From Kiritimatiellia bacterium (GTDB lineage Bacteria > Verrucomicrobiota > Kiritimatiellia > RFP12 > DVOR01): a stretch of 64,000 nucleotides of DNA. Location of the stretch: positions 575,286-639,285 of the forward strand of contig JAFXKZ010000002.1 in assembly GCA_017531445.1 (NCBI GenBank), written 5' to 3'. Numbering within the stretch: position 1 is the stretch's first letter; every line of letters begins with the position of its first letter. Shown in pieces: positions 1 to 64,000 of the stretch. The position numbers and the translations under genes are program-made. The notes under the pieces are model-generated. The model had not been told where the DNA came from, ran no database searches, and saw nothing but the letters and a program-made list of their open reading frames with translations.

Positions 1-123
1 TTGTGCCGATTCGGAAACAGTTGCCACTCCTCTGGCTTCCAGCATATCCCGATAGTGAAAATCTTGCATCACCGCCTTTTGCAAGGGAGACATGGTTTCC
101 GGATCAAGTGCTACTTGCTCCAT
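1..123 (-). CDS. Unidentified protein, N-terminal part only
   Basis: An open frame on the minus strand starts at ATG 123 and runs off the left end of the window (41 codons visible). The peptide begins MEQVALDPETMSPLQKAV and continues with charged, well-mixed residues that look like real coding. A TAG stop lies in frame just upstream, so 123 is the first usable ATG; a GGAG sequence lies too close to it for a clear ribosome site. I do not recognise the family. It may be a genuine partial gene, or the second half of a broken gene together with the fragment at 161-313. Confidence 0.4.
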   Translation of the reverse strand, partial: MEQVALDPETMSPLQKAVMQDFHYRDMLEARGVATVSESAQ

Positions 124-160
124 CTCCGGCTATGGATAACCATTTCGCAACCATCGTATT

Positions 161-286
161 TCAGCCGTATGGGATAGTCACTTTGATATTGCCGTTGACC
201 AGTCTTTCAATTATTTTTCCATTTGCCGTCTCCGTCTCTATTATTATGACCGCCTCCAGACCGTCTGTTTTATACTTGATCTCCAC
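161..286 (-). pseudogene. Short minus-strand coding fragment, possible gene remnant
   Basis: The frame is open from 313 to a TGA at 161. It encodes a coding-like peptide containing VEIKYKTDGLEAVIIIETET followed by a Gly-Asn-Gly turn and IPYG. The only start-like codon is a GTG at 286, and I see no ribosome site. It lies in a different frame from the open frame starting at 123, which fits a frameshifted or decayed gene. A short real gene is possible. The family is not recognised. Confidence 0.3.
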
Positions 287-452
287 CCGGTTAATGTGGA
301 AGATGATTTTTCCTCAACCGGTGCTTTGTTTTTCCGAGAGGTTGCAGAGTAACCAGTTTTATTAATTAGCTTAACACCTTACTTCCAGCCCTTGTTGAGA
401 AACTTTTGCTTGCATCGTAATAGCAACCCCCTCCTTTCGTCAAAATCAACAG

Positions 453-512
453 TTCAATCGATGAATCTTTTTGATATAATTTGTATGTGTTTATGCACGT
501 AGATGTGCGTAA
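453..512 (+). promoter_or_regulatory. Promoter and 5' leader hairpin of rnr
   Basis: A TTCAAT -35 box (453-458) and a perfect TATAAT -10 box (475-480) are 16 bp apart, placing the transcript start near 487. Immediately after it, TTATGCAC (491-498) pairs with GTGCGTAA (505-512) to form an 8-bp hairpin at the very 5' end of the mRNA. Such a hairpin could shield the transcript from decay. The leader to the rnr start is about 80 nt. Confidence 0.6.
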
Positions 513-566
513 CCACAAATTAAAAATCTTTGTTACTATTCCTGTTATTGGGAGAATATTCAAGCG

Positions 567-2849
567 ATGGACATTGAAGAAAAAGCGATACGCTATCTCT
601 TTCAAAGCGATCCTGAAACGGTGTTTTGTGTGCCAGCAATTATTAAGACCTTGGGATTGCGTGGGAAAGCTGCCAAGAGACTTCCCTCATTATTGCGCGA
701 AATGGTGCGCAGTGGAGAATTGATTGAAAAACGACGTGGCTATTATCGCGCCGGCACGAGTGTCGGCACACTGACCGGCGTTTTGCGACTAACGCGAAGC
801 GGAGCCGGCATCGTTACAGACGAAGATTCCGGGCGACAAGTCTTTGTAGAGAGTTACGATATCGGCAAAGCGATGCATGGTGATCGCGTTACGGTGACCT
901 ATCGTCAAGGCGGACATATTGATCCTGTCGGGATTATCCGTACAATTGAAGCTACTGCTGTCCGCGATGTCGTTGGTACCGTCTACTTTACGAATGGAAA
1001 CTGTTGCGTCTCGCCATTGAATCCTATTTACCGAAGCGACTTTCTCCTCCCCGACCCCGGAGCAGCGCGATCCGGCGATCGTGTGGTCGTGCGTGTGCAG
1101 CGAAATGAAGCACACAGCTCACAGTTGGTAGCGACACTTCTTGACATTATCGGTCCGGAAGACAATCCCTCGTTGGATACGCTCGCGATCCTCCGGCAAT
1201 ATGAACTTCCGCAGACATTTCCTCCCGAAGTCATGGCGGAATCCGAGCAGGTCGCAGTACGTCTCCATCACCCCGGCGAGCGCGAAGATTTGCGCAATCA
1301 CTTTATTCTGACAATTGATCCGGCGAGCGCACGCGATTTCGATGATGCTATCAGCTTGGATATTGATGCAGAGGGCAACCGCATTCTCGGTGTGCATATT
1401 GCCGATGTCGGGCACTTTGTGCAAGCCGGATCGGCACTTGACAAGGAAGCCTATCGACGCAATCGCAGTGTTTACCTGATTGACAAAGTCGTTCCGATGC
1501 TTCCTGAGCAACTCTCCAACAGCGTCTGCTCATTGATGCCGGGCGAGGATCGCCTCGCCTTCTCCACATTCATCACGTACAATGAGCAGGGCAAGCCAAT
1601 TGCAACGCGTTTCGCCAAATCAATCATCCGTTCTGCGCAACGTTTAACGTATGAAGAAGCATTAGCCCTTTTAGAGGATCGCCCCGTCACAATCACTTCC
1701 GGCGAGTTGAATGCACGTACGAAGCCCACGCTTAAAGAGATTCTCACCCTGACCCGTCAGCTCAAGCAACAGCGTGAACGCAATGCTGCCCTTGAAATGG
1801 CATCACAAGAGGTGGAAATTGAGCTGGATGCCACCGGAAGAATGACCGGAATTCACGCCGCATCAAACGATGAATCCCATCAACTCATTGAATGCTGCAT
1901 GGTCGCAGCGAACGAAGCAGTGGCACGCGCATTGTCAACGCATAAAATCCCCATTCTCAATCGTCTTCACGAAGCCCCTGACAGCGAAAAGATCGCCAAA
2001 TTGGAGTTGGAGTTGCGCAAACTTGGCATTCGTCCGCGTAATTTGAACGAACCAAAGGAGTTGGCGGCACTACTCAAAGCAACGGCAGATCATCCGCTTA
2101 AATATCACATCCATACGCTGATTCTGCGATCGATGCGCAGGGCACTCTATTCATCAAAAGCACAAGGGCACTTCGGGCTTGCATTGACGCACTATGCACA
2201 CTTTACCTCGCCCATTCGCCGTTATCCCGATCTTGTACTCCATCGGCAGTTGGCCGATTATCTGACGCAGAGCGGCACCCGTGGGCGGTTGAGCAGTGAA
2301 TGGTTGGAACGTGCTGCAGCATATGCAACCGACCGGGAAATGGTCGCAGACGAAGCCGAACGCGCATTGACTGAAATCAAGAAGTATCGCTTTCTGCAGC
2401 AGCAACTGGAAGAGCAGCACCCGATTACGTATGATGCTGTCGTTGTCTCCGTCAAAAACTACGGTTTCTTCGTTGACGTGCCCGAACTGCAACTCTCCGG
2501 CATGGTACATATCGCCGGTATTTCCAAACAGTTCGTCAACTTCAATCCGACGACCGAAACGCTCAATGCCGGCAAACTGACAATCAAAGCCGGCATACAA
2601 TTGAAAGTTTATATCGCCAAGGTTGATTTCCCGGCCCGACGGCTTGATTTCGCCTATGTACAAGGCTCTGCGAAAGATGTTTGGAATGGCGGTCGCCATG
2701 CCGAGGAGACACGCCAGGCAGCTATCGCCAAATCGCGTGGGCAAAAAGGTTCACGCCATGGGAAAGGTCACCGGAAACCGTTCGCACGCAAAGCAAACAA
2801 GTCTGCTTCTCCTCAGCAGAACGGAAAGAAAGGAAAGCGTGTGAAATGA
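567..2849 (+). CDS. rnr: Ribonuclease R (3'-5' exoribonuclease)
   Basis: RNase R degrades structured RNA processively from the 3' end and takes part in mRNA and rRNA turnover. At 760 aa it has the full family layout: an N-terminal winged helix (about 1-65), cold-shock domains (about 70-215), the RNB catalytic domain with its Asp cluster (TIDPASARDFDDAISLD) and an S1 domain near 640-725 (VVVSVKNYGFFVDV). A Lys/Arg-rich tail (GSRHGKGHRKPFARK) ends the protein, as is typical of RNase R rather than RNase II. The ATG at 567 follows a GGGAG ribosome site. Its stop overlaps the next ATG (ATGA at 2846-2849), so the PHP phosphatase is translationally coupled. Confidence 0.96.
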   Translation: MDIEEKAIRYLFQSDPETVFCVPAIIKTLGLRGKAAKRLPSLLREMVRSGELIEKRRGYYRAGTSVGTLTGVLRLTRSGAGIVTDEDSGRQVFVESYDIGKAMHGDRVTVTYRQGGHIDPVGIIRTIEATAVRDVVGTVYFTNGNCCVSPLNPIYRSDFLLPDPGAARSGDRVVVRVQRNEAHSSQLVATLLDIIGPEDNPSLDTLAILRQYELPQTFPPEVMAESEQVAVRLHHPGEREDLRNHFILTIDPASARDFDDAISLDIDAEGNRILGVHIADVGHFVQAGSALDKEAYRRNRSVYLIDKVVPMLPEQLSNSVCSLMPGEDRLAFSTFITYNEQGKPIATRFAKSIIRSAQRLTYEEALALLEDRPVTITSGELNARTKPTLKEILTLTRQLKQQRERNAALEMASQEVEIELDATGRMTGIHAASNDESHQLIECCMVAANEAVARALSTHKIPILNRLHEAPDSEKIAKLELELRKLGIRPRNLNEPKELAALLKATADHPLKYHIHTLILRSMRRALYSSKAQGHFGLALTHYAHFTSPIRRYPDLVLHRQLADYLTQSGTRGRLSSEWLERAAAYATDREMVADEAERALTEIKKYRFLQQQLEEQHPITYDAVVVSVKNYGFFVDVPELQLSGMVHIAGISKQFVNFNPTTETLNAGKLTIKAGIQLKVYIAKVDFPARRLDFAYVQGSAKDVWNGGRHAEETRQAAIAKSRGQKGSRHGKGHRKPFARKANKSASPQQNGKKGKRVK

Positions 2850-3652
2850 ATCACGCTTCCTATCACAATCATACCCATTTCAGCGATGGTGCAGATGCTC
2901 CCGAAGCCTTTGTCGCATTTGCCAAAGCGGCAAATATAACATCGCTCGGTTTTTCAGACCATTACTACAAAGCCTCGCCCGAAGCAACCGCCACCCCCGA
3001 TTGGGCACTTCCGTGCGATGCGCTTGACCATTACTTTGACACGATTCATGATCTCAAGATCCGTACCAAAGGAATTGAAATTCTTGCAGGGCTGGAGTTT
3101 GATTGGTTGGAACATTCTGCCGACTGGCTTAAGCCTATCGCCCAGGATCCTCGCTTGGATTACACCATCGGCTCTGTACATTTCGTGGGGAATGACGCCA
3201 TTGACCTTTCGCCTGTCTACTGGCAGCGACTTACAGAAGACGAGATCAACCATGTCATACGCGCTTACTGGACCGCAGTACGTGACATGGCCGCCAGTGG
3301 ATTGTTTGATATTGCCGGACATCTAGATCTTGTAAAAAAGTTCAATTTCTATTCTACCGAGCCGATGGACGATATCATCTCGGAAGCATTGGATGCGATT
3401 ACAGATACCGATATGGTAATCGAACTCAACACAGCAGGTTGGCGAAAGACGTGCAAAGTGTGCTATCCTGCAGAAGCATTACTGCAGGAATGTTTTCGAC
3501 GTGAACGCCCGGTTCTGATTTCATCCGATGCCCATCAAGCATCCCTCGTAGCGGCAGACTTTGACAGAGCGCGTGACCTGCTGCAGCGCATCGGCTACAA
3601 AAAACTTACGCGCTTCCATCGGAGAGAACGCTTTTTTGTTCCCATCATTTAA
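2846..3652 (+). CDS. PHP-family phosphatase, probably histidinol-phosphatase
   Basis: This 268-aa protein of the PHP metal-dependent phosphoesterase superfamily probably removes phosphate from histidinol phosphate (HisK/HisJ type). PHP motifs are visible in order: YHNHTHFSDG at the N-terminus, LGFSDHYY, GSVHF, AGHLDLVKKF, ELNTAG and SSDAH; together they bind the metal cluster. The true start is the ATG at 2846 inside the rnr stop. In-frame codons further upstream lie within rnr and would not encode a PHP N-terminus. No other histidine genes are nearby, so another phosphoester substrate is possible. Confidence 0.82.
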   Translation: MNHASYHNHTHFSDGADAPEAFVAFAKAANITSLGFSDHYYKASPEATATPDWALPCDALDHYFDTIHDLKIRTKGIEILAGLEFDWLEHSADWLKPIAQDPRLDYTIGSVHFVGNDAIDLSPVYWQRLTEDEINHVIRAYWTAVRDMAASGLFDIAGHLDLVKKFNFYSTEPMDDIISEALDAITDTDMVIELNTAGWRKTCKVCYPAEALLQECFRRERPVLISSDAHQASLVAADFDRARDLLQRIGYKKLTRFHRRERFFVPII

Positions 3653-3705
3653 GGCGACACGTACAAGGTTCGCGATCCACTAAAACAGTTTACAAAGGAT
3701 TTTCC

Positions 3706-5082
3706 ATGATTGAAACGCTTTTATCCTCACCCTATTTTATCTGGCCTATCTCGATTATTCTTGCCGCGTTCCTTTTCAGTCTGGCTGTCTTTATCCACGA
3801 GCTTGGCCACTTCCTCGTTGCACGCGCTCTTGGCCTCCGGGCAGACGTATTCTCCATCGGCTTTGGTCCTGCGCTTTGGAAACGCAACCTCTGCGGCACA
3901 GAAATCCGCCTTTCGGCGATTCCGTTCGGTGGTTATGTCTCTTTACCCCAGCTTGACCCCGAGGGCATGAAACAGATTCAGGGTGAACACGGCGAAACGC
4001 TGCCGCCTGCAACACCGTGGAAACGCATCCTAGTCGCCCTTGCCGGACCGCTGGGCAACGTCGTGCTCGCCATCATTTGCGCTGCAACCATCTCCCTTTT
4101 TGCACCCATTGATGCCACAGGTGAATCAACGTTGATTGGCTATGTTGCGAAAGACTCCTCCGGATGGGCAGCAGGTCTGCGTCAAGGCGATAAAATTCTT
4201 GCAGTCAATCAGGAAGCCGTCTCTTCTTGGAGTGCATTCCAAACCGAGTGTTTTCTCTCCGGAAGCACAAACGATGTCGTACAGATTACATATCAGCGCG
4301 AAGAAGAGATTATTACCACAACCGCAGTGCTCGACACGAAAATCTCCGAGACTGACGCCATCTACGGCATCGGAGGGCTTTTGCCCGGTCCCTTGAACCT
4401 CGGCGTACTGGAGACAATCGAAGGTTCACCCGCCGCACTTGCCGGTTTGCAACCCGGCGACATTATCCTTACTGTTGATAACAAACCTTTCACCACCTTT
4501 GAACAATTAACCGAACGCCCCGCAACAATGACGCCTGTTCGTCTGACGATTCAGCGAAAAAAGAGCCTCTATGACATTGAAATCATGCCCTCCTCCACAT
4601 TGGGGAAAAATGGGAAACCGCAGGTCGGAGTGGTGCTGACGTTCTTCGGACGCCCCCGCTTTCAATGGATGGCAGAGCGCGGCATTATTGAACAACTCAA
4701 AGCTGATTCAAATAGCATTCTGCGCATCCTTAAAGCGTTGACTGCGCCCCGGAACGATGGCGAACGCGGACGTGCAGCAAAGGGATTGGGCGGCCCAATC
4801 ATGATTTTTGGGCTCTTTATACAAGTCATTCAAACCGGAATATGGACGAGTCTCGGCTTCTTGCGGCTCATTTGCGTCAACCTGGCTGTGTTAAACCTAT
4901 TACCATTGCCGGTTCTTGACGGCGGGCATATTCTCTTTGCCCTCTATGCACTTCTTCGCCGGAAAGAACCGAATGCAAAAGTTATCAGTACCATTACTTA
5001 TCTCTTTTCAATCCTTTTGATCGGGGTCATGATCTGGTTCCTTTTCTCGGATGTACGCCGTTTCATTCTTCAATATCTCTAA
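3706..5082 (+). CDS. rseP: RseP-type site-2 protease
   Basis: Intramembrane zinc metalloprotease of 458 aa, in the family that cuts anti-sigma factors or leftover signal peptides within the inner membrane. HELGH (in AVFIHELGHFLVARALGL) sits in the first membrane helix; the second metal-binding motif, NLLPLPVLDGGH, lies near the C-terminus between further helices. Two PDZ domains lie between them (around SGWAAGLRQGDKIL and PAALAGLQPGDIIL), as in E. coli RseP. It sits 12 bp upstream of ispG. The same pairing with isoprenoid genes (dxr-rseP-ispG) is common in bacteria; dxr is not present here. Confidence 0.95.
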   Translation: MIETLLSSPYFIWPISIILAAFLFSLAVFIHELGHFLVARALGLRADVFSIGFGPALWKRNLCGTEIRLSAIPFGGYVSLPQLDPEGMKQIQGEHGETLPPATPWKRILVALAGPLGNVVLAIICAATISLFAPIDATGESTLIGYVAKDSSGWAAGLRQGDKILAVNQEAVSSWSAFQTECFLSGSTNDVVQITYQREEEIITTTAVLDTKISETDAIYGIGGLLPGPLNLGVLETIEGSPAALAGLQPGDIILTVDNKPFTTFEQLTERPATMTPVRLTIQRKKSLYDIEIMPSSTLGKNGKPQVGVVLTFFGRPRFQWMAERGIIEQLKADSNSILRILKALTAPRNDGERGRAAKGLGGPIMIFGLFIQVIQTGIWTSLGFLRLICVNLAVLNLLPLPVLDGGHILFALYALLRRKEPNAKVISTITYLFSILLIGVMIWFLFSDVRRFILQYL

Positions 5083-5094
5083 AGGGCCTCCTCA

Positions 5095-6183
5095 ATGACT
5101 CGTTTCCAGACCAGGCAAATCCATGTTGGCAATGTCACGATTGGCGGAGGAGCACCTGTCTCTGTCCAAACAATGGGCAATGTGCCGACGGCAGACATTC
5201 CTGCCGTATTGAATCAAATCGCCAAGGCTGCCGACCTGGGCTGTGATTTGTTCCGTATTGCCGTTCCGGACAACGAGGCCGCCGATGCGCTCCCGACACT
5301 TTGCAAAAAAAGTCCGCTCCCGCTCATTGCAGACATCCATTTCGACTATCGTCTCGCAATTTCCGCAATAGAATCCGGCATCGCCGCGCTGAGGATCAAT
5401 CCCGGAAACATCGGTGGAATCGACCGGATTCAAGCTGTCGTCAACGCCGCGCGCCCACGCAGGATTCCGATTCGTATAGGTGTTAATGGCGGTTCGTTGG
5501 AAAAAGATCTCCTTCAAAAATATGGCAGTGCCACTCCCGAAGCCCTCGTTGAAAGCGCATGTACACATGTAAAATATCTTGAAGATCTTGATTATCAGGA
5601 AATCAAGATTTCCGTAAAAGCCTCGGATATTCCACGGACACTTGCCGCCTATCGGCTGCTTGCTGAACGCGTTCCCTACCCGCTTCATCTCGGATTGACG
5701 GAAGCAGGCACCGCACGACGCGGAATTGTTACAAGTGCGATTGCGCTTTCACGACTGTTGGAAGAAGGCATTGGCGATACGATTCGCGTCTCTCTGACAG
5801 CCCCCATTGAAGAAGAGGTGCGCACAGGAATCGAGATTCTGCGTGCGTGCGGCTTGCGTAAACCCGGTGCATGGGTAACCAGTTGTCCCACATGCGGAAG
5901 AACCAAGGTTAATATCCAACACGCCGCCGAACAGATCTCCGATGCATTGGAATCTTTCTACCGTTCACATCCTGAACTCTCCCCCATTCATGTCGCAGTG
6001 ATGGGCTGTATCGTCAATGGTCCGGGAGAAGCACGTGAAGCAGATCTCGCACTGTGTGGTGGCGACGGGGTCTTCGCGCTCTATCAAAAAGGTCAACACT
6101 TGACCACCCTTCCTGCGAATGACGCCGTCGCTCGACTTCTTCAACTGATTGAATCGGAAGCCTTTTCATGCACACATCCATAA
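5095..6183 (+). CDS. ispG: 4-hydroxy-3-methylbut-2-enyl diphosphate synthase
   Basis: IspG (GcpE) carries out the penultimate step of the MEP isoprenoid pathway: reductive ring opening of methylerythritol cyclodiphosphate with a 4Fe-4S cluster. At 362 aa it is the short bacterial type. The N-terminal barrel begins RQIHVGNVTIGGGAPVSVQT. The C-terminal half has the cluster cysteines in SCPTCGR and in the signature MGCIVNGPGEAREADL. It follows rseP closely and is probably co-transcribed with it. Confidence 0.96.
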   Translation: MTRFQTRQIHVGNVTIGGGAPVSVQTMGNVPTADIPAVLNQIAKAADLGCDLFRIAVPDNEAADALPTLCKKSPLPLIADIHFDYRLAISAIESGIAALRINPGNIGGIDRIQAVVNAARPRRIPIRIGVNGGSLEKDLLQKYGSATPEALVESACTHVKYLEDLDYQEIKISVKASDIPRTLAAYRLLAERVPYPLHLGLTEAGTARRGIVTSAIALSRLLEEGIGDTIRVSLTAPIEEEVRTGIEILRACGLRKPGAWVTSCPTCGRTKVNIQHAAEQISDALESFYRSHPELSPIHVAVMGCIVNGPGEAREADLALCGGDGVFALYQKGQHLTTLPANDAVARLLQLIESEAFSCTHP

Positions 6184-6203
6184 ACATATTTTTGAATGCA
6201 GCA

Positions 6204-6911
6204 ATGCCAAAAACGCTTGTCGTGATCCCAACTTACAACGAGAAGGAAAACATTCAAGCCTTTACAAGTGCCGTTTTGCAGAGTCTTCCACGCGCACACC
6301 TCTTGATTGTAGACGACAATTCTCCTGATGGGACGGGGAAGATTGCGACAATGCTTTCTTCTCAAAATCCAGCGATTCATGTGCTTCATCGCCAACAAAA
6401 AGAAGGACTGGGCCGCGCCTATATCGATGGGTTCAAATGGGCTTTACAACAAAAATACGCCTACATCATCCAAACAGACGCCGACTTTTCACACGATCCT
6501 AAAGATCTTCCACGTTTATTGGAAGCGGCCCAAGAAGCGGATGTCGTCATCGGTTCCCGTTATAAAGGCGGCTGCCGAGTATTGAATTGGCCATTGCATC
6601 GTCTCTTCTTAAGTTACTGTGCCGGCATCTACGTTCGTTTTTTGACACGACTTCCGGTAATGGATCCCACCGGCGGTTTCAAATGTTTCAAACGGGAAGT
6701 GCTTGAAGCCATTGCGCTTGACCACATCGCAGCCGAAGGCTATGGTTTCCAGATTGAAGTAACTCACACCGCATGGAAGAAAGGGTTTTCGATTAAAGAA
6801 ATCCCGATTGTCTTCGCTGATCGGATTGCCGGAACGTCAAAGATGTCACTGGCCATCGCCAAAGAAGCAATCTTCCTTGTTCTCAAACTGGCTTTCCGTC
6901 GCGCACCCTGA
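6204..6911 (+). CDS. Dolichyl/polyprenyl-phosphate mannose synthase-like GT2
   Basis: A 235-aa family 2 glycosyltransferase like Dpm1/Ppm1, transferring a sugar from a nucleotide donor to polyprenyl phosphate on the cytosolic face of the membrane. Visible motifs are VVIPTYNEKENI, VDDNSPDGTG, the catalytic DADFSHDP, GSRYKGG, DPTGGFKCFKR, EGYGFQIE and the basic end AGTSKMS. It lacks C-terminal membrane helices, so it is the soluble or peripheral form. I chose the ATG at 6204 because the conserved N-terminus starts there; the in-frame ATG at 6168 would overlap ispG and add twelve unmatched residues. Its neighbour IspG helps make the lipid precursor. Confidence 0.88.
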   Translation: MPKTLVVIPTYNEKENIQAFTSAVLQSLPRAHLLIVDDNSPDGTGKIATMLSSQNPAIHVLHRQQKEGLGRAYIDGFKWALQQKYAYIIQTDADFSHDPKDLPRLLEAAQEADVVIGSRYKGGCRVLNWPLHRLFLSYCAGIYVRFLTRLPVMDPTGGFKCFKREVLEAIALDHIAAEGYGFQIEVTHTAWKKGFSIKEIPIVFADRIAGTSKMSLAIAKEAIFLVLKLAFRRAP

Positions 6912-6984
6912 AGAGGCGTTCATCGTCACACCCATTCGCTTCCCTTGCCACCTTAATGTTCCATACGCTTAAACGCTGCACCTC

Positions 6985-7950
6985 ATGTCTACCATCGCCA
7001 TCCAAATCTCTGCCATTTTTGCAATGATTGGCATCGGCATTCTTGCTACACGCCGTCAATGGTTTTCGGAAGAGTTTTCAACTCAACTCTCCCTCCTCCT
7101 GATTAAAGTTTTCTATCCCTCGCTTCTTTTTTCAGCGATTCTACGAAAGTACACGCTTTCAGCTTTAGCCGACAAATGGATTTTACCTGTTGGAGCTGCC
7201 GGAATCATTTTCATCGGATGGACGATTGGTTGGATTGCCAAACGCACACTCTTGCGTCATGCCAAAGCCCCCACCCGGCGCGCATTTCATTTCACTTGCG
7301 CCATAAACAACTACTCATTCCTGCCAATCATGATTATTGCAGGCACCCCTCTTGGCGAAGAAGGCGTAGCAATGGTCGCGCTCACCACAATCGCCTCTGA
7401 CACGCTCACCTGGACACTGGGCTTCCGCACCTTTACCGGGCAAAGAATAAACCTTTCCACACTTCCGAAGATGCTCTTGCGTCCACCAATCTTCGCTCTT
7501 CTGCTTGCCATCTGCAGTCTCATACTCTTTCACTTCCTGAAGATCACGCCTGAAACACTCTTTTCGTATCAACCAACCAGTGTGGCACTCCACACACTCT
7601 ATCACTATCTCGGAAACGCTACAATCCCGACAAGCGCACTTATCTGCGGTATGCGTCTCGGACAGCTCCGGCTTACCGGGCTGTTTACCTATCCGCAACT
7701 CATGGTCACCGCGCTTCGCATGATTCTGATTCCCTCTATCATCCTGCTCGTGCTTTCCGTTTTGCCGATTTCCGAAGCGCAACGTTTGGTTTTCGGTCTT
7801 ATAGCACTCATGCCGGGCGCAATGGTAAGTGTTTCCATGGCAGAGGTCTATGGCGGTGACATCCCGTTTGTTTCAGCCATGATTCTTAATACACATGCGC
7901 TTTGCATTCTTACTGTGCCGATTGGTCTTTGGATCTTAGGCGCATGCTGA
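6985..7950 (+). CDS. AEC-family (auxin efflux carrier-like) transporter
   Basis: A 321-aa membrane protein of the AEC / MdcF / YfdV family, typically ten helices in two five-helix halves. The N-terminus (IQISAIFAMIGIGILATRRQWF) and the proline-containing helix FYPSLLFSAIL fit the family, as do the second-half features CGMRLGQLRL and LMPGAMVSVSMAEVYGGD. Members move organic acids or similar anions; the substrate cannot be read from sequence. No clear ribosome site precedes the ATG at 6985. Confidence 0.82.
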   Translation: MSTIAIQISAIFAMIGIGILATRRQWFSEEFSTQLSLLLIKVFYPSLLFSAILRKYTLSALADKWILPVGAAGIIFIGWTIGWIAKRTLLRHAKAPTRRAFHFTCAINNYSFLPIMIIAGTPLGEEGVAMVALTTIASDTLTWTLGFRTFTGQRINLSTLPKMLLRPPIFALLLAICSLILFHFLKITPETLFSYQPTSVALHTLYHYLGNATIPTSALICGMRLGQLRLTGLFTYPQLMVTALRMILIPSIILLVLSVLPISEAQRLVFGLIALMPGAMVSVSMAEVYGGDIPFVSAMILNTHALCILTVPIGLWILGAC

Positions 7951-8009
7951 CGCAAGTGTCGTAAGCATTTCATTTTTGCCAACCCTTTTCAATATTCGAG
8001 GACTCCAGA

Positions 8010-9125
8010 ATGAAAATCTTGCAAATCCTTCCCTCCTTAGACGATGGTGGTGTTGAGCGCGGTACAGTTGATTCCAACCGTTATTACGTCCAACACGGAC
8101 ATGAAAGCTGGGTAATCTCTGCCGGAGGAAAACGTGTAGCCGAGATTACGCGCGATGGCGGTAAACACGTTACACTTGATGTAAAAAGCAAGAACCCTCT
8201 GACTGCTCTTCTCCGCGCTTGGGCACTCCGCAAGGTCCTGCGCCAAATCCGCCCGGATATCATTCACTTTCGCAGCCGGGTCCCCGGATGGCTTACGCTA
8301 TTAGCAAACGCCGCTCACGACCTCAAAATCCCGACGGTCTCCACAATGCATGGACTTAACCACCCCTGCTTTTACAGCAGTGTCATGGTCCGTGCCGACC
8401 AAGTCGTCTGCGTTTCAACGGCGGGCCTTGCCTTTGTAAATGAACACTACCCTTGGGTAAATCATGACAAGATTACGGTAATTCCAAGAGGTGTCGACCT
8501 GGACACCTTTAATCCTGACAACCTCAATCACCAGTGGATGAAGGCGTTCATTGAGGAATATCATCTGGAAGGAAAATTTGTTGCAACCGCAATCGGACGC
8601 GTTTCTGCACTAAAAGGCATTGATACACTCGTCCGTGCGGCTGCCATTGTACGCAAGCAACTGCCCCAACTTACGGTATTGATTGTCGGTGCGCCTCAGA
8701 AAAATCAGGAAAATGTGATGGAAGCATTAAAAGTGCTTACCGAAGAGCTTGAGCTTTCCGACTGTGTTCACTTTACCGGAAGCCAACGCAATATCCCGGA
8801 AATTGCGGCACTTTCCGATGTTGTCTGCTCGTGCAACACGAAAAAACCGGAAAGTTTCGGCCGCACCGTTGCGGAAGCCTTGGCAATGAACACGCCGGTT
8901 GTTGCCGCGAAACATGGCGGCGTGTTGGATATTATTCGCGAAGGTGAAGACGGCTTTTTCTTTGAACCGGGCAATGTTTCTGCGCTTTGCGATGCACTTA
9001 TGGCAATCAAACAATCTGCATTTCATGATTTGCGCACACATATTGCAGAGAACTTTACGGCCGACTTGCTTGCACAGAAGACGCTCGCAATTTATGAAGC
9101 GTTGCTTCAAACGCAACGCGCTTAA
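8010..9125 (+). CDS. Glycosyltransferase family 4 (GT-B fold)
   Basis: A 371-aa retaining glycosyltransferase. The N-terminal domain begins MKILQILPSLDDGGVERGTV, where GGVER is the acceptor-side glycine loop of GT4 enzymes. The C-terminal nucleotide-sugar domain has IGRVSALKGIDTLVRAA and a PESFGRTVAEALAMNTPVVA region carrying the EX7E donor-binding motif. It most resembles lipopolysaccharide-core or O-antigen transferases. It is the last gene of the plus-strand run and is followed by a hairpin before the convergent MBL gene. Confidence 0.88.
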   Translation: MKILQILPSLDDGGVERGTVDSNRYYVQHGHESWVISAGGKRVAEITRDGGKHVTLDVKSKNPLTALLRAWALRKVLRQIRPDIIHFRSRVPGWLTLLANAAHDLKIPTVSTMHGLNHPCFYSSVMVRADQVVCVSTAGLAFVNEHYPWVNHDKITVIPRGVDLDTFNPDNLNHQWMKAFIEEYHLEGKFVATAIGRVSALKGIDTLVRAAAIVRKQLPQLTVLIVGAPQKNQENVMEALKVLTEELELSDCVHFTGSQRNIPEIAALSDVVCSCNTKKPESFGRTVAEALAMNTPVVAAKHGGVLDIIREGEDGFFFEPGNVSALCDALMAIKQSAFHDLRTHIAENFTADLLAQKTLAIYEALLQTQRA

Positions 9126-9145
9126 ACCCTCACACTGCGCTTAAG

Positions 9146-9168
9146 CCGCTCCGGGAAGCGGTAATTTT
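9146..9168 (+). terminator. Weak intrinsic terminator after the GT4 gene
   Basis: CCGCT (9146-9150) pairs with AGCGG (9157-9161) over a six-base loop and is followed by TAATTTTA. The stem is short and the T-run imperfect, so termination may be partial. It lies between convergent genes. Confidence 0.4.
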
Positions 9169-9177
9169 ACAGACCGA

Positions 9178-9972
9178 CTACGCATTCAAATCCAATCGCA
9201 ATCCGTCATATGCCGGAGCAACACTGTCCGGCAGGAGCGGTTCAATCTCTGCGTGAAACAAATCATGTGACAGGTGTGTGAAATAGGTCTTCCGTGCGTG
9301 GATCTTTGAAGCATAGGTCAACGATTGCTCCAGTGTCAAATGTGTCGGATGAGCACGTTTGCGCAACATATTAAGAATAAGCACATCCACGCCGTGAAGT
9401 TGCTCCAGTGTTGTTTCGGGAATCTCGTGAACATCCGGCAGATACGCGAGCGATTTTCCCTGATAATCAATCCGCAACCCATTCGTTTCCGCATTCCCAT
9501 GCCACACGCGCAAAGGGGTAACCGTCGCACCGAAGAGCGTGAAAGCTTCCGTCACCGCGCGAAATGCGATCAACGGACGATACAGGCCTTGTTTATCCGG
9601 TTCGCTTGAGATATAAGGAAAGATACGTTTCATCCCGGCGATCGTTTCAGGCCCTGCGTAACAGGGAATCACTTGGTTCTGCTGAAGCGTATTGAATCGA
9701 CGTACATCGTCAAAGCCAAAAACGTGATCTGCGTGAAGATGCGTAATAAAAACAGCATCAACACGCGGCACCTGCCATTGGAGGCATTGTGTCCGCAAAT
9801 CAGGGCCGGCATCAATCAGCAACGCATGCTCACCCAATGTCACATAAAGCGAAGAGCGCAAACGCTTGTCGCGCATATCCGTACTGCGACAAACCGGGCA
9901 AGCACAGCCGATCAGCGGCACTCCTACGGAAGTGCCTGTCCCCAGAAACTGCGCGGTAAACGCTATACGCAT
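9178..9972 (-). CDS. Metallo-beta-lactamase-fold hydrolase, PhnP-like
   Basis: A 264-aa MBL-fold protein with the metal motif THLHADHVFGFDDVRRF, as in PhnP-type phosphodiesterases. The N-terminus FLGTGTSVGVPLIGCACPVC includes the cysteine-rich GC-x-CPVC element of this subgroup. Other metal ligands are in IDAGPDLR and in the late THLSHD motif. PhnP cleaves phosphoribosyl cyclic phosphate, but no other phn genes are nearby, so the substrate is open. It is the last gene of a minus-strand operon, 17 bp after the FAD oxidoreductase. Confidence 0.85.
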   Translation of the reverse strand: MRIAFTAQFLGTGTSVGVPLIGCACPVCRSTDMRDKRLRSSLYVTLGEHALLIDAGPDLRTQCLQWQVPRVDAVFITHLHADHVFGFDDVRRFNTLQQNQVIPCYAGPETIAGMKRIFPYISSEPDKQGLYRPLIAFRAVTEAFTLFGATVTPLRVWHGNAETNGLRIDYQGKSLAYLPDVHEIPETTLEQLHGVDVLILNMLRKRAHPTHLTLEQSLTYASKIHARKTYFTHLSHDLFHAEIEPLLPDSVAPAYDGLRLDLNA

Positions 9973-9989
9973 TGCTCAAGCCCCACTTC

Positions 9990-11111
9990 TCACGCCAGAG
10001 GCAGCTGCTTGCTCCACTCGGCAAACCCCGAACGTGTGCCAACCCAACGGAGCCCTACCACTTGTCCCTCACGACGCAATACCGATTTCCAGACGTGTGC
10101 GTCATTTCCATCATCCAGGCGTTCTTCCGTCACATCTTCGGAAACCACATCGCCCTGCGTGTGAAACTCTACATCCTCCACCTTCATGAAAAGCGGCAAC
10201 GCGAGCTCTTTCCACGCCACCCCTTGCACTCCCATGAACGACTTCCAGAGATTCTCCGCAGCCAACGCACCCATTTTCATGGCGCGCATAACAGCACAAA
10301 CCGGGCGCGTCTGCCCCGGGCGCGCCTGATCTCCGGCCACATAGACACCGGGCATTGCCGAAAGATCATCCTTTGTCTGCACACCTCCGGCAATCCGCAA
10401 TCCGGCGGTTTCAGCGAGGGTCACCTCCGGTCGCGCTCCGGTGGCGCAAAGCACAAGACCGGCATTGATTACCCGGCCGTCTGCAAGCAACACCTGATCG
10501 GGCTCAATTGAGGCGACCAGACACCCTGTAATTACCGAAATACCTTTCATTTCAAGGGTGGATTTTAATACGGCCTCACCGCATTTCCCAAGCACGCCGC
10601 CCAAAAGCACAGGCGAACCCTCAATTACTGTAACGTGCATCCCTGCCATCTTCGCTCGCAGAGCGGCTTCAAGCCCAAGCACGCCGCCGCCGATAATTGC
10701 AAGCGTTTCACCTACTTTCACCCGCTCACGCAAAGCCAACGCATCGGCCATTGTCCATAATGTTTTTATCCCTCCGGCACCACTTCCGGAGAATGCCGGC
10801 ACAAACGGTTGCGACCCCTGTGCCAAAATAATGCCATCGTAGACATTCCCATTCACCGAACGTTTCGCCCCGTCCAATTGAGCGGCTGCGGCACGCATCA
10901 ATGTGATGCCGGCCTGTTCATAGGCCGCAAGCGGCTTCATTGCAATCGCCTCCGGGGCAGATTGTCCAAAAGCTACAGCGATCAAACGCGGACGAAAGTA
11001 GGGCAACACCGCTTCATTGCTGTAAAGCGTCACGTGCACACCCTTTTTCGCCAAAGCGAATGCAGCCTCAACCCCCGCATGTCCTGCACCAATTACGGCC
11101 ACTTCAGCCAT
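9990..11111 (-). CDS. FAD-dependent NAD(P)H oxidoreductase
   Basis: A 373-aa pyridine-nucleotide-disulfide oxidoreductase-like flavoprotein. There are two Rossmann nucleotide sites: VAVIGAGHAGVEAA for FAD at the N-terminus and LAIIGGGVLGLEAALRA for NAD(P)H in the middle. The late GVYVAGD is the second FAD contact. No redox-active CxxxxC is visible, so it resembles the rubredoxin or nitrite-reductase flavoprotein subunit type rather than a disulfide reductase. The partner is unknown. Its start overlaps the end of the 5-formyl-THF cyclo-ligase gene by 8 bp. Confidence 0.85.
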   Translation of the reverse strand: MAEVAVIGAGHAGVEAAFALAKKGVHVTLYSNEAVLPYFRPRLIAVAFGQSAPEAIAMKPLAAYEQAGITLMRAAAAQLDGAKRSVNGNVYDGIILAQGSQPFVPAFSGSGAGGIKTLWTMADALALRERVKVGETLAIIGGGVLGLEAALRAKMAGMHVTVIEGSPVLLGGVLGKCGEAVLKSTLEMKGISVITGCLVASIEPDQVLLADGRVINAGLVLCATGARPEVTLAETAGLRIAGGVQTKDDLSAMPGVYVAGDQARPGQTRPVCAVMRAMKMGALAAENLWKSFMGVQGVAWKELALPLFMKVEDVEFHTQGDVVSEDVTEERLDDGNDAHVWKSVLRREGQVVGLRWVGTRSGFAEWSKQLPLA

Positions 11112-11724
11112 TACGCATTCTCCTCATTTGCCGTGCCAAACGGCAATCAATCCATTGTTTTTCTGTAACGATATAATCCATCTTCAAATCATGTGCCGCC
11201 TGCGGTAATTCTTCTCTTCGCACCTGAAAATCAAAGGCCAGCGCGATGCGTAATGTCCCAGCCCGCAATTTCGGCAACAAGCGATCGTAAACACCGCCAC
11301 CATACCCGATGCGTCCCCCGCAGACATCAAATGCAAGCCCAGGAATCAATACCGCGTCAATCGCCGCAATGCTCGCCAAATTCGGATTGACAGGTTCGGG
11401 GATTCCCATATGACCGGTCGCCAGTCTGTCTCCGGAAGCAAACGCTACCCAGCGGTATTCGCGTGACTCCGCCTGATAGCAGGGAACCGCAAGCGGCAGT
11501 CCCCACCGAAAAATCTCCCGATGGATTTCATCGGTTGGGAACTCGTCTTTTACACTCATATACGAGGCGAAACCGCGAAAACGGTTGAACAGATTGAGGC
11601 ATTGCGGATTGAACAGCACGTCTACCCCAATGTGAGCCGCCGAACGGATTTCATCGTGAAGCACACGCGCTCGCAGGGCTTTCATCTCCAAACGAATACG
11701 CTTCTTTTCTGAAACAATATCCAT
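11104..11724 (-). CDS. 5-formyltetrahydrofolate cyclo-ligase
   Basis: Converts 5-formyl-THF to 5,10-methenyl-THF with ATP, returning stored folate to one-carbon metabolism. The C-terminal signature GGRIGYGGGVYDRLL and the upstream LIPGLAFDVC are diagnostic; the N-terminus SEKKRIRLEMKALR is the usual basic helix. The ATG at 11724 is the likely start (206 aa). An in-frame ATG at 11787 would add 21 unconserved residues and overlap the upstream gene. Neither start has a strong ribosome site. Confidence 0.92.
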   Translation of the reverse strand: MDIVSEKKRIRLEMKALRARVLHDEIRSAAHIGVDVLFNPQCLNLFNRFRGFASYMSVKDEFPTDEIHREIFRWGLPLAVPCYQAESREYRWVAFASGDRLATGHMGIPEPVNPNLASIAAIDAVLIPGLAFDVCGGRIGYGGGVYDRLLPKLRAGTLRIALAFDFQVRREELPQAAHDLKMDYIVTEKQWIDCRLARQMRRMRNG

Positions 11725-11758
11725 ATCCAATCCGCAAATACACTTCTTTCTGTCAACA

Positions 11759-12958
11759 TCAGTCGCGATGGAAGACTTCCCCTTCAATCACCTTCCATGG
11801 CAACCCATATTGATTTAAGGCTTCCATGAACGGATCCGGGTCAAACTGCTCCATGTTAAACACGCCTTTTCCGCGCCATTTGCCGGTGAGCATCATCTTT
11901 GCACCAATCATCGCCGGCACACCGGTCGTATAACTGATGGCCTGCGATTTAACCTCTTTATAACATTCCTGGTGATCGCAGATATTGTAGATGTAAACAG
12001 TTTTCGGCTTACCTTCAAAATCAAGTCCGCGCACCTGACAACCGATACACGTTTTCCCGGTCGTCACAGGACCAAGCGTTGCAGGATCCGGAAGCAACGC
12101 CTTCAAAAACTGAATCGGCACAATTTCCTGCCCGTTATACATCACAGGATCAATGCGCGTCATCCCGACATTCTTCAACACTTCAAGATGCTTCAGGTAA
12201 TTATCCGAAAAACTCATCCAGAATCTGGCACGTTCCAAACCCGGGATATGCGTCATCAGAGACTCCAACTCCTCATGATACATCAGGTAGGTGTTCAAGG
12301 TGCCCAACCCCTCGGGCATTTCAAACGGCTGCTTGACAGAAAGCGGCTCGGTCTCCACAAACCCTTTCCCTTTTTCCCAATAGCGACCTTTCGCCGAGAC
12401 CTCACGGATGTTGATCTCCGGATTGAAATTTGTCGCAAACGGATGCCCATTACTGCCCGCATTGCAGTCAATGATATCAATTTGCCGGATCTGCGGAATG
12501 TAATGCTTTTGAATATACGTGCAAAACACCGAACTCACGCCCGGATCAAATCCGGAACCCAAAAGTGCCATCAGCCCGGCTTCTTTGAAGCGTTCATGAT
12601 AGGCCCATTGCCATTTATACTCAAACTTCGCCGTATCCAACGGTTCGTAATTTGCCGTATCCAAATAGTCACATCCGGCCGCAAGACACGCCTCCATAAT
12701 GTGAAGATCCTGATACGGAAGCGCGATATTCATCACCAAATCCGGGCGGAACGATTGGATCAACTGCGTCAAAGCCGACACATCATCGGCATCGATTTGC
12801 GCCGTTTCCACCGGTGTAGGCAATTCTGCCGCCAAAGCATCAACACGTGCTTTCGTCCGGGACGCCAGAAGAATATCCGTAAAGACCTCCGGCACTTGCG
12901 TCAATTTGTGCGCTACGACGCCACCCACGCCGCCTGCACCAATCATAAGAACGCGCAT
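11759..12958 (-). CDS. Carboxynorspermidine synthase (saccharopine dehydrogenase family)
   Basis: A 399-aa NADPH-dependent enzyme that condenses a diamine with aspartate semialdehyde to give carboxy(nor)spermidine in the alternative polyamine pathway. The N-terminus MRVLMIGAGGVGGVVAHKL is the Rossmann site. NIALPYQDLHIMEACLAAGCDYLDTANYE and GFDPGVSSVFC are characteristic of this subgroup rather than of lysine-pathway saccharopine dehydrogenases. The start at 12958 has a good GAAAGGA ribosome site. The partner decarboxylase is not in the window. It is first in the minus-strand operon that ends with the MBL gene. Confidence 0.9.
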   Translation of the reverse strand: MRVLMIGAGGVGGVVAHKLTQVPEVFTDILLASRTKARVDALAAELPTPVETAQIDADDVSALTQLIQSFRPDLVMNIALPYQDLHIMEACLAAGCDYLDTANYEPLDTAKFEYKWQWAYHERFKEAGLMALLGSGFDPGVSSVFCTYIQKHYIPQIRQIDIIDCNAGSNGHPFATNFNPEINIREVSAKGRYWEKGKGFVETEPLSVKQPFEMPEGLGTLNTYLMYHEELESLMTHIPGLERARFWMSFSDNYLKHLEVLKNVGMTRIDPVMYNGQEIVPIQFLKALLPDPATLGPVTTGKTCIGCQVRGLDFEGKPKTVYIYNICDHQECYKEVKSQAISYTTGVPAMIGAKMMLTGKWRGKGVFNMEQFDPDPFMEALNQYGLPWKVIEGEVFHRD

Positions 12959-13003
12959 TTTTGTATTCCTTTCAGTAGGATTGCAATGAATATCAAAGTG
13001 GTT

Positions 13004-13009
13004 ATTATA
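13004..13009 (-). promoter_or_regulatory. -10 box upstream of carboxynorspermidine synthase
   Basis: A perfect TATAAT on the minus strand lies 45 bp upstream of the ATG at 12958. The matching -35 region is weak (TCCGGG at 17-bp spacing), so activation or an extended contact may be needed. Confidence 0.5.
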
Positions 13010-13188
13010 GCAAAGCTTCACTTTTCCCCGGAGAAAAACAAATAAAAGCAGCCGCCGCGCACCTTCATAACGCACCCCACCCCGCACACGTACTGCCTCG
13101 CCCGTGCGCTGCCATTTTCCATACGCATTCTCCACTGTCCGGACGGCAACCGCGCAGACAGGTTTTTCACGCATACGCGCCTTGCTCC

Positions 13189-13296
13189 TCACGCTCGGCG
13201 ACAGACGTTTGCAATGTCGCCGATTTCCATCTGCGAAATGGGCGATATTCAACAGCAATCCCGCCCATCTTCACACCTGATTGTCGCCGACTTCCA
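13189..13296. repeat. 22-bp-period palindromic array A (five units)
   Basis: Five near-palindromic units have core centres at 13198, 13220, 13242, 13264 and 13287 (spacing 22, 22, 22, 23). The cores are TCGGCGA, TCGCCGA, TGGGCGA, CCGCCCA and TCGCCGA, mostly flanked by GCAAY on the left and NTTCC or ATTC on the right. A degenerate GCGGCGA follows at 13320. The array fills the middle of the 580-bp gap between nadK and carboxynorspermidine synthase. I see nothing else in that gap except the -10 box near 13004. Four related arrays occur elsewhere in the window. Confidence 0.8.
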
Positions 13297-13538
13297 CGCG
13301 CTCGCACACACAGCTTGCGGCGATTTGAGCGAGGTCTCTCTCACAAGATGCGCGAAGCGACGTTGTCTGCCACCATTGACAAACGAAAAAAGAGGCACAG
13401 CGTGACGAAACACACTTGGAGAAACAGCCTTGAAATCAGAAGATTTTCTTTAGCAATCGCACGTAATCAATCCCCATACGCACCCCTGCATATGACACCT
13501 TCAGCACACAAATTTCCCTCAAAAATGCGCTATGCGTC

Positions 13539-14417
13539 TCAACGCTGAAACGCCTCACCCCAATGCAACTTCCGCGAAAGCGGCAAATAGGGATTGCTCT
13601 GCTCCGGAAGCAACATTCGCACAGGACGCGGCGATAACGCAAGCGACAGCGCATCTCCCCGCACCAGCGTCGTCTGCGACACTCCATCCACATCCACCGA
13701 AGCCATGCTCCGTTCACTATCCACACGCAATACCACACGCGTCTGTTCCGGAATCACCAAAGGCCGCGCACTGAGCGTATGCGGCGCGATGACATTCACC
13801 GTCAGCACCCGTGCATCGGGAAGAACGACCGGCCCTCCGGCCGAAAGCGAATAGGCGGTACTGCCGGTAGGCGTAGCCAGAATCACCCCATCACAAATCC
13901 ACCGCGCCACCGGGCTTGTATTCAATTCCAGACACACCGCGATGGTGCGCCCTCCTTCTGCACGTGACAACACCACATCATTCAAGGCGTCCGGACACGC
14001 AAAACATTCCCCATTTGCTTTCTGAACCGTTGCCGTAATTGTGGTGCGCGCCTCCAGAGTATAGCGACCGGTCGCCAAGCTTTGCAGAGCCTTTGCAAAC
14101 CCTTCCTCATTGACTGCCGTAAGATATCCCAAATGACCGATATTAAAACCGATCAAAGGGAGAGACGTTCCTGCAAGCAAATGCGACGCGGCGAGGAAAG
14201 AACCATCTCCACCCAGCGAAATAACGCCCTGCACTCCCTGTTTGACAAAATCTTCGGGAAAACAGGGTTGCACACCCGATGACATCGCCGCCGTCTCGGG
14301 AGGTGCAAAAAGCATGATTCCCGCATCACGCGCAGCCGCAAGCAAAATCGCCAGCCCTTCATGCGCATGAGGACGGGTGAAATTGACAAGCAAGCCGAGC
14401 CGTGAAACAGGATTCAT
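13539..14417 (-). CDS. nadK: NAD kinase
   Basis: Phosphorylates NAD to NADP with ATP or polyphosphate. At 292 aa it shows the three family motifs: ISLGGDGSFLAASHLL (phosphate-binding GGDG), LNDVVLSRAE (the NE/D motif) and GVILATPTGSTAYSLSAGGP. The N-terminus RLGLLVNFTRPHA is the first strand. It lies 7 bp after the YhcH-family gene and ends the minus-strand operon. Confidence 0.95.
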   Translation of the reverse strand: MNPVSRLGLLVNFTRPHAHEGLAILLAAARDAGIMLFAPPETAAMSSGVQPCFPEDFVKQGVQGVISLGGDGSFLAASHLLAGTSLPLIGFNIGHLGYLTAVNEEGFAKALQSLATGRYTLEARTTITATVQKANGECFACPDALNDVVLSRAEGGRTIAVCLELNTSPVARWICDGVILATPTGSTAYSLSAGGPVVLPDARVLTVNVIAPHTLSARPLVIPEQTRVVLRVDSERSMASVDVDGVSQTTLVRGDALSLALSPRPVRMLLPEQSNPYLPLSRKLHWGEAFQR

Positions 14418-14424
14418 ATCACCC

Positions 14425-14889
14425 TTACAGGCGTACTTTCACAATCACTTTACGCACATGGTCGGCGCAAGGGACGCGTTGACCGGGAGCGTGAGCATCT
14501 TGCGGGAAGAGCACAAAGAAGGTGTTCTTCGAGAAAGGAATCGCAGTGCCTTCTCCCTGAACAAAGCCGATATCCGCCTCTGCATTGTAAGGCTTGAGCT
14601 CTGCCAAATCGGCGGTGAGCGGACGATAACCGATTGCTTCGCATCCTTCAAAGAGGAATTGAATATCTGCGTACGCACGATGGTATTCCAACGCACAATC
14701 TTTCGGGTCACGCGTATTGTATTCCTGGATGTTGGCATAGAGCAACTCGGTGCCGTCTTCTGCCAATTCAATCACGTGATGCCCCGCAGGAAGCGTTGCA
14801 TTCTCGGGATTTTTCAACCAGGCAAAGGCTTTATCGAAAAGCGTTCCGAGATTCAACTTTTCTGCATTGTCAAGCGTATCAATAATCAT
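14425..14889 (-). CDS. YhcH/YjgK/YiaL family protein
   Basis: A 154-aa cupin-like beta-barrel protein of the YhcH/YjgK/YiaL (DUF386) family, implicated in sugar or sialic-acid metabolism. Family features are GHHVIELAEDGTELLYANIQEY, the metal or substrate region LEYHRAYADIQFLFEG and the C-terminal FFVLFPQDAHAPGQ. It sits between xseB and nadK with no sugar genes nearby, so its substrate is unclear. Confidence 0.88.
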   Translation of the reverse strand: MIIDTLDNAEKLNLGTLFDKAFAWLKNPENATLPAGHHVIELAEDGTELLYANIQEYNTRDPKDCALEYHRAYADIQFLFEGCEAIGYRPLTADLAELKPYNAEADIGFVQGEGTAIPFSKNTFFVLFPQDAHAPGQRVPCADHVRKVIVKVRL

Positions 14890-14959
14890 TTCTTACTCCT
14901 TTCATTCGTGTAAAAAACTTCCGATGCGGCAACTGCACTCATCCGAGTTTTGCGGCGAA

Positions 14960-15202
14960 TCAATCCAGCGGCTCCCGAATCAAAGAGCCATCTTTCTCGG
15001 CTTCTTTGATTTTCTCCACGCGCCGTTGCACTTCTTCCAGCTTCGCATTACAAAATGCAACCAGTTTGCGCCCTTCCTCAAACGCTGCAATCATTTTATC
15101 CAATGGCAACTGGCCGCTTTCCATTGCTTCAATCAATTCATCCAAACGGGCAGATGCCGCCTCAAACGTTTTCGGATTCTCTTTTGCCTTTGCTGCGCTC
15201 AT
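14960..15202 (-). CDS. xseB: Exodeoxyribonuclease VII small subunit
   Basis: An 80-aa helical subunit that regulates exonuclease VII. The pattern TFEAASARLDELIEAMESGQLPLD followed by AFEEGRKLVAFCNAKLEEVQ is the XseB coiled-coil hairpin. The ATG at 15202 has an AGGAG ribosome site 7 bp upstream. A TTG at 15220 could add six residues but is less likely. The large subunit gene xseA is not in the window. Confidence 0.93.
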   Translation of the reverse strand: MSAAKAKENPKTFEAASARLDELIEAMESGQLPLDKMIAAFEEGRKLVAFCNAKLEEVQRRVEKIKEAEKDGSLIREPLD

Positions 15203-15216
15203 GGCCGGCTCCTGAA

Positions 15217-17508
15217 TCAATTCCCATAGCGTTCGTTCAGTTCCTGACGCAAGCCCTCTGCTTCGCGCGTCCGGCCCTCAGCTTCAAGCAATGCAATCGC
15301 TTCCCGAAACGCTTCCGAAACCAAGGCCTTGTCATCAAAGAAAATAATCAGGCTCATATTGGCACGCAATGCCTCTGCATTCAATTGCAACGCTTTGCAA
15401 GCCTTTGCCAACCCTGCATAAGCCTTTGCCCGGAGAATGCGGCCTCCGGCTTCATCCATGTCCGCACGATCAATGGCAAGCGTGAACGCTTCGCGGGCTT
15501 TCGCCGGATCGCCTTCAACAAGGCGCAACGCCCCCAATCCGACCGCAGCCTCGGCATCATAAGCCGTCTTTTCCGATGTCAAACTCAACGCCGCCTCATA
15601 CGCAGCCACCGCCGTTGCCGTCTGCCCCCGCCCTTGCGCCGCACGCCCAATCAACGTCTGTGCAAGCACTTTGTCGGCGGCCGTTGCAGAAGTTTTTCCG
15701 GCCAATACGCGGGCAGCGGCCTCGGCATCCGCCCATTCTCCCCGTGCCAAGCGGAAATCTGCCAACCAACGCAGATAGGAAGGCGAAAGCATCTCTGCAT
15801 CTTTCATTCCCAGAATCGGCTGAAGTAAGGCCGCAGCCTCGTCATTTTGCCCCAAAGAGTGATGTGCCTGCGCTTGACGCATGGCCGCATCCACGAGCCG
15901 GGCATGACCCAAAGGCGACTGATTGTCCTCGCCTTTTACAGCTTGGGCACGTGCCAGCATCTGCACCGCCGCCTGAAAATCCTGTGCATTAAAGAAGATT
16001 AAGCCCCGCAGATACGCCACCTCTGCTACGGACTTTCCATTGGGGAATCGTGTCAGATATTCATCCAATGCCGTTGCTGCGCCGGAGATGTTCTGTTCGC
16101 TCAACGCCTCACGGGCGCGCAGTAAAAGTGCTTCCGGAACAATCGTATCATCACCGGAGGCCAGTGCCAGGGCCAAAGCTTGTTCCGCACGATCCTTCAT
16201 TTCCGCCTGACGAAACGCACACGCTGCTGCAAAAGCCGAGCGGCCCGCACAGGCCATCGTCGGCCATGTTTCAGCTGTACGCAACCAGATTTCCCCGGCG
16301 GCTGCGTAATTTTTCTCCTTGTGTTCCAAAGCTCCAAGGCGATACGAAGCCTCTGCCGCCTGATCAGCAGGCGCGTGTTCTATCAGCCATGTTGCCGCGG
16401 CACGCGTGTGCGCAGCATCAGACGTCTGAAGTGCGGCATCCAAACGATACCACATCAATGCCGCACGGGCACGTTCAGAAAGCACGGTCGCCACACGTGC
16501 ATACGCTTGAAGAAACGCGGCCGGATCGCCAGCTTTCGCACGCAGAGACAACATCGACTCTGCCACAGAAGAAGCCTGTGGATCTTCCGGAAATTCCGCA
16601 AGCAAACGTTCATATGCCGTAATCGCCCCCTGATTATCGCCTAGGGCTGTTGCAATCGCACCCTCAAGCACCAGGCGTGAGGCTGAAGGAGCCGCATTGT
16701 TGGTTTTATCTGTCGCCAACCATGCTTTGGCTTCATCCGGACGTCCGGCACGAAGTGCCGACCAGGCCGCCGGCAAAAGCACTTTTTGCTTCACCAACAG
16801 CTTATCCCCGGCTTCCACTGCAAATGTAGTCGCCTCTGCATAACGCCCGGCACGATAGGCCACCGAAAACGCCGTCAGTGCCGCCTCTTGTTTCCGCCCG
16901 GCATCCGTTTCTTTATCAATAATGCCACGGTACAACGCTATCGCCTCATCAATGCGATTGGTCTTTGCCACCAAAGCCGCATGTGCCAGCCGCGCATGAG
17001 AAACATACTCTCCCTCGCCGGAGGCGAGGAATTTATACACCGACTCCGCTTCTTTCATTCGGCCCAACTGCTCGTAGCATATCGCCAATCGATAACGCGC
17101 AGCATCCCTCAGTTTTGGAAAACTTTTACTGAAAGCAAGAGCTTCCAAATAGGGCAAGGCCTCCTTGGCATTATCCTCTGCCAAAAACGACATGGCAAGG
17201 CGTAACTTCGCAGCGGCAGCACGCTCACCCTCTGCCTTGGCGACGACCTCTTTATAACATGAACGCGCCTTGACATTCTGCCCCATCCGTTCATAACATT
17301 CAGCCAAATTGAAGGTGGCATCTGTTATCTGTAGCATATTCGCAGCAGCAGGCGATTTCAAAAAAGCTTCATACTCAGCTGCCGCCTGTTCAGACATCCC
17401 TCTGCGGAACAATCCGTCTGCAAACGTAAGGCGTTCATCTGCCGCATGAAGTAAAAAGGCACCACAAAAACAAGTCAATACAATTACAAAACGCATAATC
17501 TTTAACAT
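15217..17508 (-). CDS. Exported tetratricopeptide-repeat protein
   Basis: A 763-aa protein with a signal peptide (MRFVIVLTCFCGAFLLHAAD, likely cleaved after HAA) followed by helical TPR-like repeats through almost its whole length. Examples are GMSEQAAAEYEAFLKSPAA, ATFNLAECYERMGQNVKAR, YEQLGRMKEAESVYKFLA and YLRGLIFFNAQDFQAAV. It is probably a periplasmic or outer-membrane scaffold; no enzymatic domain is visible. The start may be the ATG at 17508 or the one at 17496; neither has a strong ribosome site. It follows purN after 5 bp. Confidence 0.8.
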   Translation of the reverse strand: MLKIMRFVIVLTCFCGAFLLHAADERLTFADGLFRRGMSEQAAAEYEAFLKSPAAANMLQITDATFNLAECYERMGQNVKARSCYKEVVAKAEGERAAAAKLRLAMSFLAEDNAKEALPYLEALAFSKSFPKLRDAARYRLAICYEQLGRMKEAESVYKFLASGEGEYVSHARLAHAALVAKTNRIDEAIALYRGIIDKETDAGRKQEAALTAFSVAYRAGRYAEATTFAVEAGDKLLVKQKVLLPAAWSALRAGRPDEAKAWLATDKTNNAAPSASRLVLEGAIATALGDNQGAITAYERLLAEFPEDPQASSVAESMLSLRAKAGDPAAFLQAYARVATVLSERARAALMWYRLDAALQTSDAAHTRAAATWLIEHAPADQAAEASYRLGALEHKEKNYAAAGEIWLRTAETWPTMACAGRSAFAAACAFRQAEMKDRAEQALALALASGDDTIVPEALLLRAREALSEQNISGAATALDEYLTRFPNGKSVAEVAYLRGLIFFNAQDFQAAVQMLARAQAVKGEDNQSPLGHARLVDAAMRQAQAHHSLGQNDEAAALLQPILGMKDAEMLSPSYLRWLADFRLARGEWADAEAAARVLAGKTSATAADKVLAQTLIGRAAQGRGQTATAVAAYEAALSLTSEKTAYDAEAAVGLGALRLVEGDPAKAREAFTLAIDRADMDEAGGRILRAKAYAGLAKACKALQLNAEALRANMSLIIFFDDKALVSEAFREAIALLEAEGRTREAEGLRQELNERYGN

Positions 17509-17513
17509 CTATC

Positions 17514-18125
17514 TTATCCAATCCGCACACGCCGTCCATCCACGCGAATACGCCCTGCGGCCAAATGACGCAATGCCTCGGGGAAGGCGATGTGTTCCTG
17601 TTCCTGAATCCGCGCATGAAGTGTTTCTGCCGTATCCTCTTCGTGGACAGGCACACATTTTTGAACGATGATAGGACCGCTGTCCGTCCCGGCATCCACA
17701 AAATGAACGGTACATCCCGCCACCTTTGCCCCATAATCCAAAGCCTGTTTCCAAGAGTGAAGCCCCGGGAAAGCCGGCAGCAGTGCCGGGTGGATATTCA
17801 GTACGCGATTTGGAAACGCATCCAATAAGGGTTGCTTGACGATCCGCATAAAACCGGCCAAAACAACCGTATCTGCACCGGCAGCTTTCATGATTTGGAT
17901 ATAAGCATCCTGTGCAACACCATCCAACTTCGTTTTGAATGGCGCGCAAGAGACATATTGACCATTCAAACCATGACGCTTCGCACGCTCCAGAATCTTT
18001 GCATCCGGCACGTCCGAAAGGACACAAACGATCTCAGCATCCAATGTACCTGCTTCAATCGCGTCCACAATGGACTGCATATTGCTCCCGGAGCCGGAAC
18101 CTAATACTGCGAGCTTCAACCTCAC
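17514..18125 (-). CDS. purN: Phosphoribosylglycinamide formyltransferase
   Basis: Transfers a formyl group from 10-formyl-THF to GAR in purine synthesis. Motifs: VLGSGSGSNMQSIVDAI at the N-terminus, the catalytic NIHPALLPAFPGLH and HFVDAGTDSGPIIVQ with the catalytic Asp. The best start is GTG at 18125: it overlaps the upstream stop as GTGA and has a GGAGGA ribosome site six bases before it. The ATG at 18131 touches the ribosome site directly and is less likely. Length 203 aa. Confidence 0.94.
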   Translation of the reverse strand: MRLKLAVLGSGSGSNMQSIVDAIEAGTLDAEIVCVLSDVPDAKILERAKRHGLNGQYVSCAPFKTKLDGVAQDAYIQIMKAAGADTVVLAGFMRIVKQPLLDAFPNRVLNIHPALLPAFPGLHSWKQALDYGAKVAGCTVHFVDAGTDSGPIIVQKCVPVHEEDTAETLHARIQEQEHIAFPEALRHLAAGRIRVDGRRVRIG

Positions 18126-20926
18126 TTGCATTCCTCCCCGCAAGCGTGTGGCGTCTTCCAATCCTCCGGCAAAGCATCGATCACAGATTGAACGACCTGC
18201 TCCAGCGTCAGATAGGTCGAATCGATCGCGACCACGCCGTCTGCTTTGCGAAGCGGAGCACAGGCACGGGAAGAATCGATACGATCGCGAGCAAGCAACG
18301 ATTCTTTTACTGCCTCAACATCCTGATTGGCAATGCCCTTTTGCACTTCTTCCAATTGTCGGCGTGCTGCACGAACCGCAGGATCCGCCTCAAGATAGAA
18401 CCGTGCCGGAGAATCCGGGAAGACGGCAGTCGTGATGTCACGCCCCTCAATAATCAGGTTTCCGAAGCGCGTAAGACTGCGCAAGCCTTCTGTAATCTTC
18501 GCTCGCACTTCCGGGACCGTCGCCACCGGAGAGGCATGGGCATTGATGCGCGGCTCACGTAATTCTTTATCGGGGCGAACGCCCCCTACTTCATACACCA
18601 CGCGCCCATCTTCCGCCTTGCAGTCAATTGCCAACGTTTTTGCCAACGCTGCTACAGCCGCAGGATCGGATGTATCAACTCCCTGCTCCAGGCATTGCCA
18701 TGTCACAATACGATAGAGCGCACCGGAATCCACGTGCAGGAACCCCAACCGGCGGCCGACCTCTTTGGATACTGAAGATTTACCGGCTCCGCTGGGTCCA
18801 TCAATCGCAATCACGCGTGCGGACGAGACTTCATTTGTCATCACACTCTGCTCCTCTTGCTCCGAACGGCACTTATGCGCAGGCTTGATTCCTGTCCGGA
18901 TCAACGCCTCAACATCGCGCCCATCGGCTGTTTCTACCTCTAAAAGATATTCTACCAAAAGTTCCAGGCGATCACGGTTTTCTGCCACAATCGCTTCTCC
19001 GCGCCGATAGGCTTCTTGAACCAAATGCGCGACTTCCTCATCAATTGCACGAGCCGTAGCCTCTGAATGATCCTGCTTTCTTCCAATCTCACGGCCGAGG
19101 TAGATTTGCTCTTCATTATCACCAAAGGCCTGAAAGCCGAAAGTCTCGCTCATCCCATAGGCGCATACCATCCGACGCGCAAGTTGTGTCGCCATTTTGA
19201 TATCTTGCGAAGCACCGGTCGATCGTTCACCGGTGAAACAGTATTCTGCAATACGCCCTGCGGTCAATACCACAAGCATATCTTTCATTTCATTTTCGGT
19301 ACGATTCAAGACATCACGCTCCGGCAGGGTCATCGTTGCACCAAGTGCCCGACCGCGGGGAACAATTGTCACCTTGTGCAATGGCTCTGTATGTTCCAAC
19401 AACACTTGCGCCAATGCGTGTCCGCCCTCATGCCATGCCGTAATGCGGCGGTCTTTATCTGCCATCGCGTGCGAACGCCGTTCACGCCCCCAGAGCACCT
19501 TATCCCGCGCCTCTTCCATATCAGCATGCGACACCTTTGTGCGCCGGGCCCGGACGGCAAGCAGGGCGGCTTCATTTAGAAGGTTGGCCAGATCTGCACC
19601 GGAGAAGCCCGGCGTTCCACGCGCCACGCGCTCCAAATCAACATCTTCGCCCAACTTCACCTTATCAGCATGCACTTTGAGGATCGCCAGACGCCCTTCA
19701 ATTGTAGGCAGATCTACCACAATTTGACGGTCAAACCGTCCGGGACGTGTCAAGGCTGGATCCAACACATCAACGCGATTAGTTGCCGCCATAACAATCA
19801 CGCCGCTATTGCCCTCAAAGCCGTCCATCTCCACCAGCATGGCATTCAACGTTTGCTCACGCTCATCATGCCCGCCACCGATTCCGGTAAAACGCGTCCG
19901 GCCAATCGCATCAATCTCGTCAATAAACAGAATACAAGGGGCATTTTTCTTCGCCTGTGCGAACATATCACGCACACGGCTCGCACCAACGCCAACAAAC
20001 ATTTCCACAAAGTCTGAACCGCTGATTGAGAAGAAGGGCACATTCGCTTCGCCGGCAATGGCTTTTGCCAGCAATGTTTTTCCCGTCCCGGGCGGCCCCA
20101 TCAAAAGGACACCTTTCGGCACTTTCCCGCCCACGGCTTCATAGCGTTTGGGCTCTTTCAGGAAGTCAACGATTTCCTGCACTTCCTCTTTGGCTTCATC
20201 AACGCCGGCAACATCCTTAAAGCGTATCTTCGCCTCTTCCTTATTCATCAGGTGCGCCCGCGACTTACCAAACGCAAACGGGCTGCCTTCACCTTGTCCA
20301 CGCATCGGACGCATAATGAAGAAATAGAAAAGCAGGAACAACAACAGGATCGGCAACACCGAGACAACAATCGGTCCCAGCCAGCTCGTATTGTTCTCCT
20401 GAATCGTACGCACACCCAAATCTGCGAGCCGACTTTCCAAATCTGCCACACCAAGGAAGTTCAGAGTAAACGGCTCGCCTTCTGTGCGTTGAGCCAAAAC
20501 CTTTTCCGGAGCCGCTACGCTACGCGATTGCGCCGTTACCGTATCCGTTGCCGCTGTTGCTCCCGAAGCTGCAGCTTGCGGCGTTGGCGTAACAACGACA
20601 TCCTTCCATTGCCCTTTCAGATAAACCTCTTCACCGTCACGCACCAATTTCACTTCCGGAAGCGCGGCATTCCCTTTAATCTTTCCGGCTTCATCAACAA
20701 TCACTCCGGAAGAAACCCGTTGCCAAAAATCAAACTGCGTCAGTTGCGGTTCAGCATTGTTAAGCCCTAAAACATCACCTCCGGTGTTGAACAAATGAAA
20801 GAGTGAAAACACCAACACCGCAAACAGCACCCACACCATCACCGGTGTGCGCCACTGCGTCTTCTTTTCCTGATTTTCGCCGGGGTTCTTTTTCTTTTCT
20901 GTATTCTGCTTGTCTTCTTGCGACAT
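18122..20926 (-). CDS. FtsH protease fused to cytidylate kinase
   Basis: One uninterrupted 934-codon frame. Residues 1-695 are FtsH, a membrane ATP-dependent zinc protease: a helix near 28-46, a periplasmic segment with an Ala/Thr-rich stretch (about 112-140), a helix near 185-205, Walker A GPPGTGKT (277-284), Walker B ILFIDEID, zinc site HEGGH (499-503) and third ligand Asp in GASQDI. Residues 696-934 are a full-length cytidylate kinase with P-loop GPSGAGKSS, making CDP from CMP. At the junction an in-frame ATG (18841) has its own GAGGAG ribosome site, so separate Cmk may also be made. Start 20926 has an AAGGAGTT site, 1 bp after the GT2 stop. Confidence 0.9.
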
Positions 20927-20927
20927 C

Positions 20928-21863
20928 TTAACTCCTTTGAACTTCCCGTCCCTTTTCCTGCGAAACCAGAATCTCAAACATTTGATCGTTCTGCTTCTTG
21001 CAGGCACCCAAAATCAAGCCCACGCCATACGAGAGCAGCCCCGCCATCGCCAAAAAGCCGGAGAAGTTCAGCGTCGGCTGCCGCGGCACCACGCCAATTC
21101 TGAAATACTCAATCAAGACCGGAACGAAGAGTGCCAAGGCACACAACAGCAATACGGTACCCACCGCACCGAAGAAGAGCTCCGGACGATAGAAACGGAA
21201 GAGATTAAAAATCGTCTTCAACACCCGGATGCCATCGCTCACCGTGTTGAGTTTTGAAACACTTCCCTCCGGTCGATCGCGATACTGCACCGGCACTTCA
21301 ATCAAGCTCATCCGCTTATCGATCGTATGCAGCGTCATCTCGGTTTCAATTTCAAACCCCTGAGCCAAGACAGGGCAACTCTTCACAAAGAGACGGCTGA
21401 ACGCCCGATAGCCCGTCATTACATCATTGACGCGTTGCCCCCAGAGCAGACGGATCAACGTGCACACCAGCGTATTGCCAAAGTTATGCCCGGGACGTTT
21501 GTTCTCCTGCATATACGTAGACGAAAGGCGGTCACCATTCACCATGTCTGCCTCGCCCGCCAATACCGGCTGGATCAACTGATGCACCTCATTGGCCGGA
21601 TACGTATCATCCGAATCCACCATGACATATACATCGGCATCCACCTCCTGGAACATCCGGCGCACCACATGCCCTTTTCCCTGCTGCGGCACCCGGCGCA
21701 CCAACGCCCCTGCAGCCTGTGCCAAGTCCGCGGATCCATCGGAACTGTTGTTGTCATACACCCAGATCTCCGCTTCCGGCAACTCTGCACGGAAATCCCG
21801 CACCACCTTCTCAATTGTAACGGCTTCATTGTAACAAGGTAACAAAACAGCAACTTTAGGCAT
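20928..21863 (-). CDS. GT2 glycosyltransferase with C-terminal membrane helices
   Basis: A 311-aa polyprenyl-phosphate glycosyltransferase-like protein. The catalytic domain has VLLPCYNEAVTIEKVV, VYDNNSSDGSADLA and the DXD-like VMVDSDDTYPA, plus the acceptor region VMTGYRAFSRLFV. Two hydrophobic helices near the C-terminus (about 225-250 and 265-290) anchor it in the membrane. The ATG at 21863 has a strong GGAGGAG ribosome site. It heads the minus-strand operon containing ftsH-cmk, purN, xseB and nadK. Confidence 0.88.
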   Translation of the reverse strand: MPKVAVLLPCYNEAVTIEKVVRDFRAELPEAEIWVYDNNSSDGSADLAQAAGALVRRVPQQGKGHVVRRMFQEVDADVYVMVDSDDTYPANEVHQLIQPVLAGEADMVNGDRLSSTYMQENKRPGHNFGNTLVCTLIRLLWGQRVNDVMTGYRAFSRLFVKSCPVLAQGFEIETEMTLHTIDKRMSLIEVPVQYRDRPEGSVSKLNTVSDGIRVLKTIFNLFRFYRPELFFGAVGTVLLLCALALFVPVLIEYFRIGVVPRQPTLNFSGFLAMAGLLSYGVGLILGACKKQNDQMFEILVSQEKGREVQRS

Positions 21864-21892
21864 AGCGATGCTCCTCCATAAATTGAGAGACA

Positions 21893-21898
21893 ATTATA
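21893..21898 (-). promoter_or_regulatory. -10 box of the GT2/ftsH operon
   Basis: A perfect TATAAT on the minus strand lies 29 bp upstream of the ATG at 21863. No good -35 hexamer is visible at 16-18 bp spacing. Confidence 0.5.
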
Positions 21899-22094
21899 CC
21901 ATAAACCCACCCTCCAAAGAAACCGCCACCCCCCGGTAGTCCTATTCAAAAGCGAAGACCACGCCCCACACACCGGGAAAAACAAATATCCGCTCAATCA
22001 GAGAGCAGCACCACCCTTTGCATAAACCCATGAAACAGATTCACTGAAGCCGTATTCTGCAACATCTCTCATGCACCCTATCGCCAAAACCGTT

Positions 22095-22238
22095 TTAAGC
22101 CTCTTGGCGCAGTGCCTCTAGGATTGCCTTTTCCCGCTCCTCATCGTACCCCGTCACTTCACAAATACGCGTTCCATTAAACAAGAATACACGATCCGCC
22201 ATCCGTGTCGCATGTAAGTCGTGGGTGACAACAATTTG
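22095..22238 (-). pseudogene. 3' remnant of an ABC transporter ATP-binding gene
   Basis: The last 47 codons encode QIVVTHDLHATRMADRVF followed by LFNGTRICEVTG and a short acidic tail. This is the switch-region H-loop (VTHDL) and C-terminal end of an ABC ATPase of the LptB/MlaF type. Walker A, the signature motif and Walker B are all absent. Homology stops at 22238, three bases beyond the stop codon of the Sel1 gene (22241-22243), which marks a sharp junction. I could not find the missing 5' part at the other end of the island. Confidence 0.75.
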
Positions 22239-22240
22239 AG

Positions 22241-22498
22241 TTATTCTCCTAATTCTTGAAGTCGTTGTTTTGCACCTGCATGCCCTTGCTCTGCAGCCTT
22301 TTGGTACCACTTTACTGCCTCTACTAAATTCTTGGGGACGCCATCGCCTTCGTAATAACAACACCCTACTTCAAATTGCGCCTCGGCATCGCCCAATCGG
22401 GCACGATGCTTTAGATCTACTACTTCTTCTATAGTCATGGCTCCTAACGAAGCGACAAATGCGACAGCACAAATTAAAAATAACATGAACTTTTTCAT
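22241..22498 (-). CDS. Small exported Sel1-repeat protein
   Basis: An 85-aa protein with a signal peptide (MKKFMLFLICAVAFVASLGA) and one to one-and-a-half Sel1 repeats: LGDAEAQFEVGCCYYEGDG followed by VEAVKWYQKAAEQGHAGAKQ. Sel1 repeats are protein-binding helical hairpins. A GGAGG ribosome site precedes the ATG. It follows the secreted nuclease by 24 bp and should reach the same compartment, so it could be a partner or inhibitor of the nuclease; that is inference from position. Confidence 0.82.
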   Translation of the reverse strand: MKKFMLFLICAVAFVASLGAMTIEEVVDLKHRARLGDAEAQFEVGCCYYEGDGVPKNLVEAVKWYQKAAEQGHAGAKQRLQELGE

Positions 22499-22522
22499 CT
22501 TACATCCTCCACACCTTCAAAC

Positions 22523-23890
22523 TTAAAAATCAACAAACCAGTCGTCCACATTACAAATGCTTTCAACATAGTTCTCCAATTCATCCGGTAACTCCGAGAA
22601 AAAATCTAGTCCAGTCTGTTTTTCAACAGAGTCTACCGCACATGCAAATTCATATGGCAAACACTCTTTCAATGGCTCATGGGGAAAGAGAAACCCAATC
22701 GCGCGCTTTTTCGGTTTCTCTGAATACACCACCTTGTAAAATGCGGACGGAATCGTAATTTGATTCGCTCCAATCGTGGGTAGCTCTGCGTCAACCGTAA
22801 AAACTGGCCCCGTCACAATATGGATTGCCTCTTTTTCAATCGCCCATCCACGCACCTGTTTCTCTAAGATGGCCCAAATTCCACGATTAAACGAAGGATT
22901 CATAGGCGATACATTGGACAAAAAAAAAGAGTCGCTCATACTCGTCTGACTCCATCGCATATCCCCTGCACACGCCAAATGTCCTCGATCATATCCAGAG
23001 TGACGATAATCATTTAAGGTTATGGATGTGGTGGGTAATAACGGGTCTACGCGAAACGTATGCCCCTCACGATTTGCAACAGTCGCACGCGCCTCCGCGC
23101 CAGTTAGGCAATAAGCCACCCATCGAGGTTGTTTATGGTTGATATCATAACCAACGGCATATCCTTCTCGATTGATAATGTAATCGGCCTCCCCAGGGGT
23201 CCCCAGTGTTAAATTATCACTATTATCTGCCACAAATAACACATTCCCATTTGCTCCGAAAGGAGGCGTGTGTGGCGTTGAACTTTCAAGTGACGCATGT
23301 TGCCAACAAAATCGCCCTTGTGCAGCCTTACGCTTGCAGCGTGTTCCCTTTTTAGTTATAGCCTCACACTGGTTCTCATATAGTTGTGGAGTATTAATCT
23401 TTCTTAACGATGGTGTTTGGGGTTCATTTGGGTACGTTGGCAAGTGTTGCCAACAGTATTTTCCACTTTTTACATTACGCGTGCATCGAGTTCCCTTTTT
23501 TGTGGTTGCTATACAGATGTTATCCAATGTGGATGGTATATTTTGAAGTTTGGTCTTTGATGGTAAATCTTTGGGCTTAACTTCATTTAATGACGATGTT
23601 GTTAAATTAACCTCGTGTTGATTATGTTGCCAACAAAAATCATACCCAATTTGAGCATTTCTACTACATTGAGTCCCAGTATTTGTAATTGCCTTGCAAC
23701 GACCTTCTTCTGCTGTAATTCCAAGTGCTCGTTGTGCTTTTGTGGTGCCTCCATGTTGCCAACAATATGAAGACTTTGGTGAAGCTTGTCGTTTACACTG
23801 AGAACCTTTTTTTGTTGTTGCCATACATTGTGCCGCGACAGTGCTACTAGCGATGAGGATGGCAATTAATATTGTAATTAGACGTTTCAT
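22523..23890 (-). CDS. Exported NUC1-type nuclease with four Cys/His repeats
   Basis: A 455-aa protein. A signal peptide (about 1-20, ending TVAA) is followed by four repeats at about 22-46, 65-88, 126-148 and 175-197, with the pattern C-x-A-x-T-x(2)-G-x(2)-C-x-R ... C-W-Q-H; the spacing suits zinc binding or disulfides. The C-terminal half (about 215-455) is a DNA/RNA non-specific endonuclease of the beta-beta-alpha-metal type: YDRGHLACAGDM gives catalytic His304, and NPSFNRGIW the metal-binding Asn. The protein should act outside the cytosol, on DNA or RNA. An AAAGGAGTTT ribosome site precedes the ATG, 16 bp after the kinase gene. Confidence 0.88.
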   Translation of the reverse strand: MKRLITILIAILIASSTVAAQCMATTKKGSQCKRQASPKSSYCWQHGGTTKAQRALGITAEEGRCKAITNTGTQCSRNAQIGYDFCWQHNQHEVNLTTSSLNEVKPKDLPSKTKLQNIPSTLDNICIATTKKGTRCTRNVKSGKYCWQHLPTYPNEPQTPSLRKINTPQLYENQCEAITKKGTRCKRKAAQGRFCWQHASLESSTPHTPPFGANGNVLFVADNSDNLTLGTPGEADYIINREGYAVGYDINHKQPRWVAYCLTGAEARATVANREGHTFRVDPLLPTTSITLNDYRHSGYDRGHLACAGDMRWSQTSMSDSFFLSNVSPMNPSFNRGIWAILEKQVRGWAIEKEAIHIVTGPVFTVDAELPTIGANQITIPSAFYKVVYSEKPKKRAIGFLFPHEPLKECLPYEFACAVDSVEKQTGLDFFSELPDELENYVESICNVDDWFVDF

Positions 23891-23906
23891 CGTAAACTCC
23901 TTTTGG

Positions 23907-25637
23907 TTAACAGGAAGATAAGAGGAGAAAGAGAACGAAGGCGATTATAAGAATGATAATGCAACCATTCGAGGATGAATTCTTGGAGGTGTTAGACGTT
24001 GGTGTAACATTTGATGGAGGCGGTCTATTGTATGACGGCGTACTATTTTGTGATGGTTTATAAGAAGGCGTTGTTGCGGACTTCAATTTGTCTATGTTTG
24101 AGGTTGACCGAGTGGATGATGTTCCTCCGTAAGAAGTAACACCTCTCTGTTGTATTTGACTCTTGTTGCTAGTGTTGGTTTGAAGAGGTTTCGACTGTTT
24201 TGAAGCAACAGCAATTCCTCGAAGTTTATCTACATTATTTTTAGGAACACAAATATTTTGGGCAGGAAGAGTCCTGCCAAATTGTGGCATAATTTTCTTT
24301 GCTTTTTTGTTTAAACGAAATGAAAACTCTTCATGGTCAATTATGCTTATACTGTTCGCATTTGAAGGGATAATTTGATAGGAAGTTCCATTCTCATTTG
24401 TAAATTTTACAAGAAGGCCTGTAAGTGAAATGTAGCGATTTTTAAAACGCTCTTCTACTGACGGTATCCCCATATCAGCAAACTGCTTAAGAACTGTACT
24501 CCACAGAACTATTCTAAATGATGTTTGATGTGCTGCCCATGGGCGGAAATTAATAAAACAATATGGTCGCTTATTTCTAGTGGATAGTCTTTTAACTTCG
24601 CATATTTGTCCTACAATTTCAACGACGTCTCCATCATGTTTTTGAATATTTGTAATATCTACAGCATTGACAACGGGATGATTTCCTTTGTACCAAATTT
24701 CTATAGGTTGTGAGTTGTAATCTGTTGTTTGTGCGATATTAAACTTAGCATAATCGTCTACGGTTGGAATTAATTCAAAGTTTGCAAGGCAGATTTTTTG
24801 TAATGCGGCAATTGTTTGTGAATAACTCGGATTTGCCTTTAATTCATTAAATAGTGCCGATCCTAAAGGGGCGATATAGTCTGTTGTTTCAAATAAGATT
24901 TTTTCATCAGAAGAGTTTGTTTTTGTCCAATACTCTGGATTGTTTGAAAGGATTGTAAGTGCAATGTCAAAGATAATAAAAGGAAATCTATCCAACTTAT
25001 CATTCCAAGGATTCGTTGTGCCTCGTTTGGGGTGTTGAAAATTAGGTACACCTGTTTCAGACGCGCTTAATTGTTCCATTCCTGGTACGAACATCCCATC
25101 ATAGTCTATAAGTTGGAGTCTTTTTCCCTCATTTGAAACCATTATGTTGCCAGGTTGAATGTCTCCATGTGCGATGCCATTACTTTTAAGAAAAGATGCT
25201 AAATCTATTAATGCTTTTTTTAGATTAAGAAGATATGTTTTGTTGTTGTAGTTTTTCTCCAAAAAGGTCCCAAGGGTTTCACCTTTTGCCCATGCCATTT
25301 TAACAATTGGATATCGTTTACTTTTTACGACAACACCTTCTGGTTGATATTCAAACTCAAGAAAATAGCCAGATTGTTGTATGGAAGGCTCCTTTAATTT
25401 TCTCGTAATAATAGAGTAACGTGTATCTCGATCATTAACTTCTCGATGAAAACAACGTACAGCCCATTTGTTTTTGTTTTCCCCCTCCAATTTAAATGTA
25501 AGCGCGAAGCCTCCACTTTGTACAAGCGGTTGGCCTTGTTGGTCTTTAGGACAACGACATGATGCTAATGTTTGATCCGTCAAAAAGTATTGCGGATTTT
25601 GAAACGTTTGCATGTAATCGCTAAGATTGGGAAGCAT
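23907..25637 (-). CDS. Tail-anchored protein kinase with possible OB-fold domain
   Basis: A 576-aa protein. Residues about 40-300 are a Ser/Thr kinase-like domain: glycine-loop region SGGFALTFKL, catalytic loop HGDIQPGN (157-164) and metal motif IDYDG (DYD instead of DFG). The usual VAIK lysine position reads WAVRCF, with Arg61 in its place. Residues about 315-435 (VVNAVDITNIQKHDGDVVEI onward) look like an OB-fold of the nucleic-acid-binding kind. A Ser/Thr/Asn/Pro-rich linker leads to a hydrophobic C-terminus (IIILIIAFVLFLLL), predicting a tail anchor with the kinase in the cytosol. It starts 2 bp after the PP2C gene and has no clear ribosome site, suggesting coupling. Confidence 0.82.
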   Translation of the reverse strand: MLPNLSDYMQTFQNPQYFLTDQTLASCRCPKDQQGQPLVQSGGFALTFKLEGENKNKWAVRCFHREVNDRDTRYSIITRKLKEPSIQQSGYFLEFEYQPEGVVVKSKRYPIVKMAWAKGETLGTFLEKNYNNKTYLLNLKKALIDLASFLKSNGIAHGDIQPGNIMVSNEGKRLQLIDYDGMFVPGMEQLSASETGVPNFQHPKRGTTNPWNDKLDRFPFIIFDIALTILSNNPEYWTKTNSSDEKILFETTDYIAPLGSALFNELKANPSYSQTIAALQKICLANFELIPTVDDYAKFNIAQTTDYNSQPIEIWYKGNHPVVNAVDITNIQKHDGDVVEIVGQICEVKRLSTRNKRPYCFINFRPWAAHQTSFRIVLWSTVLKQFADMGIPSVEERFKNRYISLTGLLVKFTNENGTSYQIIPSNANSISIIDHEEFSFRLNKKAKKIMPQFGRTLPAQNICVPKNNVDKLRGIAVASKQSKPLQTNTSNKSQIQQRGVTSYGGTSSTRSTSNIDKLKSATTPSYKPSQNSTPSYNRPPPSNVTPTSNTSKNSSSNGCIIILIIAFVLFLLLSSC

Positions 25638-25639
25638 TT

Positions 25640-26398
25640 TTATAATTCCAATACTGCAACGGTTGAATCATCTTCAACTATTCTGTTTTGTGCACGTTCA
25701 AAGCGTATAAATCGTTTAAAGTCATTTTTATTTCGTTTGATGGCTTTAAAAAAACGATTTAACTCATTTGGTTCATTTTTATACTTCATAATCCATTGCG
25801 CAATAGCGTCTGTTGCACAGAGGATTCGAACCTGTTGAAAAGAAGAAAAATCAAAGACTTTTCTCTTCCAATAATAGGAGCTTAATTCTTCGGAAAAAAG
25901 ATCTTTTAATCCATGATAAGTTGTAGAAATTAAAAAGGCATTTGTTGAGAATTCGGAGGGGCATTGAAGTGGAAAACTTTCAAGTATGGTCATGCTTTCA
26001 TTAAGCACAAACATACATGTGTCTCCCACTGCAGTGACGTGGATAATACTGCTATTTTCTGCGTCTTGTTCAAGAAGTAGTAGTGTTGAAGAACTTCCGC
26101 GTTTAAATGCTTCAATTATGCTATGATCTTTTCCTATTAAAGAGGTAAATGGGAAACATTCTTCGTATTCTTTCGCGGCTGCAGAAACTGTTAACCTTAA
26201 ATTATCTATTGGTTGGCACAATAGTTTTTTTGCAAGTAATTGCGCCCAAGTTTGTGCGGAATATGAGGCAGTTGCGCCATCACACATAACAATACGTGAG
26301 ATTTTTTTACCCTTGCAAATTGGAAGAAAAATGTCCTCATTCCGAGTCACACTGTCATCTAAGACTTTTGTAACTGTTTGATGCCATAGCAGTTTCAT
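25640..26398 (-). CDS. PP2C-family protein phosphatase
   Basis: A 252-aa metal-dependent Ser/Thr phosphatase. Motifs in order: the NEDIF element, VMCDGATASYSA (metal-binding Asp), GSSSTLLLL, VGDTCMFVL and the final EDDSTVAVLEL. It probably reverses phosphorylation by the adjacent kinase. The ATG at 26398 follows the vWA stop after 3 bp; a TTG one codon earlier is possible. The vWA-PP2C-kinase order matches TerY-P type triads. Confidence 0.85.
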   Translation of the reverse strand: MKLLWHQTVTKVLDDSVTRNEDIFLPICKGKKISRIVMCDGATASYSAQTWAQLLAKKLLCQPIDNLRLTVSAAAKEYEECFPFTSLIGKDHSIIEAFKRGSSSTLLLLEQDAENSSIIHVTAVGDTCMFVLNESMTILESFPLQCPSEFSTNAFLISTTYHGLKDLFSEELSSYYWKRKVFDFSSFQQVRILCATDAIAQWIMKYKNEPNELNRFFKAIKRNKNDFKRFIRFERAQNRIVEDDSTVAVLEL

Positions 26399-26401
26399 CA
26401 A

Positions 26402-27262
26402 TTACCTACCTTCATAAGTGAGAAGACGAGGCTGAGTTCCTTGAGTTCCAACGCGTAAAAATTTCACGATGTCAACTTCATTCCCATTAAAGGTAAAAAA
26501 GCGTGTCTCGGAGGTGAGTTGGGTTTGTCCAAGAATTTCACGAACATTTTGATGCATTGACCCAGGGATAATACTTGACATTTCAAATAGGGCTTTCGCG
26601 AATTCATTTGGCAATAACCCACTGTCATTCGGAAATGCGATTGAATCTGCAGATGTAGATGAAATATGTAAATTGCAAAGAAGTACATTTCCATCATTTG
26701 TTGTAAAGGAACGAATAATCTCTGAGATTTTAGACGGGTCTGAGTCATTATATTCACCATCTGTAATGTGAATTACAACAGGTGGGAATGAATTTGGATG
26801 CTCATCGCACCACGGTGCAATGGTTTCTGCCGCTAGGGTCATTGCAGCATTCATTGGGGTGCCGCCGCTTGCAACAGGATCAAACCAAATGGGGAAACTT
26901 TCTGGAATTTCAAACAAATCTCCTGTCGCAGTTACAATAGAATTCATTCGTTCTTCAATGCGAACAGGGTTTGCGCTAATATCTTGAATAGAGTTTAATA
27001 TTTGATTCGCGAGCGGACCTTTTAGCGCGTTATAAACACCTTTGCCTCCGTATCCAATTACCCCAACGTCATAATAATGACGAACACCATCTTGTTTTCT
27101 TGCTTTTGTGATTAACTCTGCAAACATTTTGTTGATTACGGTGGCAACTTGTTCCGCTTTAGTGTTGCCAGTTTTAGACATTTTATCTTGCATTGAGCCA
27201 GACTGATCAACAACAAAAAGAATTGCTGTAGGATTTGAACGATTCGGGATAACTGAATACAT
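26402..27262 (-). CDS. TerY-like von Willebrand factor A domain protein
   Basis: A 286-aa protein that is essentially one vWA domain. The MIDAS metal site is complete: DQSGS (Asp19, Ser21, Ser23), a Thr in SGGTPMNAA, and the Asp of HITDGEYND. Such domains bind protein ligands through a divalent metal. With the PP2C and kinase genes it forms the triad described for tellurite-resistance-type stress or defence systems. A GGAGAG ribosome site precedes the ATG. It is the first gene of the island operon. Confidence 0.88.
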   Translation of the reverse strand: MYSVIPNRSNPTAILFVVDQSGSMQDKMSKTGNTKAEQVATVINKMFAELITKARKQDGVRHYYDVGVIGYGGKGVYNALKGPLANQILNSIQDISANPVRIEERMNSIVTATGDLFEIPESFPIWFDPVASGGTPMNAAMTLAAETIAPWCDEHPNSFPPVVIHITDGEYNDSDPSKISEIIRSFTTNDGNVLLCNLHISSTSADSIAFPNDSGLLPNEFAKALFEMSSIIPGSMHQNVREILGQTQLTSETRFFTFNGNEVDIVKFLRVGTQGTQPRLLTYEGR

Positions 27263-27415
27263 GTTTCTCTCTCCGTTTTAGTGAACGAGACAAAACAAAG
27301 CAAAAGAAGTGCTTTGTCAGAATAGAACCAATTAGGGTGTGTGAAAGCGTTTGTTACACCACAGCTTTTGCAGAGCTGCGTTGAGGATGGTGGTAAGTTG
27401 TTGTGCCGACAACAT

Positions 27416-27452
27416 AAAAAGGCGCCTCCTTTGTGCTCTCAAGGGAGGTGCC
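27416..27452 (-). terminator. Intrinsic terminator of the structured RNA
   Basis: On the minus strand GGCACCTCC (27452-27444) pairs with GGAGGCGCC (27429-27421), with one G-T pair, and is followed directly by TTTTT. It competes with the closing stem of the RNA rod for the GGC and CCTCCC bases. It lies about 150 bp upstream of the vWA start. Confidence 0.75.
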
Positions 27453-27618
27453 TAGGAATGACCTGTTACAGAAAACACAAAAGAGGCGAAACTGCACGGG
27501 CAGCGCCTGAGTTGTGCGTCTGTAAACAGAGGGTGAAGTTTCCTAGGCTTTCCCTTGACGCATCATTGAACCGGGAGGATTTCCCGTATGGAACTCCATT
27601 TGTTTTGCAACAAACGAG
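27416..27618 (-). ncRNA. Candidate structured RNA of about 200 nt
   Basis: Minus-strand transcript bounded by a promoter (27626-27655) and an intrinsic terminator (27416-27452). The core is a long rod: AAGGGA at 27556-27551 pairs with TCCCTT at 27446-27441, and GCCTAGGAA at 27548-27540 pairs perfectly with TTCCTAGGC at 27458-27450. Inside, a ten-base CTGT...ACAG strand (27529-27520) pairs with 27471-27463 with one bulge; then come CACAA/TTGTG, AGGCG/CGCCT and a CTGC/GCAG tip. The wide asymmetric internal loop recalls 6S RNA. The 3' strand of the closing stem is shared with the terminator, as in a riboswitch. It matches no motif I know. The next gene downstream is the vWA gene. Confidence 0.55.
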
Positions 27619-27625
27619 CACTTTA

Positions 27626-27655
27626 AGAGTAGCACTTCCGATGGATGGAAGTCAA
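27626..27655 (-). promoter_or_regulatory. Promoter of the structured RNA
   Basis: Minus-strand TTGACT (27655-27650) and TACTCT (27631-27626) are 18 bp apart. This places the start near 27618 and gives a transcript of about 200 nt to the terminator. Confidence 0.55.
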
Positions 27656-27919
27656 TCCAAAAAGCATACACAGCAGCGTATCAGCAAGCCTTTGAAGTGT
27701 AACGCGGCAAGGTGTTTTCCCAACGTGGCACACGCGAGTTTCCACTTTTTGCTCCATGCCCGATTCTGCCATCGCAACTACGCGCATTAAAAATAACTTG
27801 TGCAATCCCTCTGCCGGGTGACCGCACAACGGTTTTCTCTCAGCACAACCGGCAATCTGTTTCTGCTTCAGTGGCGGCGCACCCGGCACATCGGCATAAA
27901 GGCCGCACCAGCGGAAGTT

Positions 27920-28005
27920 TCAACAGGGGCGAAACTGCCCCGGCAATCCCGCCGATATCGGGCTGCAATTTCGCCCATGTTGCCGGCGTGTATCGGCGAT
28001 TTTCC
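27920..28005. repeat. 22-bp-period palindromic array B (four units)
   Basis: Unit centres are at 27929, 27952, 27974 and 27996 (spacing 23, 22, 22). The cores are GGGGCGA, CCGCCGA, TCGCCCA and TCGGCGA, with flanks such as GCAATC or GCAATT on the left and TGTTGC or TTTTCC on the right. It lies between the pgk terminator and the structured-RNA promoter. The rest of the gap (27660-27915) shows no convincing gene. Confidence 0.78.
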
Positions 28006-28106
28006 CACACACCCGCGGCGGTCTTTTACAGCACGTCCCCCCTTGCAAACATTTACCCCGCCCGTATCCGCTTTTTACTTTCCCATTTTCGGTTTTTCTC
28101 TGCGGA

Positions 28107-28141
28107 AAATAAAAACGCGGCATCCATTCAGGATGCCGCGT
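28107..28141 (-). terminator. Strong intrinsic terminator of pgk
   Basis: An 11-bp perfect stem (28115-28125 with 28131-28141, ACGCGGCATCC and its complement) with a five-base loop is followed on the minus strand by a T-rich run (TTTTTATTTT). It begins about 20 bp after the pgk stop codon. Confidence 0.92.
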
Positions 28142-28160
28142 TTTACAGTCAAGACCCGCC

Positions 28161-29417
28161 TTACTTGCGGTCTGTCAATGCTGCCACGCCGGGAAGCACT
28201 TTGCCTTCGAGGTATTCGAGCGAAGCACCGCCGCCGGTGGAGATATGGCTCATCTTGTCAGCAAGACCGGATTTCTTCACTGCGGAAACAGAGTCGCCGC
28301 CGCCGATGATGGAGATGCCGCCATTGGCTTTCACTTCCGCCACCGCCTCGCAGACGCCAAAGGTGCCCTTGGAGAATGCAGGCATTTCAAAGCAGCCCAT
28401 CGGACCATTCCACACCACGGTCTTGGCACCCTTGAGTGCTTCGGAGAAGACTTTCACCGACTCCGGACCGATGTCCAGCCCCATCCAGCCGTCAGGAATA
28501 TCGCCGGCTTCAATGCGGGTATTCGCTTCCGGATCAAACTTATCGGCGGCAATGTTATCCACAGGAAGCAGGAAGTTAACACCCTTTTCTGCGGCGAGCT
28601 TGAGCATTTCGGAAGCGTAACCGAGCTGATCATCTTCGCAAAGGGAGTTACCAATCTTCATGCCCTGCGCTTTCTTGAAGGTGTAAGCCATGCCGCCGCC
28701 AATGATGAGGGTATCGACCTTGGAGAGCAGATTCTTCACCACTGCGAGCTTATCAGAAACCTTCGCTCCGCCGAGAATGGCGACAAACGGGCGCACGGGC
28801 TTTTCAACCGCATTGCCGAGATACTGGATTTCCTTTTCCAAAAGGAAGCCGGAAACCGCCACGGGCGCATATTTGGCAATCACAGCCGTCGAAGCGTGGG
28901 AGCGGTGAGCGGCACCGAATGCATCATTGCAGTAGATGTCGCCGTAAGAAGCGAGCTTCTTGCCCATCTCTTCGCACTTGGCCTTGAGTTCAGCTTTGGC
29001 CGCCTTGAGCTGTTCATCGGTCATATCGTCGGTCTTCTTGACCTTGGCGGTTTCTTCCTTGTAGAAGCGGGTGTTTTCCAGCATGATCACTTCGCCGGGC
29101 TGGAGTGCGGCAGCTTCCGCATCGGCCTGCAAGCAGTCGGGCACAAACTTCACCGGCTTATCAAGGCACTTGGCGAGATATTCAGCAACAGGCTTCAAGG
29201 AGAATTCGGGTTCATATCCCTTACCCTTCGGACGACCAAGGTGGCTCATCAGCACGAGCGAACCGCCATTGTCAAGCACGTAACGGATTGACGCCAAAGC
29301 TCCCTGAATACGGGTGTCGTCTTTGATGACGCCTTCCTTCATCGGCACATTGAAGTCTACGCGCATCACCACGCGCTTGCCCTTGAGATCCACGTCACGC
29401 AATGTCATCTTGTCCAT
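28161..29417 (-). CDS. pgk: Phosphoglycerate kinase
   Basis: Glycolytic enzyme exchanging phosphate between 1,3-bisphosphoglycerate and ADP. At 418 aa it has the family features [15 protein letters not shown], the Arg-rich substrate site around [29 protein letters not shown] and the C-terminal GGGDSVSAV and [14 protein letters not shown]. The ATG at 29417 has an AAGGAT ribosome site. Mostly preferred codons suggest high expression. It is monocistronic, with its own promoter and terminator. Confidence 0.97.
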
Positions 29418-29462
29418 GATTTATCCTTACTGTTATTAACGAAACGAAAGAAAAACAGTATC

Positions 29463-29490
29463 AGTATAGCATAATCCACTCAATGCAAGT
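29463..29490 (-). promoter_or_regulatory. pgk promoter
   Basis: Minus-strand ACTTGC (29490-29485) and TATACT (29468-29463) are 16 bp apart, with the -10 box about 46 bp upstream of the pgk ATG. The -10 is good; the -35 is a partial match. Confidence 0.45.
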
Positions 29491-29494
29491 GCTT

Positions 29495-29795
29495 TTTTCA
29501 AAAAAACGCACTGGAAATCCTTCACGCCCCCGACAATCAAACGCTTCTCCCTTTTCAGAAACAGCGCATTCTCCGATTTCAAGGTGAAGCCCCTGCCCGT
29601 TCCAATCCTCTCCCTCGCAGAAATCTCGTAGCATTCCCCGAAAAACACACCGCTTCACCCGCAAAATCTTTTGGCGAAGTACCTTGTCAAAGCATGGAAC
29701 CGCACGAACGCTTCCCCGGGAAGCGCGAAAAATTCCATCCGGAAACAGGCTTTTTTATGACTTGTATCCGTTTTTTACGCCCGCAATAAAATTTT
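29495..29795. other. Intergenic region between pgk and tRNA-His
   Basis: About 300 bp upstream of pgk and tRNA-His. Short frames here show no coding character, and none of the 22-bp arrays is present. I see nothing further beyond the two promoters at its edges. Confidence 0.5.
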
Positions 29796-29797
29796 GA

Positions 29798-29827
29798 TTG
29801 ACTGCAAGGCTCCGTCTTTGCTATCAT
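29798..29827 (+). promoter_or_regulatory. tRNA-His promoter
   Basis: TTGACT (29798-29803) and TATCAT (29822-29827) are 18 bp apart. The -10 box ends 14 bp before the tRNA. Confidence 0.6.
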
Positions 29828-29841
29828 TTACACCGTTTTCT

Positions 29842-29918
29842 GGCGAAAGTAGCTCAGTTGGTAGAGCCCCAGATTGTGGATCTGGTTGTCGCGGGATCGT
29901 GCCCCGTCTTTCGCCCCA
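29842..29918 (+). tRNA. tRNA-His (GTG)
   Basis: A complete cloverleaf. The acceptor stem GCGAAAG pairs with CTTTCGC, with the extra G-1 opposite C73 that marks tRNA-His. The D arm GCTC...GAGC and the anticodon stem CCAGA/TCTGG with loop TTGTGGA give anticodon GTG. CCA is encoded (29916-29918). Confidence 0.96.
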
Positions 29919-29924
29919 GTTTTT

Positions 29925-29952
29925 ACCTCCTTGTTCTGCAAGGAGGTTTTTT
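29925..29952 (+). terminator. Terminator of tRNA-His
   Basis: ACCTCCTTG pairs with CAAGGAGGT around a TTCTG loop (29925-29947), followed by a run of six T. It begins six bases after the tRNA CCA end. Confidence 0.93.
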
Positions 29953-30099
29953 ATTTTATTGTTTCCGCATGGCGCGCATTTCCCCGAAAAGACCGTGGCT
30001 TTCGCAAACACTTTCCATGACGCCACTGTCTCCCTGCTGCAACAAGCGCGGCAAAGCTCCCGTTTTCGCCGCAATCCACCTTTTTCACCGTTCTGAAGT

Positions 30100-30792
30100 T
30101 CAAAGATAATGCACGAGCGAACGCCGCAGCCAATCGGGTTGCAACGCCGTCAAACGCCGCCAAAAGGCATGGGAATGATTAAAATATTCCAGATGAACGA
30201 GTTCATGCGCCAACGTCTCTTCCATCACTTCCTGCGGCCATTGATGCAAGGAAACGTTGAGAAAAATATCCCCTTCACGCGTACATTGCCCCAACGTGCG
30301 CGCACGGAGCGGACGGATCGCGATACTGCGCGGCCGTTGCTTCAATTGCGGCGCAAAACGCTCCAGCGCGTGATGCGCAGCGGCAAGCAGACGCTCCCGC
30401 ACAAAGGCTGCGGTTAAAACCGCTTGCACGTGTTCATCGCACGTGCGTTTGAACGCAATCACAAGCTTGCCATCCGCTTCCCATAAATCATTGCAACCTG
30501 CGAAGGGCAGCGGTTGAATCGGGAGACAGTTGCCCCACAACAGCAGCTCTTTTTGTGCCACCGGCAGATGAACGGAAGGCGCACCTTGCCGAAGCCATTC
30601 TGCGTTCAACCATTCTTCCGTGACAGCCGCCCTGCCATCTTGCAAAAAGACACCCGCTATTGCCAGATGCGGCGCGAACACAACCTGTGAGGACGGCAAG
30701 CGGCGTTCGGCCAGATTGACGCGCCCCTGACGGAAACACACCACCCGGAATCCATTAAACCGTTCAATTGGAGAGGCTTCGCGCCTGAACAT
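30100..30792 (-). CDS. YgjP-like M48-family metallopeptidase
   Basis: A 230-aa protein of the YgjP/SprT-like (DUF45) family. The zinc site HELVHLEYFNHSHAFWRRL contains HExxH and the third ligand in NHSHAFW, and the preceding GQCTREGDIFLNVSL is typical. No signal peptide is present, so it is cytosolic. The role of the family is poorly known. It lies 70 bp downstream of the M3 peptidase gene on the same strand. Confidence 0.88.
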   Translation of the reverse strand: MFRREASPIERFNGFRVVCFRQGRVNLAERRLPSSQVVFAPHLAIAGVFLQDGRAAVTEEWLNAEWLRQGAPSVHLPVAQKELLLWGNCLPIQPLPFAGCNDLWEADGKLVIAFKRTCDEHVQAVLTAAFVRERLLAAAHHALERFAPQLKQRPRSIAIRPLRARTLGQCTREGDIFLNVSLHQWPQEVMEETLAHELVHLEYFNHSHAFWRRLTALQPDWLRRSLVHYL

Positions 30793-30862
30793 CTTTCCGC
30801 TTCACAAATATCGCACCCCCGGACGCCTTGCCGCGGGGTGCGATCAGAGTCGGTGGAGAAAC

Positions 30863-32866
30863 TTAATCTTTCATTAAGCCGGTCATACGCAAAATCGCCC
30901 CGGCATCGGGATCGCGTCCCATCAACTGCCGGAAGATTTCCGCCGCTGGCTTGGAGCCGCCGAGCGCAAGAAGCGTGTCGCGATACTTCTTGCCCAACCG
31001 CCGACGCGCGGCAGGTTTGGCTTCCGCAAAGAGGCTGTAGATATCCGCAGAGAGTGTTTCACTCCACTTATACGAATAATATCCCGCAGAGTAGCCGCCG
31101 GCAAAGATATGCGTAAAGGCGTTCAGGAAACGGTCTTCCGGATGGAAAGGAGCCGGGAGCAGCTTCTTGCCGTAAGCTTCTTTGCACGCATTGGCATTCT
31201 TGAACTTTTTGGGATAGGTGCGTGCGTGCAACGTCAAATCCGTCAAGGCGAAGAGGATTTGACGCACGGTCGCATTGCCGGCGCGGAACGTGCGCTTGCG
31301 GACAATCGCTTCAGCAAGCGTATCCGGGAGCGGTTCGCCCGTCTTGATATGACAGGAAAGCGACTTCAAGATCGTAGCTTCATACGGGAACTGCTCAAGG
31401 AATTGCGAAGCAATTTCCACCGCATCCCATTCAACATTGTTGATGCCCGAGCAAGTTGGAGAATCCATCTTTGTCAACATCACCTGCAATGCGTGTCCCA
31501 TTTCATGGAAGAGCGTGGAGACTTCATAAAAACTCATCGTCGCCGGCTGTTTGCCGTGTGGCGGCTTCTGATTGCAAACCACCACGGCAATCGGCAGCAT
31601 CTTGCGCGTTTCAAAGTCGCGCACACGGAGTTCATTCATCCACGCGCCGCCCCGTTTGGTGCCGGGACGCGCATAGGGATCGAAGTAAAATCCGGCAATC
31701 ACCTCCCCTTTCGCGTCCTTTACCCGATAGAAACGCACGTCTTTGTGCCAAGCTTTAATGTTGCCTTTCACCCGTTCAAAGGTCACTTCAAAGAGTTGAT
31801 GGCAAAGCGTAAAGAGTCCTTCCAGCACACGTTCCATCGGGAAATAATCGCGTAACGCTTCTTCATCAAAGCCAAATTGCTCCTGCGACAATTTCTCTAC
31901 CCAAAACGCCTTGTCCCAGGGTTGCAATTTACCTTTGAAGCCGCGCGCCTTTGCAAAACGGGCAAGCTCGCGTTCTTCTTCCTTCGCGGCCGGTTTCCCG
32001 ACGGCAACCATCGGATTCAACAATTGCAGCACCTGCTCCGGCGTTCCGGCCATTTTCGATGCGGTTGAGAGATGTGCGTAATCCGGAAGCCCCAGTAATT
32101 CCGCCAACTGCTGGCGCAAGCGAAGCATTTTTTCAATCAAAGGCGCATTATTCAACTTACCGGAAGAGGCACGTGTGCAGCGGATCCGCCAAAAACGTTC
32201 GCGCACGTCTGCCGATTCTGCATAGCGCATCACGGGGTCGTACGTGGCAAAATCCGTTCCAAGTGTCCACGGAGCCGCGCCCTGAAGCAAATCTTTCGGG
32301 ATGCCGGCAGCCTCCGTTTCGCTCACGACCACTTTTGATTCGCGTTCGGAATCCAACACATTATTGGCAAACTTCATGGCCAGTTTACCCAATTCCGCCT
32401 GCAATTTATTGAAGCGGCGCCGTTCCGCTCCGGAGAGCCCCACACCGGAGAAACGCATGGAACGGATGTTACTTTCCAACACATGGCGTTGCCACGGAGC
32501 CAACGTTTTATCCTGTGCCAAAAGCGACAACATCCCCTCGTAACAAGCTTTGCTCTGGGAAACGGTCTGGCTCAATGCAATGATCGCCGGCTGAAAGCGT
32601 TCTTCCACCGCCCGCCATTCGTCATTGCTGACAACAGAGGTCAAGTGACAGAGTGCCGCCCACGCATCAAAGGGCTTGCGCACAGCAATCATCGGCGCAA
32701 GAATCAAGCCACGCCATGAGATATCCAACTGCTTTTCAACCACTTTGAATGCGCGTTCGGCCTGAGGAATTGTTTCCTCCAACACCGCCGCACACTGCGC
32801 CGGGGTCATCGCGGCATAGTTCGGCATCCAATCATCTGAAAGGAATGGATTTTTCTCATTCTTCAT
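30863..32866 (-). CDS. M3-family oligopeptidase (PrlC/oligopeptidase A-like)
   Basis: A 667-aa zinc metallopeptidase that degrades short peptides in the cytosol, for example cleaved signal peptides. The active site is STLFHEMGHALQVML, with a third ligand further on (NNVEWDAVEIASQFLEQ). The region GGYSAGYYSYKWSETLSADI is a conserved substrate-binding segment. The ATG at 32866 has a GAAGGAG ribosome site and is preferred to the in-frame ATG at 32893. Confidence 0.93.
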   Translation of the reverse strand: MKNEKNPFLSDDWMPNYAAMTPAQCAAVLEETIPQAERAFKVVEKQLDISWRGLILAPMIAVRKPFDAWAALCHLTSVVSNDEWRAVEERFQPAIIALSQTVSQSKACYEGMLSLLAQDKTLAPWQRHVLESNIRSMRFSGVGLSGAERRRFNKLQAELGKLAMKFANNVLDSERESKVVVSETEAAGIPKDLLQGAAPWTLGTDFATYDPVMRYAESADVRERFWRIRCTRASSGKLNNAPLIEKMLRLRQQLAELLGLPDYAHLSTASKMAGTPEQVLQLLNPMVAVGKPAAKEEERELARFAKARGFKGKLQPWDKAFWVEKLSQEQFGFDEEALRDYFPMERVLEGLFTLCHQLFEVTFERVKGNIKAWHKDVRFYRVKDAKGEVIAGFYFDPYARPGTKRGGAWMNELRVRDFETRKMLPIAVVVCNQKPPHGKQPATMSFYEVSTLFHEMGHALQVMLTKMDSPTCSGINNVEWDAVEIASQFLEQFPYEATILKSLSCHIKTGEPLPDTLAEAIVRKRTFRAGNATVRQILFALTDLTLHARTYPKKFKNANACKEAYGKKLLPAPFHPEDRFLNAFTHIFAGGYSAGYYSYKWSETLSADIYSLFAEAKPAARRRLGKKYRDTLLALGGSKPAAEIFRQLMGRDPDAGAILRMTGLMKD

Positions 32867-32893
32867 GCGTGAACTCCTTCTCTCATGCGACAA

Positions 32894-34798
32894 TCATTTC
32901 AACGCAAGCGGCGTCTCTGTGATGGAACACCGCGTCAATTTGATGCCGCGTTTCTGACAAAATTGGCAGATATCTGCAAGACGTTTTTCACCGATCATCG
33001 GCGTGGAAATAATCATTTTCGTCGGTTGCAACTGTTGGAAAAACGCATCATCTTCCAAAACTTCCAATGGGCCGAAGATGGGAAGATCCCGGAAAATACG
33101 TCCGCGCAACCCCACGTTGTCATCCAAAACTCCCAGAAGAGCTTCCTTATTTCGCGTTACATTGACTTCGCACAAGGTGATATACGCGCGAAGATTCATC
33201 CCTGCGCCATAGAAAAGTACGCGTTCAATGCTCTTGTCCGCCAGCGACTGTTTCCGCAAACGATAATTCTCACTCACCGTCAACCACTGCAAAAACACCG
33301 TTTTCATCAAGCGCACATACAGAATGGGCAGCGGAAGGATCAGCGACCATATCAGATGGAAAAGCACCGCTCGCGGCGCAACACCCGGCAGCACATAGCA
33401 TACAATCAGATGCGATACCAACGATCCCATCCCGATTGCCAGCACGATTGCAAAGCCATCCTTGCGCGTGCTGCGGCCCCAGATACGCGTATATGCTTTG
33501 ACCACAGCCAACGCCACCATCACCGGAACGGCATACCACAAAAAGAGATTCAGCTGCTGCGAGCCGGAAAGAGATGGAAGCCATTGCCGCATCAAGCCAT
33601 AGAAACACCAGAATGTCCCTGCCATGATAAGGCAATCGGCAAACACATAACACGGCACCGCGAAAAAGCGCGAAGCATTTCGTGCTCCGGGGCGCGTGAA
33701 TAAACGGCCTGCATCCCACAGCTCCACATCCGTCATCGCACGGAGAATCACCGCCGCGAAAGCAAAAAAGCCAATCAGGAAGATTGTTGCTTGACTCAAT
33801 CGCAAACTTACAGAGAGAAAGCCCAGGACAACCAGCGCAATTGCCAATCCGTAAAGCCCCCACACGGCAAGGCGTTGATTCCCCTTTGACCATGTCAGCA
33901 ATCGGTGATGCACGTGCGAACGATCCGCCACCATGATCCCCCCTTCTTGTGCTTCTCCCTCGATCTTACGAAGCAGATAGCGCAAGGTGCGGCGCAAAAT
34001 GGCAAGCATCGTATCAATCAGTGGCATCCCAATGCACAGCAAAGAGAACCCCATTGTCAAAACAAATGCATCCTCACGGCGCGTAACCAAAGCCAGCGTT
34101 GCCAGAAGCAACCCGATGAAGAGACTTCCGGTGTCCCCCAGAAAAACAGTCGCGGGATGATAGTTATAACGTAAGAATCCCGCCAACGCACCCACCAGAA
34201 CAGCACTCACTACCGGCATCAACTGCGGATTGACAACGAATAATATTCCAGCCAACCCAATCGCCGCAATAATGGCCAAGCCTGAAGAAAGACCATCAAG
34301 TCCGTCAATCAGATTGAACGCATTGATAATCCCGATATACCAAACCATTGTCAGAGGTATGTAGAGCCATGGCGACATTGTCCAGGCTCCCCAAGAAGCC
34401 GGCAACACGAAACGGGCACCTCCGTAGCATAGAATCGCGGCAGCAAGCACCTGCGCCAACAATTTTACAATCGGCGGAATCCCTCTCAGATCATCAACGA
34501 CGCCGGCAACAAGCAAGACCGCCGCACTCGCAGTAAACCAAGGAAGCATTGGGTAGAACGGTGAAGCAACCAATAACTCATGCCAAAAACATTCAGCCAC
34601 GCCAAGCGACAAGAAGAACGATGCAATTACCGCCAGCCCGCCCCCGCGTGGGATGGGAACACGATTCACCCGGCGCGGATCGGGTTGATCCACCGCGCCC
34701 AATCGCGTCATCATTCCCCGGACAAGCGGCGTCAGAATGAGCGAAACCCCTCCGGAAATAAGGAACAATGCAAAGAGAATGCCGAAGTTCTTTAACAT
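32894..34798 (-). CDS. WecA/TagO-type phosphotransferase fused to a FlaA1/CapD-like N-domain
   Basis: A 634-aa membrane protein. Residues 1 to about 330 are a MraY/WecA-family enzyme that attaches a sugar-1-phosphate to undecaprenyl phosphate: PIPRGGGL, VAGVVDDLRG, NAFNLIDGLDGLSSG, VFLGDTGSL and HVHHRLL are all present. From about 385 comes a second set of four hydrophobic helices and then a Rossmann-like domain (RVLFYGAGMNLRAYITL to IISTPMIG), like the N-terminal half of FlaA1/CapD-type nucleotide-sugar epimerases or initiating transferases. No dehydratase catalytic domain follows. The start overlaps the DegT aminotransferase end by 7 bp, so both probably serve surface-polysaccharide synthesis. 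Confidence 0.85.
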   Translation of the reverse strand: MLKNFGILFALFLISGGVSLILTPLVRGMMTRLGAVDQPDPRRVNRVPIPRGGGLAVIASFFLSLGVAECFWHELLVASPFYPMLPWFTASAAVLLVAGVVDDLRGIPPIVKLLAQVLAAAILCYGGARFVLPASWGAWTMSPWLYIPLTMVWYIGIINAFNLIDGLDGLSSGLAIIAAIGLAGILFVVNPQLMPVVSAVLVGALAGFLRYNYHPATVFLGDTGSLFIGLLLATLALVTRREDAFVLTMGFSLLCIGMPLIDTMLAILRRTLRYLLRKIEGEAQEGGIMVADRSHVHHRLLTWSKGNQRLAVWGLYGLAIALVVLGFLSVSLRLSQATIFLIGFFAFAAVILRAMTDVELWDAGRLFTRPGARNASRFFAVPCYVFADCLIMAGTFWCFYGLMRQWLPSLSGSQQLNLFLWYAVPVMVALAVVKAYTRIWGRSTRKDGFAIVLAIGMGSLVSHLIVCYVLPGVAPRAVLFHLIWSLILPLPILYVRLMKTVFLQWLTVSENYRLRKQSLADKSIERVLFYGAGMNLRAYITLCEVNVTRNKEALLGVLDDNVGLRGRIFRDLPIFGPLEVLEDDAFFQQLQPTKMIISTPMIGEKRLADICQFCQKRGIKLTRCSITETPLALK

Positions 34799-35889
34799 AA
34801 ACTCTCCAAAATCTTCACCACCTCATCGATTGTTTCAAGGCTTAAGTTCCGCCCGGAAGGAAGACAAAGCCCCCGAGCAAAAAGCTGTTCATCAACCCCA
34901 TCAAGGAAACAGTCGCATGAAGTAAAAACGGGTTGTAGATGCATCGGCTTCCACACCGGGCGCGCTTCAATTCCGTGTTGCGCCAACACATCCACGGCGA
35001 CTTGGGGCTCAATTCCATCCAACGTTATCACAGTCAACCACCGATTCGGCACACCATACGTGGCCGTCGGCATCAGCGTTGCCCAAGCGCACGTTGCCAG
35101 CCGCGCCTTCCATGCCTCCCATACGGCAGCCTTATCGCGCAGCGCATCCTGCAGGCACTGCAATTGCCCTACTCCTATCGCAGCGGGGATATTCCCCAGG
35201 CGTCCGTGCGTTCCAAGCATTGTGTGCTCATACCATGGAAACGGTTCTCGCGCCTGTGCTGCCAACTTACGGCAAAGGTTCATCAGCGCGGCATCATCCG
35301 AAAGCAGCATCCCACCACCCCCGGTTGTTATGATTTTATTCCCATTGAACGAGTAAACCGCCGCCCAAGCCCCTGTTCCGGAAGGTCGGTCCCGATAGGT
35401 CGCCCCCACGCTTTCAGCAGCATCAACAATCAGCTTTGTACCATACAGCTCACAACATTTCGCCAGCGCATCGACATCACAGCTTTGCCCATAAAGGTCG
35501 GTCGCAATCACAGCCTTCGCCTCAGGATAACGCCGGAGTGCCTCTTTCAACAACCGTGGACTCATACACCATGTGGCAGGATCAGCACCGACAAAGACCG
35601 GTTTTGCGCCCAAAGAGGCAAACGCCGTCACCGACCCGATAAAGGTTAAATCACTGACAACAACCACATCTCCCGGTTGAATCTTCATCGCACGTGCGAT
35701 CAATTCCAATGCCATCGTGCCAGAGACTGTTGCCAACGTATGCCTGAAACCGAATCGCTCTGCTGCAGCGCGTTCAAAGCGATCAACCATTGGACCGCAC
35801 GGTGCCACATATCCTGAATCAAACGCCTCCCCGACCAGACGACGCTCCAAATCGCCATTCATAACCGGAGGTGAAAGGTAGACTTTCAT
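34792..35889 (-). CDS. DegT/DnrJ/EryC1/StrS-family sugar aminotransferase
   Basis: A 365-aa PLP enzyme that transfers an amino group to a keto-sugar nucleotide. Landmarks are the N-terminal LSPPVMNGDLERRLVGEAF, the PLP phosphate site VSGTMALELI, the Asp-Leu-Tyr-Gly motif (TDLYGQSCD) and the Schiff-base lysine in SFNGNKIITTGGGG. It pairs with the downstream WecA-like gene in a polysaccharide operon. Confidence 0.92.
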   Translation of the reverse strand: MKVYLSPPVMNGDLERRLVGEAFDSGYVAPCGPMVDRFERAAAERFGFRHTLATVSGTMALELIARAMKIQPGDVVVVSDLTFIGSVTAFASLGAKPVFVGADPATWCMSPRLLKEALRRYPEAKAVIATDLYGQSCDVDALAKCCELYGTKLIVDAAESVGATYRDRPSGTGAWAAVYSFNGNKIITTGGGGMLLSDDAALMNLCRKLAAQAREPFPWYEHTMLGTHGRLGNIPAAIGVGQLQCLQDALRDKAAVWEAWKARLATCAWATLMPTATYGVPNRWLTVITLDGIEPQVAVDVLAQHGIEARPVWKPMHLQPVFTSCDCFLDGVDEQLFARGLCLPSGRNLSLETIDEVVKILESLC

Positions 35890-35899
35890 AGACGACTCA

Positions 35900-36697
35900 T
35901 TAAGAATTCTTAGCCGCTACCGCAGGAACAGCAGCCTTTACTTGAGGTCTGCGGAAAGAATAGAAGAGAATTCCCAACCACTCTTTTACGTAAACCATTG
36001 ATGACGCTGCCGACTGGAAAGACGGCAACTTTTGCCAAAGCGGCATCACTGCCCACTGCGCACGTGTCAGCGTTGCTTCGGTGTCACAACTGACAGGCAC
36101 GAATGAAATCCCCGGCATCTGAAAGAGCATCATCGTGCGCGGCAGATGCCATGAAGAGGTTACCACCAACACGGTTTTGCACTTTCGCTGTACCAACATT
36201 GAAAAGGTTTTTGAAGCATTCTCTGCGGTGTCTCGCGCCTGATCTTCGCACAAAATCGCAGAAGCCGGCACACCCAACGATTCCAATACCACCTTTTCTG
36301 TGACGTTCGCCATTTCGCCTGTCGGAATAATCACAGGGGCTTTCCCAGCCTTCCATAAACGGTAAGCGGTCAAAATCCGGTCTGAAGCTGAATAACATTC
36401 CGGATAAGGCACTTCAGGACGCACCGGACCCAAACCGCCGCCTAAAACAACAATCGCATCTGCCGCCGGAATGGACGCAAGCGTTTGTGGCGGATATCTA
36501 CGCTCCAATGAATAGCCCAGTTGCATTGAAACATACGGCAACATCGGCGTAATCAGCAACGCCTCCAGAAGCATAATCAGCAATGCCGGGCGGAACTGCT
36601 TCCGAAAAAACAACCACGCCGCCACCGAAGCCAGACCTAGCAAAACCAACGTAGAAGGCAAACAGCACCACAACAGCCACTTGAATAACGCAAACAT
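35900..36697 (-). CDS. YdcF/ElyC-family (DUF218) membrane protein
   Basis: A 265-aa protein with two N-terminal membrane helices (about 7-30 and 37-55) and a DUF218 Rossmann-like domain: AADAIVVLGGG, SDRILTAYRLWKAGKAP, ARDTAENA and VLVVTSSWHLPRTMMLF. E. coli ElyC, a relative, affects peptidoglycan and lipid-carrier metabolism. The ATG directly follows the rex stop codon. It sits upstream of envelope sugar genes, which fits an envelope role. Confidence 0.85.
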   Translation of the reverse strand: MFALFKWLLWCCLPSTLVLLGLASVAAWLFFRKQFRPALLIMLLEALLITPMLPYVSMQLGYSLERRYPPQTLASIPAADAIVVLGGGLGPVRPEVPYPECYSASDRILTAYRLWKAGKAPVIIPTGEMANVTEKVVLESLGVPASAILCEDQARDTAENASKTFSMLVQRKCKTVLVVTSSWHLPRTMMLFQMPGISFVPVSCDTEATLTRAQWAVMPLWQKLPSFQSAASSMVYVKEWLGILFYSFRRPQVKAAVPAVAAKNS

Positions 36698-37324
36698 TCA
36701 GCGAGCCCTTTCTTGAATGCGATGCAGCAACACAGCCAAACTTACCGCAAGATCTTCCCGTTGCACCAAAACATCTTCCGGCAAATCCAACGATGCCGGC
36801 GTGAAGTTCCATATGGCACGGATTCCGCCTGCCACCATCTGCTCTGCCACGCGCTGGGCTCTTTCTGCCGGGACTGTAAGAATCCCCAAGGTCGCATTCA
36901 GGCGCGAAACCGTTTCTGTAAGAGTGCTTACAGAAAAAATCGGCGTGCCGGACAAGATGAGATTGCACCGTTCCGGCGCAGCATCAAAACCGGCGGCAAT
37001 CATAATTCCCTGCTTGCGAAACCCCGGATACGAAAGCAATGCAGAGCCGAGTTTGCCGACTCCGGCGAGCACTGCAACCTTCTCATCATCTGCCCCGATC
37101 AGGCATTCAATCGCCGGGATCAACCGATCAATGGGAAATCCTAAGCGAGGTGTGCCGCGCACACCGGTGCGCGCCAAATCCTTCCGCACCACGATTGATT
37201 CAAAACCTAACGTCACAGCAAGCTGCGCACCGGAAGCATACGCATGACCTTCGCGCTGCAACTGTTGCAATGTACGAAGATAAAGCGGCAATCGCTGAAG
37301 GATGTTGGTCCCGAACTTTGTCAT
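36698..37324 (-). CDS. rex: Redox-sensing transcriptional repressor Rex
   Basis: A 208-aa NADH/NAD sensor that represses fermentation and respiratory genes when NADH is low. The N-terminal winged helix has VVRKDLARTGVRGTPRLGFP, which matches the family pattern VRKDL-x3-G-x-RG-x3-GY closely. The NAD(H) domain follows with LAGVGKLGSALLSYPGF. The C-terminal helix is shorter than usual. It is directly joined to the ydcF-like gene. An inverted repeat lies just upstream. Confidence 0.92.
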   Translation of the reverse strand: MTKFGTNILQRLPLYLRTLQQLQREGHAYASGAQLAVTLGFESIVVRKDLARTGVRGTPRLGFPIDRLIPAIECLIGADDEKVAVLAGVGKLGSALLSYPGFRKQGIMIAAGFDAAPERCNLILSGTPIFSVSTLTETVSRLNATLGILTVPAERAQRVAEQMVAGGIRAIWNFTPASLDLPEDVLVQREDLAVSLAVLLHRIQERAR

Positions 37325-37329
37325 ACGTG

Positions 37330-37359
37330 TTATTTTACACTCTTATGCGTGAAAAATAA
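37330..37359. promoter_or_regulatory. Inverted repeat upstream of rex
   Basis: TTATTTTACAC (37330-37340) and GTGAAAAATAA (37349-37359) form an 11-bp inverted repeat with one mismatch and an 8-bp spacer. It lies six bases before the rex ATG and just after the end of the methyltransferase gene. It could be an operator or a weak bidirectional terminator. It does not match the usual Rex site, where GTGA precedes TCAC. Confidence 0.4.
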
Positions 37360-37363
37360 AGTG

Positions 37364-38914
37364 TTACGCCTCTTTACCGGGTGCTGTCACGGGAGCTATT
37401 TCGGTCGTCTCCTCCGGCAAGGCCTCAAGCGGGCGGCCGATGTCATACCCGAGCAAGCGGCAATCCAATGCGCCATTCTTGAATTCAAAGATGGATTTCG
37501 TCTGCAAGCGCACACGCAACGACAACGGCTTGGACGAAGTAATCATCCATGCTTCCCACCCCGTCGGCACAGTCGTGCGCAACCATTCGCTCACGCCATC
37601 GTAGAGCGGACGCAAGGATTCCTCATCTTCCAAACGCTCACCATAGGGCGGATTCATAAAAATCACTCCGCTCTGTGAAGGCAACGGCGTGTCGGAATAG
37701 TCGTCGGCAAAAAACTTTACATTCTGTTCCACTCCGGCTGCGGCGGCATTCCGTTCTGCGATTTCCACGGCCTTCTCTTCCCAGTCCACCCCGACAATCA
37801 ACGGCAGCGTGTCGGCATCATAGGGCACCTCCGCCAGACGTGCCTGCGCAAGCATTTCACGCCAGATTTCCAGAGGCGATGCGCCGATACGCCGACGTGC
37901 GCTTTCTCCGGCTTTTTCGCCCGGGATAATTGATTTCCATCCCTTCAAATGCATAAATGCAAAGTCACTCCGCAAAGTGCCGGGAAGAATCTTGCGCGCC
38001 ATCATTGCCGCCTCAATCGCAGGTGTACCCGATCCGCTGAACGGTACAATAAACGGCTTTTTGCCATCCCATCCGGTGGCCATTACACAGGCAGCAGCCA
38101 GCGATTCCTGCATGGGTGCTACCCACCCTTCTTTGCGGTAGCCCCGGCGGGAAAGCGAATTTCCCGAGGTGTCGATATAAATCTTCGCGTGCGTTCCTTC
38201 CCACCACAAATAAACCGCCGCACTGGGCGTCCCCTCCGACAAACGTGAAGCGAACGTGCGCTCAAAGCGTTTTTTCAGAATCATCAGATCCAGTTTCGGC
38301 AAGTAGAAATCGCCGGACATCAAATCATAACCGTCCACCTCAATCAGCAACGTTGCCCGCTCTTGCGCTTCCGGCAGTTCATTGAGCCAATCTTCCACCA
38401 CTGCCCGCACCACACGAAGCGTTGAACGCAACGGCGTGGGCTTGCTGTAAAGCGTCTCCCCCTCTGCCTCCACCCGCACGGAAACGGTGTCACCCACATT
38501 GGGACGGCGTCCGCATTTGGCACGCATCCGATCGACAATCGCATCTTTCAAGCGCAACGTCGGCATCCGCGTATCGCTCACAGTATCATTCTTCGTCACA
38601 TTGGTCACGAAGAAAGGTTCATCCACTTCCAAGATTTGTTCCCACGGTGCATAATAGGCCAACTGGTAGAGATCTTCCAGGTTGCGGCACCGGGTATCCT
38701 GGACAAACGGCCACAGGACGCGCTGCGCGGTACGCAACGAAAGATTCAACCGGAGAATATCACGGCATGAATGCTTTGCACGGATACCGACCATTGTTTC
38801 GTTCGACCCCAGAATCTCATATCCCAGATCTTTCAATTCCTGCTCCAGATAAGGCACGATGCCCTTACCGCAAGTAATCGCAAGCGTTGTGGGGTCTGTC
38901 CATAAATTACGCAT
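37364..38914 (-). CDS. RlmL-like 23S rRNA guanine methyltransferase (THUMP domain)
   Basis: A 516-aa SAM-dependent RNA methyltransferase. An N-terminal ferredoxin-like/THUMP region (about 1-165, LAITCGKGIVPYLEQELK onward) is followed by the UPF0020 methyltransferase domain. The SAM loop is FIVPFSGSGTPAIEAAM and the catalytic motif is IFMNPPYGERL. It resembles the N-terminal half of E. coli RlmL (m2G2445); the RlmK half is absent. The start at 38914 has a GAGGAG ribosome site and overlaps the rmuC end by 8 bp. Confidence 0.88.
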   Translation of the reverse strand: MRNLWTDPTTLAITCGKGIVPYLEQELKDLGYEILGSNETMVGIRAKHSCRDILRLNLSLRTAQRVLWPFVQDTRCRNLEDLYQLAYYAPWEQILEVDEPFFVTNVTKNDTVSDTRMPTLRLKDAIVDRMRAKCGRRPNVGDTVSVRVEAEGETLYSKPTPLRSTLRVVRAVVEDWLNELPEAQERATLLIEVDGYDLMSGDFYLPKLDLMILKKRFERTFASRLSEGTPSAAVYLWWEGTHAKIYIDTSGNSLSRRGYRKEGWVAPMQESLAAACVMATGWDGKKPFIVPFSGSGTPAIEAAMMARKILPGTLRSDFAFMHLKGWKSIIPGEKAGESARRRIGASPLEIWREMLAQARLAEVPYDADTLPLIVGVDWEEKAVEIAERNAAAAGVEQNVKFFADDYSDTPLPSQSGVIFMNPPYGERLEDEESLRPLYDGVSEWLRTTVPTGWEAWMITSSKPLSLRVRLQTKSIFEFKNGALDCRLLGYDIGRPLEALPEETTEIAPVTAPGKEA

Positions 38915-39989
38915 GAGTGTTCTCCTCTTCCGGAACGGTAACCGTTCGCAAATCTCTGGCAAGCAATTCAATCCGACTGCGGGCGGCGGTTAATTTTGCG
39001 CCGGATTCCTCAAGTTTCCGCGCCACACTCTCACAGTCGGAAAGATAATCGTCCAGGCGTTTTTTTGTCTTGATCAGCAAGTCCCACGCCTTGGCGGACT
39101 GCTTTTGTACGGCAAGTGTTCTGAAGCCCATTTGCAATGCATTCAACAACGCGGCAATTGTTTGCGGACCGGTCAGCAAAATATGCTTACGCCGCAAATC
39201 CTCTTGAAGTGCTTCATCGCGTGCTGCCTCAAGAAAGAGACCTTCTGTCGGCACAAACAGGATTGCAAAATCTGTTGTATGCGGTGGCGCGACATACTCC
39301 GCCACACTCGTTGCGAACTTCTTGATATTGGCAATCAACGCTTTGCGCGCTGCCTCAGCAGCTTCGGCACTATCCGCTGCCAGCATCCGTTCGTAATCTT
39401 CCACGGGAAACTTGGAATCGATGGGCAACCATACCTTCTTCCCCTCTTCCGTCCCCGGCAAAGCCAATGCGAATTCTACAATTTTCTGACTGCGCGGAAT
39501 GGGTTTCACATTCCGTTCATATTGCCCCGGGACAAACATATCCGAGAGAATACGCTCCAACTGCACCTCGCCCCATGTGCCACGCGCCTTGACATTGGCC
39601 AGCAACGTGTTGAACCGATGCACGCTGTCACCCAGACGCTGCACCCCCTCATTGATGCTTCCGATTGATTGCAACGTATCACGCACCGTTTTCAAATGCG
39701 TTTCCATCTGCCGAGCACCTTCTTCAAAACGCGTCTTCAACGCCCGCTGAAGTTCGTCGCGTTGCGCACGGGCAATCACATCTTCTTTCAATTCAAAAGA
39801 GGTGAATCGCTGGGTAAAATGCTCCATCAAACGCAGCTCTGCACTCTCCAAGGCCTCCGGCGCGAGCGCAGGAGGCAAATCGGCCTGCTGCATCGGTGCC
39901 GGCCGGCGCAGCAACTGCACCTGAAGCACAATCACCGCGCACAGCAACATAATCAGCAGCACAATGCCGAAGAGAATCCACGCGCCCAT
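38907..39989 (-). CDS. rmuC: DNA recombination protein RmuC
   Basis: A 360-aa protein with an N-terminal membrane helix (LFGIVLLIMLLCAVIVLQV), a coiled-coil stretch and the conserved RmuC nuclease-like core: ARGTWGEVQLERILSDM, WLPIDSKFPVEDYERM, DFAILFVPTEGLFLEA and HILLTGPQTIAALLNAL. E. coli RmuC limits inversions at short inverted repeats. It precedes and overlaps the methyltransferase gene and follows icd after 16 bp. Confidence 0.93.
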   Translation of the reverse strand: MGAWILFGIVLLIMLLCAVIVLQVQLLRRPAPMQQADLPPALAPEALESAELRLMEHFTQRFTSFELKEDVIARAQRDELQRALKTRFEEGARQMETHLKTVRDTLQSIGSINEGVQRLGDSVHRFNTLLANVKARGTWGEVQLERILSDMFVPGQYERNVKPIPRSQKIVEFALALPGTEEGKKVWLPIDSKFPVEDYERMLAADSAEAAEAARKALIANIKKFATSVAEYVAPPHTTDFAILFVPTEGLFLEAARDEALQEDLRRKHILLTGPQTIAALLNALQMGFRTLAVQKQSAKAWDLLIKTKKRLDDYLSDCESVARKLEESGAKLTAARSRIELLARDLRTVTVPEEENTHA

Positions 39990-40005
39990 AACGAGTGATG
40001 ATCCT

Positions 40006-41271
40006 TTATTTCATCGCTGCGACAAGTGCCTTTGCGAAGCCGGAGCAGGAAACTTCCGTCGCGCCCTCCATCAGACGTGCGAAATCGTAGGTCACCGTCT
40101 TGGCGGCAATCACCTTGTCCATCGCTTCGATAATCTTGTCCGCCGCTTCCGTCCATCCCATATAGCGCAGCATCATTTCGCCGGAAAGAATGAGCGAACC
40201 GGGATTTACTTTGTCCAAGCCGGCATACTTCGGAGCCGTGCCATGTGTCGCTTCAAAGACCGCGACCCCTGTGGTGTTATTGATGTTTGCTCCGGGTGCA
40301 ATGCCAATGCCGCCCACGCAGGCTGCCAGTGCATCCGACACATAGTCGCCATTGAGGTTGAGCGTTGCAATCACATCATACTCCGCCGGACGCGTCAAAA
40401 TCTGCTGCAGGAACGCATCGCAAATGCAATCCTTGATGACGATTTCGCGACCGGTCTTCGGGTTGCGCAAACTGCACCACGGCCCGCCATCAATCGGCTG
40501 TGCACCATAGTCGCGCTTGGCAAGCGCATATCCCCAATCACGGAATGCGCCCTCGGTAAATTTCTGAATATTCCCCTTGTGAACAAACGTTACCGACTTG
40601 CGGTCATTGGCAATTGCATAATCAATCGCCGCCTTGATTAAACGTTCGCTGCCTTCCTGCGACACCGGCTTCACACCAATCGAGGAGCTTTCCGGGAAGC
40701 GGATCTTGCTCACCCCCATCTCCTGCGTGAGGAACGCAATCACCTTTTTCGCCTCGGGAGTGCCATTCATCCATTCAATACCGGCATAGATATCTTCCGT
40801 ATTCTCGCGGAAAATCACCATGTCGGTAAGCTCCGGATGCAGCACAGGCGAAGGCACACCCTTGAACCAACGCACCGGGCGCAAGCAGACGTAGAGATCC
40901 AACAACTGGCGCATCGCCACATTGATTGAGCGGATGCCGCCACCCACCGGCGTGGTGAGAGGACCTTTGATTGAAACCAGATAATCACGGCAAAGCGTCA
41001 CAGTCTCTTCCGGAAGCCACGTATTCGGACCATAAACGGCATTGGCCTTTTCTCCGGCGTAAACCTCCATCCACGCAATCTTACGCTTATCCCCATAGGC
41101 TGCTTCCACCGCAGCATTCCACACCAGCATCGCCGCCGAAGTAATATCCGGCCCGGTGCCATCGCCTTCCACGTAAGGAATTACCGGGAAGTCCGGCACA
41201 ATCAATTTCCCATCCGCCCCCATCGTAATCTTTTCACCGAACGCGGGCATCTTCACTTTAGAGTCTTGCAT
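40006..41271 (-). CDS. icd: Isocitrate dehydrogenase (NADP+)
   Basis: Oxidises isocitrate to 2-oxoglutarate in the TCA cycle. At 421 aa it is the E. coli-like dimeric type. Features are [13 protein letters not shown], the substrate-binding loop [12 protein letters not shown] with the regulatory Ser, [14 protein letters not shown], the metal site around [11 protein letters not shown] and the cofactor region [18 protein letters not shown]. The ATG has an AAGGAT ribosome site. Preferred codons suggest good expression. Confidence 0.96.
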
Positions 41272-41333
41272 ACGTCATCCTTGCCTTGATTCAAACGGCT
41301 TTCAAAAGTAATCAATAAAGAACAATCGCTCAC

Positions 41334-41339
41334 ATTATA
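41334..41339 (-). promoter_or_regulatory. -10 box of icd
   Basis: A perfect TATAAT on the minus strand lies 62 bp upstream of the icd ATG. No matching -35 box is clear. Confidence 0.5.
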
Positions 41340-41539
41340 TCAATTTTCCGCATCGCTGTAGCATACAGACAGCAAAAAAGCATCGCAAATCACCTCTCTG
41401 CGCGCTTTTTATCACATCCTTTCCGGCACAGAAAATACCACGCTCCTTTCTTCGCAAACGATTGAACGAACCACCGACACGCCACACATGAAACCGCAAA
41501 GCGTCCCCTCTCCATGTCCACCTCCCGGCAGACCGTGCG

Positions 41540-41625
41540 TCAATATGGGCGAAAGTCGTCCGCCATTCCGCCGATACCGGAAAGCAGTTTGGGCGATGTT
41601 ACCCCTGCACTTTCGCCCATGTTCA
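41540..41625. repeat. 22-bp-period palindromic array C (four units)
   Basis: Unit centres are at 41549, 41571, 41593 and 41616 (spacing 22, 22, 23). The cores are TGGGCGA, CCGCCGA, TGGGCGA and TCGCCCA. Flanks include TCAATA on the left and TGTTAC or TGTTCA on the right. It lies in the 890-bp gap between icd and tRNA-Gly, next to a different tandem repeat. Confidence 0.82.
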
Positions 41626-41717
41626 AACCTCACCCTCCCGACTTCTCAAATCAAGCCCTTTCAAACCCCCACTGCGCGCCCTTTGTTCAGTTCTGCCACC
41701 CCGCCCTCCCGCCTCTC

Positions 41718-42008
41718 CTTAAAGCACGCTACGCGCCTCAAGTCCACTCCCCGGGCACCAATACCACACCCCGAAAACACCGCCAACTTGCGGCAGAACA
41801 CCGCTTCACCTCCCTCCGGCACTCCCCGATTCCATCCCACATCACGCGGCTGCAATTATCCCACCATACAGCCCGCCCTTAAACACGCTACGCGCCTCAA
41901 ACCCGCTCTCCGGGCACCAATACTACACCCCGAAAACACCGCCAACTTGCGGCAGAACACCGCTTCACCACCCTCCGGTGCTCCCCGATTTCATCCCACA
42001 TCACGTAA
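41718..42008. repeat. Tandem direct repeat, two 128-bp copies
   Basis: Two copies (about 41718-41846 and 41878-42006) share most of their bases, including CACGCTACGCGCCTCAA, CCGAAAACACCGCCAACTTG and CGGCAGAACACCGCTTCACC. The repeat period is 160 bp with a less conserved 32-bp spacer. Differences are scattered and do not favour third codon positions, so I do not regard the open frame across them as a gene. Function unknown. Confidence 0.8.
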
Positions 42009-42102
42009 CCATAATTATTGTAACGAGCATGAGAAACAAAAGCTCCCCGTCACAAACACGTATGAATTTTTAAGGAGAAACGCGTTTTTTGAAAATTTTC
42101 CA

Positions 42103-42130
42103 TTGACTTTCTATGATCCGGTTTGATATC
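42103..42130 (+). promoter_or_regulatory. Promoter of the tRNA cluster
   Basis: TTGACT (42103-42108) is followed after 16 bp by GATATC (42125-42130). The tRNA-Gly gene starts about 30 bp further on. Confidence 0.45.
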
Positions 42131-42161
42131 TTGTTGAAACAAATGGCGCACGAATAGCCGT

Positions 42162-42235
42162 GCGGGTGTAGCTCAATGGCAGAGCTCCAGCCTTCCAAGC
42201 TGGCTACGAGGGTTCGATTCCCTTCACCCGCTCCA
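42162..42235 (+). tRNA. tRNA-Gly (TCC)
   Basis: The acceptor stem GCGGGTG pairs with CACCCGC. The anticodon stem CCAGC/GCTGG with loop CTTCCAA gives anticodon TCC. The T arm is GAGGGTTCGATTCCCTT. Discriminator T and an encoded CCA (42233-42235) complete the gene. Confidence 0.96.
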
Positions 42236-42242
42236 ACAATGT

Positions 42243-42327
42243 GCCGGAGTGGTGAAATGGCAGACACAGCAGACTCAAAATCTGCCGCCCCTAAAGCGTG
42301 AGGGTTCGAGTCCCTCCTCCGGCACCA
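42243..42327 (+). tRNA. tRNA-Leu (CAA)
   Basis: The acceptor stem GCCGGAG pairs with CTCCGGC. The anticodon loop CTCAAAA gives CAA, and the long variable arm (CGCCCCTAAAGCGT region) is typical of tRNA-Leu. An encoded CCA follows discriminator A (42324). Confidence 0.95.
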
Positions 42328-42356
42328 TTTTTCTCCCTTGGGAGAAGCGCCTCACC

Positions 42357-42433
42357 GGGCGGGTAACTCAGTTGGTTAGAGTTCCTGATTTACACTCAGG
42401 CTGTCGGCGGTTCGAGTCCGTCTCCGCCCACCA
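42357..42433 (+). tRNA. tRNA-Val (TAC)
   Basis: The acceptor stem GGGCGGG pairs with TCCGCCC, including one G-T pair. The anticodon stem CCTGA/TCAGG with loop TTTACAC gives TAC. The T arm is GGCGGTTCGAGTCCGTC, followed by discriminator A and an encoded CCA. Confidence 0.95.
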
Positions 42434-42447
42434 TTTCAAGATTTCTT

Positions 42448-42474
42448 CAGCCGGCCGCCATGGCTGGTTTTTTT
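42448..42474 (+). terminator. Terminator of the tRNA cluster
   Basis: CAGCC pairs with GGCTG (42448-42452 with 42462-42466) over a GC-rich loop and is followed by a run of seven T. It lies 15 bp after tRNA-Val. Confidence 0.75.
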
Positions 42475-42647
42475 ATTTCCGGCGCACAGAACCTATTTCC
42501 CGCCTCATTTCTCTACATCCAGCCCGCTGTTCATACGAAATAATCCTTGCTCTTTAACCGTTCAGTATGATAGGATTGATAACAAGTGAGGGCAGCATTG
42601 GGCTGTCCAAGTCTGAAAAGAAACTTTCTTTTTTAAGGAATGCAGAA

Positions 42648-43403
42648 ATGAAAGAACAGCTCAAGCAAGGCTTCACGATGATCGAAATGCTCGTAGTGAT
42701 CGTGATTATCGGTATTCTCGCAGGTTCGCTCTTCGGTCCTGTCACCAACTTCATGCTTCAGGGCAACCTCACCGGTATGATGGGCAACGGCCGTAAAGTC
42801 GTCCAGGCCATCATCGCAGCCGATATGTCCGGTCGCTACGAGAGCATTGCATGGCCCTCGGCAGAAAATGCGGAAAATGCCCCCACCGAAAAGCCCAACG
42901 GCCCGGATATGTATCAGGACTTCTCCTCTACGGCAAAGTATTTTGAAGAAGCCCTCTACGTGAAAGAAGGCGATGTCACCAAGCGCAACCGCCTGAAAGT
43001 GCTCAAGGATATTGAGCCGGCAAACATCTCCGGTCAGGGCGTTTCCGCCGCTTCCGGCACCACCATCAACGACAACAACTGCGCATGGGCTCTGGCCAAG
43101 AACACCTCCAATGCTCCCGCAAAGGCCCCCGTGTTCGTTACGCGCAACATCAACACCTCGCAATTGGTGCAGGCGGCAGGCAACGACACTGCGATGGACG
43201 TTGACACGCTCCTCAACTCGCAGAAGCCTTTCCAGAAAGATGGCTGCGTTATCATCTACAAGGATGGCTCGGGCAAGAAGTTTGCAGCAGACGAAGTCTT
43301 CCCGAAGAACATGATCGGCGAACTCGGCACCGGCAAGCTCAACGAATTTGAACAAGGCGATGGCAACAAGTTTGAATTCCTCTCTTCCGGCAAGAGCAAC
43401 TAA
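42648..43403 (+). CDS. Type IV pilin-like / type II secretion pseudopilin
   Basis: A 251-aa protein with a class III prepilin leader (KEQLKQG, cut before FTMIE) and the hydrophobic helix MIEMLVVIVIIGILAGSLFG, with the conserved Glu at mature position 5. The rest is a long, mostly unconserved globular domain with several Asn- and Lys-rich stretches. It would be processed by prepilin peptidase and assembled into a pseudopilus. The ATG at 42648 has an AAGGA ribosome site; an in-frame ATG at 42567 would put 27 residues before the leader. It is followed by a hairpin, so it may be monocistronic. Evenly preferred codons suggest strong expression. Confidence 0.85.
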   Translation: MKEQLKQGFTMIEMLVVIVIIGILAGSLFGPVTNFMLQGNLTGMMGNGRKVVQAIIAADMSGRYESIAWPSAENAENAPTEKPNGPDMYQDFSSTAKYFEEALYVKEGDVTKRNRLKVLKDIEPANISGQGVSAASGTTINDNNCAWALAKNTSNAPAKAPVFVTRNINTSQLVQAAGNDTAMDVDTLLNSQKPFQKDGCVIIYKDGSGKKFAADEVFPKNMIGELGTGKLNEFEQGDGNKFEFLSSGKSN

Positions 43404-43427
43404 TCGAAAAGCTCCAATCGCTTTACA

Positions 43428-43460
43428 CCGGGGTGGCGCGCAATGTGCCGCCCCGTTTCG
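43428..43460 (+). terminator. Terminator after the pseudopilin gene
   Basis: CGGGGTGGC (43428-43436) pairs with GCCGCCCCG (43447-43455) with one G-T pair, followed by TTTCGTT. The stem is strong and the T-run short. Confidence 0.6.
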
Positions 43461-43507
43461 TTATTCTTGCATTTCATTTTTCCTGAACCGAAAAGAAAAT
43501 GCAGATA

Positions 43508-43516
43508 TGTTATAAT
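43508..43516 (+). promoter_or_regulatory. Extended -10 promoter of ruvB
   Basis: TGTTATAAT combines a TG extension with a perfect TATAAT (43511-43516). No clear -35 is seen. The expected start is near 43523, only about four bases before the ATG at 43527. Confidence 0.55.
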
Positions 43517-43526
43517 GTTCATCGCT

Positions 43527-44555
43527 ATGGATATGCAACGCCCCTCCGACACAATGAATCAGCGCAATGCTTCTTTTGACAACCGCCTGCGCCCTACCCA
43601 TTTCGGCGATTTCATGGGACAACAAAAAGTAAGAGATCGCTTGATGTTGGCAGTTGAAGCGGCAAAAGGACGCGGAGAACAACTGGATCACGTTTTACTT
43701 TCAGGACCTCCGGGTCTTGGAAAGACCACGCTTGCCTACATCCTCGGTGAAGCAATGGGCGTACACGTCAAGGCCACAAGCGGACCTGTCATCGATAAGC
43801 CCGCAGACTTGGCTGGATTGCTCACCTCGCTGGAGCCGGGCGACATCCTTTTTATCGACGAAATTCACCGGATGCAACGTACAGTGGAAGAATATCTCTA
43901 CTCGGCAATGGAAGATTTCGTCATCGATATTATGATTGACCAAGGACCGAATGCCCGCAGCGTGCGTTTGGAATTGCCGCGATTCACCCTCGTTGGAGCA
44001 ACCACACGCAGCGGATTGATCTCCGCCCCCCTGCGCTCACGCTTCGGACTTCAGAACCGTCTGGATTACTACTCGCATCCGGATTTAGCCGCCATCATCA
44101 CACGCAGTGCCGAGCGTCTGAATGTCTCAATTGATGCAGACGGCGCACGGCAAATCGCCGCCCGCAGCCGGGGTACGCCGCGCATCGCCAACAATCTGTT
44201 GCGGCGCGTGCGAGACTATGCGCAGGTAAAAGCCGATAATCATATCAACACTCAGGTGGCAGACCAGGCATTATCCCTGCTGGAAATCGATCCGCAAGGT
44301 CTGGATGAGATGGACATTCGCATTCTGGAAGCAATCACAGTCAAGTTCAACGGCGGGCCGGTCGGGCTCTCCACTGTTGCAGTTGCGGTAGGTGAAGAAG
44401 CTGATACCGTCGAAGAGGTCTACGAACCCTATCTGATTCAGGAAGGCTATATCGACCGGACCCCAAAAGGACGTATCGCACTTCCTAAAGCATACGCGCG
44501 CCTGGGGCTTTCGCCTCTGGGGCGACAAGGCGATCTTTTTGCGGACGGATTGTGA
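43527..44555 (+). CDS. ruvB: Holliday junction branch migration helicase RuvB
   Basis: A 342-aa AAA+ motor that drives branch migration with RuvA. Motifs: [14 protein letters not shown], Walker [13 protein letters not shown], Walker [10 protein letters not shown], sensor 1 GATTRSGL and the arginine-finger region APLRSRFG. The C-terminal winged helix is [17 protein letters not shown]. Start 43527 is chosen because the -10 box overlaps the other upstream ATG (43515). No ribosome site is visible, consistent with a leaderless mRNA. ruvA and ruvC are not in the window. Confidence 0.96.
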
Positions 44556-44561
44556 GGAAAT

Positions 44562-45227
44562 ATGCCTGAAAAAACCACACGCGCCCCGAAAACGTTGAAA
44601 GTCAAAAGCACCGCTGGCGTGGTAAAAGGTGTCCGCTGGCGGAATCCGGAAGAGCGGAAGGCTGCGAAACGGAAGATCGAAGCCATTCGTCGTGCTGCCG
44701 AAAAAGCGCATCTCGAACAAGGCACAAAACTTAATCTGACGGCATTGCGTTCGCCTAAATTTCTCTTGGGGCTTCTGGCCGTTATGGTCTTGCTCGGCAG
44801 TCTGGTTGTCAATGCATTCAAGGTGGAGCCGCAGGTCTCTGTACAAAAACTTCCGCTTCAGCAAAACCGTGCCCGCCGAAGTTTGAAAGCGGTAGCGACC
44901 GCCTTGACCCTCTTTCGCGTCCATACCGGAGGATGGCCTTCGCAACGTTTGGGGCTCTATGCCCTCGCAAAAAACTACAGCATCCCCGGGTGGCGTGGTC
45001 CCTATATCAACTGGGCCTACAAAGACCCTTGGGGGACGCCCTATGTCTACACTATGCCGACCTCGCCTTTTGAAGTGCCCACGTTATACTCCTGCGGCCC
45101 TGATACGCTCCCTGAAACCAATGATGACATCCGGGTAACCGAAGATGATTTTGTCTGCGCCGAAGGCACGTGGAAGCGACAGGAAACACCCGAAACGCCC
45201 CTTACTGGAGAGCAGATCCATGAATAA
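44562..45227 (+). CDS. GspG-like protein without a prepilin leader
   Basis: A 221-aa protein. A basic N-terminal segment (1-70) precedes one membrane helix (KFLLGLLAVMVLLGSLVVNAF, about 66-86). The exported C-terminal part has the GspG pseudopilin core: TALTLFRVHTGGWPSQRLGL, GWRGPYI, KDPWGTPYVY and LYSCGPDTLPETNDDI (the calcium-site region). The usual Gly-Phe-x3-Glu prepilin start is missing, so it should be a fixed membrane protein rather than a processed pilin. A GAGGA ribosome site precedes the ATG, 6 bp after ruvB. It overlaps the next gene by 8 bp. Confidence 0.8.
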   Translation: MPEKTTRAPKTLKVKSTAGVVKGVRWRNPEERKAAKRKIEAIRRAAEKAHLEQGTKLNLTALRSPKFLLGLLAVMVLLGSLVVNAFKVEPQVSVQKLPLQQNRARRSLKAVATALTLFRVHTGGWPSQRLGLYALAKNYSIPGWRGPYINWAYKDPWGTPYVYTMPTSPFEVPTLYSCGPDTLPETNDDIRVTEDDFVCAEGTWKRQETPETPLTGEQIHE

Positions 45228-48200
45228 ACTCCGCTTTCTTACCCATCCGTTTTTCTGGGGAGGGCTTGCCCTGCTCACCTTCCTGTTTCTGAAAACCCCA
45301 TGGGTTTATCCCGGAGAAGCGGCCGAACTGATGGCACATCTCACCGGTTCATGGTCTGCGTCTGCAGCATTTGTCACCGCACATCCGCTGGTCTCACTTC
45401 TCTTTGGAGCTCTGGGTGCGCTCGTTTCGCCGACAATCGCAGTGCCTCTCTGCAACACACTTTCAGCAATTGCCGGCGCACTTTGCGTGGTATTGCTCTG
45501 TCAAATCGTCAAGCATTGCATTGTTTACTTTGTCAATGAGCCGCGTACCCAGCCCTATTGTGCACGAGCTATCCGTGGAGCTCTGCCAATCACCGCACTT
45601 ACAGCGATCCTTTCCGTTGACTTCTTACGTGCTGCAACACACTTCCAATGGGAGACATTCGATTTATTCTTCGCGCTGAATGCCGTATTCCTCCTCTTGT
45701 TTACCGCACGTACAGGGTCGAAAAACATCCTTGCTCTCAGTGCCTTTGTATGGGGATTACTCAGTCTTGAGAGCACAACATTCTTGCTGTGTTCGCCGTT
45801 TTTCGTTCTTGCTTTACTTCTGGTCTACTGCAATGAACAGGAATGTATTCACGCAAAACCTCTGTTCACACATCTGCTTCTGCCCCTTATTTTCGGGACA
45901 CTGCTTACGTTTTTGCTCATCATTGCGCAATGGTCTGCACTGGAACCTGACACCGCGCTCCGTGCTATTCTCTCGCAAATTGCACACCGTCATCTTGCCT
46001 CGGCAGTCACGTGTCTTAACGGACCTTGGATTCTTGTACTGCTTACAGGCATCCTTCCGGGGATACTCACCCTGCTGACTTTGCGCGAGACCGGGCGGAA
46101 CCATCGTTCAAAAACCCTCCTTTTCACCTATACAACAACGCTGGTTTTTGCGGCATTAGCCATCCTCCCCCAACCGCTTGCCACGTGCAACCTCCTCAGC
46201 CACTGGGGCAGTTCACCTGTGTTATTCGCGGCACTCACAGCGTTTGCCTTTGGCGGATTGACCGCGATCAGCATCTTTTTCATCGCGGTAAAACAGCCGC
46301 CGGAAGCAACTGAAGAGCGCGTATTTACGCGCACATTTGCGCGCTTTTTAGGGCTTCTTTCGCGCCTTACGCTTCCGCTTCTGCTCCTGATTTCCGGCGT
46401 AACGCTTACACTGAGCGCACGCATGGACGAACACGCTTTCGCAACGCTTCCACGGGAATACTGCGATACGATCCTCGAAGCTGCCGATAAAAACGAAACA
46501 TGGTTGCTTTCCGATGGCGTTGCAGACATCTACCTTTCTTTACGGATTGCGCAACGCAACCTGCCGGTAACGCTCTTTTCTCTCGCGCAAGATAAACACC
46601 CGAATGCGCTCAAACAATTGCAGCATCGCCTTGAAGTTTCGCCTTATTTCTCAAGCAATCCGGCCTTACAGGAGATGCTGACGCGTTCTTTGGATGTGGG
46701 GATGGTGCCATTCATTCAAGACTGGCTCCGGAACGATGCTGCGGCCAACCAGCACTTTGTCACACTCGGTCTGCCCGACCTTTGGTATACAGGCAATCGT
46801 CTCCCTCTGCCGCAAACATTGTGGTATCGCGGTGCCAATACTCGCCAAGAACAGCATGAACAGTTGCCGAATCCCGGCGACATCGCGCTTGAAGCCGCCA
46901 ATCCGGAACTCCCGGACTCCCTGCCAGCATCGCTCAAAACCTTTGTTGAATATGTCCATCGTCAGCGCGGTTTTATCGCCAACAACGTTGCGTTTTATCT
47001 TGCAGATGCAGGAAAACTTGAAGCGGCCTATGCGCTGTTTGATCGCGTTTACACGCATGACAAAAGCAATGTTTCGGCACTTTTCAATTTATTTGAGCTG
47101 ATCAACGGCGGACTTCACCCGGAGAATCGCGCATGGTGCGAACAGGAAGTTGAGCAACTCATCCGCAAAATGCGCGGTCAACGCTACCGCTTGTGGGCGT
47201 TGGCGCGCACCTATGGCTACATCCGTTCTCCGCAACTCATCAGTATGCTTGCAGGCTCTTGGGCGATGTCCGGGCAGACGGGTGCTGCGCTCAGTGGTCT
47301 GGACTTGGCATTGGCAATGCTCGATGACGGGCAGAAGGTCGCACTTAACAAAGCCATCGCCGACCTCTGCATGAGCGACCCCTCCCGCCGGAAGGAGGCC
47401 ATCACCCGTTACCAAGCCCTGTTGCGTGACGCATCCGATTCTCAAAAGAGCCTTGCCTACATCAAAGAATTGGTGCGGATGCACATCCTTGAAAACGACC
47501 TTGAAGCGGCCAAACGGCTTCTGGAGCAAATGGATGCTACCGGTGACAATCCCGATTTGGCCTATGAGCGTGCATTGTGGCTCTCTTCGGCAGGACAGAC
47601 CGAAAATGCCCGTGCCGCACTCCAAAAAGCTTTGGACCACCGTCCACGGCATTTGGAGGCTCTTTCGCTCCTGGCCACACTTCAATTACAGGCAAAAGAG
47701 CTCGATCTGCTTGCCTCTGCCACCCTTCCAAAACTGAAAACCGCCGCCGGAACCGAGGATAACTACTTCGTACAAATTATTCTTGCTCAGCTCGCCGAGC
47801 AGAAGAACCAACTGGAAAAAGCACGTGCAGCCTACCTCCGTGCGCTCGCACTGAAGCCCGAAGTACACGCTTTGCGCTCCACGATTCTGACATTGGATAT
47901 CCGCCTCAATGACAAATCCAGTGCGGAACGTCACGCAAAGCAATTCCTCTATCAGGATCGCGCTCACCCCCTCGCCAATTACATTATGGGGTCACTCGCG
48001 CTTGGGAACGGCGATGCCAAACGTGCCCTTTCCTATCTCTCTGTGGCGACCGATGCTTCCGTAAGGCCGCCGCTTCCCGAAGCTTTCAACGACCTTGCCG
48101 AAGCGCATCGTCAGCTGGGAGACTGGTCTGCTGCACTTGCGGCAGCGCAGCATTCCTGTGCCCTTTCGCCCCATTTAGCGATTGCACGTGAGACAGCGGC

Positions 48201-48459
48201 GGCGGCATTGTTGGAGCTCGGACGCTACAAAGAAGCACACGCCTACCTTGATGAAGCGTTCACGATTGAACAGCGCGCAGCAGGTGACCGTGCCCCGGAT
48301 CCACGTCTTTACATCACCCGCGCCCGGCTTCATCTGAAGGAACAGCATCCCGATTTGGCGCGTGTCGCACTCGCAGAAGCCAAAAAACAGTATGATGCTT
48401 TAGACGCGACAGCACGTAAAGAATTTGATAAACTGGCAGACGAAGTCCGCCTGCATTGA
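45220..48459 (+). CDS. Large polytopic membrane protein with C-terminal TPR domain
   Basis: A 1079-aa protein. Residues 1 to about 410 contain around ten hydrophobic helices; WVYPGEAAELMAHL just after the first helix resembles the DUF2723 / mannosyltransferase-like membrane family. A mixed segment (about 410-610) is followed by TPR repeats to the C-terminus, such as NNVAFYLADAGKLEAAYALF, ARAAYLRALALKPEVHAL and PEAFNDLAEAHRQLGDWSAA. It may assist export or glycosylation of surface proteins; no catalytic residues can be assigned. The ATG at 45220 lies inside the end of the GspG-like gene and has a GGAG ribosome site. Confidence 0.75.
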   Translation: MNKLRFLTHPFFWGGLALLTFLFLKTPWVYPGEAAELMAHLTGSWSASAAFVTAHPLVSLLFGALGALVSPTIAVPLCNTLSAIAGALCVVLLCQIVKHCIVYFVNEPRTQPYCARAIRGALPITALTAILSVDFLRAATHFQWETFDLFFALNAVFLLLFTARTGSKNILALSAFVWGLLSLESTTFLLCSPFFVLALLLVYCNEQECIHAKPLFTHLLLPLIFGTLLTFLLIIAQWSALEPDTALRAILSQIAHRHLASAVTCLNGPWILVLLTGILPGILTLLTLRETGRNHRSKTLLFTYTTTLVFAALAILPQPLATCNLLSHWGSSPVLFAALTAFAFGGLTAISIFFIAVKQPPEATEERVFTRTFARFLGLLSRLTLPLLLLISGVTLTLSARMDEHAFATLPREYCDTILEAADKNETWLLSDGVADIYLSLRIAQRNLPVTLFSLAQDKHPNALKQLQHRLEVSPYFSSNPALQEMLTRSLDVGMVPFIQDWLRNDAAANQHFVTLGLPDLWYTGNRLPLPQTLWYRGANTRQEQHEQLPNPGDIALEAANPELPDSLPASLKTFVEYVHRQRGFIANNVAFYLADAGKLEAAYALFDRVYTHDKSNVSALFNLFELINGGLHPENRAWCEQEVEQLIRKMRGQRYRLWALARTYGYIRSPQLISMLAGSWAMSGQTGAALSGLDLALAMLDDGQKVALNKAIADLCMSDPSRRKEAITRYQALLRDASDSQKSLAYIKELVRMHILENDLEAAKRLLEQMDATGDNPDLAYERALWLSSAGQTENARAALQKALDHRPRHLEALSLLATLQLQAKELDLLASATLPKLKTAAGTEDNYFVQIILAQLAEQKNQLEKARAAYLRALALKPEVHALRSTILTLDIRLNDKSSAERHAKQFLYQDRAHPLANYIMGSLALGNGDAKRALSYLSVATDASVRPPLPEAFNDLAEAHRQLGDWSAALAAAQHSCALSPHLAIARETAAAALLELGRYKEAHAYLDEAFTIEQRAAGDRAPDPRLYITRARLHLKEQHPDLARVALAEAKKQYDALDATARKEFDKLADEVRLH

Positions 48460-48485
48460 TTCATTTCGTTTGAAGGGAGCCTATT

Positions 48486-49817
48486 ATGCCACGCTATGAT
48501 AATCGAAACGCCCTTATCCTTGGTGCCGGACGCAGTGGACTGGCCGCGGCACGTTTATTGTTGGAACGCGGCGGACGCGTGGCGGTCGTTGACGAAACCT
48601 GGCCGGGAAACACACTTCCGGAATTCTCAACCGAAGGCATCAGCTGTCTGACTTCCGACCGAGATCATCTGCCTGACGGGGCCTACGATCTGGTCATCAT
48701 CTCGCCCTCGTTCGCGCTGAATCACCCATGGGTGCAAACAGCAAAGCGCAGAGGCTTGGCAATGATTTCCGAGCTTGAGCTTGCAGCCAACTATTGGCAA
48801 GGAGAAGCGATTGCCGTCACCGGAAGTAAAGGGAAAAGCTCTGTTATCAAATGTCTGGCCGATACGCTCGTGCTTGCGGGCATTCCGGCCGTTACTGCCG
48901 GCAATTACGGTATTCCGCTCAGCACCCGAGTGCTGGAATGTCCCGACTACGGTAAAGGCGTTATCGCAGTGACAGAGATTTCCTCGTTCCAATTGGAGCA
49001 TACGCGCACCTTTTCCCCGATTCTTGCGGCAATCCTGAATATTCAAGCCGACCATCTGGACCGTCACGAGACGATGGAGGCGTATTCCACGCTCAAACAC
49101 AAGATTTTTCAAGCGCAAGTTGCCGGAAAGGCAACCGCATTCCTGCCCAAAGAGATTTCCATTCTCGGCGTTCCGCAAGGTGTGCCGGTGGAAACATTCG
49201 GGGTCAAACCCTGGGATACATGGCGATTTCACAATGGTGCCATTCTCCACGGAGAGACAACCATCCCGGTGGAAGGCGTCTTCAACAATAAAGTGTTGGG
49301 ACCGGCCGCCGCGCTTATTGCCGCGATGCTCATGCACCTGAATGTCGCGCCGGAAATCATCGCCCGGGGATTTGCGCAATTTGTTCCGCTTCCGCATCGG
49401 ATGCAACGCCTCGGCACGTTGAATGGCGTCACGCTCATCGATGATTCCAAGGCCACCTCGCTTTCTGCAACACAAGCGGCCTTGAAAATCACCCGGAACA
49501 ATGTGCATCTGATTGCCGGAGGGCAACTGAAAGAAGAGGATTTGGACTTTTTGGATTTGGAGCTTTCCTCGGCTGTCAAACGGGCTTATCTTATCGGTGA
49601 AGCCGCTCCCCGGCTTTTCGAGGCATGGGAAGACCTCTGTGATTGCGAAATTTGCGGGAAGATGGAAACTGCCGTTGCCCACGCACTCGCCAATGCCCAA
49701 GCCGGCGACACCCTGCTGCTCTCGCCGGGATGTGCCAGTTTCGACCAATATTCCGGAATGGCCAAACGTGGCGAACATTTCAAACAATGCATTGAGGCGC
49801 ACGGCGCAATCGTCTGA
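48486..49817 (+). CDS. murD: UDP-N-acetylmuramoyl-L-alanine--D-glutamate ligase
   Basis: Adds D-Glu to UDP-MurNAc-L-Ala in peptidoglycan synthesis. At 443 aa it shows NALILGAGRSGLAAARLL, the ATP loop AVTGSKGKSSVIKCLADTL (the typical TGTNGKTT in a variant form), NIQADHLDRHETMEAYSTLKHKIF and LIDDSKATSLSATQAAL. The C-terminal LLSPGCASFDQYSGMAKRGEHF is diagnostic of MurD. A GAAGGGAG ribosome site precedes the ATG. Other mur genes are not nearby. Confidence 0.94.
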   Translation: MPRYDNRNALILGAGRSGLAAARLLLERGGRVAVVDETWPGNTLPEFSTEGISCLTSDRDHLPDGAYDLVIISPSFALNHPWVQTAKRRGLAMISELELAANYWQGEAIAVTGSKGKSSVIKCLADTLVLAGIPAVTAGNYGIPLSTRVLECPDYGKGVIAVTEISSFQLEHTRTFSPILAAILNIQADHLDRHETMEAYSTLKHKIFQAQVAGKATAFLPKEISILGVPQGVPVETFGVKPWDTWRFHNGAILHGETTIPVEGVFNNKVLGPAAALIAAMLMHLNVAPEIIARGFAQFVPLPHRMQRLGTLNGVTLIDDSKATSLSATQAALKITRNNVHLIAGGQLKEEDLDFLDLELSSAVKRAYLIGEAAPRLFEAWEDLCDCEICGKMETAVAHALANAQAGDTLLLSPGCASFDQYSGMAKRGEHFKQCIEAHGAIV

Positions 49818-49848
49818 TTCACGTTGCTAACGCCGCGCTTTTCTTCTC

Positions 49849-49883
49849 ACAGCTGCGCTGCAAAGCGCGGCTGTATTGTTTTT
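49849..49883 (+). terminator. Terminator of murD
   Basis: ACAGC-TG-CGCT pairs with AGCG-CG-GCTGT around a GCAA loop (49849-49874) and is followed by ATTGTTTTT. It lies 32 bp after the murD stop. Confidence 0.8.
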
Positions 49884-50045
49884 CATTGCTTACGACCATC
49901 TGCTCTTCATACGCGGATATCCCGCTGTTTTTTCAGTGCTTTCCGCTTCATCGTGGCACAGAAACAGCCTGCTTTTCTTCACCCATTGCCCCACCCCAAT
50001 CAATTACCATTTGAGATCGGCCTCCTACTGCTGCAACATCCGTAA

Positions 50046-50131
50046 ACAACATGGGCGATATCCACCCGCAACATCGCCCATCTGCAACGTCAATCCCGCC
50101 CATACTTCGGTTGCAACATGGGCGGGATTAA
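50046..50131. repeat. 22-bp-period palindromic array D (four units)
   Basis: Unit centres are at 50055, 50077, 50099 and 50122 (spacing 22, 22, 23). The cores are TGGGCGA, TCGCCCA, CCGCCCA and TGGGCGG, flanked by CAACA, GCAACA, TCAATC and GCAACA on the left. It lies between the convergent genes murD and queD. The rest of this 425-bp gap holds the murD terminator and small hairpins near 50171-50221. Confidence 0.82.
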
Positions 50132-50243
50132 ACGGCGGTGCCGGCACGGCACGTTTTCGCCCCTGCCCTTCTGTCTTCAAAAGACAGTGAAGCAGGTATC
50201 ACCCCAACGGCAACACCTGCTTACAACGCGTTCGCAACAACAA

Positions 50244-50669
50244 TCAATCCATCCGATACGTCGCACACGATTCCGGCGTTTCACTAATGGAAACCGCTAC
50301 AACCGGCAATCCGCGTTTGCGCAATTTTTCAAAGAAATGCTGTGCCAAATTTTCACTGGTCGAACGGTAGGTCAACGCATACGTGCGCAATCCATGTTTC
50401 TGCAACGTGGCAGCAATATCCGTCTCGACAGCACTTGTGACATCATAGAGAAACGCATGATCGCAACAGGCAACCACTTCTTCCTGAAGGACGTGCTTCA
50501 ATTCTTTGAAATCCATCACCATATCTTTCGGCTGCCCATCCAAAGGTGGCGTATTGCCCAATTCCACCACTACTTTATAGGTGTGTCCATGCAGATTTTT
50601 GCATTGACCGCCATGTCCGGTTAAAAGGTGGGCGGCATCAAACGAAACGGTTTTGGTGACAATCAGCAT
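50244..50669 (-). CDS. queD: 6-carboxytetrahydropterin synthase (QueD/PTPS family)
   Basis: A 141-aa enzyme of the 6-pyruvoyltetrahydropterin synthase family that makes 6-carboxytetrahydropterin, the queuosine and 7-deazaguanine precursor. The zinc and catalytic motif CKNLHGHTYKVVV has the Cys and the His pair, and the first His lies in FDAAHLL. The Glu in ISETPESCATY binds the pterin. The ATG at 50669 has a GAGAGGAG ribosome site. Other que genes are not nearby. Confidence 0.9.
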   Translation of the reverse strand: MLIVTKTVSFDAAHLLTGHGGQCKNLHGHTYKVVVELGNTPPLDGQPKDMVMDFKELKHVLQEEVVACCDHAFLYDVTSAVETDIAATLQKHGLRTYALTYRSTSENLAQHFFEKLRKRGLPVVAVSISETPESCATYRMD

Positions 50670-50705
50670 ATTCAACTCCTCTCTCCGCACGAAAGCGTGT
50701 GCATT

Positions 50706-52034
50706 TCATCGCGTTTTATCATCCGGCATTCTCGGTTTTGCGCCATGGACGGATTTCCAAAAGGGCTTTTTCTTTTCCCCTTTTGAATGCTTTTTCTTCT
50801 CCGGAAACGCAGGCTTTCCACTTTTTGAAGGCGCATTCCGGGTTTGGTTTTGCTTGGGAGGCCGCCGCGCTGCTGCGCCCATCGCCGTGCGCGCCGCTTC
50901 AGAATGCAGGGGTTGCTGCACGTCTTGCGGAATGCTTCTTCCAATAAATCGCTCGATTTGCCGCAGGGCCTCACGATCATGTGCACAGACAAGGCTCACG
51001 CTCTGGCCTTCTGCTCCGGCACGGGCCGTTCGGCCAATCCGGTGCACATACGTCTCGGGTTCATCGGGCAAATCATAATTGATCACATGGGTGACCTCCT
51101 CCACATCAATGCCGCGTGCGGCAATATCCGTGGCCACCAGCACCTGGATTTTACCCGACTTGAAGCCCTCCAATGCACGAAGACGTGCATTCTGGCTCTT
51201 GTCGCCATGCAATGATGCAGAAGGGAATCCGTCGCGCGTCAAAAGTTTGCTCAGCCGATCGGCATTGTGTTTCATCCTGGGGAAGACGATGACACGGAAG
51301 CATTTGGGATCGTCAAGCACCCATTTCAGCAGCGCATACTTGTTCTCTTTGTCCACAAAAAGCACGCGTTGAGCGATGCGTTCAGCGGCAGGCATTCCGG
51401 GATCAATGCGGATTTCAACCGGCGTCGTGCGGATGAATTGTCCTGCCAAATCGGTGATTTCCGGTGTCAGCGTGGCCGAGAAAAAGAGCGACTGACGCCG
51501 TTTGGGCAGTTTTTGCAAAACCTTGCGGATATCCGGTAAAAAGCCCATGTCCAGCATTCTGTCGGCCTCGTCCAAAACCACTGCCTGCACCTGATCCAGA
51601 AAGAGTGCCTGTTGCGCACAAAGATCCAACAACCGTCCCGGCGTTGCCACCAGCACCGAAACGCCTTTTTGCAAGCGTTCAATCTGCGGACGGATATTGA
51701 CACCACCGAATACGGTCATGCAGGGTTGGTGCAAATACTTGGCATACCCCTCAAGATTGTCTCCGATTTGAGCGGCAAGTTCACGCGTAGGAGCCAAAAT
51801 CAGGATATAGGGGCGCGAAGGGCGCAACGGGCGGCGAGCCGCTTCCTGCCGATGCAGCAAAGGCAAACAGAAGGCAGCTGTTTTTCCTGTCCCCGTCTGG
51901 GCACACCCAAAGACATCTTTCCCTTCAAGGATGGGCGCAATCGCTTGCTTCTGAATGGGCGTAGGCTCTGTATAGCCCATCTCATGAATGGCGCGTTGCA
52001 GCTTTGGATTCAGCAAAGTAAAGACCGGATTCAT
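50706..52034 (-). CDS. DEAD-box RNA helicase, RhlE-like
   Basis: A 442-aa ATP-dependent RNA helicase. The full motif set is present: TPIQKQAIAPILEGKDVFG, AQTGTGKTAAF, PTRELAAQI, VATPGRLLDL, VLDEADRMLDMGF, SATL, TDIAARGIDV and YVHRIGRTARAG. The short basic tail (KSGKPAFPEKKKHSKGEKKK) suits RhlE-type enzymes involved in ribosome assembly or RNA decay. It overlaps the upstream helicase gene by 4 bp (ATGA). Confidence 0.93.
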   Translation of the reverse strand: MNPVFTLLNPKLQRAIHEMGYTEPTPIQKQAIAPILEGKDVFGCAQTGTGKTAAFCLPLLHRQEAARRPLRPSRPYILILAPTRELAAQIGDNLEGYAKYLHQPCMTVFGGVNIRPQIERLQKGVSVLVATPGRLLDLCAQQALFLDQVQAVVLDEADRMLDMGFLPDIRKVLQKLPKRRQSLFFSATLTPEITDLAGQFIRTTPVEIRIDPGMPAAERIAQRVLFVDKENKYALLKWVLDDPKCFRVIVFPRMKHNADRLSKLLTRDGFPSASLHGDKSQNARLRALEGFKSGKIQVLVATDIAARGIDVEEVTHVINYDLPDEPETYVHRIGRTARAGAEGQSVSLVCAHDREALRQIERFIGRSIPQDVQQPLHSEAARTAMGAAARRPPKQNQTRNAPSKSGKPAFPEKKKHSKGEKKKPFWKSVHGAKPRMPDDKTR

Positions 52035-53791
52035 TCTGTTTTACCTTTTTTGCGTGACGGTTTGCTGTCAGACGCTCCGGATTTACGCGGCGGCTTCCCG
52101 TTGCGCCGCTTGGTCACAAAGGGCTTTTTACCTTTTGAGAAAGGTTTATGAGCCGTCTTTCCACCTTTGCGTCCGTGCAAGTCTTCCGACGGATCGACAA
52201 ACTTCGGCTCAAGCGGACGACCGTCAAACTCCGCCCCGCTCAACGCCGAGAGCACCCGGCGTCCATATTCGGCGCGCACATCAAAAAACGCAAACTCACG
52301 CTTAATATCAATCGCTCCGATATCCGTAGCTTTAATACCGGCGCGTTCACACGTCAGGCGCACGACCGCACCTTCTTTCAAACGATCCAGCCTTCCCACG
52401 CGAATCATGATGCGCTGACGCTCTCCGAAGGCCGCCTCACGCGCTTCGCGGGAAAGGTTCGTCGCAGGATTAAGATCCCCGGCATCCTCGTAGGCCTCCA
52501 TCAATCCCGAAAGACGGAGTTGCAAGACGCGCGCGAGCACAGCCTCGGGGGAAAGGCCTGAAATCAAAGGTGTCACCGCCGGAAGCAGCGTTTGAATGGC
52601 AGGATTGATCTCCGTAACCTGATGTACCTGTTCAGCCAACCAGAATACGTGTTTCTGGCGCACTTCATCGGCAGTGGGAATCGATCGTTGTTCAAAGCGC
52701 ATACCGCAGATACGCTCAATCAACCGTAAACGCGCTTTTTCACGGGGGGTCACCAGCGCAATTGAGACACCACTCTTCCCGGCACGTGCCGTACGTCCGC
52801 TGCGATGTGTATAGACAGCCGGGTCGTCAGGAAGGTGATAGTGAATCACGTGCGTGATATCTTCCACATCCAATCCGCGCGCGGCAACATCTGTTGCTAC
52901 GAGGATGCGTACGGCTTTTTCGCGGAACTTCCGCATCACAGCATCGCGTTGCGCCTGCGACAAATCCCCGTGAAGAGCCTCGGCATACACCCCATCGTGC
53001 ATCAAACTCTCACTCAACTTCTGCGTATCTACGCGCGTCCGACAGAAGACCAAACCATACATTTCCGGAACAAAATCAATGACGCGGCGCAATGCACTGT
53101 AACGATTGTGTTCCGCCACCGCATAGGCGTGGTGAACGATATTTGCCTGCGTTTCGTTACGCGTCCCCACCGTTATTTCAAGCGGATCGCTGATGTAGGT
53201 CTGCGCAATGCGCTCGACCTCCGGCGGCATCGTCGCCGAAAACAGCCACATGGACGCCGCTTCCGGCGTCGCCTCCAAGATGAACGTCAGTTCGTCCCTG
53301 AAGCCGAGATTCAGCATTTCATCCGCCTCGTCCAAGACGCAAATCCGGACAGCATCCAGAGAAATCGCCTCGCGGCGAATAAGGTCGCACAGGCGTCCGG
53401 GCGTTGCGACAACCACCTGTGCACCGCGTTGCAACCTCAACATCTGCTGGCCAATCGGCGCACCGCCATAGCACGCCACCACTTTAATCTCCGGCAAATG
53501 CTTCGCAAAACGCGCCAACTCCTCCCCGATTTGCAGACAAAGTTCACGCGTAGGCGCAAGAATCAGCGATTGCACCTGTGCCGCAGAAGCGCACGTATGT
53601 GCCAACAAAGGCAGACCATAAGCGCACGTTTTCCCGGTGCCGGTCGCAGCCAAAGCCACGCAGTCCGGAGGATTTTCCGGAAGCAATGCAGGGATTGCCT
53701 GCGCCTGAATCGGCATCGGTTCAGTAAACCCCAAACCGTCAACAGCTTGGAGCAGAGGAGCCGGAAGCCCTAAATCTGTAAACGTCTTCAT
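52031..53791 (-). CDS. DEAD-box RNA helicase, DeaD/CsdA-like with DbpA-type RNA-binding domain
   Basis: A 586-aa RNA helicase with AATGTGKTCAYGLPLL, PTRELCLQIG, VATPGRLCDL, VLDEADEMLNLGF, SATM, TDVAARGLDVED and HRSGRTARAG. After a helical linker, residues about 460-535 form a DbpA-like RNA-recognition domain (MIRVGRLDRLKEGAVVRL, then a KREFAFFDV strand). The tail is Lys/Arg-rich. DeaD-type proteins act in ribosome assembly and mRNA decay, especially in the cold. Two overlapping DEAD-box genes suggest coupled expression. Confidence 0.93.
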   Translation of the reverse strand: MKTFTDLGLPAPLLQAVDGLGFTEPMPIQAQAIPALLPENPPDCVALAATGTGKTCAYGLPLLAHTCASAAQVQSLILAPTRELCLQIGEELARFAKHLPEIKVVACYGGAPIGQQMLRLQRGAQVVVATPGRLCDLIRREAISLDAVRICVLDEADEMLNLGFRDELTFILEATPEAASMWLFSATMPPEVERIAQTYISDPLEITVGTRNETQANIVHHAYAVAEHNRYSALRRVIDFVPEMYGLVFCRTRVDTQKLSESLMHDGVYAEALHGDLSQAQRDAVMRKFREKAVRILVATDVAARGLDVEDITHVIHYHLPDDPAVYTHRSGRTARAGKSGVSIALVTPREKARLRLIERICGMRFEQRSIPTADEVRQKHVFWLAEQVHQVTEINPAIQTLLPAVTPLISGLSPEAVLARVLQLRLSGLMEAYEDAGDLNPATNLSREAREAAFGERQRIMIRVGRLDRLKEGAVVRLTCERAGIKATDIGAIDIKREFAFFDVRAEYGRRVLSALSGAEFDGRPLEPKFVDPSEDLHGRKGGKTAHKPFSKGKKPFVTKRRNGKPPRKSGASDSKPSRKKGKTE

Positions 53792-53803
53792 AAAAATTAC
53801 CCG

Positions 53804-54742
53804 TCAGTTCGGTTGATGCCCCAAGACCCTTTGGAAGTCTTCGGTCAAGGGAGCCTTCAAAAGTTTCGGTTCATTCGATAATGGATGCGTAAACGCAATC
53901 GTGTACGCATGAAGGAAGTGCCGCGGAAACGGCATCTGTTTCTGTTGACCTCCATAACGCCGATCCCCTAAAATCGGCAATCCTGCCAACGATAATTGTG
54001 CGCGGATTTGATGTGTTACTCCTGTAAAAATGCAGACATCCAACAGCGTACAAGGTAAAGCCCCCACTTTCACCGGATGCAACGGCCGATAAGACGTCAC
54101 CGCACGCATGGGACGTTTCACATCACGCCACACCGCAGCATCCACCATGCGGCCCGGACAACGCGGATTATGTGCCAGATAATGTTCCAGACGCATTGCT
54201 GTCGCAACCGAACCGCACACAAGCGCACGATAGTGCTTCTCCACTGTATGAGCCGCAAATTGTGCACGCATCTGCTCGTAGACCTGCTGCGTCTTTGCCA
54301 CCAGAACCATTCCGGAGGTATCACCGTCTATCCGATGCAACACGCCGCAAGTCAACGGCGATTCGCCCACGCCTTCCAAAGCGGGCCACCGCGCCAGGAG
54401 CGCATTACCCAGCGTATCTGTCTCCTCCGGACGGTTGGGCTGACAATCCAACGCCGCCGGTTTATTGACCGCAATCAATGCGTCATCCTCATACAACACG
54501 TCCAAAGCGATGGAAGGATTCGGCGCAAGTGCAGCGGCGATCGGCTCATACATCAATTGATACTTCGCCCCGCCGACAATGCGATCCCCTTTGGAGCAAC
54601 GCACACCATTCATCCGTAATGCCCCTTCATCCAGCCACTTTCGTAATTGACGTTTGGGCACATCAGGATAATACTTCGCCACCCACGCATCCACTCTGAG
54701 ATGCGCCTCATCCGGAAAAGACGTACGTTCAACAACCGGCAT
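53804..54742 (-). CDS. RluA-family rRNA/tRNA pseudouridine synthase
   Basis: A 312-aa enzyme that isomerises uridine in RNA. An N-terminal S4 RNA-binding domain (VPKRQLRKWLDEGALRMNG) precedes the catalytic domain with HRIDGDTSGMVLVAKT, where Asp in HRxD is the nucleophile. The ending TGVTHQIRAQLSLAGLPILGD is characteristic of RluA-type enzymes. The target position is unknown. Its start overlaps the AddA-like gene by 14 bp. Confidence 0.93.
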   Translation of the reverse strand: MPVVERTSFPDEAHLRVDAWVAKYYPDVPKRQLRKWLDEGALRMNGVRCSKGDRIVGGAKYQLMYEPIAAALAPNPSIALDVLYEDDALIAVNKPAALDCQPNRPEETDTLGNALLARWPALEGVGESPLTCGVLHRIDGDTSGMVLVAKTQQVYEQMRAQFAAHTVEKHYRALVCGSVATAMRLEHYLAHNPRCPGRMVDAAVWRDVKRPMRAVTSYRPLHPVKVGALPCTLLDVCIFTGVTHQIRAQLSLAGLPILGDRRYGGQQKQMPFPRHFLHAYTIAFTHPLSNEPKLLKAPLTEDFQRVLGHQPN

Positions 54743-57700
54743 CTGCGGGCACCTCCAGCACTTTGTTGTGGCGGGTAAAGACCAGTTTCATGCAAATATC
54801 CGATTCTTTGTAGCCTAACAACGTTGCCAATGCGGCACGGTATTCCTTCAACTGCGTTGCATACGCCGAAGTAACCTGAGCCATATGCGCACTCTTAAAG
54901 TCGTAAATAACAGCCGTTCTCGACTGAGGGAAAATGTGCACCCGATCAAATTGTCCGGCAATGTAACGCAATCCTCCTTCGGAAGAAAGACGCACCGAAA
55001 AGGGACGTTCACGCCACAATTCGCACACTTCTCCACGAGGTTTGGCAAAAACTTCGGCAGGAATCCCTGATGGCGGCGTGTCTGTCCAATCGATTTGAGC
55101 AAGATCTTGGTGCTGCGCAACACCGAAATCGCGTGCCGAAATCGCCCGCTTCGCCAAGACTTCCGCCAGCGTTTTCGCTTTGCCATGTTCCGAAGGCAAC
55201 GCCACTTCAACGCTTTCTTCGCGCTCGACTTTTACCCATGTCGGCATTGTTTTCGGCACGGGGGCGGCAATTTCCCGCGCTGCTTCATTCTGCCACCAGG
55301 TTGAAACACCGTCTTCAAAACAACAAACTACTGCATCTCCTTCGGCTTCTTTTGATTTTGAAGATTTGGGAAGCTGATCGGCAAATGGGTGATAAATCCA
55401 TCCGGCACGCGTGCTCAAACTCCCGGCATCCGCCAAAGGTGCAAGAATGATTTGCTCGCGTTCGGCGCGTGTTATCGCCACGTAGAGCGCACAAAGCGTA
55501 TCACGCATCCGCAACATTTTCCGCTTTTCTTTGGCATACTTCAAGGGAAGGCTTTCATCGTATGCCTCAGATAAAACGGGGCGTTCCATCACCCAATCTT
55601 CCCCCACCTCGTGCGTTACATTGTTATCTGCGATGATCCTTCCTGCCAATATGGTAAAGACTACGCTGAAAGTCAATCCTTTCGCCTGATGAATCGTCAT
55701 CAGATTCACCACGCCTTTATCGGCGGCACACGGCACTTGAAGCACGGTCAGCGCGTCCCGGACAACCGCAGGATCCACCACACCCAGTGCATCTTGCGCC
55801 TCAAGACCTTTGCGTATCGTCGCCAATACATTCCGATCAGCCTCCGACAATTGCGCCTGAAACGCCGACTGATGCCCGAACAGCATTTCCAACCACGCGG
55901 TGAACCCGGATCGATTCACACATATCATCCACTCGGCAAGCCGCTGTTTACTCTCAATCTTCGGCGCAAGCCCGATTTTCTCTGCGAGGACAGGCCACAA
56001 TGTTGCCCGGGGGTCTGCCATCCAATGCAGCAACTGAATCACAAGCGTTCCCAGCGGCGTATCCGCAATCGCCTGCTTGCCTTCAATCGCACACGGCACC
56101 CCTTCCCGGCGTAAGTGATGCAGCAAACCGTCTTCTTCCTGAAACGTACTATTGGTAGCAGCCAACACCGCAAAAGTCAACCGCTTCCCCGACAATTCCC
56201 GCCATCGCTCCGCAATTTGGTGCGCCATTTCCTTGCGCCAATCCGGCTTCTTCCCCGCGAACGCAAGCATCTTCACATAACCATCCTGTGCCATGCGCTT
56301 GGGTGAAGCAACGTGCTCCACCCAGGTCTGCTGCCATTTTTCGACTGCAGCCGCCTGCCATTCCGGAGGCGGTGCCCCCTTTTTGTCATACACATCCTTA
56401 AACGCCATCAGGCGATTGATCAACGCAATCACCACGCGGCAAGAACGGTAAGACATCACCAACGGCGCGCCGGCAGGCAGTGCCGGCAAGCGCGTTTCGT
56501 CGCCAAACAGCGTTGCATCCCCCCCGCGCCAACCGTAAATGGATTGCTTCACATCGCCGACATAGAAGAATGTCCCATCATCACTCGCGGCAAGTTCATG
56601 CGCCATTCCGGAGAGAATGGACCACTGTTCTGTTGAAGTATCCTGAAACTCATCAATCATCAGGTGACGGATAGCAGCATCCAACCGGTAAGCAATGTAA
56701 AAGGCATCAGGATTGCGAACCGACACCTTTCTGCCCACTGTCCGCGCCAATGTTTTTGTCAACGCCTCGAATGAAAGATTCCCCGTTTCTTCTGTCAACT
56801 GGTCGTATGCCGCCTTCAATGCCATCAACGCCCGATGCAACCGCTTTGTATGTTCAGCCGTCTGTTGAAAATCGCGCACCAGCAAATCATCCCAAAGCCG
56901 CGCAAAACACTGCTGCAACGCTTCTCCTAAAATCACCTCTGTGCGATTGTAGGTGAATGTTTCCGACGTTGCACATCGTTTCAGATACTTCGCTTCTTCC
57001 CACGAACCTCCCCACGCTTTCTTCAACCACCTCAGCGAATGTTGTTCCGGATAATAGGTCTGTAGGATTTGCCGGAGTTTCTTCAAAACCGCTTCAGACA
57101 CGGCTTTTTCGTCTTTCCGTCTCACTTGCTGCTGATTGACTTCAGACAGATAGTCCAACGCCTGCCGCGCCACTTCCTCGCGCGTTTCACACCGTTCCCT
57201 CAAAGGAATTTCCAGCGGCTTCAGGTCTCCCCACCCCTCCGGATGCGCCTCCAGCTCCGCACCAAATTGCTCAAAGAACGTCCGCAACCGCACCGAAAGA
57301 GCATCACTTGCCGCCGCTTCACCATGTTGCACATCGAAAAGATCCAACAATTCGGTAACGTTTTTCCCATCGGTCTGCGTCAATGCCCGGCGCACACTCT
57401 CGCGCAACATCCGCTTCGCTTCCGGACTGTTTCCGCCGTCATACAAAGCAAAATCGGGGTTCAGCCCCAATTCATACGCGAAAAGACGCGCAATTTTTGA
57501 AGCAAACGCATCAATCGTTGAGATTTGAAGCCGCGGCAACGCCTCCAGAATCTTCGCCAAAGCCTCTTCGCGTGACAATCCGTTGGCAACGGGCTCCAGC
57601 ATATTTTCCGGTTCGGTCAAACGTGCAACAATCGCAGAAAAAATTTCACGCGTCGCCGCCCTAGTAAAGGTCAGTGCGCAAATCTCCTCCGGACGCTCCC

Positions 57701-57791
57701 GCGCCATCACCAACTGGCAATAACGTTTTGAAAGCGCGAATGTCTTTCCACTTCCTGCCGATGCCGACAAATATTCAGAGGCAATGTTCAT
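54729..57791 (-). CDS. UvrD-type helicase-nuclease, AddA/RecB-like
   Basis: A 1020-aa ATP-dependent exonuclease subunit for double-strand break repair. SF1 motifs: ASAGSGKTFALSKRY (I), ALTFTRAATREIF (Ia), LMIDEFQDTSTEQW (II), YVGDVKQSIYGWRGGD (III), MTIHQAKGLTFSVVF (V) and YVAITRAEREQIIL (VI). The C-terminal PD-(D/E)xK nuclease has GQFDRVHIF and IYDFKSA with the catalytic Asp and Lys. The AddB or RecC/RecD partner is not in the window, so it could work alone or with a distant partner. Confidence 0.9.
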   Translation of the reverse strand: MNIASEYLSASAGSGKTFALSKRYCQLVMARERPEEICALTFTRAATREIFSAIVARLTEPENMLEPVANGLSREEALAKILEALPRLQISTIDAFASKIARLFAYELGLNPDFALYDGGNSPEAKRMLRESVRRALTQTDGKNVTELLDLFDVQHGEAAASDALSVRLRTFFEQFGAELEAHPEGWGDLKPLEIPLRERCETREEVARQALDYLSEVNQQQVRRKDEKAVSEAVLKKLRQILQTYYPEQHSLRWLKKAWGGSWEEAKYLKRCATSETFTYNRTEVILGEALQQCFARLWDDLLVRDFQQTAEHTKRLHRALMALKAAYDQLTEETGNLSFEALTKTLARTVGRKVSVRNPDAFYIAYRLDAAIRHLMIDEFQDTSTEQWSILSGMAHELAASDDGTFFYVGDVKQSIYGWRGGDATLFGDETRLPALPAGAPLVMSYRSCRVVIALINRLMAFKDVYDKKGAPPPEWQAAAVEKWQQTWVEHVASPKRMAQDGYVKMLAFAGKKPDWRKEMAHQIAERWRELSGKRLTFAVLAATNSTFQEEDGLLHHLRREGVPCAIEGKQAIADTPLGTLVIQLLHWMADPRATLWPVLAEKIGLAPKIESKQRLAEWMICVNRSGFTAWLEMLFGHQSAFQAQLSEADRNVLATIRKGLEAQDALGVVDPAVVRDALTVLQVPCAADKGVVNLMTIHQAKGLTFSVVFTILAGRIIADNNVTHEVGEDWVMERPVLSEAYDESLPLKYAKEKRKMLRMRDTLCALYVAITRAEREQIILAPLADAGSLSTRAGWIYHPFADQLPKSSKSKEAEGDAVVCCFEDGVSTWWQNEAAREIAAPVPKTMPTWVKVEREESVEVALPSEHGKAKTLAEVLAKRAISARDFGVAQHQDLAQIDWTDTPPSGIPAEVFAKPRGEVCELWRERPFSVRLSSEGGLRYIAGQFDRVHIFPQSRTAVIYDFKSAHMAQVTSAYATQLKEYRAALATLLGYKESDICMKLVFTRHNKVLEVPADAGC

Positions 57792-57893
57792 CTGTTTCTA
57801 TCCGGGAAAAACCGCAACGGCGTGTGCCAAAGCCCAACCCCGGAGCGTTCTTACGCGCACAACAGGGCAAACGTCCGCCACCCCCGCACCTGC

Positions 57894-59453
57894 TTAACGG
57901 CGCGGACGGCGCGACTTCGGGGTGAGATTATTCTTCCCCCTGCCCAAGGATGGCGGCCCTTTGCGTGCCTCCCGGCGAGAGCTTCTTCCGGTTTGCGCCT
58001 TGCGCGGCTTCTGAAGCGGACGGCGTGGCGAACCATCCGGCAACGTCTGTTCCCCGGTCTCCGTTTCTTCCTCTGCGCCACCACTCTTTCCGGAAGACTT
58101 CACACGCGAGCGGAATTGAAGAATGATTGCCGCCCCTTCCAAATCAAACGCTTCGCGGATATTGCGGATCAAAAAGTCCTGAAACGGCTTGGTCGCCAAA
58201 CGGGCATCGTTGACGAACAACCGCAAAATCATCGGATTCGCCCCCGTTTGCGTGGCGTAGTGGAAGCGCAACTGCCGCCCGTTCTTGCTCGGCATCTGCG
58301 TCCGTGCCATGGCTGCTGCGAGCGTACGGTTCAGCACACCTGTGGGCAACACGCGCCGCTGGTGCTCCGAGACGCGATCAATCGCCTCGATACTGTTGCG
58401 CACATTATAGCCATCCTGCGCGCTCATAAAGACCACCGGCACGTGGCGCAAATACGGCAGCATCTCCCGCATATGAGCGATGGCCGCCGTCTCGGTATAC
58501 CCTTTTGCGCGTGCCAAATCCCATTTATTCACCAGAATGATACAGGCTTTCGCTTCCCGTTGAATCATGGAAGCGATAAACTTATCCTGTGTCGTCGGTC
58601 CGATTTCCGCATCCATCACCAGCACGGCCACATCACATTCGCGCACGGCTTCCTCGCTCCTGAAAAGCGAAAAACGCTCCACCGAAGTATCAATCTTGTG
58701 GACGTGGCGCATCCCTGCGGTATCCACCAGCGTATAATGCCGTGCCGTCGGCCCGGAGCCAATGGTAAACGGCACATCCACACAGTCACGCGTAGTTCCG
58801 GCGACATTGCTCACAATCACGCGATCGCTGCGCAAAATACGATTGATGTAACTGCTCTTGCCGGCATTCGGACGCCCGACAATCGCCACGCGCAACGGCT
58901 TGGCCGCTTCGGCAAGTTCCTCTTCCGTCTTCGGCGGAAGCACCTTTACCACCTCTGCCATCAATTCATCCACACCGCGATTATGCTGTGCCGAAACTAC
59001 AAACCGGGGGAATACCAACCGGTCAAAATCTCCCACGCCGCTTTCATGTTTCGGCAAATCGCACTTATTCACCGCCACAAAACACGGTCTGCCGCTCTTG
59101 TGTACCAGACGCGCCACTTCCTCGTCTGCCGGCTGCAAGCCCGTCTGCACATCGACCACCAGAATCACGGCCGCAGCATCGGCAAGTGCCACATCCACCT
59201 GATCACGCACCGCCATTTCAATGACATTATCCTCGCGCGTTCCGTCAAAGAGACGGATACCGCCGGTATCCACCAAATGAAAACTTTCGTCATGCCATGC
59301 CACTTCGCGCACGATGCGATCGCGTGTGACACCACTCTGGTCGTGTACAATCGCGATGCGGCGATTGGCAATCCGATTAAAAAGTGCCGATTTTCCAACG
59401 TTGGGTCTTCCAACAATAACCACGGTTCTACGGGGAGCTAATTGATTCTTCAT
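57894..59453 (-). CDS. der: Ribosome-assembly GTPase Der (EngA)
   Basis: A 519-aa protein with two tandem GTPase domains. The first has VVIVGRPNVGKSALFNRIA, DTGG and NKCD; the second has VAIVGRPNAGKSSYINRIL, DTAGMR and NKWD. A KH-like domain follows. Der binds the 50S subunit during maturation. The C-terminal tail is long and basic (KPRKAQTGRSSRREARKG). The ATG at 59453 is chosen because the domain begins right after it and a TATAAT box ends only 10 bp upstream; longer in-frame versions would include array E. Confidence 0.95.
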   Translation of the reverse strand: MKNQLAPRRTVVIVGRPNVGKSALFNRIANRRIAIVHDQSGVTRDRIVREVAWHDESFHLVDTGGIRLFDGTREDNVIEMAVRDQVDVALADAAAVILVVDVQTGLQPADEEVARLVHKSGRPCFVAVNKCDLPKHESGVGDFDRLVFPRFVVSAQHNRGVDELMAEVVKVLPPKTEEELAEAAKPLRVAIVGRPNAGKSSYINRILRSDRVIVSNVAGTTRDCVDVPFTIGSGPTARHYTLVDTAGMRHVHKIDTSVERFSLFRSEEAVRECDVAVLVMDAEIGPTTQDKFIASMIQREAKACIILVNKWDLARAKGYTETAAIAHMREMLPYLRHVPVVFMSAQDGYNVRNSIEAIDRVSEHQRRVLPTGVLNRTLAAAMARTQMPSKNGRQLRFHYATQTGANPMILRLFVNDARLATKPFQDFLIRNIREAFDLEGAAIILQFRSRVKSSGKSGGAEEETETGEQTLPDGSPRRPLQKPRKAQTGRSSRREARKGPPSLGRGKNNLTPKSRRPRR

Positions 59454-59463
59454 AACGCCCGCC

Positions 59464-59469
59464 ATTATA
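59464..59469 (-). promoter_or_regulatory. -10 box of der
   Basis: A perfect TATAAT on the minus strand ends 10 bp before the der ATG. Transcription should start within about five bases of the start codon. No good -35 box is seen. Confidence 0.55.
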
Positions 59470-59668
59470 ACACAAATCAGAAGCGGGCGCGGACGCTCGC
59501 GCGAGTGCGCCCGCACGAAGCACATGGTGTCCTCGATCGTTTTCCCCCGAGGCAACCACGCTGAACCTCCCGAAAGGACCCCGGTTTTCACCCATGGCTT
59601 CATCGGTTGCGCGCCACGCACCGGCAGTGACAGACGTACCCCTTTTGCAATGCCACCGGAAGGGCTTT

Positions 59669-59753
59669 TGAACATCGGCGAAATTGACGCGAAACTTCGC
59701 CGATGTTGCGCGGCAATTTCGCCGACGTTCAAGCGCGATGTCGCCGATGTTCA
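59669..59753. repeat. 22-bp-period palindromic array E (four units, cleanest copy)
   Basis: Unit centres are at 59678, 59700, 59722 and 59744, exactly 22 bp apart. The cores are TCGGCGA, then TCGCCGA three times, so all eight half-sites are TCG. Flanks such as GAACA / AATTG, AAACT / TGTTGC and GCAATT / CGTTC extend the palindrome. It lies between the divergent genes der and folP. Confidence 0.85.
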
Positions 59754-59774
59754 GAACGCCGCGATCACGCCATG

Positions 59775-60150
59775 CTTTTACCTTCTTTTCTGTTCCCTTG
59801 AAAAGCCTCCGCGCCACACACCGGATGTCTCGGAGTAAGCCCCTTGCCAAATTTCCGAAAGAATAAAACAACCTATTGCAAACAAAAGAATTATTTCCCA
59901 TCCACCCGCGCAGTTATCCCCCCGTCTTAAGCCTCCGCAAACGCCCTTGCTTTACCTATTTTCTCCCGGCATCTGACCGCACACCCGCCCGGCAAAATCG
60001 CAGTGCTTCGGGCGGTTCTTTCCGGCATTTTTCACCTTCTGCCATCCACACATTGCACACGTCGTTTCCGAAGCGGAAGCAGCTTTCTTTTTCACCTCCC
60101 ACAGGCCCATCCATCCGCGCCGACGAACCGTCTCTTTTCCTGCTTGGATT
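59775..60150. other. Rest of the der-folP intergenic region
   Basis: Pyrimidine-rich sequence on the plus strand with no convincing frame or RNA that I can identify. It ends at the palindrome GCGCACGTGCGC (60157-60168) just upstream of the folP promoter. Confidence 0.4.
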
Positions 60151-60177
60151 TTTTTAGCGCACGTGCGCCTATACGCG

Positions 60178-60206
60178 TGGACGTGCGCGCCTTTTTGTGA
60201 TATACT
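60178..60206 (+). promoter_or_regulatory. folP operon promoter
   Basis: TGGACG (60178-60183) and TATACT (60201-60206) are 17 bp apart. The -10 box ends only 8 bp before the ATG at 60215, predicting an almost leaderless transcript. The 12-bp palindrome GCGCACGTGCGC at 60157-60168 lies just upstream and may be an operator. Confidence 0.55.
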
Positions 60207-60214
60207 TTACGCAA

Positions 60215-61090
60215 ATGCAGAGACCGTTTTCACCTAAACTTTGGACTTGCCGGGGGCGAACCGTTACGTTCGCTTCGCCGCTGATTATGGGCATTCTCAA
60301 TGTCACGCCGGATTCTTTCCATGCCGGAAGCCGCATCGGGAATCTCCACGATGCGCTCGTGCGCGGCCGCCAATTTCTCCAAGACGGCGCAGCCATTCTG
60401 GATATCGGCGGTGAGTCCACCCGTCCGGGGGCGGTAACGTGTCCTGCGGCAGAAGAATGCGACCGCGTGTTGCCGGTCGTGACTGCCCTGCGTCAAGCAT
60501 TGCCCGAAGTGCTGCTCTCTGTTGACACACGTCACACCCGGACGGCGCAAGCAGCACTCAATGCCGGAGCAGACATCATCAACAATGTCTCCGGATGCGC
60601 TCCCGAAGACGGAATGCTGGAGCAAGTTGCGGCCTCCGGAGCCGGATATATCCTCACCCATGCCAGCGGGAATGCCGATGAAACGCCGCTTTTAGACAAT
60701 CCGGAAACCTGCACGGACGCGGTTATCGAAGCCTTGTTGCAAGCAGCAGAAGCGGCCGAACGTATCGGCGTAAAACATTCACAAATCCTGCTTGATCCGG
60801 GCATCGGCTTTGGCAAAACGGCTGAAGTTTCCATCCGGCTGCTGCAAGAAACCGCACGGTTTGCCGCATTGCCCTACCCGCTATTGATTGGCGTCTCCCG
60901 GAAACGTTTCCTGAGCGCAAGCCCCGGGCAGGACACACCGGAGCACCGCGCCGCCGCCAGCCTCGGAGCGGCACTTGCGGCAATTCACGCCGGAGCGGAT
61001 GCCGTCCGCGTCCACGATGTCCGGGAAACCTTTGAAGCTTTACGTCTTTTTTCTCTTTTAACCCCATGTGAGGAAACACCCCATGTTTGA
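60215..61090 (+). CDS. folP: Dihydropteroate synthase
   Basis: Joins p-aminobenzoate to dihydropterin diphosphate in folate synthesis. At 291 aa it has MGILNVTPDSFHAGSR, DIGGESTRPGA, LSVDTRHT, IINNVSG, LLDPGIGFGKT, the Lys-Arg site GVSRKRF and the late VRVHDVRE. The ATG at 60215 is the first codon after the promoter. It is first in an operon with cdaA, cdaR and a GldG-like gene, with overlapping reading frames throughout. Confidence 0.95.
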   Translation: MQRPFSPKLWTCRGRTVTFASPLIMGILNVTPDSFHAGSRIGNLHDALVRGRQFLQDGAAILDIGGESTRPGAVTCPAAEECDRVLPVVTALRQALPEVLLSVDTRHTRTAQAALNAGADIINNVSGCAPEDGMLEQVAASGAGYILTHASGNADETPLLDNPETCTDAVIEALLQAAEAAERIGVKHSQILLDPGIGFGKTAEVSIRLLQETARFAALPYPLLIGVSRKRFLSASPGQDTPEHRAAASLGAALAAIHAGADAVRVHDVRETFEALRLFSLLTPCEETPHV

Positions 61091-61952
61091 AGGATGGTGG
61101 CCGAGTTTGACGGATGCCTTTCAGATTCTGCTGTTGGCAATCACGTTTTACTACATTCTCCGTTATCTGAAAGGCACCCGTGCAGCGCAGATGCTCTTGG
61201 GCGTGGCGGCACTGCTGACAATCATTTTCACGATTACCACCTTTTTGGAACTCGACGTGCTGAATGTGATTTTACGGTGGTTCGCCATCGTGCTTCTGCT
61301 GGCGTTGCTCGTTGTCTTCCATCCGGAACTGCGCCGCGCGCTCTCCATGCTTGGGCGCAACAGTTACGTGCAATTGTTGCAAGGACGCATCCCGCCCACT
61401 CCCGCCGAGCGCATCGTCAGCGCAGCACGCAAACTGGCCCAGCGCCGTCTCGGCGCATTGATTGCCATTGAGCGTTCCGTTTCACTGGATCGCTGGATCA
61501 ATGAAAACAGCGTCCCGCTGGATGCTCTGCTCAGTGATGAATTGATGATTTCCATTTTTACGCCGCCGCTTCCCCTGCACGATGGCGGCGTGATTCTGCG
61601 CGGCGATCGCATTGTGGCGGCACATTGCTTCTTCCCGCTTGACAATGAACTTTCCGTGGAAAACGTTGGCACCCGGCACCGTGCCGCGCTCACACTTTCC
61701 AGTGAGTGCGATGCAATCATCCTGATTGTTTCGGAAGAACGCGGCCAAATCTCCGTGGCAAGAGATGACTATTTGATCCGCGATCTCTCCAATCGCCAAC
61801 TTGAACGCATCCTTCGTGCAGCGTTTGTTCCGGAGAGTGAGCAAAAGAACTTCTTCAAAGCCGTCTTCGGCCCCAAGCATACCGTGCCATGGCTGCTCCG
61901 CCCTTTCATTTCCAAAAACCCGAACCCGAACAAGGATGCAGCAGATGCGTAA
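61083..61952 (+). CDS. cdaA: Diadenylate cyclase CdaA
   Basis: A 289-aa membrane enzyme that makes cyclic di-AMP from two ATP. Three N-terminal helices (about 10-85) precede the DAC domain with LPLHDGGVILRGDRI (DGA-like motif, here DGG) and GTRHRAALTLS (RHR motif). c-di-AMP controls potassium uptake, osmotic balance and cell-wall stability. The ATG at 61083 overlaps the folP stop by 8 bp and has a GAGG ribosome site. The next gene encodes its YbbR partner. Confidence 0.95.
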   Translation: MFEGWWPSLTDAFQILLLAITFYYILRYLKGTRAAQMLLGVAALLTIIFTITTFLELDVLNVILRWFAIVLLLALLVVFHPELRRALSMLGRNSYVQLLQGRIPPTPAERIVSAARKLAQRRLGALIAIERSVSLDRWINENSVPLDALLSDELMISIFTPPLPLHDGGVILRGDRIVAAHCFFPLDNELSVENVGTRHRAALTLSSECDAIILIVSEERGQISVARDDYLIRDLSNRQLERILRAAFVPESEQKNFFKAVFGPKHTVPWLLRPFISKNPNPNKDAADA

Positions 61953-62928
61953 TCCGATTACCTACCTGACAACGAATTGGATTTGGAAAATCGCCGCGCT
62001 TGCGTTGGCTTTTATCGTTTTCTTCTCCATCCGGCGCACCATCAGTTACCGTCAAACACTCTCTCTGCCTGTGGAAGCTGAGACGGTCGAAGGCGCGCAA
62101 GCACTTATCGGGTTTGAACCGAGCACGGTCAATGTTACCTTCCGGGGGTCGGAAGCTGCCATCCGGGAACTGGCACTCTCCGGGACAGAACCTCCCCGCA
62201 TCCGCCTCCACCTCCGGCCGCCGCTCAATGGCGGTTCCATCGCACGCGTCAGGATTTCCAGAAGTAATGTGCGTTGCGACTCGGGCTTGCGCGTGGCCTC
62301 AATCGAACCGCAATTCGTTGTCGCCTCTTTCGACACCAGTGCCACCCGGCAGATTGATATCGCCGACCCCATCATCAGCGGTGCTCCTGCCAACACGTCC
62401 GTTGTAGTGAAAATTGAACCCAAAACCGTGGAAATTACAGGCTCACGGCTTCTTTTGGATGAACTCGAAGCCGCGCAAACACCGTTGAACACCGCACTTC
62501 TGGATGTCTCCGGACGCACTGAAGCCTTTGAAACCATGCTGAAAGTCTTTCCTCCGGATAATCGTGGCGGCTGGACCCTGAAGCCGGACACGGTTCATGC
62601 CGAAGTCAGTTTTGTAAAAGAAGATACCGAACGTGTCTTTGAAAAAGTGCCGATACGCATCCTGCAATCCACCCCGGGAACGCATTACGTTGCCGATCCT
62701 CCCACCGTAAAAGTGGTCCTGCAAGGCGCACGTGGAGAACTGCTTTCCATCAATCCTGCGGGGGTGTCGGCCATTGCGAGTACCAGCGATTATGTTACCG
62801 CCACAGACGCTGCGCGTATCGAATGCGAACCGCAAATTTTTCTGCCCTGCACCAATCGTGTCAATCGCGTTGAAGTCTTTCCGCCACGCATTTGGTTGAC
62901 CCCGCTCTCCAAGGATTCCCAACAATGA
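61945..62928 (+). CDS. cdaR: YbbR-domain regulator CdaR
   Basis: A 327-aa protein with an N-terminal membrane helix (NWIWKIAALALAFIVFFSI) and YbbR-type beta-rich repeats outside the membrane, for example QTLSLPVEAETVEGAQ, PSTVNVTFRGSE, PKTVEITGSRLLLDEL and PPTVKVVLQGARGELL. It binds CdaA and tunes its activity. Start 61945 has an AAGGA ribosome site; 61936 is a close alternative. It overlaps cdaA by 8 bp. Confidence 0.88.
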   Translation: MRNPITYLTTNWIWKIAALALAFIVFFSIRRTISYRQTLSLPVEAETVEGAQALIGFEPSTVNVTFRGSEAAIRELALSGTEPPRIRLHLRPPLNGGSIARVRISRSNVRCDSGLRVASIEPQFVVASFDTSATRQIDIADPIISGAPANTSVVVKIEPKTVEITGSRLLLDELEAAQTPLNTALLDVSGRTEAFETMLKVFPPDNRGGWTLKPDTVHAEVSFVKEDTERVFEKVPIRILQSTPGTHYVADPPTVKVVLQGARGELLSINPAGVSAIASTSDYVTATDAARIECEPQIFLPCTNRVNRVEVFPPRIWLTPLSKDSQQ

Positions 62929-64000
62929 AACTCGCCCCCTCCCAAAAACGTTGGCTCACGTGTGCCACCCTGTGCATTCTTTTGGCTGCAACCATTGCGC
63001 TCTTAATTGACTTGTTGCTGTTTCAATGGCGTCCTGTGCTTGATTCAAACTGGACAGAAGCATCGCTTCCGCTCTCGGCGCGAAGCCGTGCCACCTTGAC
63101 CGACACCGCCGGCACCATTGCGATTGTCAGTCTGCTGCCGGCAGAATCTCCCGCCACGCTTCCGGCAGGTCACCTCCTCAGAAGGTTTGACCATGCCTCG
63201 CGGGAGCTCTCCGGTGCGATTCTGGAAATCACCTATGCCGATCCGCGCACCGAACCGCAATTCACTGCCCAGATGATGGCTGCCGGGGCAGAAGGTCCGG
63301 GCATTCTGCTGCGGCAAATGGGGCGAAATGTATTTATTCCCGAACAAGCTTTGCTCTCTGAAAACGGCACTTACGACCCGGCAAACGCAGAAGAAGCACT
63401 TGCAGCAGCCTTTGCCCGTCTGTCACGTGCCGATGGCGTTCAAATCGGATGGCTCACCGGACACGGCGAAGCCAGCCTTTCCAATCCGGATCCGGCGGAG
63501 GGATATTCCGGATTGCGGCGGGCATTGGAAAACGAAGGGTGCATCCTGCGCGACCTCCGATTGGATGCCAATGCCGCAGGGCAGTCAATTCCTCCGGAAA
63601 TCAAAGTCATTGCGATTGTCAATCCGCGTTATCCCATCACACCGACAGAACGCATCCAACTCGCCGAGTGGTTGGATCGTGGCGGACGCCTGATTTGCTT
63701 CCTGCCCTCCGGAGAAACTTCCGGGCTCGCTCCGCTTTTGGAGCTGTGGGGGCTTCGCATCGGCACCACCCCGCGCATCGGCACCGTCACGACACCCGCA
63801 GGCCTGTCGCGCACGGATTTGCTTGATGAAGCCCATCCCATCACCGAAGCTCTCGCCGGGAACGTCTCGGTCAACTGCTGTGCGCCAAAGGCTCTTTACC
63901 CCTTTGATGTGCGTGGAATCAATGCCACTGCGCTGTTGCGGCTCACGGTCCACCCCCTCGCAGAGGACGCAACTACGTCAGGAAGTGAACAGATTATCGT
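62925..64000 (+). CDS. GldG-like / DUF4350-type membrane protein, partial
   Basis: The frame starts at ATG 62925 inside the cdaR stop (ATGA) and runs past the window end (358 codons visible). One N-terminal helix (ILLAATIALLIDLLLF) is followed by an exported domain resembling GldG/DUF4350 components of ABC-type auxiliary systems: GVQIGWLTGHGEASL, EGYSGLRRALENEG, VIAIVNPRYPITPTERIQLAEWLDRGGRLICFLP and LLDEAHPITEALAG. Its job is unknown. Its place after cdaR suggests an envelope role. Confidence 0.78.
   Translation, partial: MKLAPSQKRWLTCATLCILLAATIALLIDLLLFQWRPVLDSNWTEASLPLSARSRATLTDTAGTIAIVSLLPAESPATLPAGHLLRRFDHASRELSGAILEITYADPRTEPQFTAQMMAAGAEGPGILLRQMGRNVFIPEQALLSENGTYDPANAEEALAAAFARLSRADGVQIGWLTGHGEASLSNPDPAEGYSGLRRALENEGCILRDLRLDANAAGQSIPPEIKVIAIVNPRYPITPTERIQLAEWLDRGGRLICFLPSGETSGLAPLLELWGLRIGTTPRIGTVTTPAGLSRTDLLDEAHPITEALAGNVSVNCCAPKALYPFDVRGINATALLRLTVHPLAEDATTSGSEQII

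Follow-up and report, generated by a model that had tools for sequence, protein, structure and literature searches.

A gut bacterium of the Kiritimatiellae, a relative of Candidatus Spyradenecus, carries in its genome a chromosome-wide family of phased intergenic arrays, most of them made of four near-palindromic units at a pitch of 22–23 bp, and our analysis confirms that this family is real. The starting point was a window of 64,000 nucleotides (C2:575286–639285) in the genome, here G000, whose 1.40-Mb assembly consists of two contigs, C1 and C2. We counted 83 arrays in 864 kb (62% of the assembly), from which we infer about 135 in the whole assembly; a whole-genome model search gave at least 156 matches on both strands (150 candidates scored). 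The first-pass annotation of the window had proposed an intergenic family of phased palindrome arrays and was right in that; the even spacing, the change of word between species and the limitation to a genus, described below, lay outside its view. The assembly is listed as 50% complete. Its GC skew gives near-balanced replichores when C1 is taken to bridge the two ends of C2, one of ∼726 kb and the other of ∼678 kb. Since the replichores are nearly balanced and regulators are very few, G000 is probably a nearly complete reduced genome.

Array E (window positions 59669–59753, no strand assigned) has as neighbors der on the minus strand and folP on the plus strand, and is the best of all matches to the R1 model, at 75.7 bits. 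Its units are GAACATCGGCGAAATTG (59669–59687, with its strong half on the minus strand) and, on the plus strand, AAACTTCGCCGATGTTG (59691–59709), CAATTTCGCCGACGTTC (59713–59731) and CGATGTCGCCGATGTTC (59735–59753). Their centers, at 59678, 59700, 59722 and 59744, are exactly 22 bp apart, the same four that had been reported. The window holds four other arrays, likewise unstranded and of four units, and these show the 22- or 23-bp spacings that had been claimed for arrays A to D: 50046–50131 (centers 50055, 50077, 50099 and 50122; spacings 22, 22, 23), 41540–41625 (41549, 41571, 41593 and 41616; 22, 22, 23), 27920–28005 (27929, 27952, 27974 and 27996; 23, 22, 22) and 13211–13296 (13220, 13242, 13264 and 13287; 22, 22, 23), the last of which has a fifth, weak unit at 13198. 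The word AACNTCGCCGANRTT, allowing up to two mismatches, matched 13 times in the window; shuffled versions averaged 4.04 matches and none of 100 reached 13. A tandem duplication was noted at 41717–42018 (159-bp unit, 1.9 copies, 88% identical), with an array on one side and tRNA genes on the other.

Much of the anatomy of the units was worked out in the first 464 kb of G000. Their consensus is the 17-bp palindrome CAATnTCGCCSATRTTG, or CAAT-D-TCGCCSA-T-R-TTG when divided into core and arms; in the earlier consensus, GCAAYN-core-NRTTGC, the outer G and C proved only weakly conserved. Exact 7-bp cores (TCGCCGA, TCGGCGA, TCGCCCA or TGGGCGA) formed 62 pairs at a distance of 22 bp and 16 at 23 bp, with zero or one pair at each other distance from 12 to 39 bp. 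A PWM chain search over the same sequence yielded 46 chains, 42 of them with at least three units, while three shuffles of the same length yielded 0, 1 and 2; real arrays scored 34–70 and the best shuffled chain 11.0. The first-pass annotation had named parity with shuffled sequence as grounds for giving up the family, and the arrays are far in excess of it. Exactly four units were present in 36 of the 42 arrays, with spacings of 22, 22, 22 or with one 23 included; more than one 23 was rare. Inner core positions were 97–100% conserved and the arms ∼70%, and the 5–6-bp spacers were near random. Many cores read TGGGCGA/TCGCCCA, and in most units one of the halves retains the canonical TCG. Resemblance between the halves of the same unit fell below that between random halves (z −5.5), so a unit combines a canonical half with a weaker one. 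Pooled array ends showed a degenerate half-unit one period beyond each end, and no other conserved motif was found in the flanks of G000 arrays.

Near-palindromes invite an explanation at the level of RNA or single-stranded DNA, in which units would pair to form hairpins. Array E and two other arrays do give more stable folds than their shuffled versions (z −2.6 to −4.8), but repeated near-palindromes fold well by construction. Across 82 arrays, complementarity within an array was no higher than between arrays (largest z 2.1) and no topology was preferred. There is also no terminator-like tail at the array, no consistent strand and no Rfam match, and we regard this explanation as largely refuted.

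Only 7 of the 83 array midpoints fell inside ORFs, as called by a simple purpose-written gene finder, though 81% of the 864 kb is coding. Arrays equally common inside genes, the second outcome that the annotation had named as adverse, are thus not what we see: the arrays are nearly all intergenic. This placement between transcription units would suit operators or insulators through which a global transcription regulator acts across the genome, as would the slight excess of gene 5′ ends over 3′ ends facing arrays (103 vs 65), the mostly 5′ position of the array at orthologous genes, and the resemblance of phased palindromes to lambda-type operators. However, divergent, tandem and convergent gaps hold arrays about as often as those gaps occur; this lack of divergent or convergent preference argues against simple promoter operators. 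As read from their sequences, the flanking genes resemble unrelated housekeeping genes, and no suitable regulator was found in regulator-poor G000. Nor does a regulator need the even spacing described next. On balance we consider a global regulator improbable.

Arrays in G000 sit roughly every 4–20 kb. The shortest of 71 array intervals was 3464 bp and the median 8.6 kb, with none under 3 kb. As a null, the same number of arrays was distributed randomly over the actual intergenic gaps, no gap receiving more than one; 19% of these null intervals were under 3 kb, and the largest minimum in 2000 trials was 1962 bp. The coefficient of variation of the observed intervals was 0.56, against a lowest null value of 0.61 in the 2000 trials. 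A second genome, G003, which uses a different word, agreed: 1 of 76 intervals among the strongest matches listed was under 3 kb, against 14.8% expected (p=7e-5), a comparison biased toward longer intervals by its confinement to the strongest part of the matches. At ∼C2:265 kb in G000 the GC skew changes sign, which likely marks the terminus, and array density there was about threefold lower, 4 per 100 kb compared with 10–13 elsewhere on C2, although this depletion rests on few arrays (4 vs ∼11 expected). A possible array of another word, GAAAGTAACTTACTTT, also at 22-bp pitch, was noted at C2:113536, midway along a 19.5-kb gap that separates two ordinary arrays.

One 40-kb stretch of G000, C1:300001–340000 (L188, L189), has atypical composition and skew, small phage-like ORFs and no arrays, and looks like a prophage or island. 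An array-free stretch of this kind is what would be expected if the arrays were self-recognition marks, similar to Chi or uptake sequences, telling own from foreign DNA by a code that drifts between species. Their density and regularity, and words that are specific to the genus and variable among its species, would fit as well. Known self-recognition marks, though, are single short words that also occur inside genes, and have little in common with arrays of four phased palindromes; we think this explanation very improbable.

Seventeen genomes of the same GTDB genus were compared, using a motif-blind detector together with motif models. These genomes are far apart, with folP 48–61% identical to that of G000. 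Arrays of the sister species keep the layout and differ in their words, which are ACCCTATAGGGT-like, GATACGSCGTATC, TCAATATCAGCGAAATTG or CTTCATACCAGTATGAAG, some of these assignments coming from one or two arrays in small samples. By genome, the word was TCAAAGTCGCCCATTTTGA in G002, TCAATATCAGCGAAATTG in G016, ACCCTATAGTGGT/ACCCTTAAGGGT in G003, G005 and G006 (and, by model, in G009 and G015), GATACGSCGTATC in G007, G008 and G011, and both CTTCATACCAGTATGAAG and GGCTATAGCC in G013. Candidatus Spyradenecus faecavium has its own array word, AAACCCTAAAGGGT, and named records place the clade in the gut Kiritimatiellae. Some motif classes have odd and some even symmetry. The arrays are restricted to this one genus: no credible array was present at 16 outgroup loci, the first model gave chance-level matches only outside the genus, and the second gave no match in the ∼180 other genomes searched within the class, each model seeing only its own words. 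A long near-exact 22-bp tandem of ATTATCCCTTAGGGTTAAT units was observed at L236:70-300 (CAMGJH010000198.1); it has the pitch of the arrays and a different form.

Array positions tend to persist while the word changes, because neighbors of arrays are conserved between G000 and G016 despite their different words. Of the G000 orthologs of genes neighboring G016 arrays, 8 of 13 also adjoin arrays, compared with 24 of 105 other orthologs (Fisher p=0.006), and at these shared neighbors the gene end that faces the array is nearly always the same, mostly the 5′ side. None of the 73 gene pairs adjacent in both genomes had an array in either, which places arrays at the borders of conserved blocks.

Near-identical copies in two genomes show that arrays also spread or are homogenized as repeats. 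The G016 array lies in a ∼540-bp near-identical intergenic repeat found at ∼14 places in 430 kb, which means that in this genome array sequence was copied from site to site; in G003 the arrays have not just cores but also spacers in common. These copies, the non-monophyly of the word classes on a ParB plus TetR tree and the absence of arrays between conserved gene pairs would all suit a selfish dispersed repeat, REP/BIME- or MITE-like, whose palindromes would be the sites of an unseen transposase and whose words would record separate invasions. Several findings oppose it. Flanks and spacers in G000 are random while cores are kept, which requires selection; even spacing with an exclusion of more than 3 kb is not expected of such a repeat, nor are positions partly conserved across species with different words. 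The Y1_Tnp domain (PF01797) was absent from G000 and 14 other genus members, with one over-cutoff match in G016, and the unit profile has no GTAG/CGTC tag. We rate a selfish repeat, perhaps one domesticated later, as unlikely. As for the marks of a MITE or transposon, inspection by eye of the G016 repeat, whose ends are ragged, showed no target-site duplication or terminal inverted repeat. Within the G016 repeat (e.g. L105:8780-9320), the words GTTGATAAC and TTTTCAACA resemble DnaA boxes; the DnaA-box-like word beside G016 arrays was not enriched beside G000 arrays.

The explanation we favor, at about even confidence, is that the arrays are docking sites for a dimeric DNA-binding protein that binds cooperatively and organizes or marks the chromosome. 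A dedicated protein with a global role had already been suggested from the window; the invariant core, near-random spacers, fixed pitch and unit number, and even spacing fit that suggestion, and the cognate protein was not found. The recommended search for a conserved DNA-binding protein with the same phyletic spread as the arrays gave no clear candidate: among 612 predicted G000 proteins (62% of the genome) compared with relatives and outgroups, none was clearly a genus-specific DNA-binding protein.

Four known families were rejected as the binder. ParB is single-copy, with an HTH that hardly varies among species whose words differ. TetR is represented by a single ortholog in 17 of 17 genomes, and its recognition helix does not follow the word; the helix LTKGAVFWHF is common to G003 and G008, whose words differ. 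The LacI domain PF00356 was absent from all 17 genomes. The fourth, a protein of ∼190 aa with an XRE domain and a zinc-ribbon tail (e.g. L281, L271, L282), is widespread in the genus and has an almost invariant helix despite the different words; it was not detected in G000, where HTH_3 had no match. The sole tetR gene found in G000 (C2:547476–548324) has an array ∼150 bp upstream, and a diverged array (L293:1868–1934) occupies the same place upstream of tetR in G002.

The docking explanation would work as follows. A sequence-specific protein, probably homodimeric, would place one dimer on each 17-bp near-palindrome, so that four dimers, at 22–23-bp pitch and lined up along roughly one face of the helix, could bind cooperatively, with weak half-sites flanking each array. 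Set at even distances, the arrays would then act as anchors or marks in chromosome organization, segregation or division control. Between species the recognized word may shift through coevolution of protein and site together with copying between sites (gene conversion or reamplification), with pitch, unit number and spacing retained. We infer the protein, its cooperativity and its chromosomal role from the computed features of the arrays. Several points count against the docking explanation: no cognate protein was identified, the mixture of odd and even symmetry among motif classes would not readily arise from one slowly evolving dimer, the near-identical copies in G016 and G003 point to spread or homogenization as repeats, and few arrays underlie the terminus depletion.

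Among characterized systems, the sites of Noc and SlmA offer a parallel in distribution, being palindromes (of 14 bp in the case of Noc) that are dispersed along the chromosome in ∼70 (Noc) or 24–52 (SlmA) copies and are under-represented at the terminus (PMC4726725). The arrays are likewise palindromes over the chromosome that are depleted at the terminus, as judged from few arrays. Noc and SlmA sites are single, however, whereas the arrays are phased tetrads, and the members found here of the Noc family (ParB) and the SlmA family (TetR) keep their recognition helices unchanged although the word differs between species. CdbA of Myxococcus xanthus shows that one sequence-specific protein with more than 500 sites can be needed for chromosome organization (PMC7156744); by contrast with the case here, CdbA belongs to the ribbon-helix-helix proteins, and the direct repeats that it binds are not arranged as phased tetrads.

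REP/BIME elements are intergenic palindromes of high copy number, clustered, in families that vary by species, with a GTAG/CGTC tag at the foot of the palindrome (PMC3733652). The arrays resemble them as intergenic high-copy palindromes with species-specific words, and differ from them in lacking the tag (in unit and flank profiles), a RAYT in G000 and pairing between units, as well as in their helically phased fixed tetrads, even spacing and lack of preference for tandem or convergent gene ends. To our knowledge, CGTC-type REPs are likewise without a Y1 transposase. Iterons and lambda-type operators consist of ∼17–22-bp units two helical turns apart, to which dimers bind cooperatively, at one or two loci per replicon. 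Unit size and phasing are like those of the arrays, which instead occupy more than 80 loci in 864 kb; and iterons sit at the replication origin next to rep, whereas the arrays are chromosome-wide rather than at one locus. The cyanobacterial HIP1 is a highly iterated palindrome characteristic of a lineage (PMC4390886). It is a single 8-bp word, GCGATCGC, in contrast to a 22-bp-phased tetrad.

The first-pass annotation knew of no described family with this layout, and the open-licence papers searched held no description of such arrays, which thus appear to be undescribed. They are new in that no described family that we know of or found has phased tetrads together with even spacing along the chromosome and turnover of the word. 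The chromosome-wide sites known to us in bacteria are single words, long conserved and not evenly spaced.

More tentatively, and with less than even confidence, we suggest that the arrays form a lattice of evenly spaced anchors whose code has been rewritten in concert at more than 100 sites between sister species, within a fixed architecture of four palindromes, 22–23-bp pitch and a minimum separation of a few kilobases. Such a lattice would be a bacterial parallel to the fast-evolving codes of centromeres or boundaries and would imply a new class of binding protein. If it is true, it would become testable how bacteria measure distance along the chromosome when placing architectural sites, and how one protein and more than 100 sites change code together. 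An array probe would provide a handle with which to fish out a probably novel nucleoid protein from an uncultured gut lineage.
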